Virus record (IMG/VR): IMGVR_UViG_3300040959_000195
Location: 1 to 21,117 of that record
Strand: one strand, 5' to 3'
Source of the DNA: a virus
Length of the DNA: 21,117 nt
The position numbers and the translations under genes were made by a program. Positions 1 to 21,117 of this stretch are shown one piece after another; position 1 is the stretch's first letter, and each line of letters starts with the position of its first letter. Below the pieces are notes generated by a model, which saw nothing but the letters and a program-made list of their open reading frames with translations, was not told the DNA's origin and did no database searches.

Positions 1-2
1 AC

Positions 3-227
3 GGAATAGTATTCTTACAACGTGCATCTAGATTGAAACTTGAACGTGCTCTCAAGTCTAGACCAAAAGAGAGACAACGGAGAATTAACTATGAACGAAG
101 TCAAGCCATTGCAAGAGCAATCAAAGATTTACAGTCCAAAAAGGATTCCGAATCTACTGGAGAAACCAGTAGCGAAGAACTTGATAATGTGGATGAAAAA
201 ACACACACACTTGAGAACAGTGGGTGA
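3..227 (+). CDS. Possible C-terminal end of an upstream gene (partial)
   Basis: This frame is open from the left edge of the window to a TGA at 225-227, giving about 74 residues with no start in view. The visible part is rich in Arg, Lys and Glu (around RPKERQRRINYERSQ) and then becomes an acidic, Ser/Thr-rich tail, as at the end of many phage proteins. I do not recognise a family. It overlaps the likely start of the oxygenase at 91 by 137 nt, which is long even for this compact genome, so one of the two may be shorter than drawn. The other two frames close at 9 and 31, so the upstream gene could instead end there. Low confidence. Confidence 0.35.
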   Translation, partial: GIVFLQRASRLKLERALKSRPKERQRRINYERSQAIARAIKDLQSKKDSESTGETSSEELDNVDEKTHTLENSG

Positions 228-741
228 TGGTTCAGATTATACTGCAGTAAATAAAGTACATATACATAACCAACACATCAGAGACTGTCTCAATGCAATT
301 GAGTATAATCTAGTTGGTGAGATTCGTAAAATCTGTGATGCAGTTGTATTTCCTGAAATGACAATTCTCACTGAATGGGCGATTGGTTCTCTACAAGAAC
401 CTCATGTTGACCTTTACAGTAATCATGATGTTAAAGTAGGAGACGATGCTCCAAGTTTTTCTAGAGGGTGGACATGTATCATCAATCTAAATGATGACTT
501 CAGGGATGGACGTACATACTTCCCACCATCTGAACACAATCCTAAATTAATAGAAGTTCAACCTGAAGCTGGAACAGGTCTTCTGTTTCAAGGCATTCAC
601 CATTTACATGGGGTTGAAAAAATTAGAGGTTGTCCACGATACACTATTGCAATATGGTTTACCACAGACTTAGGTAAAATCATGTACGATTCCCCCATCA
701 AAGACCTCAATATAGACCACGTACAGGTTAGACTTACGTAG
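91..741 (+). CDS. 2OG-Fe(II) oxygenase (prolyl-4-hydroxylase-like)
   Basis: Predicted 216-residue iron- and 2-oxoglutarate-dependent dioxygenase. The double-stranded beta-helix signature is visible: an H-x-D pair in EPHVDLYSN, a distal His in LHGVEKI, and an Arg in RYTIAIWFT that would bind the 2OG carboxylate. The N-terminal stretch around IPNLLEKPVAKNLI resembles the usual opening helix of this family. The open frame extends back to a TTG at 40, but ATG 91 has a good GGAG about 9 nt upstream, so I prefer it; ATG 187 and 193 are alternatives. Oxygenases of this kind are common in marine T4-like phages, where the substrate (protein, nucleic acid or small molecule) is generally unknown. A promoter-like element lies just after its stop. 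Family call is confident; substrate unknown. Confidence 0.82.
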   Translation: MNEVKPLQEQSKIYSPKRIPNLLEKPVAKNLIMWMKKHTHLRTVGDGSDYTAVNKVHIHNQHIRDCLNAIEYNLVGEIRKICDAVVFPEMTILTEWAIGSLQEPHVDLYSNHDVKVGDDAPSFSRGWTCIINLNDDFRDGRTYFPPSEHNPKLIEVQPEAGTGLLFQGIHHLHGVEKIRGCPRYTIAIWFTTDLGKIMYDSPIKDLNIDHVQVRLT

Positions 742-744
742 GAC

Positions 745-774
745 TTGACAATGCCCCCAACTTTTTGATACACT
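745..774 (+). promoter_or_regulatory. Sigma70-like promoter for the two small genes at 798-1182
   Basis: TTGACA at 745-750, an 18-nt spacer, then TACACT at 769-774. The -10 lies in a small dyad, GATAC (767-771) and GTATC (776-780). The same layout (TTGACA, C-rich then T-rich 18-nt spacer) recurs at 1179 and 3808, which supports a real phage promoter family. The next gene starts at 798 with a GGAGGT Shine-Dalgarno. Confidence 0.6.
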
Positions 775-797
775 AGTATCATCAATTGGAGGTAAAT

Positions 798-1001
798 ATG
801 TCAAATCAAGCAAACGACCAAATCATAGAAAGGGCTATTTCTGATGCAGAATCAGTAGTAGCAAGAATGTCTGATACCAAAGTAGAACAAGTTGGTTTCG
901 TCAACTACGGTGTTAAAGGCATTCACAGAGATTGCTTAATAGAGAAAGTTGCAAATACTTTCTACAATGAATACATGGAGGCACCAACACTCCATGGTTA
1001 A
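798..1001 (+). CDS. Small hypothetical protein (67 aa)
   Basis: Unrecognised. ATG 798 follows a strong GGAGGT Shine-Dalgarno at 788-793 and comes 24 nt after a promoter-like -10 box, so it is probably expressed. The product is soluble, mildly acidic and probably alpha/beta, with no membrane segment or known motif. The central part reads VEQVGFVNYGVKGIH. It overlaps the start of the next small gene by 8 nt, suggesting the two are translated together. Confidence 0.65.
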   Translation: MSNQANDQIIERAISDAESVVARMSDTKVEQVGFVNYGVKGIHRDCLIEKVANTFYNEYMEAPTLHG

Positions 1002-1182
1002 GTACCTGAAAGAAATCACCAAGTGGGATGGGGATATCCCCAACCACACCTACATGGTAGATGAAAAAGGTAACCTTGTTGGTTACATCAAAACTGGAAC
1101 TAAAGAGGAGATTATCTTTAAATCTCCAATGAAACAGTTCTCCAAATCTCATAGAAAATTCATAGACTTACGTAGGGGTTGA
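994..1182 (+). CDS. Small hypothetical protein (62 aa)
   Basis: Unrecognised. I chose ATG 994, which overlaps the preceding stop (999-1001) and has GGAGG at 978-982. The open frame extends further upstream but only inside the previous gene. The product is basic toward its end (KQFSKSHRKFIDLRRG), and a short central segment (TYMVDEKGNLVGYIK) looks like a beta hairpin. The TGA stop lies inside the -35 box of the next promoter, so the coding sequence and the regulatory site share bases. Confidence 0.6.
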   Translation: MVKYLKEITKWDGDIPNHTYMVDEKGNLVGYIKTGTKEEIIFKSPMKQFSKSHRKFIDLRRG

Positions 1183-1208
1183 CAAAGCCCCTCACTTTTT
1201 GATACCAT
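1174..1208 (+). promoter_or_regulatory. Promoter for the CobT-like gene, interlocked with a terminator-like hairpin
   Basis: TTGACA at 1179-1184, an 18-nt spacer and TACCAT at 1203-1208. The -35 box forms most of the loop of a hairpin, AGGGG (1174-1178) pairing with CCCCT (1188-1192), followed by CAC and a run of five Ts. That is the shape of a short intrinsic terminator laid over a promoter. Transcription would start near 1215, which is also the A of the next start codon. Confidence 0.55.
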
Positions 1209-1214
1209 ATACAC

Positions 1215-3530
1215 ATGACTGAGAAATTAAGAACCCAAAAAGACACTCTTGCGAAACTGATGGCTACTGAAGACATCACTGTTGTTCATAAGAGAATTCC
1301 AACTGCATACTTTGATGTTAAGAACAGGATTCTTGCCTGTCCTATTTTCAAAGAAGATATCTCACCTGAACTCTATGACTTGTTCATGGGTCATGAGGTG
1401 GGTCATGCATTAAACACACCTTACGAAGGACTACACTCTACTCTTAAAGAGAACAGAACTCTTAAGGGTTACCTTAACGTTATCGAAGACGTGAGGATTG
1501 AGTCTGCAATTAAAAACAAATATCAAGGTCTTAGAAGGTCTTTCTTCAAAGCATACAATGAGTTGATGGAAAAGGACTTCTTTGGTATCAGTAAAAGAAA
1601 CCTACAAGAACTTTCATTGATTGACAAAATCAACTTGATTACTAAAGTTGGTTCTAGGGTCAACATCAAACTGACTGATGAAGAAGAAACATTCCTTGAC
1701 ATGGCATATGCATGTAAGACTTGGGATGATGTTGTGGTTTGTGCTCAAGCAATTTACGACTGGTCTAAAGAGAATGAGACTAGGGATGAGAATGATGAGT
1801 CAATTGTTCCAACATCTTATCAGTATGAAGAGTCAGACTTTGAAGATGAAGACTTTGATGACTTCGGTGAAGACGAAGGTGAATACGAAGACGAAGATGG
1901 TCAAGGTGATGAAGGTGGGTCTGAAGACACTCTTCCTGATTTAGAATCAGAAGAGGGTGAGAAACCTGCTGATGCAATCTCTTCTGAAGAACCTGAAGAA
2001 GATGATGACACTAAAGATACTGGTACTAAAGTTATTGGTAGAAACGGTGGTGGTTCTTACGATGATGAAAACGGTGCAAGGGAGTCAATTACTGAACACA
2101 ATGCACACAACAACGAAGACCAATATCTTTCTGATGCAAACATTATCAAAACTCAGTTCACTCCTCCTATCAAAGAATTGACTACTGAAGACATGTTAGT
2201 GTCATGGTCTCAGGTTAAAAAAGACTGGACTGAATATCTTTCAAAGAAAGATACACCTAAAGCAGAATTGATGGGTGAACACACTGCAAAGAAACTAGAA
2301 CAAAAGTCTAGGAAGATTGTCTCTCACATGGCAAAAGAATTTGACATGAGACAGACTGCACAAAGAAGTAAACATGCATTCACTGGTAAGACTGGTAAGT
2401 TGGATATGAATAGACTTGCCAAGTATCAGATTGTTGATGATGTTTTCAAAAGAGCAGTCTACCTTCCTGAAGGTAAGAACCATGGTCTAAACGTAATGTT
2501 AGATTGGTCAGGTTCTATTTCTAATGAAGTGAAGGACTTGTTAGAACAGTCTCTAATTCTTGCAGAGTTCTGTAGAAAAGTTCAAATCCCTTACAGGGTT
2601 TATCTGTTCTCAGACTCTTATGGAAGAGATTATATCGGTAACAGGGATGCTAAACTGATTGAGTTGTTGTCTAATGAACAATCAAACAGAGACCACAAAC
2701 TTGCATGTAAGTATATCGGATGTATCTACAATGAACACTTTTTAAGAAGTTTCTCATGGAGAAATTTTGAGAAAGCAGAAAAAGCATACAACGAATGGTT
2801 CTCACCTGTTGATGAACACTTTGGTGGTTACCTTTACATGCCTGGTTCTGTTCCAAGTGGTTATAATTTAGGTGGTACACCACTAGATGAGACACTAGGA
2901 TACATGAGAGTGTTACTTCCTGAGTTCAATAAGAAGTATGGTATTGAGAAATCTATTCTCACTGTCATCACTGACGGTTTCTCTCACAATGGTGACTTGT
3001 ATGATAAATCAGTTTCTGAAAATGATGACTGGGATAAACAATGGAAGTCAATTGAACAAGACAATGAGTACATCTACAGAGGTGGTGTGACTCAGTCTAG
3101 AGAATTGATTGACCCTTTCACTAAAAAGGTTTACACTTTCACCACTGAAAAGGGTTGGGATAGACACGAGTTCAAAAGAACTCAGAACATTCTCAACTGG
3201 ATTGCTGACACTACAGGTGTCATAGTCACTGGTTACTTTGTTGTTGGAAAGAAACACGAAGCAATGAATGTCCTTTATGAGGCAACTGGAATGTATCATG
3301 ACCAAGATTGGGCAGAAATCAGAAAGACTGGTAAGGTTTACTCAGTCCATGGATATAACAAATTGTTCATCACTTCATCGAATGCATTGAGAGTCGATGG
3401 AACTGATGAACTTGATGAAGAACTTGTCGATGCAAAGAAGGTTAGAATCTTGGCTGCATTCAAGAAAAATCAGAAATCTAAAACTACTTCTAGATTTCTA
3501 ACTAATGAATTTATTAAGGAGATAGCATAA
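1215..3530 (+). CDS. CobT-like protein: HExxH motif plus VWA domain
   Basis: A 771-residue protein with two recognisable parts. Near the N-terminus, HEVGH (residues 60-64) is an HExxH zinc-metalloprotease-type motif. A very acidic low-complexity segment (about 200-280) follows. The C-terminal half holds a von Willebrand A fold with the MIDAS motif DWSGSIS (about 429-435), a conserved Thr in GGTPLDE (about 552) and ITDGFS (about 585). Marine T4-like phages often carry such a gene next to the CobS-like AAA+ gene, and the pair resembles the CobST cobaltochelatase and MoxR/VWA chaperone systems. Here the CobS-like gene lies 335 nt downstream with one small gene between. Real cobalt insertion is doubtful because no CobN-type subunit is visible; an ATPase/VWA remodelling or peptidase role is as likely. 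No Shine-Dalgarno precedes the ATG. Confidence 0.78.
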   Translation: MTEKLRTQKDTLAKLMATEDITVVHKRIPTAYFDVKNRILACPIFKEDISPELYDLFMGHEVGHALNTPYEGLHSTLKENRTLKGYLNVIEDVRIESAIKNKYQGLRRSFFKAYNELMEKDFFGISKRNLQELSLIDKINLITKVGSRVNIKLTDEEETFLDMAYACKTWDDVVVCAQAIYDWSKENETRDENDESIVPTSYQYEESDFEDEDFDDFGEDEGEYEDEDGQGDEGGSEDTLPDLESEEGEKPADAISSEEPEEDDDTKDTGTKVIGRNGGGSYDDENGARESITEHNAHNNEDQYLSDANIIKTQFTPPIKELTTEDMLVSWSQVKKDWTEYLSKKDTPKAELMGEHTAKKLEQKSRKIVSHMAKEFDMRQTAQRSKHAFTGKTGKLDMNRLAKYQIVDDVFKRAVYLPEGKNHGLNVMLDWSGSISNEVKDLLEQSLILAEFCRKVQIPYRVYLFSDSYGRDYIGNRDAKLIELLSNEQSNRDHKLACKYIGCIYNEHFLRSFSWRNFEKAEKAYNEWFSPVDEHFGGYLYMPGSVPSGYNLGGTPLDETLGYMRVLLPEFNKKYGIEKSILTVITDGFSHNGDLYDKSVSENDDWDKQWKSIEQDNEYIYRGGVTQSRELIDPFTKKVYTFTTEKGWDRHEFKRTQNILNWIADTTGVIVTGYFVVGKKHEAMNVLYEATGMYHDQDWAEIRKTGKVYSVHGYNKLFITSSNALRVDGTDELDEELVDAKKVRILAAFKKNQKSKTTSRFLTNEFIKEIA

Positions 3531-3802
3531 TGGAACCATTGAAAATTGATGAACAATTCTATTGGGGTAGTATGAACACTAGTCCAATGTCTAAACTTGC
3601 TGATGCAATTATGGAGGTCGGGCCTTCACCCTGCATGAAGTTTGAATGTGAGAGGAAAGACTTATGTGCCACAGAAGGTGTTGAGTGTAAGGCATTCAGA
3701 TTTTGGGTGAACAACGGTGCAATGGAAACTTGGTCTAAGAAGGAAGGCAAAATGGTTTCTATTGAAAAGGATGTGACTAGAATTTTAAGGATTATAGAAT
3801 AA
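3530..3802 (+). CDS. Small Cys-rich hypothetical protein (90 aa)
   Basis: Starts at an ATG that shares its A with the stop of the CobT-like gene (TAATG), so it is probably translationally coupled. Four cysteines cluster in the middle (C at PSPCMKF, FECER, DLCAT, VECKAF), which suggests a small zinc-binding knuckle. The remainder has aromatic residues (FRFWV) and a charged end. I do not know the family. Its position between the CobT-like and CobS-like genes suggests a role with that pair. The stop lies just before the -35 box of the next promoter. Confidence 0.65.
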   Translation: MEPLKIDEQFYWGSMNTSPMSKLADAIMEVGPSPCMKFECERKDLCATEGVECKAFRFWVNNGAMETWSKKEGKMVSIEKDVTRILRIIE

Positions 3803-3803
3803 T

Positions 3804-3837
3804 AGGGTTGACAAAGCCCCTCACTTTTTTATATAAT
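3804..3837 (+). promoter_or_regulatory. Promoter for the CobS-like gene and possibly the gp45 operon
   Basis: TTGACA at 3808-3813, an 18-nt spacer and a perfect TATAAT at 3832-3837. AGGG (3804-3807) can pair with CCCT across the -35 box, and a run of six Ts fills the spacer, repeating the hairpin-over-promoter pattern seen at 1174. The gene at 3866 follows with an AAGGAG Shine-Dalgarno at 3855-3860. Best match to consensus in the window. Confidence 0.7.
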
Positions 3838-3865
3838 ATAAACTGATGATGAATAAGGAGACTAC

Positions 3866-5110
3866 ATGAATAAAAGATCATATGACAGGTCAGAGTCAAT
3901 TTCGATTGACGGCAAACCCTTCCACTTTACCCCTGACAGGAAGGAATTTTTGGACTCACTTCAGAAGAAGTATCCAAATCAAACCTCTTTTACTAAAGAG
4001 GATTTCGAGAATCTAGGACATTTCCCCTACTGGGTGAAACATACTAGGTATAACTTTAAACAAGGTTCGGTGTTTAATCTCCAACCTATTTTGGGTGGTG
4101 GTTCCACTGCTAAGGTTGTTGAAATGAAAACTCCAACTCCTGCACCTCAGGTGACAGTCATGCCGACACAACAAGTGTCTAACATGCCAGTTGCTGCTGC
4201 AACTGAGTCTGTCAATTCTGACAACTTTAAAATCATTCCTGAGAAGATGTCGAACTACGTTCCTTTTGGACACTTTAAAGATGTTGAGAACATCATCAAG
4301 TCCAAAATCTTCTTTCCAGTATTTGTGACTGGTCTTTCAGGTAATGGTAAAACATTAATGATTGAACAAGTGTGTGCAAAACTGAAGAGAGAACTCTTCA
4401 GAGTCAACATCACCATCGAAACCGATGAAGATGATTTGATGGGTGGACACACTCTAGTCAATGGTAACATTGTCTTCAGAGAAGGCCCTGTCATCAAGGC
4501 AATGAGGAAAGGTGCTGTCCTTCTTCTTGACGAAGTTGACTTGGGTTCTAACAAGATGATGTGTCTGCAATCAGTTCTTGAAGGTAAAGGATACCTTATC
4601 AAGAAAACTGGTGAGTGGGTGACACCTGCAGAAGGTTTCACGATTCTTGCAACTGCAAACACTAAAGGACAAGGTTCTGAAGATGGAAAGTTCATTGGAA
4701 CTCAAATCATGAACGAGGCAATGTTAGAAAGATTTGCAATCACTATGCAACAGGAATATCCTCCAGTGACCACTGAGAGAAAAATCCTTGCAAAGGAAAT
4801 GGAATTGACTGGTTCGGTTGACCAAGAATTCGTTGAGAAACTTGTCGACTGGGCAGACGTTATCAGAAAGACCTTCTACGAAGGTGCAATTGATGATGTC
4901 ATCACTACTAGAAGGTTGGTTCACATCGTGAATGCCTACAGAATGTTTGGTGACAAACTCAAGTCCATTCAAATGTGTATCTCTAGGTTCGATGAAGAAA
5001 CTAGGAATGCAGTTCTTGACCTCTACACTAAGATTGATGCAGGGGTCAGTTTGACTGATGAAGATAATTCTGAAAACCCCATTGACGAATCAGGTACTGA
5101 AGAGGTATAA
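3866..5110 (+). CDS. cobS: CobS-like AAA+ ATPase (MoxR/CobS family)
   Basis: A 414-residue ATPase. Walker A is GLSGNGKT near residue 155, Walker B is VLLLDEVD near residue 220, and NEAMLERFA further on is the Arg-finger region typical of MoxR/CobS-type AAA+ proteins. The first 140 residues are specific to this protein: a charged domain and a Pro/Thr/Ala-rich linker (around TPTPAPQVTVMPTQQ). The CobS label is the one usually given to this gene in marine T4-like phages, where it is widespread; its biochemical role there is not settled. With the upstream VWA protein it forms the ATPase/VWA pair expected of a MoxR- or CobST-like machine. The ATG has a clear Shine-Dalgarno and its own promoter. 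The stop overlaps the next start (TAATG). Confidence 0.85.
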   Translation: MNKRSYDRSESISIDGKPFHFTPDRKEFLDSLQKKYPNQTSFTKEDFENLGHFPYWVKHTRYNFKQGSVFNLQPILGGGSTAKVVEMKTPTPAPQVTVMPTQQVSNMPVAAATESVNSDNFKIIPEKMSNYVPFGHFKDVENIIKSKIFFPVFVTGLSGNGKTLMIEQVCAKLKRELFRVNITIETDEDDLMGGHTLVNGNIVFREGPVIKAMRKGAVLLLDEVDLGSNKMMCLQSVLEGKGYLIKKTGEWVTPAEGFTILATANTKGQGSEDGKFIGTQIMNEAMLERFAITMQQEYPPVTTERKILAKEMELTGSVDQEFVEKLVDWADVIRKTFYEGAIDDVITTRRLVHIVNAYRMFGDKLKSIQMCISRFDEETRNAVLDLYTKIDAGVSLTDEDNSENPIDESGTEEV

Positions 5111-5406
5111 TGGTGTCAATGTTTGGTAAAAAGATTAACTACAAGTACAATGAGGGTGAACTCCTAAAGGAGTTTGCCCAGTACATCGACAAAACGTATG
5201 ACCAACATTACAGTTTGAACAAATACCAATCCACTGAATTTATTATTGACAGTGGACATGGTGAAGGTTTTTGTATCGGAAATATATTAAAATATGCACA
5301 ACGATACGGAAAAAAAGATGGGAAGAATAGGGCAGACATCCTTAAAGTGTTGCACTATGCTTTGTTTATGTTATATGTGCATGATAAGGAGACTAATCAA
5401 AAATGA
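5110..5406 (+). CDS. DUF3310-like phage protein (98 aa)
   Basis: The core motif F-C-I-G-N-x3-KY-x2-R-x2-K (residues 54-68) followed by ADILKVLHYALFMLY matches the pattern of DUF3310 proteins, small phage proteins sometimes fused to or found near nucleotide-metabolism genes. The HY at 33-34 also fits the family's conserved start. Molecular function is not known. Its start overlaps the CobS-like stop (TAATG), and its stop overlaps the gp45 start (ATGA), so it sits in one translationally coupled chain leading into the sliding clamp. Confidence 0.65.
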   Translation: MVSMFGKKINYKYNEGELLKEFAQYIDKTYDQHYSLNKYQSTEFIIDSGHGEGFCIGNILKYAQRYGKKDGKNRADILKVLHYALFMLYVHDKETNQK

Positions 5407-6074
5407 TGAAAATTAGTGATAATACGAGGAGCATCCTCAAAAACTTTGCTACCATTAACAGTGGTATTAAAGTTGGAACTGGAAACCAACTGAAGACTAT
5501 TTCAAATATGAAAAATATTCTTGCAGTTGCAACTGTGAATGAATCCTTTCCTAAGGATTTTTCAATCTACAATCTACCTGAGTTCTTAGGTGCAACTTCC
5601 TTATTGGAAGACCCTGAGTTTAACTTTGGTGATGCAAGTCTGACGATTGCAGACACGAATACAACCATGTCTTACTTCTATGCAAGTGAGGGAATGGTAA
5701 ACTCACCTGAGAAAATGGTGACAATGCCTGATGCAGAAATCAAAATTGATTTATCATCTACACTTCTTTCTGAGTTGCAGAAAGCATCAAGTGTATTGGG
5801 TGTGAATGACTTGGTACTTGAATCAGATGGTACTAAGATTACACTTACTGTAAAGGATAAAAAGAATGCTACCTCTAATACATTCTCAAGAACTGTAGGA
5901 GAGAACACTACAGGTGTTAAGTATTCAATGAACTTCAAGATTGAGAACTTGAAAGTTCTAGATGGGAACTACGAAGTATTTGTTTCTTCGAAGGGTATTT
6001 CAAACTTCAAGAACAAAGATGTAGACTTAGAGTATTTTATTGCACTGGAACCTGATTCAAAATACAATGTTTGA
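5403..6074 (+). CDS. gp45: DNA polymerase sliding clamp (T4 gp45 type)
   Basis: About 223 residues, close to the 228 of T4 gp45. The opening MMKISDNTRSILKNFATIN, the middle LPEFLGATSLLEDPEFNF and the closing FIALEPDSKYNV match the T4-like clamp family. The protein would form the trimeric ring that tethers the phage polymerase and, in T4, activates late transcription together with gp33 and gp55. The gene order clamp, gp44, gp62, RegA matches T4. Either ATG 5403 or the adjacent ATG 5406 could be used; 5403 overlaps the preceding TGA. In T4 this gene is controlled by RegA at translation, and RegA is encoded at 8906. Confidence 0.93.
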   Translation: MMKISDNTRSILKNFATINSGIKVGTGNQLKTISNMKNILAVATVNESFPKDFSIYNLPEFLGATSLLEDPEFNFGDASLTIADTNTTMSYFYASEGMVNSPEKMVTMPDAEIKIDLSSTLLSELQKASSVLGVNDLVLESDGTKITLTVKDKKNATSNTFSRTVGENTTGVKYSMNFKIENLKVLDGNYEVFVSSKGISNFKNKDVDLEYFIALEPDSKYNV

Positions 6075-6188
6075 CCTATATATTGATGTGAGGATTGTGC
6101 CAGTCTCTGCAAATCTCACGGGAGCTTTCCAATCTCATCATCCTTCAAGGGTGGAAGGCACTGTGAACTCGGTGGGGAGTTCACACCT
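6075..6188 (+). promoter_or_regulatory. Structured leader between gp45 and gp44
   Basis: This 114-nt gap is unusually long for the block and carries three good hairpins. Hairpin 1 (6088-6119) pairs GTGA with TCAC, GATT with AATC, and TGC with GCA, with two single-base bulges. Hairpin 2 pairs CCTTC (6142-6146) with GAAGG (6154-6158). Hairpin 3 is a perfect 9-bp stem, TGTGAACTC (6162-6170) with GAGTTCACA (6177-6185), whose loop GGTGGG holds the only Shine-Dalgarno-like bases; the ATG follows at 6189. A translational control element is likely. I cannot match it to a named riboswitch. Confidence 0.5.
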
Positions 6189-7130
6189 ATGAAAGAAGAA
6201 TTTCTTTATGTAGAAAGGTATCGTCCTCAAACCATTGAGGACACGATACTTCCTGCAAGACTCAAAAAAACTTTCCAAGAATTTGTAAAAAACGGTGAGA
6301 TTCCAAATCTCATGTTATGTGGTTCTGCAGGTATCGGTAAGACCACAGTTGCAAAAGCACTCTGTAATGAAATGGGTGCAGACTTCATTGTCATCAATGG
6401 TTCGGATGAAGGAAGATTGATTGATACACTCAGAACCAAAATCAAAAACTTTGCATCTACAGTGTCACTTAGTGGTGGTGCAAAGGTTGTTATACTTGAT
6501 GAGGCAGATTACATTTCTGCAGAGTCAGTTCAACCTGCATTGAGAAACTTCATCGAAGAGTTCTCTTCTAACTGTAGATTCATTTTCACCTGTAACTATA
6601 AGAACAGGATTATTCCGCCACTACATTCAAGAACAACTGTTATAGATTTTTCACTAACACCAACTGACAAACAGAAACTTGCTGGTATCTTTCATAAAAG
6701 ACTATGTGATATCTGTGATGCAGAGAACATCAAGTACGACACTAAAGTGTTGGTTGAACTTATTGTTAAGTTCTTCCCTGACTTCAGACGTTGTCTGAAC
6801 GAAGTACAACGATATGGTGTCGGTGGTGAAATCGATAGTGGTCTTCTCTCTACACTTAATGAAGAGAAACTCACACCATTGATTGATATGCTACAAGACA
6901 AAAACTGGGGTGGAATGAGAAAGTGGGTTGGTCAGAACTCTGACAACGACTTCAACACTCTGTATAGAAAACTATTCAATACACTTGAGGTGAGGTTAGA
7001 ACCAACTTCGATTCCTGCTGCAGTCTTGTTAATCGCAGACTATCAATACAAGTCTGCATTTGCAATGGATAGTGAGATTAACTTTGTTGCATGTCTCACT
7101 GAAATAATGTCGGAGTGTAAATTTAAATGA
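6189..7130 (+). CDS. gp44: Clamp-loader ATPase large subunit (T4 gp44 type)
   Basis: A 313-residue AAA+ protein, close to T4 gp44 (319). Visible motifs: the N-terminal YVERYRPQTIEDTILP box of clamp loaders, Walker A GSAGIGKTT (about 46-54), Walker B VVILDEAD, and an SRT motif (PPLHSRTTVIDF) that supplies the arginine finger. With gp62 it would load the gp45 ring on DNA. In T4 gp62 follows directly; here five open frames lie between them (7127-8524). Its translation may be governed by the hairpin that encloses the Shine-Dalgarno at 6162-6185. The stop overlaps the next tiny gene (ATGA). Confidence 0.93.
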   Translation: MKEEFLYVERYRPQTIEDTILPARLKKTFQEFVKNGEIPNLMLCGSAGIGKTTVAKALCNEMGADFIVINGSDEGRLIDTLRTKIKNFASTVSLSGGAKVVILDEADYISAESVQPALRNFIEEFSSNCRFIFTCNYKNRIIPPLHSRTTVIDFSLTPTDKQKLAGIFHKRLCDICDAENIKYDTKVLVELIVKFFPDFRRCLNEVQRYGVGGEIDSGLLSTLNEEKLTPLIDMLQDKNWGGMRKWVGQNSDNDFNTLYRKLFNTLEVRLEPTSIPAAVLLIADYQYKSAFAMDSEINFVACLTEIMSECKFK

Positions 7131-7225
7131 AAATTAATAGACTAAGAGTTTTAACCATGATTTTTTGTTGGTTCGTCATTGGATTTTGGGTTGGTGCAGC
7201 TTATGCTAATCCATTAGAATTATAA
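7127..7225 (+). CDS. Tiny signal-peptide-like or membrane peptide (32 aa)
   Basis: The ATG overlaps the gp44 stop (ATGA) and the TAA overlaps the next ATG (TAATG), so it is locked into the translation chain. The peptide has a basic start (MKINRLR), a hydrophobic core (about residues 9-24), and AYA before NPLEL, which resembles a signal-peptidase site. It would yield either a membrane-anchored peptide or an almost empty secreted product. Function unknown. The phased overlaps on both sides are the main argument that it is real. Confidence 0.5.
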   Translation: MKINRLRVLTMIFCWFVIGFWVGAAYANPLEL

Positions 7226-7350
7226 TGGGTAAATTAAGACAATGGTTTTTTAGATGGTTGGATAGACAAATTGAAAAGTCTCTTCAAAGACAAGCAAATA
7301 AACTGTTCATGAAACATCAAGTCAAAACTACAGACGGAGATAATACATGA
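7225..7350 (+). CDS. Tiny basic hypothetical protein (41 aa)
   Basis: ATG shares its A with the preceding TAA; the TGA overlaps the methyltransferase ATG at 7347 (ATGA). The product is amphipathic and basic (KLRQWFFRWLDRQIEKSLQR), probably one long helix that could lie on a membrane or bind nucleic acid. No family recognised. Kept because both ends are coupled to neighbours. Confidence 0.5.
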   Translation: MGKLRQWFFRWLDRQIEKSLQRQANKLFMKHQVKTTDGDNT

Positions 7351-8225
7351 GGGAAAAGGAGTATAAACAATTACTTCCTTTTGACCCAAATAAAAAGGTA
7401 TTAGACCAATTTGGTTGGAACCCTGTATCAGTTATAAAACCAACTAAGTCGTCTAAAAAGATGTGGAGTCGTGCCTATCTAGACAATGTCGAATATAGAA
7501 GAGGGGAAGACATTGAGTATCTTGCAGGATTAAAGTTTAGTGAATTTCATGCTGGTATGGCAGAAAACATTATTCACTATTGGTCAATGAAGGGTGCAAA
7601 AGTTGTCGACCCATTTGCAGGAAGACTAACACGTGCATATGTAACTTCAAGTCTAGGTAGAACTTATGAAGGATATGATGTTGTTCAGAGAACTGTAGAT
7701 GAATCTAATAAAGTTTTAACTGAAGACAACTTAAATGGAATCATCCATGTTGGAAATGGATGTGTCATGGAGAGGACTGAATCAGAAACTGCAGACTTAG
7801 TGTTCACTTGCCCACCTTATCACCAATTAGAAAAATATGAATCAGTTGATTATCAATTATCAGACATAGGAAGTTATGAGGATTTCCTAACTCAGATAGA
7901 GTTATGTGCAGAAAACTGTCACAGAGTGATGAAAGAAGGTGCATTTTGTGTATGGGTTGTAGGTGATTGGAGAGAGAAAGGTATATACAGGTCTTTCCAC
8001 TCTGACCTCATTACTATCATGCAAAATCAAAAACTAAAACATCATGACACTGTAATTATGGAGAACCAGTCACCCTTTGCATCCCTTCAACTAGGAAAGG
8101 TTGCAGCCAATCGTTATACAAGTAAAATACATGAGTTCATACTTGTATTTAAAAAAGAGGGTGTACTAAACCCTGTATCCTGTGATATAATGGATACTAT
8201 AACTTTGGAGGATTTTTTATCATAA
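7347..8225 (+). CDS. DNA methyltransferase (amino-methylating, N6-A or N4-C)
   Basis: A 292-residue protein with two diagnostic motifs: motif I VVDPFAG (residues 86-92, S-adenosylmethionine binding) and motif IV FTCPPY (153-158), a variant of the D/N/S-PP-Y catalytic motif of amino-methyltransferases. Between them GYDV looks like the acidic end of the second strand. The C-terminal part, with CVWVVGDWR and HEFILVFKK, fits the later strands of the fold. No restriction partner is visible, so it is probably an orphan methylase protecting or marking phage DNA. It sits between the two clamp-loader genes, an insertion relative to T4. The target sequence cannot be read. A 4-nt overlap couples it to the preceding gene and a TAATG to the next. 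Confidence 0.82.
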   Translation: MREKEYKQLLPFDPNKKVLDQFGWNPVSVIKPTKSSKKMWSRAYLDNVEYRRGEDIEYLAGLKFSEFHAGMAENIIHYWSMKGAKVVDPFAGRLTRAYVTSSLGRTYEGYDVVQRTVDESNKVLTEDNLNGIIHVGNGCVMERTESETADLVFTCPPYHQLEKYESVDYQLSDIGSYEDFLTQIELCAENCHRVMKEGAFCVWVVGDWREKGIYRSFHSDLITIMQNQKLKHHDTVIMENQSPFASLQLGKVAANRYTSKIHEFILVFKKEGVLNPVSCDIMDTITLEDFLS

Positions 8226-8524
8226 TGGGACAATATAAAGATAAAGTAGAGAGACAAAGACTTTTGTTGGAAGCAGAGAAATGGGCAGAGGGTATTAAAG
8301 ATATCCACATACATTCAATGAGCAGTATGTGGTATGATGATAAACCTGAAGACACTACAAACAACAAAAAAGTAACTGACACTTCATACAACAATGGTCT
8401 TATCAAAAGAGAACAGGATGGTAAAGTTCTCAGATACTTTGGTGAACAACTTAAAGGTGATGCTCTTATAGATAACTATGTTAGACAAGTTTCACCCTCT
8501 GTTACACAATCCATTCTTAGGTAA
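8225..8524 (+). CDS. Hypothetical protein (99 aa)
   Basis: Unrecognised. It starts on the methyltransferase stop (TAATG) and ends on the gp62 start (TAATG). The first 25 residues are a charged helix (KVERQRLLLEAEKWAEGIKD), followed by a polar linker and a C-terminal segment ending VRQVSPSVTQSILR. No membrane segment. Position between the methylase and gp62 suggests co-expression with replication genes. Confidence 0.6.
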   Translation: MGQYKDKVERQRLLLEAEKWAEGIKDIHIHSMSSMWYDDKPEDTTNNKKVTDTSYNNGLIKREQDGKVLRYFGEQLKGDALIDNYVRQVSPSVTQSILR

Positions 8525-8913
8525 TGACTAAAACCAATCCATTTGATTTTGTTAAATCAGTCTCGTCTACCAAAAAAGATATCATGGTGGATGAGATTGA
8601 TGAGAAGTCATACCAACCATATCTTGCAAACAAATCACTATCTTACCACCAAGATGCGATTCTGTTTACTAATGAAATGAACCTTAAGCACGGTCTCGAC
8701 AACCGTCTTCAGTACCTCTTTTTCCTAAATACTCTTAGGAAAAGACAAAGGTTTTCTAAATGGGAGAAACCCCACATTAGTAAAAAACTCGATGTCGTAA
8801 AAGAGTATTATCAGATATCAACTAAAGAAGCACAAGAATATGTCAAACTTCTGTCTGATAAACAACTACGTGAGTTGAAAAACAGAATGAACATTGGTGG
8901 TACAAATGGATGA
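8524..8913 (+). CDS. gp62: Clamp-loader small subunit (T4 gp62 type)
   Basis: 129 residues, shorter than T4 gp62 (187), as is usual in marine relatives. Features fitting the family are the opening NPFDFVKSVSSTKKDIM, the segment LDNRLQYLFFLNTLRKRQRFSKW, and the position directly before RegA, as in T4. It would be the non-ATPase subunit that joins the gp44 tetramer to make the clamp loader. The gene starts on the preceding stop and overlaps regA by 8 nt, as expected for coupled translation. Confidence 0.85.
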   Translation: MTKTNPFDFVKSVSSTKKDIMVDEIDEKSYQPYLANKSLSYHQDAILFTNEMNLKHGLDNRLQYLFFLNTLRKRQRFSKWEKPHISKKLDVVKEYYQISTKEAQEYVKLLSDKQLRELKNRMNIGGTNG

Positions 8914-9316
8914 ATTAGAATATATAACAAAAGACCTAGTAGAGGTCACATTCCCTCAAAAAGACGATTTCTTAAAGATACGTGAAACACTTTCACGTAT
9001 TGGTGTTGCTTCACGAAAAGAACAAGAATTATTTCAGTCATGTCATATACTTCACAAAAGAGGTAAATACTATATCGTACATTTCAAAGAATTGTTTAGA
9101 TTAGATGGGAAACCAACTAACTTTGATGAATCGGATGTTGCAAGACGTAACACCATTATTGATTTATTAAAACAATGGAACTTATTGAGTGTTGTTGACA
9201 CTTCCAAAATTGAGGAACCTAAGGCTCCTCTATCTCAAATTAAGGTGATTCCTTTTAAGGAAAAATCAGAGTGGAAATTGACAACTAAATACTCAATTGG
9301 TAGTTCAAATACCTAA
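8906..9316 (+). CDS. regA: RegA translational repressor
   Basis: 136 residues (T4 RegA is 122). Clear matches are KDDFLKIRETLSRIGVASR, the core QSCHILHKRGKYYIVHFKEL, the segment ARRNTIIDLLKQW and the ending SEWKLTTKYSIGSSN. RegA binds the start regions of phage early mRNAs and blocks translation, with gp44 and gp45 among its T4 targets. I chose ATG 8906 (MDELEY) over an in-frame TTG at 8894 because ATG 8906 overlaps the gp62 stop in the usual way. In T4 the polymerase gene follows; here membrane-protein genes follow instead, so gp43 lies elsewhere. Confidence 0.94.
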   Translation: MDELEYITKDLVEVTFPQKDDFLKIRETLSRIGVASRKEQELFQSCHILHKRGKYYIVHFKELFRLDGKPTNFDESDVARRNTIIDLLKQWNLLSVVDTSKIEEPKAPLSQIKVIPFKEKSEWKLTTKYSIGSSNT

Positions 9317-9331
9317 ATACTACGTTAAATA
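9312..9331 (+). promoter_or_regulatory. Two TAAATA boxes, candidate late promoter
   Basis: CCTAAATA (9312-9319) and GTTAAATA (9324-9331) lie 19-38 nt before the ATG at 9350. They resemble the T4 late promoter TATAAATA. The first contains the RegA stop codon. Similar boxes precede 9581, 14159 and 17052 at 25-29 nt. Confidence 0.4.
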
Positions 9332-9349
9332 AACTAACGGAGGAAAGCT

Positions 9350-9556
9350 ATGTTCTCAGGAATTATAGACTTTGTTATGGGAATTTGGAACCTATTGATG
9401 ATTGTCCCTGTGATAATCTCAATTTGTAGTGTTATAGTAGCACTTACACCTACCCCACACGATGATAAAGTATGGGCAAAAGTGTATAAATACTTGGAAG
9501 TTCTTGCTCTTGCAATTGGTAAGGCAAAGGACAAAAATCCATTATTGGATAAATAA
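9350..9556 (+). CDS. Small membrane protein (68 aa)
   Basis: Preceded by a strong GGAGGAAAGC Shine-Dalgarno. The N-terminal half is one or two hydrophobic segments (about residues 3-31, around WNLLMIVPVIISICSVIVAL), followed by a short cytoplasmic-type tail (DDKVWAKVYKYLEVLALAIGKAKDKN). Family unknown. It could be a holin-like or virion membrane protein, but nothing in the sequence decides that. A TAAATA late-type box overlaps its stop codon. Confidence 0.65.
   Translation: MFSGIIDFVMGIWNLLMIVPVIISICSVIVALTPTPHDDKVWAKVYKYLEVLALAIGKAKDKNPLLDK
9548..9555 (+). promoter_or_regulatory. TAAATA box, candidate late promoter
   Basis: GATAAATA, 25 nt before the ATG at 9581, matching T4 late TATAAATA at 7 of 8 positions. 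The stop of the preceding gene (TAA 9554-9556) overlaps it. Confidence 0.4.
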
Positions 9557-9580
9557 CTAATATATTAGTAGGAGTAAATT

Positions 9581-9856
9581 ATGGAAATTTTTGTGATAGC
9601 ACTAGTTGTATTAGGTGTCGCATTTTTCGTTTTGGAAAAGAGAAAAGGTGGTAACACTTCTTCTTCAACTTCCAGTCCTGCACCAGCACCTGCTCCAGTA
9701 GCAGATGCAAATGGTAATGGTGTCACTTCTAAAGCAGAGCTTAAGAAGTTAACCAAAAACCAACTGATTGAATATGCTGAAAAGAGAAATCTTAAAGTGA
9801 AGAAGTCAGGTACTAAGGCTGCAGTGATTAACGAAATCCACACACAGTTAAAATAA
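9581..9856 (+). CDS. Membrane-anchored protein with SAP/HeH-like domain (91 aa)
   Basis: AGGAG precedes the ATG. Residues 2-18 form a hydrophobic anchor; then comes a Ser/Thr-rich and PAPAPAPV linker. The last 40 residues (ELKKLTKNQLIEYAEKRNLK, then KSGTKAAVINEI) resemble the SAP, LEM/HeH or Rho-N class of small helical nucleic-acid-binding domains. That suggests a protein holding DNA or RNA at the membrane. An intrinsic terminator follows 26 nt after the stop. Confidence 0.65.
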   Translation: MEIFVIALVVLGVAFFVLEKRKGGNTSSSTSSPAPAPAPVADANGNGVTSKAELKKLTKNQLIEYAEKRNLKVKKSGTKAAVINEIHTQLK

Positions 9857-9882
9857 GTACAAACAATAATAACAATTGTTAG

Positions 9883-9907
9883 AAGGGGTCTTACGACCCC
9901 TTTTTTT
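9883..9907 (+). terminator. Rho-independent terminator
   Basis: AAGGGGTC (9883-9890) pairs perfectly with GACCCCTT (9895-9902) around loop TTAC, followed by Ts to 9907. It ends the + strand unit from RegA and the two membrane proteins, and separates it from the convergent small gene at 9911-10060. Confidence 0.88.
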
Positions 9908-9910
9908 ATC

Positions 9911-10060
9911 TTAAGGATAGAAAGGATTCTCTCTGATATAATGAGGTAATTCTATTTTCTTATTTTCCCTTACAGTGTTCTTGATACTAGATGTAAGGTG
10001 TTTTTCCCTAAGAGATTTTTTGACTGCTCTCAAAAAGAGCAAAGTTTGATATTTAGTCAT
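9911..10060 (-). CDS. Small basic peptide under glutamine riboswitch control (49 aa)
   Basis: The only minus-strand gene I can support. On that strand GGAGA lies 5 nt before the ATG, and the frame runs 49 codons to a TAA beside the terminator. The peptide begins MTKYQTLLFLRAVKKSLREK, is strongly basic through the middle and ends LPHYIRENPFYP. I know no family for it. Two glutamine-type aptamers lie directly upstream, so expression is expected to follow cellular glutamine. In cyanobacteria, one known target of this riboswitch class is a small glutamine-synthetase inactivating factor. This peptide does not show the motif I associate with those factors, so a nitrogen-metabolism role is only an inference from context. 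Confidence 0.7.
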   Translation of the reverse strand: MTKYQTLLFLRAVKKSLREKHLTSSIKNTVRENKKIELPHYIRENPFYP

Positions 10061-10076
10061 GTCAATCTCCGAAAAG

Positions 10077-10130
10077 ATTGCGTTCCTTCAGCACCATTGC
10101 CTACTTCCGTCTATTACTAGATGAACGTAA
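10077..10130 (-). ncRNA. Glutamine riboswitch (glnA RNA type), gene-proximal copy
   Basis: Read on the minus strand: ACGTTCAT, a short hairpin TCTA-GTAA-TAGA, the conserved GACGGAAGTAGG, a second short hairpin GGCA-ATGG-TGCT, then GAAGGAACGC. CGTTC pairs with GAACG as the closing stem. This order and these words match my recollection of the glnA-motif glutamine aptamer consensus (GGAAGUAGG and GAAGGAACGC). It ends 17 nt before the small gene's ATG, next to a hairpin (CAATCT with AGATTG) that contains part of the Shine-Dalgarno, so control is likely at translation. Confidence 0.85.
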
Positions 10131-10132
10131 CA

Positions 10133-10196
10133 ATGCGTTCCTTCGTCTTATGACTACTTCCGTCTATACTTCAGATAAAGTATAAATGAACGTACA
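10133..10196 (-). ncRNA. Glutamine riboswitch (glnA RNA type), distal copy
   Basis: Second aptamer in tandem, minus strand: ACGTTCAT, a perfect 7-bp hairpin TATACTT-TATCTG-AAGTATA, then GACGGAAGTAG, a GTC-ATAA-GAC mini-hairpin, and GAAGGAACGC. CGTTC pairs with GAACG to close it. The stems differ in sequence from the proximal copy while the core words are kept, which is the pattern of conserved structure rather than simple duplication. One core position differs (GTAGT where the proximal copy has GTAGG). Tandem copies are a known arrangement for this class. Confidence 0.82.
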
Positions 10197-10198
10197 AT

Positions 10199-10206
10199 TA
10201 TTTAGG
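10199..10206 (-). promoter_or_regulatory. TAAATA box, candidate late promoter for the riboswitch transcript
   Basis: On the minus strand CCTAAATA sits a few bases upstream of the distal aptamer, so a start 6-8 nt downstream would place the first transcribed base close to the aptamer's closing stem. It is the same octamer seen at 9312 and 17254 on the + strand. Confidence 0.4.
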
Positions 10207-10225
10207 TTCACAACTAGTTCATTTC

Positions 10226-10233
10226 CATAAATA
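10226..10233 (+). promoter_or_regulatory. TAAATA box upstream of the curli operon
   Basis: CATAAATA lies 5 nt before the ATG at 10239 and 19 nt from the divergent box at 10199-10206. If used, the first mRNA would have almost no leader, and indeed no Shine-Dalgarno is visible before 10239. Confidence 0.35.
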
Positions 10234-10238
10234 AGTGT

Positions 10239-10532
10239 ATGGATTTCTTTGAATTTATAGGCGATGTCGGAACACCAATCGCAGGTGCGATAGTGATGGG
10301 TGTTTTTATCTTCATCGTTCTAAAACAGATTCTTGAGGGTATAGTGGATAACATTAAAACCCTAACAATGTTCTGTTCTTCATTAGAGAATAGAGCAAGA
10401 ACTATGTCAAATGAAATGATAAAAATTGATTTGTTAGTATCAAGCGCACTAGACTTGAGACCTGACATCGAAAGAATCTCTCGTGCAGAAAACTTTATCG
10501 AAGACGGTAAACTGGATGTGAGGAGAGACTAG
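10239..10532 (+). CDS. Small membrane protein with helical tail, copy 1 (97 aa)
   Basis: One transmembrane segment (about residues 12-33, around GAIVMGVFIFIVLKQIL) followed by a long charged helix. It resembles the gene at 10552: both begin MDF with an acidic residue close by, place a hydrophobic segment at 12-33, then a coiled-coil-like stretch with ARTMSNEMIKID here and TRMLDQDMIRLQ there. That similarity supports this ATG. It heads the chain leading to CsgF and CsgG, so a role in secretion or the envelope is possible; a holin-like role is an alternative. No Shine-Dalgarno. Confidence 0.65.
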   Translation: MDFFEFIGDVGTPIAGAIVMGVFIFIVLKQILEGIVDNIKTLTMFCSSLENRARTMSNEMIKIDLLVSSALDLRPDIERISRAENFIEDGKLDVRRD

Positions 10533-10551
10533 CGGAGAGGACACAAAGACA

Positions 10552-10863
10552 ATGGATTTTACTGAAATCGCACAAGTAGTCAAGGACTACGGATTTCCAG
10601 TTGTTATGAGTGTCGGTATGGGATACTTCATATACTTTATATGGAGTTTCATTTCTAATCAAATAGAACCTGAAATTGAGAAAATGCATATGGCGTTGAT
10701 ACGTGTTATTGACCAAACTCGTATGCTTGATCAGGACATGATTAGATTGCAACAAAAAGTGAACGTGGTTCTTGAGTACAGAAAACGTGATGAATTGATT
10801 GAAGAGGCGAAGGAAGATGAATTACTCAAGGAATATAAACAGAGGGAAAACACACATGAATGA
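10552..10863 (+). CDS. Small membrane protein with coiled-coil tail, copy 2 (103 aa)
   Basis: Likely paralogue of the previous gene: N-terminal transmembrane segment (about residues 14-33, around VVMSVGMGYFIYFIWSF) and a highly charged helical tail (EEAKEDELLKEYKQRE). AGAGGA lies upstream of the ATG. Its TGA overlaps the CsgF start by 8 nt, tying its translation to curli secretion. It does not look like CsgE, which is exported; a small inner-membrane organiser or a holin are both possible. Confidence 0.65.
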   Translation: MDFTEIAQVVKDYGFPVVMSVGMGYFIYFIWSFISNQIEPEIEKMHMALIRVIDQTRMLDQDMIRLQQKVNVVLEYRKRDELIEEAKEDELLKEYKQRENTHE

Positions 10864-11431
10864 TAGAGATTGGAAACTATTGAAATCACAAATGGGCCCA
10901 CAAATTTGGACAGGAAAAGATTTATTCATGCAGTTTGTGCTTGGAATTGTCATAGGAGTGTTTTTTACACTTCTTTTGTCAATGAATGCAAATGCAACTG
11001 AGATAGTACACAAGTTTAAAAACCCATCCTTTAGTGGGATAGGTACTGGTTCTCATTATCTCACGATTGAGAACCAAGAGCATTCTCGTAAGAAAACAAT
11101 AGAGGATGCTTTGGAGGCAGCACGTAAAGCTGCAGAACGTGAGGCAGATAACACTACACTTGCAAAGTTTATTAGAAACTTAGAGAGTAGAATTTATGCA
11201 CAGATGGCGAAACAACTTGTAGAGTCAATGTTTCAAAATGACAATCCAGTAAGGTTTGGTTCATTTGTGTTAGAAGGTTCAACGATAACGTATGAAGTGA
11301 TTACCAACGAAGACGGTACAGAGTATATTAAGATGACGATTGTTGCAGAAGATGGTTCAACAACAGAAATACAGATTCCAATTGGAACAGGATACTTTGG
11401 TAGTGACTATGGTACGACTACTGACGGTTAG
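10856..11431 (+). CDS. csgF: CsgF-like curli assembly protein
   Basis: 191 residues. A hydrophobic segment at about 25-43 and ANA at 45-47 look like a signal sequence behind an unusual 24-residue leader. The mature part begins with FKNPSFSG (54-61) and GSHYLTIENQ, matching the CsgF signature (FxNPSFGG and a following short motif). The final part, ITYEVITNEDGTEYIKMTIV, aligns in style with the C-terminal strand region of CsgF. In bacteria CsgF is secreted, caps the CsgG pore and couples fibre nucleation to secretion. ATG 10856 overlaps the preceding stop. The insert between the two conserved ends (a charged helix, about 80-130) is longer than in E. coli CsgF (138 aa in total). The start of csgG lies inside this gene, a 23-nt overlap. 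Confidence 0.8.
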   Translation: MNDRDWKLLKSQMGPQIWTGKDLFMQFVLGIVIGVFFTLLLSMNANATEIVHKFKNPSFSGIGTGSHYLTIENQEHSRKKTIEDALEAARKAAEREADNTTLAKFIRNLESRIYAQMAKQLVESMFQNDNPVRFGSFVLEGSTITYEVITNEDGTEYIKMTIVAEDGSTTEIQIPIGTGYFGSDYGTTTDG

Positions 11432-12302
11432 TCTAATATTTGGATTGCTATTAACATCATGTGCATCAGTCCCACAGTGGTCTGATAATCCTGCTGATTG
11501 CGCTTATGAAACTGGAAGGTTTGATGAGGGTTTCGGTAGAGATGTGGTTACAGGTGTTGCAAAACAAGTTACACGAAATTATATTTGTGTTGAGAGTCCA
11601 CACGTAGTAGACCTACCATCTTATTTACAATTATTAGATTTACCGCCTGCAGAAACAAAACCTGTAGTTGCAGTGTACAACTTTGCAGACTTAACAGGAC
11701 AAAGAAAGTACAGAGAGAATCTTGCAGATTTCTCAACTGCAGTTACACAAGGTAGTACTGCAATGTTAATCGATGCATTGAAAACTGCAGGAGGTGGAAC
11801 TTGGTTTAGAGTCGTAGAAAGACAAGGACTTGATAACCTAGTAAGAGAAAGACAGATTATTCGTTCTGCAAGACAAGAATATGCAGACGAAGAGTCACAA
11901 GGAATTGCACCCATGTTATTCGCAGGAATGATTATTGAGGGTGGAATAATTGGTTATGATACTAACATCGAATCAGGTGGACGAGGCGCACGGACACTTG
12001 GAATCGGATTTAGTAAACAGTATCGACAAGATATTGTTACAGTCTCAATCAGAGCAGTTTCTGTTTTGACTGGGGAGATATTATTAAACGTCCAAACTAC
12101 TAAAACAATTTTGTCATATGGTAGTGGGGGTGATGTGTTCAGGTTCGTTGAACAGGGAACACAATTAGTTGAATATGAAGACGGTGTGGGAAAAAACGAG
12201 TCTGTCACTTATGCAGTGCGAACTGCAATAGAGGCAGGAGTATTAGAAATAATTAATCAAGGCCACTCACGTGGTTATTGGAAAATAGAGGGAAGAGAAT
12301 AA
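11409..12302 (+). CDS. csgG: CsgG-like curli secretion channel (lipoprotein)
   Basis: 297 residues (E. coli CsgG 277). The N-terminus is a lipoprotein signal with lipobox LTSC, Cys at residue 18. The conserved body is visible: KPVVAVYNFADLTGQRK, the region around TAMLIDALK and WFRVVERQGLDNLVRERQI, GMIIEGGIIGYDTN and GGRGARTLGI, then VSIRAVSVLTGEILLNV. CsgG forms the nine-fold outer-membrane pore that exports curli subunits. Start chosen at ATG 11409 because it begins the lipoprotein signal; the frame is open further upstream only within csgF. The stop overlaps the curlin start (TAATG). An outer-membrane lipoprotein implies a Gram-negative host with a Lol-type sorting system. Confidence 0.9.
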   Translation: MVRLLTVSLIFGLLLTSCASVPQWSDNPADCAYETGRFDEGFGRDVVTGVAKQVTRNYICVESPHVVDLPSYLQLLDLPPAETKPVVAVYNFADLTGQRKYRENLADFSTAVTQGSTAMLIDALKTAGGGTWFRVVERQGLDNLVRERQIIRSARQEYADEESQGIAPMLFAGMIIEGGIIGYDTNIESGGRGARTLGIGFSKQYRQDIVTVSIRAVSVLTGEILLNVQTTKTILSYGSGGDVFRFVEQGTQLVEYEDGVGKNESVTYAVRTAIEAGVLEIINQGHSRGYWKIEGRE

Positions 12303-13027
12303 TGTTAAAATATTTATTAGGCCTAAGCATGTTATTTTCGTCTTTCATGTTCGCACAAGCGTCTGACGATAATGAGATTAATATTAGTCAAACTGGTGAC
12401 ACTTTGACACTATACATCGACCAAGTCGGTTATGGTAACAAAATTGGATTGGATGATTTTTCATCAAGTCCATCGGCAATGCCTATCACTGGTACTAGTT
12501 TAACTTTCGATATCGATCAGATTGGTAATAGTAATTTACTATATGGTACCCTTACTGCAAACTCCTCAACATATAACATGTTGTTTACTGGAGATTCAAA
12601 CGTATGGGATTGGTTGATTGGGGACACAGGAAGTTCTGACAGTTCTGCATTTGATGTTGACATCACAGGTAGTTCTAACACAATGGATTTAGACCAAGGA
12701 AGTTTGTTCCAAGCAGAAAGACTGGATTTTGATTTAACAGTTATAGGTGATTCAAACGTATTTGATGTTGACGTAGAAGCAGATGATGTTATTTGGAACT
12801 TTGATATTACAGGTGGTTCGAATAACTTCAAGACTTTACAAAAAGACGGTGCATATCAGGAAATCAATTTTACATTGAGTGGTGATAGTGCAGACGTAGA
12901 CATAAACCAATTAAGTGGTACATGTCCTACAGGAGTGTCTTCATGTAAAGGTATAATCACTTTGGATGTAACGAGTGACAATGCAACTATTCAAATCAAT
13001 CAGAAAGACTCAGCTAACGATTCTTAG
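12302..13027 (+). CDS. Curlin-like repeat protein (CsgA/CsgB type)
   Basis: 241 residues: a signal peptide (1-20, ending AQA) and then about eight imperfect repeats built on I/F-x-I/V-x-Q/T-x-G-x-S/G-N. Examples are ISQTGDTLTLYIDQVGYGN, FDIDQIGNSN, DITGSSN, LTVIGDSN and DITGGSN. That spacing of Gln, Gly and Asn is how curlin strands stack into a beta-solenoid amyloid. The protein is very acidic and its repeats are less regular than in E. coli CsgA, so it may be a minor or capping subunit. It begins on the csgG stop, and the next gene begins inside its last 47 nt, so the set is clearly one unit. Confidence 0.8.
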   Translation: MLKYLLGLSMLFSSFMFAQASDDNEINISQTGDTLTLYIDQVGYGNKIGLDDFSSSPSAMPITGTSLTFDIDQIGNSNLLYGTLTANSSTYNMLFTGDSNVWDWLIGDTGSSDSSAFDVDITGSSNTMDLDQGSLFQAERLDFDLTVIGDSNVFDVDVEADDVIWNFDITGGSNNFKTLQKDGAYQEINFTLSGDSADVDINQLSGTCPTGVSSCKGIITLDVTSDNATIQINQKDSANDS

Positions 13028-14126
13028 TATTGTACTTCTATCGGTGTCTGTTCATGCAGACACCATAGGAGACATAGTAGAGTCAACTGGAGTCGGTGCA
13101 ATCTTTCGTTCAAACGAAGAAATACCCTCATCTACCAATTTAGGAATCAACCTATACGATGAGGCAAAAACACAAAACGGTAGAATGCTCATTGAGTTTC
13201 TCGATGAAGAGGAACTTGCATTAACTGAACACACTATAGTGTACATCGATGAGGCATACTACGACCCTGACCCATCAAAATCTAAAATGGCAATTCGAAT
13301 GGCAAGGGGAACTGCACGATTCGCTTCAGGTGCAGGAAACAAAATCAAAAAAAGAAACATAAGTGTCACAACACCTACGGCACAGATTGCAATCAACGGA
13401 ACAGATTTTACAACAACCATAGATGAACTTGGACGTTCACTTGTGGTACTTTTGCCAGATGCATTTGGTGATGCATCAGGTGAAATAGTAGTGTCAAATG
13501 AAGGTGGTCAAGTAACACTTACAGAAGCATATTCTGCAACGATGGTATCGTCATTATCAACACCACCTACACCAACAGTCACAATACAAAATGTAACCCC
13601 CTCAATGATTGATAATATGTTCATTGTAAACCCACCTAAGGAGGTCTCAGATGCGATACAAGAACAGGCACAGGATGATTTAGACCAAGACCAAGGGTTA
13701 TTGGATGTAGATTTTTTAGAATTTAATGATTTAGAACAAGATGCATTAGAAGATACTGGAGGAGACTTAGAATACTCTGCATTAGATGTGGATTTCTTAG
13801 ATGTAGACTTCCTTGTTGACTTACTAGATGTAGTGGAAGAACTTGTAAAAACCACAAAACAACTTGCTGACCAACAAGAAACTTCAGGTGATTCAGGTGA
13901 GTTTGTTATCAAAGGTGCAAACTTTGGTAAGAACGATGATTCGCAGTATAATGTCTTCATCGAAGATGGTGGTATCGTCTTTTATCGTGATGTTAACGGT
14001 GTGATATCGTTAAAATTTGCAGCTGGTGCCAATATAACACTAGATACAATAGTTGATGGATATGAAGGTATCATCACCACAAATAGTGGAGATAGTATAG
14101 ATGTTAGGATACGTCAAGTTAACTAA
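12981..14126 (+). CDS. FecR-domain secreted protein
   Basis: 381 residues. A signal peptide (1-26, ending VHA) is followed by a FecR-type domain: IGDIVESTGVGAIFR, NGRMLIEFLDEEELALTEHT, MAIRMARGTARFASG, and VTTPTAQIAINGTDFTTTI are its usual landmarks. The second half is acidic with DVDFL repeats (about 250-285) and a C-terminal domain with a beta pattern (VFIEDGGIVFYRDVNGVIS). In bacteria, secreted FecR-domain proteins are often encoded beside CHASE2 adenylate cyclases, as here (742 nt downstream), so this may be the periplasmic partner of the cyclase. GTG 12975 is an alternative start; I prefer ATG 12981, which begins the signal peptide. It overlaps the curlin gene by 47 nt. Confidence 0.82.
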   Translation: MQLFKSIRKTQLTILSIVLLSVSVHADTIGDIVESTGVGAIFRSNEEIPSSTNLGINLYDEAKTQNGRMLIEFLDEEELALTEHTIVYIDEAYYDPDPSKSKMAIRMARGTARFASGAGNKIKKRNISVTTPTAQIAINGTDFTTTIDELGRSLVVLLPDAFGDASGEIVVSNEGGQVTLTEAYSATMVSSLSTPPTPTVTIQNVTPSMIDNMFIVNPPKEVSDAIQEQAQDDLDQDQGLLDVDFLEFNDLEQDALEDTGGDLEYSALDVDFLDVDFLVDLLDVVEELVKTTKQLADQQETSGDSGEFVIKGANFGKNDDSQYNVFIEDGGIVFYRDVNGVISLKFAAGANITLDTIVDGYEGIITTNSGDSIDVRIRQVN

Positions 14127-14129
14127 ATA
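14122..14129 (+). promoter_or_regulatory. TAAATA box, candidate late promoter
   Basis: ACTAAATA contains the FecR gene's stop codon (14124-14126) and lies 29 nt before the ATG at 14159, the same distance as the box before 17052. Confidence 0.38.
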
Positions 14130-14158
14130 TAATACCTAACCAATATGGAGGAAAAGGT

Positions 14159-14308
14159 ATGTTAAAACACCTAGGAAAACTCCGTGACTTGCATGAGGAC
14201 AGATTGTTCTCAATTCAAAAGTCACTAAGACTGGATGACTACCACATGATGTGGATTGCATTCGGAAAAGGAGTTCTAGTCGGTATGTTTTTGCTATGGA
14301 TATTTTAA
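14159..14308 (+). CDS. Small membrane protein (49 aa)
   Basis: GGAGGAAAAGG precedes the ATG, one of the strongest Shine-Dalgarno sequences in the window. The product starts with a charged helix (MLKHLGKLRDLHEDRLF) and ends with a transmembrane segment (about residues 32-49, around FGKGVLVGMFLLWIF). It overlaps the second curlin-like gene by 13 nt. Its place between FecR, curlin and cyclase genes suggests it belongs to the same envelope system. Confidence 0.6.
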   Translation: MLKHLGKLRDLHEDRLFSIQKSLRLDDYHMMWIAFGKGVLVGMFLLWIF

Positions 14309-14868
14309 ATAATAAAAAAACTAAGGATAAACCACTCTTAATCATAGGGTGGTTAATCCTACTCTCATATTGTTCAGTTGCATTCGCAGATGACAATACT
14401 ATAACAATAGAGCAGATAGGTTCTAGTAGTCACGTCTATGTTAGAATTACTCAAGAAGGTTTCGACAATCTTATCACAACTCAATATGACGGAAGTGGAA
14501 TGTACATTGACTTCAATCAATTTGGTAATGGAAATGTAATGAACGCAAACATTAAAGGAAATAGCAATCAAGTTATAGGTCAACAATTTGGTGAAGATAC
14601 TCATACAATTAACATAGATGGCGATTTCAATCTTGCAGGAACCTATTACGGCACAAGTCAAAACAATAATTTGACAATTAATCTTTTGGGTGACGATAAC
14701 TTTGGGGCAATAGAGGCAAGAGGTAGTGGTGGTCATACAGGAACTTTAAATTTAGAAAATGGTGCAAGGGTACAAGTATTCATTGATACTTTAATACCTG
14801 ATACGTTTTCTATATCACAGTATTGTGCAACACCACCTTGTGGTACTTCAACAATCACTCGAAACTAA
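14296..14868 (+). CDS. Second curlin-like secreted repeat protein
   Basis: 190 residues. A signal peptide (about 1-31, basic start, core LLIIGWLILLSYC, ending AFA) is followed by repeats of the curlin type: ITIEQIGSSSHVYVRITQ, IDFNQFGNGN, ANIKGNSNQVIGQQFG, NIDGDFN and INLLGDDN. The Q-x-G-x-x-N spacing is closer to canonical curlin than in the 12302 gene. A C-terminal segment has two Cys (QYCATPPCGTS) that might form a disulphide; the 12302 protein also has a C-x(8)-C pair near its end. ATG 14296 was chosen as the start of the signal sequence. The stop overlaps the cyclase start (TAATG). Confidence 0.75.
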   Translation: MDILNNKKTKDKPLLIIGWLILLSYCSVAFADDNTITIEQIGSSSHVYVRITQEGFDNLITTQYDGSGMYIDFNQFGNGNVMNANIKGNSNQVIGQQFGEDTHTINIDGDFNLAGTYYGTSQNNNLTINLLGDDNFGAIEARGSGGHTGTLNLENGARVQVFIDTLIPDTFSISQYCATPPCGTSTITRN

Positions 14869-16709
14869 TGTACTCTTGGAAGACAGTCTTAATTACAATA
14901 GGACTTCTAGTCGGACTCAAAATTTGGAATCCATACATTGTAGAAAACATCCAATGGTCATGGTTCGATTTCTTACACCAACAACAAGAAAAGATTACAA
15001 GTGATGATATTGTCTTAGTAGACATTGACGAAAGGTCACTAGAAGAGTTCGGACAATATCCATTCAAGAGAGGTATCTACACTGATTTACTTCTTAACTC
15101 TCATTACACTAACACTCATGTGTTTACACAACTCTTTGCAAAACCTGATAGACAACCTGAGGAAGATTTAAAACTTGCAGAGGGACTAATCAACAGACTT
15201 ACGATTTTATCTGCAGCTCCATCTGCACAAATACAAAAAGGTTCTGCACCATTTGTTAACACTTCAGTGTTCGGTGGTGGGGATATAAAAAATTCTGCGT
15301 GGAATTTTACAGGAATCGTTGCACCTCTTCCTATCTTACAAGAGAACACATACGGTGTAGGAGTCACAACTGCAACTCCACCATTTAGTGGTACACCAAA
15401 CTTTGACGGAACAGTGCGTAGTGCGCCGTTGATTGTTACTGCAAACGATGAGATTTACCCATCGATAGTGTTAGAAGTGTTACGTGCATATTACGACCAA
15501 CCAAATTATCAGACAAGAGTCACAGAAGACGTAGGTATTGAATGGATTCGTATGGGGAGAGAAGACCCTATAGAAACGACTCCAACAGGAGACATATTAA
15601 TCTCCTATTGGAATCACTTTGAGAGAATCTCAGCAGTTGACCTTACGCAGTCAGATATTCAGGATAAGATTCTAATTTGGGGTCTAACGGCAGAGGGTCT
15701 GAATAATCCAGTTTCAACTCCAGTGGGTACAATGTATCCCCACGAAGTTCAAGCCTCAATTCTCCAAACCGTCTTACAAGAAGTTCAAATACAACAATCC
15801 TACTATCTTGAATTTCTAGAAATTGTTCTTCTTCTGTCAGTCCTTCTAATGACGTTGGTAATGGTCTACAAACTTCCCACAACTCTTGGGGTGTTAGGTT
15901 GTCTAAGTGTTGTAGGATTTCAGGTGGGTGGGGGTTTATATTTGTGGACTTCAAGTCTCGTTCTTTTCGATACCTTCTACTCATCTATCGCCTCCTTGAT
16001 AGTTTTCGGTCACGCATCATATAATCAATACTATAAGACTTATCAACTCAAGGAACAGATTAGAAAACAGTTCCAAAAGTATTTATCTCCTGACATGGTC
16101 AAACAATTACAGGACAATCCTGATATGTTAGTGTTGGGTGGTGAGAGAAAAGAAATGACATTTTTGTTCATGGACATTTGTGGATTTACTCCAGTGTCAG
16201 AATACTACAAAAACAACAATGACCCTGAAGGTTTAGTCGAACTTATTAATAAATACTTAGACACAATGACCAAAATTATACTTGCAAATGGTGGAACCAT
16301 CGACAAGTATATGGGAGATTGTATCATGGCGTTTTGGAATGCTCCCTTAGACTGTGAAAATCACGCAGGTATGGCAGTTAAATCTGCAAGGGAAATTTCA
16401 GAAAAAGCAGATGAACTTATCACAGAACTTGAAGAGATGGGTCTTCCTAGGATTGATGTTGGTATCGGTATCAACACAGGCGAATGCATTGTCGGAAACA
16501 TGGGGTCAGAACTTAGATTTGACTATTCCGTCATTGGAGACGCCGTCAACTTGGCATCTAGACTCGAAGGACAAACTCGCAATTATGATGGGGTACGAGT
16601 GTTGTTATCATCCACAACTGCTGGAAAGTGTCAAGATGGATTCTTTACAAAAGTCGATTCGATTAAAGTTAAAGGAAAATCCGAATCAATTGAGGTCTAT
16701 ACCCTTTGA
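14868..16709 (+). CDS. CHASE2-domain class III adenylate/guanylate cyclase
   Basis: 613 residues, membrane-bound. Layout: one N-terminal transmembrane helix (about 5-22), a periplasmic CHASE2 sensor domain (about 35-310, starting VLVDIDERSLEEFGQYPF), a block of transmembrane helices (about 320-395), a short linker, and a C-terminal class III cyclase domain (about 425-613). The catalytic set appears complete: metal-binding D436 (FMDICGF) and D484 (KYMGDC), purine-site K480 with S554 in the Asp/Thr position (YSVIGDAVN), and transition-state N561 and R565 (VNLASR). K plus Ser/Thr favours ATP over GTP, so cAMP is the likely product. It starts on the curlin stop (TAATG), so it is part of the curli/FecR unit. 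A 74-nt overlap with the next gene lies at its end. Confidence 0.9.
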   Translation: MYSWKTVLITIGLLVGLKIWNPYIVENIQWSWFDFLHQQQEKITSDDIVLVDIDERSLEEFGQYPFKRGIYTDLLLNSHYTNTHVFTQLFAKPDRQPEEDLKLAEGLINRLTILSAAPSAQIQKGSAPFVNTSVFGGGDIKNSAWNFTGIVAPLPILQENTYGVGVTTATPPFSGTPNFDGTVRSAPLIVTANDEIYPSIVLEVLRAYYDQPNYQTRVTEDVGIEWIRMGREDPIETTPTGDILISYWNHFERISAVDLTQSDIQDKILIWGLTAEGLNNPVSTPVGTMYPHEVQASILQTVLQEVQIQQSYYLEFLEIVLLLSVLLMTLVMVYKLPTTLGVLGCLSVVGFQVGGGLYLWTSSLVLFDTFYSSIASLIVFGHASYNQYYKTYQLKEQIRKQFQKYLSPDMVKQLQDNPDMLVLGGERKEMTFLFMDICGFTPVSEYYKNNNDPEGLVELINKYLDTMTKIILANGGTIDKYMGDCIMAFWNAPLDCENHAGMAVKSAREISEKADELITELEEMGLPRIDVGIGINTGECIVGNMGSELRFDYSVIGDAVNLASRLEGQTRNYDGVRVLLSSTTAGKCQDGFFTKVDSIKVKGKSESIEVYTL

Positions 16710-17019
16710 TTCAAGACCACGTGTAGACAAATACACAATGTCTGCATTTTGGTTATTACAATTTGCAGATGTTTGGACAACTGACAGAGGGATGGATTAT
16801 GATTGTATCTTTGAAGCAAATCCCCTTTTACCTGAAGTACCTAGTTTTAATAGACTGATATTACACAAGACATTACTTTTATCACCATTCTATGCTCTAG
16901 AAGAAGAAGGCACACTTACATATGGAGATATGTTTCTACCCTTTGTGATGACTGCATACGTAGTACATAATAACTTACAGGTAATTGACCGTGCATCACA
17001 ACGTTGTAAAAAACGATAA
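16636..17019 (+). CDS. Hypothetical, probably membrane-associated protein (127 aa)
   Basis: Unrecognised, though FWLLQFADVWTTDRGMDYD, EANPLLP and the following hydrophobic stretch (HKTLLLSPFYAL) loosely recall small multi-helix membrane proteins of the DUF5658 sort. I favour ATG 16636, preceded by GGAAAG, which overlaps the cyclase end by 74 nt; ATG 16738 (MSAFWLL, 93 aa) avoids the overlap but has no Shine-Dalgarno. The frame is also open further back inside the cyclase gene, but that part is a shadow. A TAAATA late-type box overlaps its stop. Confidence 0.55.
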   Translation: MDSLQKSIRLKLKENPNQLRSIPFDSRPRVDKYTMSAFWLLQFADVWTTDRGMDYDCIFEANPLLPEVPSFNRLILHKTLLLSPFYALEEEGTLTYGDMFLPFVMTAYVVHNNLQVIDRASQRCKKR

Positions 17020-17022
17020 ATA
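17015..17022 (+). promoter_or_regulatory. TAAATA box, candidate late promoter
   Basis: GATAAATA contains the preceding stop codon (17017-17019) and lies 29 nt before the ATG at 17052. Same octamer as at 9548. Confidence 0.4.
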
Positions 17023-17051
17023 AAATCATAATAATAATAATGGAGTAAATC

Positions 17052-17258
17052 ATGCCCGTGAAATTTGGAATGAGTGTAGTAAATATTAATAGAGCAAACG
17101 GAAAGAAAAGTATCTCTCATGAATACATGAAGCAGAAAACAATCGATGAGTTAGTTGAGTTCTATAATGAAAACAAAAAACCTAAACTCAGACGTAAAGT
17201 AAAAATAGAAATCGAAAGAAGAAACAAACTTGGAAAATCAAACATAGTATTCTCCTAA
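17052..17258 (+). CDS. Small basic hypothetical protein (68 aa)
   Basis: TGGAG precedes the ATG. The product is strongly basic, mainly helical (KTIDELVEFYNENKKPKLRR, then KVKIEIERRNK), with no membrane segment, so nucleic-acid binding or a virion-internal role is possible. No family recognised. A CCTAAATA box overlaps its stop (17254-17261), followed by a probable structured RNA. Confidence 0.6.
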   Translation: MPVKFGMSVVNINRANGKKSISHEYMKQKTIDELVEFYNENKKPKLRRKVKIEIERRNKLGKSNIVFS

Positions 17259-17263
17259 ATACT

Positions 17264-17340
17264 ATTGTTACAATTATGTGACAGTTCAATGACAAGTAGG
17301 TTACAACCGAAGAAGTCAAAGAGTCACAGAACGTAACAAT
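17264..17340 (+). ncRNA. Candidate structured RNA (nested hairpin leader)
   Basis: Four nested complementary segments form one long interrupted stem: ATTGTTAC (17264-17271) with GTAACAAT (17333-17340), TGTGAC (17277-17282) with GTCACA (17323-17328), TGAC (17290-17293) with GTCA (17315-17318), and GGT with ACC around a TACA loop (17299-17308). The internal loops are of similar size on the two sides. No coding frame of note crosses it. It may be a leader or a small RNA; no known family recognised. A TAAATA box at 17254 ends 2 nt before it. Confidence 0.45.
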
Positions 17341-17356
17341 AACATAGGAGATTAAA

Positions 17357-17479
17357 ATGCAAAATTTAGCATCATGGTCTGCCGATGTGAGATACTTCTT
17401 CATTGGTAGATTCAAAGAATTTGACAAGTTAATGAAACGTAATCAGTTTCATAAGGTTTGTAATAGATTTTTAAAATAA
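17357..17479 (+). CDS. Small hypothetical protein (40 aa)
   Basis: AGGAG lies 7 nt before the ATG. The product (opening MQNLASWSADVRYFFIG) is basic and aromatic-rich, ending KVCNRFLK. No family. It follows the nested-hairpin region, which may control it, and ends 13 nt before the -35 of the Hsp20 promoter. Confidence 0.5.
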   Translation: MQNLASWSADVRYFFIGRFKEFDKLMKRNQFHKVCNRFLK

Positions 17480-17492
17480 TTTAAAAAACCAC

Positions 17493-17522
17493 TTGAAAAA
17501 ATAGTATTTGATACTATATAAT
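17493..17522 (+). promoter_or_regulatory. Promoter of the hsp20 gene
   Basis: TTGAAA (17493-17498), an 18-nt spacer and TATAAT (17517-17522). ATAGTAT-TTG-ATACTAT forms a perfect dyad in the spacer, and TACTAT-ATA-ATAGTA a second across the -10, either of which could be an operator. Confidence 0.62.
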
Positions 17523-17583
17523 AGTAGTGCATATGCGAATAATCGGTATGCACTATTTTAACTTGCTTAATAAAGGAGAAAAT

Positions 17584-18003
17584 ATGACTATCTTTGATGA
17601 TATCTATGGGAGATCATTCCCATTCGCAATTGGGTTCGACAGAACTCTTCAACTGTTAGAGAAGGCTGCAACAGTCCCATCTAATGTTTCCTATCCACCT
17701 TACAACATTGTTAAGATTGACGATGAATCTTACAGTGTAGAACTTGCAGTCGCAGGATTCAAGAAAGACGAAATCTCAATCTCAAAAGAGGCAGAGACTT
17801 TGACTATTGAAGGTAAAATAGATTCTAAGGAAGAAAAAGAGTTCGTTCATAAAGGACTTGCTTCTCGTTCATTCAAAAGAACTTTCACACTCGCAGAAGA
17901 AATTGTTGTAGAGGGTGCAAAACTTGAGGATGGTATTTTAAGTGTTTCACTTAAGAGAGTAATTCCTGAAGAAAAGAAACCAGTTTCTATCAAAATTTCT
18001 TAA
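17584..18003 (+). CDS. hsp20: Small heat-shock protein Hsp20 (IbpA-like)
   Basis: 139 residues with the alpha-crystallin domain. Landmarks are YPPYNIVKIDDESYSVELAV, GFKKDEISI, GLASRSFKRTFTL, and the closing LEDGILSVSLKRVIPEEKKP; SIKI at the end supplies the I-x-I motif that docks subunits. It would hold unfolding proteins, and Hsp20 genes are a common feature of marine T4-like phages. ATG 17584 follows AAAGGAGAAA; the frame is open further upstream but without a comparable start. It has its own sigma70-like promoter and is followed at once by the peroxiredoxin promoter. Confidence 0.92.
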   Translation: MTIFDDIYGRSFPFAIGFDRTLQLLEKAATVPSNVSYPPYNIVKIDDESYSVELAVAGFKKDEISISKEAETLTIEGKIDSKEEKEFVHKGLASRSFKRTFTLAEEIVVEGAKLEDGILSVSLKRVIPEEKKPVSIKIS

Positions 18004-18011
18004 AAAACCCC

Positions 18012-18049
18012 TAGACAGGACGTTACCCCTTGTTGTATAATGAGGGGTA
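18012..18049 (+). promoter_or_regulatory. Peroxiredoxin promoter with the -10 box in a hairpin loop
   Basis: TAGACA (18012-18017), an 18-nt spacer and TATAAT (18036-18041). The -10 falls in the 12-nt loop of a perfect 7-bp inverted repeat, TACCCCT (18024-18030) with AGGGGTA (18043-18049). The arrangement parallels the element at 18590, but no T-run follows, so termination is less likely here. Confidence 0.6.
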
Positions 18050-18070
18050 TACATAACCTAGGAGTATATT

Positions 18071-18574
18071 ATGTTTAACCCTGAAATAGGTACACAAGTA
18101 CCTGACGTTATTCTACCTATCAGAGTTGCAGGTGAGTGGCAGAATCTGAGTACTGGTGCCCAGTTTGCAGGAAAAAGAGTAGTGTTGTTTGGATTGCCAG
18201 GCGCATTTACCCCAACCTGTTCAACTAACCAAGTACCAGCATTTGATAAACTTGCTGACCAATTCTTTGCAAAAGGTATTAACGAAATTTATTGTGTATC
18301 AGTAAATGATACATTTGCAATGAACAAGTGGTTTGAAGATTTAAGAGTTCAGAACATCTTCCCATTACCTGATGGTAACGGAGAGTTCACAGAACTATTT
18401 GGTGCATCCGTACAGAAAGCAAATCTAGGATTTGGTATCAGGTCTTGGAGATATGCAGTTGTACTGAATGATGGTAAAGTAGAGAAAGTATTCTCAGAGG
18501 AAGGTTTTGGTGATAACATCGAGACTGACCCATATGAGGTATCTACACCTGAGAATGTATTAGCAAATCTCTAA
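18071..18574 (+). CDS. Peroxiredoxin, Prx5 type
   Basis: 167 residues, normal length for the Prx5 group. The peroxidatic site PGAFTPTCS is intact with Cys at residue 50, and the distal Arg appears in GIRSWRYAVVLNDG. GAFTPTCS rather than DFTFVCPT points to Prx5 and not AhpC. It would reduce hydrogen peroxide or organic peroxides using a host thiol donor. AGGAG precedes the ATG, and it has its own promoter and terminator, so it is a single-gene unit beside hsp20; together they suggest a stress-protection function during infection. Confidence 0.92.
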   Translation: MFNPEIGTQVPDVILPIRVAGEWQNLSTGAQFAGKRVVLFGLPGAFTPTCSTNQVPAFDKLADQFFAKGINEIYCVSVNDTFAMNKWFEDLRVQNIFPLPDGNGEFTELFGASVQKANLGFGIRSWRYAVVLNDGKVEKVFSEEGFGDNIETDPYEVSTPENVLANL

Positions 18575-18581
18575 AAACCCA

Positions 18582-18628
18582 CTTACATAAACCACTCTTT
18601 TATAGTATAATGAAAGAGTGGTTTTTTT
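18582..18628 (+). terminator. Terminator of the peroxiredoxin gene with the next promoter embedded
   Basis: AACCACTCTTT (18590-18600) pairs perfectly over 11 bp with AAAGAGTGGTT (18613-18623), followed by Ts to 18628: a strong intrinsic terminator. Its 12-nt loop carries TATAAT (18606-18611), and CTTACA (18582-18587) lies 18 nt upstream as a weak -35. RNA started from that -10 would begin within the 3' arm and could not form the hairpin, so read-through from upstream is stopped while the gene at 18637 is transcribed. Confidence 0.8.
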
Positions 18629-18636
18629 GAGCATTT

Positions 18637-19749
18637 ATGGAACTAACTAAACAAGACACAATTCAAGTTGCAACGAAAGTTATGGAATACTTCCATGACT
18701 TTAATCGTATTGATGATTATTTTCGTGTAAGAAAAATTGAAAGGGTGAAGGACTTACCTGCACCACTGCTTGGTTTTGGACTTGAAGATGACATGTTCCA
18801 ACAACATGATATGCATCCTATGGACATGAATTTTGAAGTTGCAAAACTTCCTAATGAAACCTTTGATGCAATGATTGAAAAGGTTGCATCATTTTCACCT
18901 GATGAAAATCCAGGCAAGACTTTAAAACTTGTGGTGAAAGAAACCAACACTAATACTGTAGTTGGGTTCATTCGTTTTGGTTCACCACTAATTAACTCAA
19001 AACCACGTAATGATTATCTTGGTCAGACACCTGACTTAGACATCTTCAACAAACGTGCAATCATGGGATTTAATATTGTCCCTGTACAACCATTCGGATT
19101 TAATTATCTTGGTGGTAAACTTCTTGCGGCTGTGTGTTGTTCTCATGCAAGTCGTAGAATGTTAAATGAAAAATATAATACAGAGTTTTGTTTATTTGAA
19201 ACTACATCTTTGTATGGTAACATCAAAGGTGCAAGTATGTACGATGGTATGAGACCGTATCTAAGATATAAAGGAGATACACAAAGTCAATTTCTTCTGA
19301 CACTTGGCGAAGAGATATACTTTGAATTAAGAGATTGGTTTGAAACACGAAATGATAGCGAACCATTGATTCATAAAGGTGCATCATCACGTAAACTTAA
19401 AATGCAGACTAAGATGGTGGGTATCATTAAGTCAAATCTTAAAAAATATGACACCACTGCATATGAACACTTTTGTAAAGTGATGAATACTGCACAAGAT
19501 GTAACGACACAGAAACGATTCTACATGTCAGAGTATGGTTACACAAATGTACGTGATGTATTATTGGGTAAAACAGAAACGCTAAATAAAGCTGAGAACT
19601 TTGATAGATTTGAATTTGAAAATGTCATTGCATGGTGGAAGAAACATGCATCAAAAAGATATGACAATATTAAACAACAAGGTAGACTGAGAACAGAGTT
19701 AGAAGTATGGAATCAGGAAACCATGAACAAGATAGATATAATAAGATGA
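18637..19749 (+). CDS. DruA/DUF4338-like protein
   Basis: 370 residues. The central part resembles the DUF4338 (DruA) family: VVGFIRFGSPL, KRAIMGFNIVPVQPFGFNYL, GGKLLAAVCCSHASRRML, YNTEFCLFETTSLYG and KGASMYDGMRPY occupy the places of that family's conserved strand and helix motifs. DruA is a component of the bacterial Druantia anti-phage system; its molecular activity is not settled. A homologue in a phage could counter other phages, modify DNA or act on something unrelated. The C-terminal 130 residues (from about 240) are basic and helical. No Shine-Dalgarno is clear before the ATG. The gene ends in an ATGA overlap with the nucleotidyltransferase. The family call is from memory of motifs, so moderate. 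Confidence 0.5.
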   Translation: MELTKQDTIQVATKVMEYFHDFNRIDDYFRVRKIERVKDLPAPLLGFGLEDDMFQQHDMHPMDMNFEVAKLPNETFDAMIEKVASFSPDENPGKTLKLVVKETNTNTVVGFIRFGSPLINSKPRNDYLGQTPDLDIFNKRAIMGFNIVPVQPFGFNYLGGKLLAAVCCSHASRRMLNEKYNTEFCLFETTSLYGNIKGASMYDGMRPYLRYKGDTQSQFLLTLGEEIYFELRDWFETRNDSEPLIHKGASSRKLKMQTKMVGIIKSNLKKYDTTAYEHFCKVMNTAQDVTTQKRFYMSEYGYTNVRDVLLGKTETLNKAENFDRFEFENVIAWWKKHASKRYDNIKQQGRLRTELEVWNQETMNKIDIIR

Positions 19750-20138
19750 CAATAGGATTTACATGTGGTGCATTTGACCTCTTACATGCAGGTCATGTGG
19801 TTATGTTAAAACAGGCAAAAGAAAACTGTGACCATCTTATTGTAGGATTACAGACAGACCCATCTATCGACAGACAAGAAAAGAATCAACCAGTACAATC
19901 TGTCTACGAGAGATTTGTACAATTAAATGCAGTGAAATATGTAGACGAAGTGATACCATATGACACTGAACAAAGTCTATTAGACTTGCTTGAGTCGACA
20001 CCTATAGATGTTAGATTTGTAGGTGAAGACTATAAAGACAAACACTTCACAGGTGAGGAACTACCGATTAAAGTGTTCTACACTAACAGAAAACATTCAT
20101 TTTCAACATCATCGTTGAGGGATAGAATTAAGTTATAA
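19746..20138 (+). CDS. Cytidylyltransferase-like nucleotidyltransferase (TagD/RfaE-C type)
   Basis: 130 residues, the length of TagD. Signature motifs: GFTCGAFDLLHAGHVVMLKQ (HxGH is HAGH) and, near the end, NRKHSFSTSSLRDRI, the counterpart of the RTEGISTT motif. Enzymes of this type join CTP or ATP to glycerol-3-phosphate, a heptose phosphate or a similar compound, making an activated sugar or polyol. The glycosyltransferase downstream could use such a product. ATG 19746 overlaps the preceding TGA (ATGA); an in-frame ATG at 19707 lies within the preceding gene and is less likely. The actual substrate cannot be told. Confidence 0.88.
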   Translation: MTIGFTCGAFDLLHAGHVVMLKQAKENCDHLIVGLQTDPSIDRQEKNQPVQSVYERFVQLNAVKYVDEVIPYDTEQSLLDLLESTPIDVRFVGEDYKDKHFTGEELPIKVFYTNRKHSFSTSSLRDRIKL

Positions 20139-20213
20139 GCGGATATAGTATAACGGTTATTACTCCTGTTTACCAAACAGGGAATGTGAGTTCGATTCTC
20201 ACTATCCGCTCCA
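20139..20213 (+). tRNA. tRNA-Gly, anticodon ACC
   Basis: Complete cloverleaf with encoded CCA. Acceptor GCGGATA pairs with TATCCGC; D arm GTA with TAC and GG in the loop; anticodon stem CCTGT with ACAGG, loop TTACCAA, anticodon ACC at 20172-20174; T arm GTGAG with CTCAC around TTCGATT; discriminator T73, then CCA. C35, C36 and U73 fit glycine identity. A34 is unusual, since bacterial glycine tRNAs carry GCC, UCC or CCC. GGT is common among glycine codons in these genes, matching ACC. Confidence 0.93.
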
Positions 20214-20220
20214 TTTTATT

Positions 20221-21117
20221 ATGCTAGATAAATTTTATACAGACCAAGAGATTGCAAAAACAATTAGGATTTTAGTGTATCCTAACATCACATGGCAGAA
20301 AGATTTGGAAAAGGATTCTTATGTTCAAGTGTTAAAGAATATGATTCGTGAAACACAAGGACATAATTTCTTTTGGCATATTATTTCTCCTGAATATATT
20401 GATGGTTTGACCTTCGACAACACAGAACAAATGTTTGCATCTTTACCAACCTATCCTCCTGCAATGAGAAGTCATTTTGATGTAATGCACATGAAAACTT
20501 TGCTTAGTCATGATAAAGATTTTGATATCGTGATGTCGCATTTACCTGAACATACACATCAACTAGTCAACACAATGTATAATCTAACACATCATACACC
20601 TAAGGTTATGGGGTATTCTCATTGGTTTGACTTTGACCATATTGTTGCATGGTTTAAAGGTGCATTTAATCAAAATATGCTTGGTCTCTTAGAATACGAG
20701 AAGTGTTATATCAACACACAAGAACAAAAGAGGATGGTACTAGAACAAGCAAAACAAAGGTTTAATGAGTCTACAATAGATAATTTAGATAAGATACTAC
20801 AAGTACAACATCTAGGTGTTAGAGAAGAGGAGATTGTAGAACCAAATGACTCACCTGACAGGGTTATTGTATTCAATCATAGATGTGAAGCATACAAACA
20901 CTTTGACCATTTTGTCTCATTGATGGATAAACTATATTCACAAAGACAAGACTTTAAAGTGTGGATACCTTTGTTTGAAGGTGATGTACCACGTGAGTAC
21001 ATGACAAATGAAAAGTTTGACAAAAGAGGATACTATAACAAACTTAGAAATTGTTTGGTTGGATTTGCACCACAACAAAAGTATGGTGGTTGGAGTGTAG
21101 CTGCAACTGATGGTTTG
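20221..21117 (+). CDS. Glycosyltransferase, GT-B fold (partial, 3' end outside window)
   Basis: Open for 299 codons to the window end with no stop. The layout fits a GT-B enzyme of the GT1/GT4 kind: an N-terminal lobe (about 1-210) with a segment like YPPAMRSHFDVMHMKTLL and KVMGYSHWFDFDH, then the second lobe starting at VIVFNHRCEAYKHFDHFV (about 218-235) with DFKVWIPLFEG, and GFAPQQKYGGWSVAATDGL where donor-binding residues are usual. It begins 7 nt after the tRNA with no Shine-Dalgarno in sight. With the nucleotidyltransferase upstream it may decorate phage DNA, virion protein or host surface glycan. Sugar and target unknown. Confidence 0.65.
   Translation, partial: MLDKFYTDQEIAKTIRILVYPNITWQKDLEKDSYVQVLKNMIRETQGHNFFWHIISPEYIDGLTFDNTEQMFASLPTYPPAMRSHFDVMHMKTLLSHDKDFDIVMSHLPEHTHQLVNTMYNLTHHTPKVMGYSHWFDFDHIVAWFKGAFNQNMLGLLEYEKCYINTQEQKRMVLEQAKQRFNESTIDNLDKILQVQHLGVREEEIVEPNDSPDRVIVFNHRCEAYKHFDHFVSLMDKLYSQRQDFKVWIPLFEGDVPREYMTNEKFDKRGYYNKLRNCLVGFAPQQKYGGWSVAATDGL

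Follow-up and report, generated by a model that had tools for sequence, protein, structure and literature searches.

A conserved curli-type secretion module with FecR and CHASE2 cyclase genes in a likely SAR11 phage and its chromosomal counterparts in Alphaproteobacteria

Gene content and order of the locus

The stretch of DNA analysed here (the window) is a viral record of 21 kb, in which the genes of a curli-type module all lie on the + strand, each separated from the next by a short gap or overlapping it. Domains were assigned with Pfam and PHROGs, and start codons were placed from signal peptides and ORF openings. The module begins with two paralogous small membrane proteins (SMPs) that both match phrog_18771, namely SMP1 (10239..10532, 97 aa, with a single transmembrane segment and an amphipathic C-terminal part; named 'HK' in the literature) and SMP2 (10552..10863, 103 aa). 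These are followed by a CsgF-like protein (10856..11431; PF10614, E = 9e-16), with a probable ATG at 10856 in an ORF that opens at 10799, and by the CsgG outer-membrane pore lipoprotein (11409..12302; PF03783, E = 1e-53), whose ATG at 11409 and lipobox LLTSC were likewise assigned from the sequence. Curlin 1 (12302..13027), a curlin-like fibre subunit with a signal peptide, precedes the FecR-domain protein (12981..14126), which consists of a signal peptide, a FecR domain (PF04773, 5e-9), an acidic linker and curlin-type C-terminal strands. A second curlin-like subunit with a signal peptide, curlin 2 (14296..14868, with the ATG placed at 14296 in an ORF of 14251-14868), and a membrane-bound CHASE2 class III nucleotide cyclase of 613 aa (14868..16709; PF05226, 2e-30; PF00211, 8e-18) complete the module. 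A DUF5658-like membrane protein (16411..17019; E = 0.0023, below the cut-off) is a conserved neighbour downstream of the cyclase. Pfam and PHROGs bear out the CsgF, CsgG, FecR and cyclase genes of the initial annotation; its third small membrane protein was not recovered, as the interval holds only the two paralogues, with further candidates lying outside it at 9350-9556 and in the DUF5658-like ORF ending at 17019.

The module is preceded by genes of T4-like replication, which encode the sliding clamp and subunits of the clamp loader. The closest phage record of the clamp loader is that of SAR11 phage HTVC008M (62%), which makes SAR11 the likely host of this T4-like phage. On the 3' side, the window encodes an Hsp20, a peroxiredoxin, a nucleotidyltransferase of the heptose/cytidylyl type and a tRNA-Gly (17527-18574 and 19707-20213).

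The curlin signal in the two putative fibre subunits is weak. Curlin 1 gave a sub-threshold match to the Pfam curlin repeat (0.002), and curlin 2 essentially none (0.56). AlphaFold predicts curlin 1 to be an all-beta repeat protein (pLDDT 80, pTM 0.75), and both proteins belong to families that occupy the same position in related loci. Since a fold search of the curlin 1 model against the PDB returned no significant match, the assignment as curlins rests on the weak repeat matches, synteny and the model. Comparison with a close relative, L005, revealed that curlin 2 has been replaced exactly (window 14391-14875 versus L005 12977-14017), the sequence being ~97% identical on either side. At the protein level, the two curlin 2 sequences are 36% identical, compared with ~98% for CsgG, curlin 1, FecR and the cyclase. 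Similar swaps of curlin 2 were found between L035 and L036 and between L042 and L044, a pattern that points to selection acting on a fibre subunit that is displayed. Separately, 77 nt at the start of csgF (window 10877-10953) are missing in L005, so the N terminus of CsgF varies.

In common with E. coli csgBAC-csgDEFG, the window encodes a CsgG pore, CsgF and putative curlin-type repeat subunits, but it differs in having FecR and the CHASE2 cyclase in addition, and in that CsgE was not found and no module protein matched CsgC or CsgD in the Pfam domain search. A CsgE gate is found in model curli systems, although not in all of them. Its absence, noted in the initial annotation, was upheld by a PF10627 profile search, which was negative in the window, HTVC008M, five related viral contigs and three bacterial genomes. 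CsgE has also been published as missing from pelagiphage modules.

Conservation in phages and in alphaproteobacterial chromosomes

Curli genes of marine T4-like phages have been reported before, as the initial annotation noted; those of pelagimyophages were published in 2020 (PMC7029224), and those of Melnitz, a phage of OM43, followed in 2022 (PMC9004378). In the same year, Wittmers et al. (2022; PMC9599517) described HK, CsgF, CsgG, CsgA/B, FecR, CsgA/B and adenylate cyclase in SAR11 podo- and myophages, and viral curli proteins together with FecR were present at 65/65 GOV2.0 stations, with evidence of expression (PMC9599517). The window fits their layout, HK(1-2)-F-G-CsgA/B-FecR-(CsgA/B)-AC. 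Because the same module, including FecR and the adenylate cyclase, was described there, the finding counts as already known, and the coupling of curli genes to a FecR/cyclase pair is not new, contrary to the initial annotation; the GenBank record of Melnitz annotates it as well. The locus belongs to the type VIII secretion (curli) module known from pelagiphages; it is real, conserved and already described. While the layout is identical to the published one, our reading departs from it in that the 'HK' lacks a kinase domain and FecR is reinterpreted as a curlin-tailed envelope protein, and we add chromosomal counterparts.

A CsgG scan of viral contigs yielded 69 loci. Of those with sufficient length to reveal the gene order, the majority have S-S-F-G-c-R-c-A (small proteins, CsgF, CsgG, curlin 1, FecR, curlin 2, cyclase). 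The small membrane proteins are missing from a more distant group (L064-L071), whose order is F-G-c-R-c-A; in two of its members, L067 and L069, curlin 2 is enlarged to 734 aa. Among cultured phages, HTVC008M (KC465899, 7.2-13.8 kb) matches the window gene for gene, differing in a CsgG that is only ~50% identical and in a longer second curlin (441 aa), and the methylophage Melnitz (MZ577097) has the same order according to both a profile search and the annotation of its record. The gene order, whose conservation the initial annotation proposed to test, is shared by dozens of independent viral contigs and two cultured phages. This recurrence, together with the shared arrangement of the near-identical contigs L003-L006, rules out that bacterial and phage sequences were joined in assembly, a possibility for which we found no support and which we regard as practically negligible.

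A scan of bacterial genomes identified three alphaproteobacterial loci with F-G-c(-c)-R-A, i.e., csgF, csgG, one or more curlins, FecR and a CHASE2 cyclase. Two are in Caulobacteraceae MAGs (L078 and L079) and one is on a 705-kb contig of Hyphomonas sp. TMED17 (L080), all three genomes being metagenome-assembled. In L078 and L080, the operon is flanked by ordinary bacterial genes, namely those for a TonB receptor, a fumarylacetoacetate hydrolase, an acyl-CoA dehydrogenase and an amidohydrolase. Further MAG loci (L072-L077, L081-L085 and L096) were left out of this count, as their high identity to viral loci or their phage-only small membrane proteins led us to read them as binned phage contigs. 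The three operons contradict the published statement that bacterial type VIII secretion operons exclude FecR and the cyclase. They are rare, the full-length FecR family being confined to the seed genome among 299 genomes of the order of L080 and 249 of the order of L078. In a CsgG tree, the chromosomal loci cluster with the phage loci, apart from the other sampled bacterial CsgG proteins (94/99, just below the star threshold); the branches inside this group are weak (88/88, 87/53), so the tree does not distinguish donor from recipient.

The small membrane proteins, FecR and the cyclase

The SMP family comprises proteins of ~97 aa, mostly with one transmembrane segment. In a separate scan, csgF/csgG were found beside it in 77/77 informative loci, and the three chromosomal operons are without it. 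The published histidine kinase assignment was rejected for this family, given its size, the lack of any HisKA/HATPase match in 14 members and the lack of a conserved phosphoacceptor His in the alignment, where the commonest His column reaches 31%. Matches of the SMPs to PHROG holins were weak (0.05 and 0.78).

In the FecR-domain protein, the FecR domain follows directly on the signal peptide, and the protein therefore lacks the cytoplasmic part of FecR anti-sigma regulators; no such N-terminal region was seen in the sequence, the alignment or the model. At the opposite end, the motif [VIL]x[VIL]xQx0-3$ closes 34/35 distinct FecR proteins and 32/37 second curlins, compared with 0/334 background ORFs (other ORFs, each of at least 150 aa), although, the sequences being related, these counts do not stand for independent events. 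The motif is absent from the chromosomal FecR protein of Hyphomonas. AlphaFold modelled the FecR domain with a pLDDT of ~85-90 and placed six strands ~10 residues apart at the C terminus, the tail being moderately confident (pLDDT ~55-75, lower at the very end). Foldseek matched the model to FecR-type signalling domains (the PupR cell-surface signalling domain and BDI_1681) and, more weakly, to a cell-surface anchoring domain (5ix9). From these observations we infer a FecR domain joined to a curlin-type tail, which looks like a fibre-linked envelope protein rather than an iron regulator.

FecR and CHASE2 proteins are also neighbours outside curli loci, as the initial annotation had stated. In Caulobacterales FecR loci (L194-L203), a CHASE2 protein lies within ~3 kb in 9 of 10, two of which match the CHASE2 part only, and the pairing has been described in a cyclase cluster of Campylobacterota (PMC9239204) and in a biofilm operon of Burkholderia (PMC5192318). 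As in the window, these pairs encode a secreted FecR-domain protein beside a CHASE2 sensor; they differ in lacking curli genes, in matching the FecR-domain part only (Caulobacterales) and in a fusion of FecR to LysM (Burkholderia). This recurrence supports FecR as a partner of CHASE2. In diverse other Alphaproteobacteria (L183-L193 and L204-L213), large predicted proteins of up to several thousand residues contain the FecR domain and may be surface proteins.

The cyclase combines CHASE2 with the full set of class III catalytic residues (D436, K480, D484, N561 and R565 in the window). Across the aligned cyclases, the metal-binding Asp pair and the Arg are conserved in 43/43, the Lys in 42/43 and the Asn in 36/43, and activity is therefore expected. 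A link of the module to cAMP signalling is thus biochemically plausible. Recognised receptors are scarce: a cNMP-binding domain was found in only 5 of 118 genomes of the family to which a Candidatus Pelagibacter MAG belongs, many of them possibly incomplete, and in none of 11 phage records, some of which are fragments. Each of the genomes with a chromosomal operon has 4-7 matches. Class III cyclase domains were detected in 3/118 SAR11-family genomes, in one case on the contig of the seed genome that carries the module.

The DUF5658-like ORF (16411-17019) shares ~300 nt with the 3' end of the cyclase gene, read in a different frame, and its start, which resembles a signal peptide, lies within the part encoding the catalytic domain. 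Across 20 loci, divergence at fourfold sites of the cyclase is lowest in this overlap (0.35, versus 0.50 immediately before it), which suggests that the overprinted gene is real. The homologue in L053 begins at the end of the cyclase.

A putative fibre sensor and its alternatives

Taken together, we favour an explanation in which the curli pore exports a curlin fibre and FecR links it to the CHASE2 cyclase as a sensor, to which we assign a probability of roughly 55%. CsgG and CsgF would form an outer-membrane pore that exports the two curlin-like subunits, and, judging by the homology of the genes, the infected cell may display a short amyloid-type fibre. The FecR protein would be secreted into the envelope, where its FecR domain probably touches CHASE2, the domain of the cyclase that lies in the periplasm, and its curlin-type tail would join it to the pore or the fibre, so that it would serve as an anchor, cap or reporter of assembly. 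The cyclase would then produce cAMP according to fibre export, with the SMPs as putative phage-specific partners in the inner membrane. Points against this explanation are the weak curlin signal and the missing PDB match of the curlin 1 model, the moderate model of the FecR tail, the scarcity of recognised cAMP-binding domains, the lack of CsgE and the Hyphomonas FecR, whose tail motif is absent. Against a fibre, moreover, Melnitz-infected cultures of OM43 showed neither fibres nor clumping (PMC9004378).

The last observation bears on a reading, proposed for Melnitz from structure models and the lack of clumping (PMC9004378), in which phage CsgG and CsgF serve as an outer-membrane channel put to new use, in lysis timing or in the uptake of solutes, and the presence of the curlin genes is incidental. 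Without CsgE, the pore may indeed be ungated. However, viral loci retain curlin 1, and in most cases curlin 2, beside the pore genes, the repeated swapping of curlin 2 argues for its use, and, while the text of the Melnitz paper gives the fibre genes as absent (PMC9004378), two curlin-repeat proteins are annotated in the GenBank record of this phage, along with FecR and the cyclase. We therefore consider a pore without a fibre possible, but unlikely. Still less probable, in our view, is that cAMP from the cyclase modulates the infected cell in general, independently of any fibre and by way of an effector that has no cNMP-binding domain. The conserved catalytic residues would suit such a role, and a receptor of the CRP type is unnecessary if the effector is of another kind; yet the cyclase shares one operon with FecR and the curlins in phages and on three bacterial chromosomes, and the FecR-CHASE2 pairing is found again elsewhere. 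It is also improbable, to a slightly greater degree, that FecR and the cyclase control transcription of the curli genes, with FecR responding to iron (the reading of PMC9599517). The similarity of the FecR domain to the signalling domain of anti-sigma regulators (PupR, BDI_1681) favours regulation, but the protein begins with a signal peptide in place of an anti-sigma region and ends in a curlin-like C terminus, no FecI-type sigma factor or CsgD is among the domain matches of the operon, and few SAR11 genomes and none of the tested phages have a recognised cAMP-binding domain.

Within the fibre-sensing explanation, it is tempting to speculate that the FecR-curlin hybrid reports amyloid assembly: its tail would be exported or captured by the fibre, its FecR domain would act as a ligand of CHASE2, and cAMP would report the status of the fibre. 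Such an ancestral alphaproteobacterial checkpoint could have been taken over by phages whose hosts have no recognised cAMP receptor. We put this scenario forward as a doubtful possibility.

Beyond the known module, our analysis adds a better reading of FecR and a bacterial counterpart, and it questions two published annotations, those of FecR as an iron regulator and of the small upstream proteins as histidine kinases. Among phages of SAR11, bacteria that are some of the most abundant in the ocean, curli modules are widespread, and a putative role of the phage module in remodelling the surface of the infected cell is plausible. The curlin-type tail of FecR, the FecR–CHASE2 pairs outside curli and the chromosomal operon together lead to a testable mechanism, in which the cyclase would sense the assembly of the fibre.
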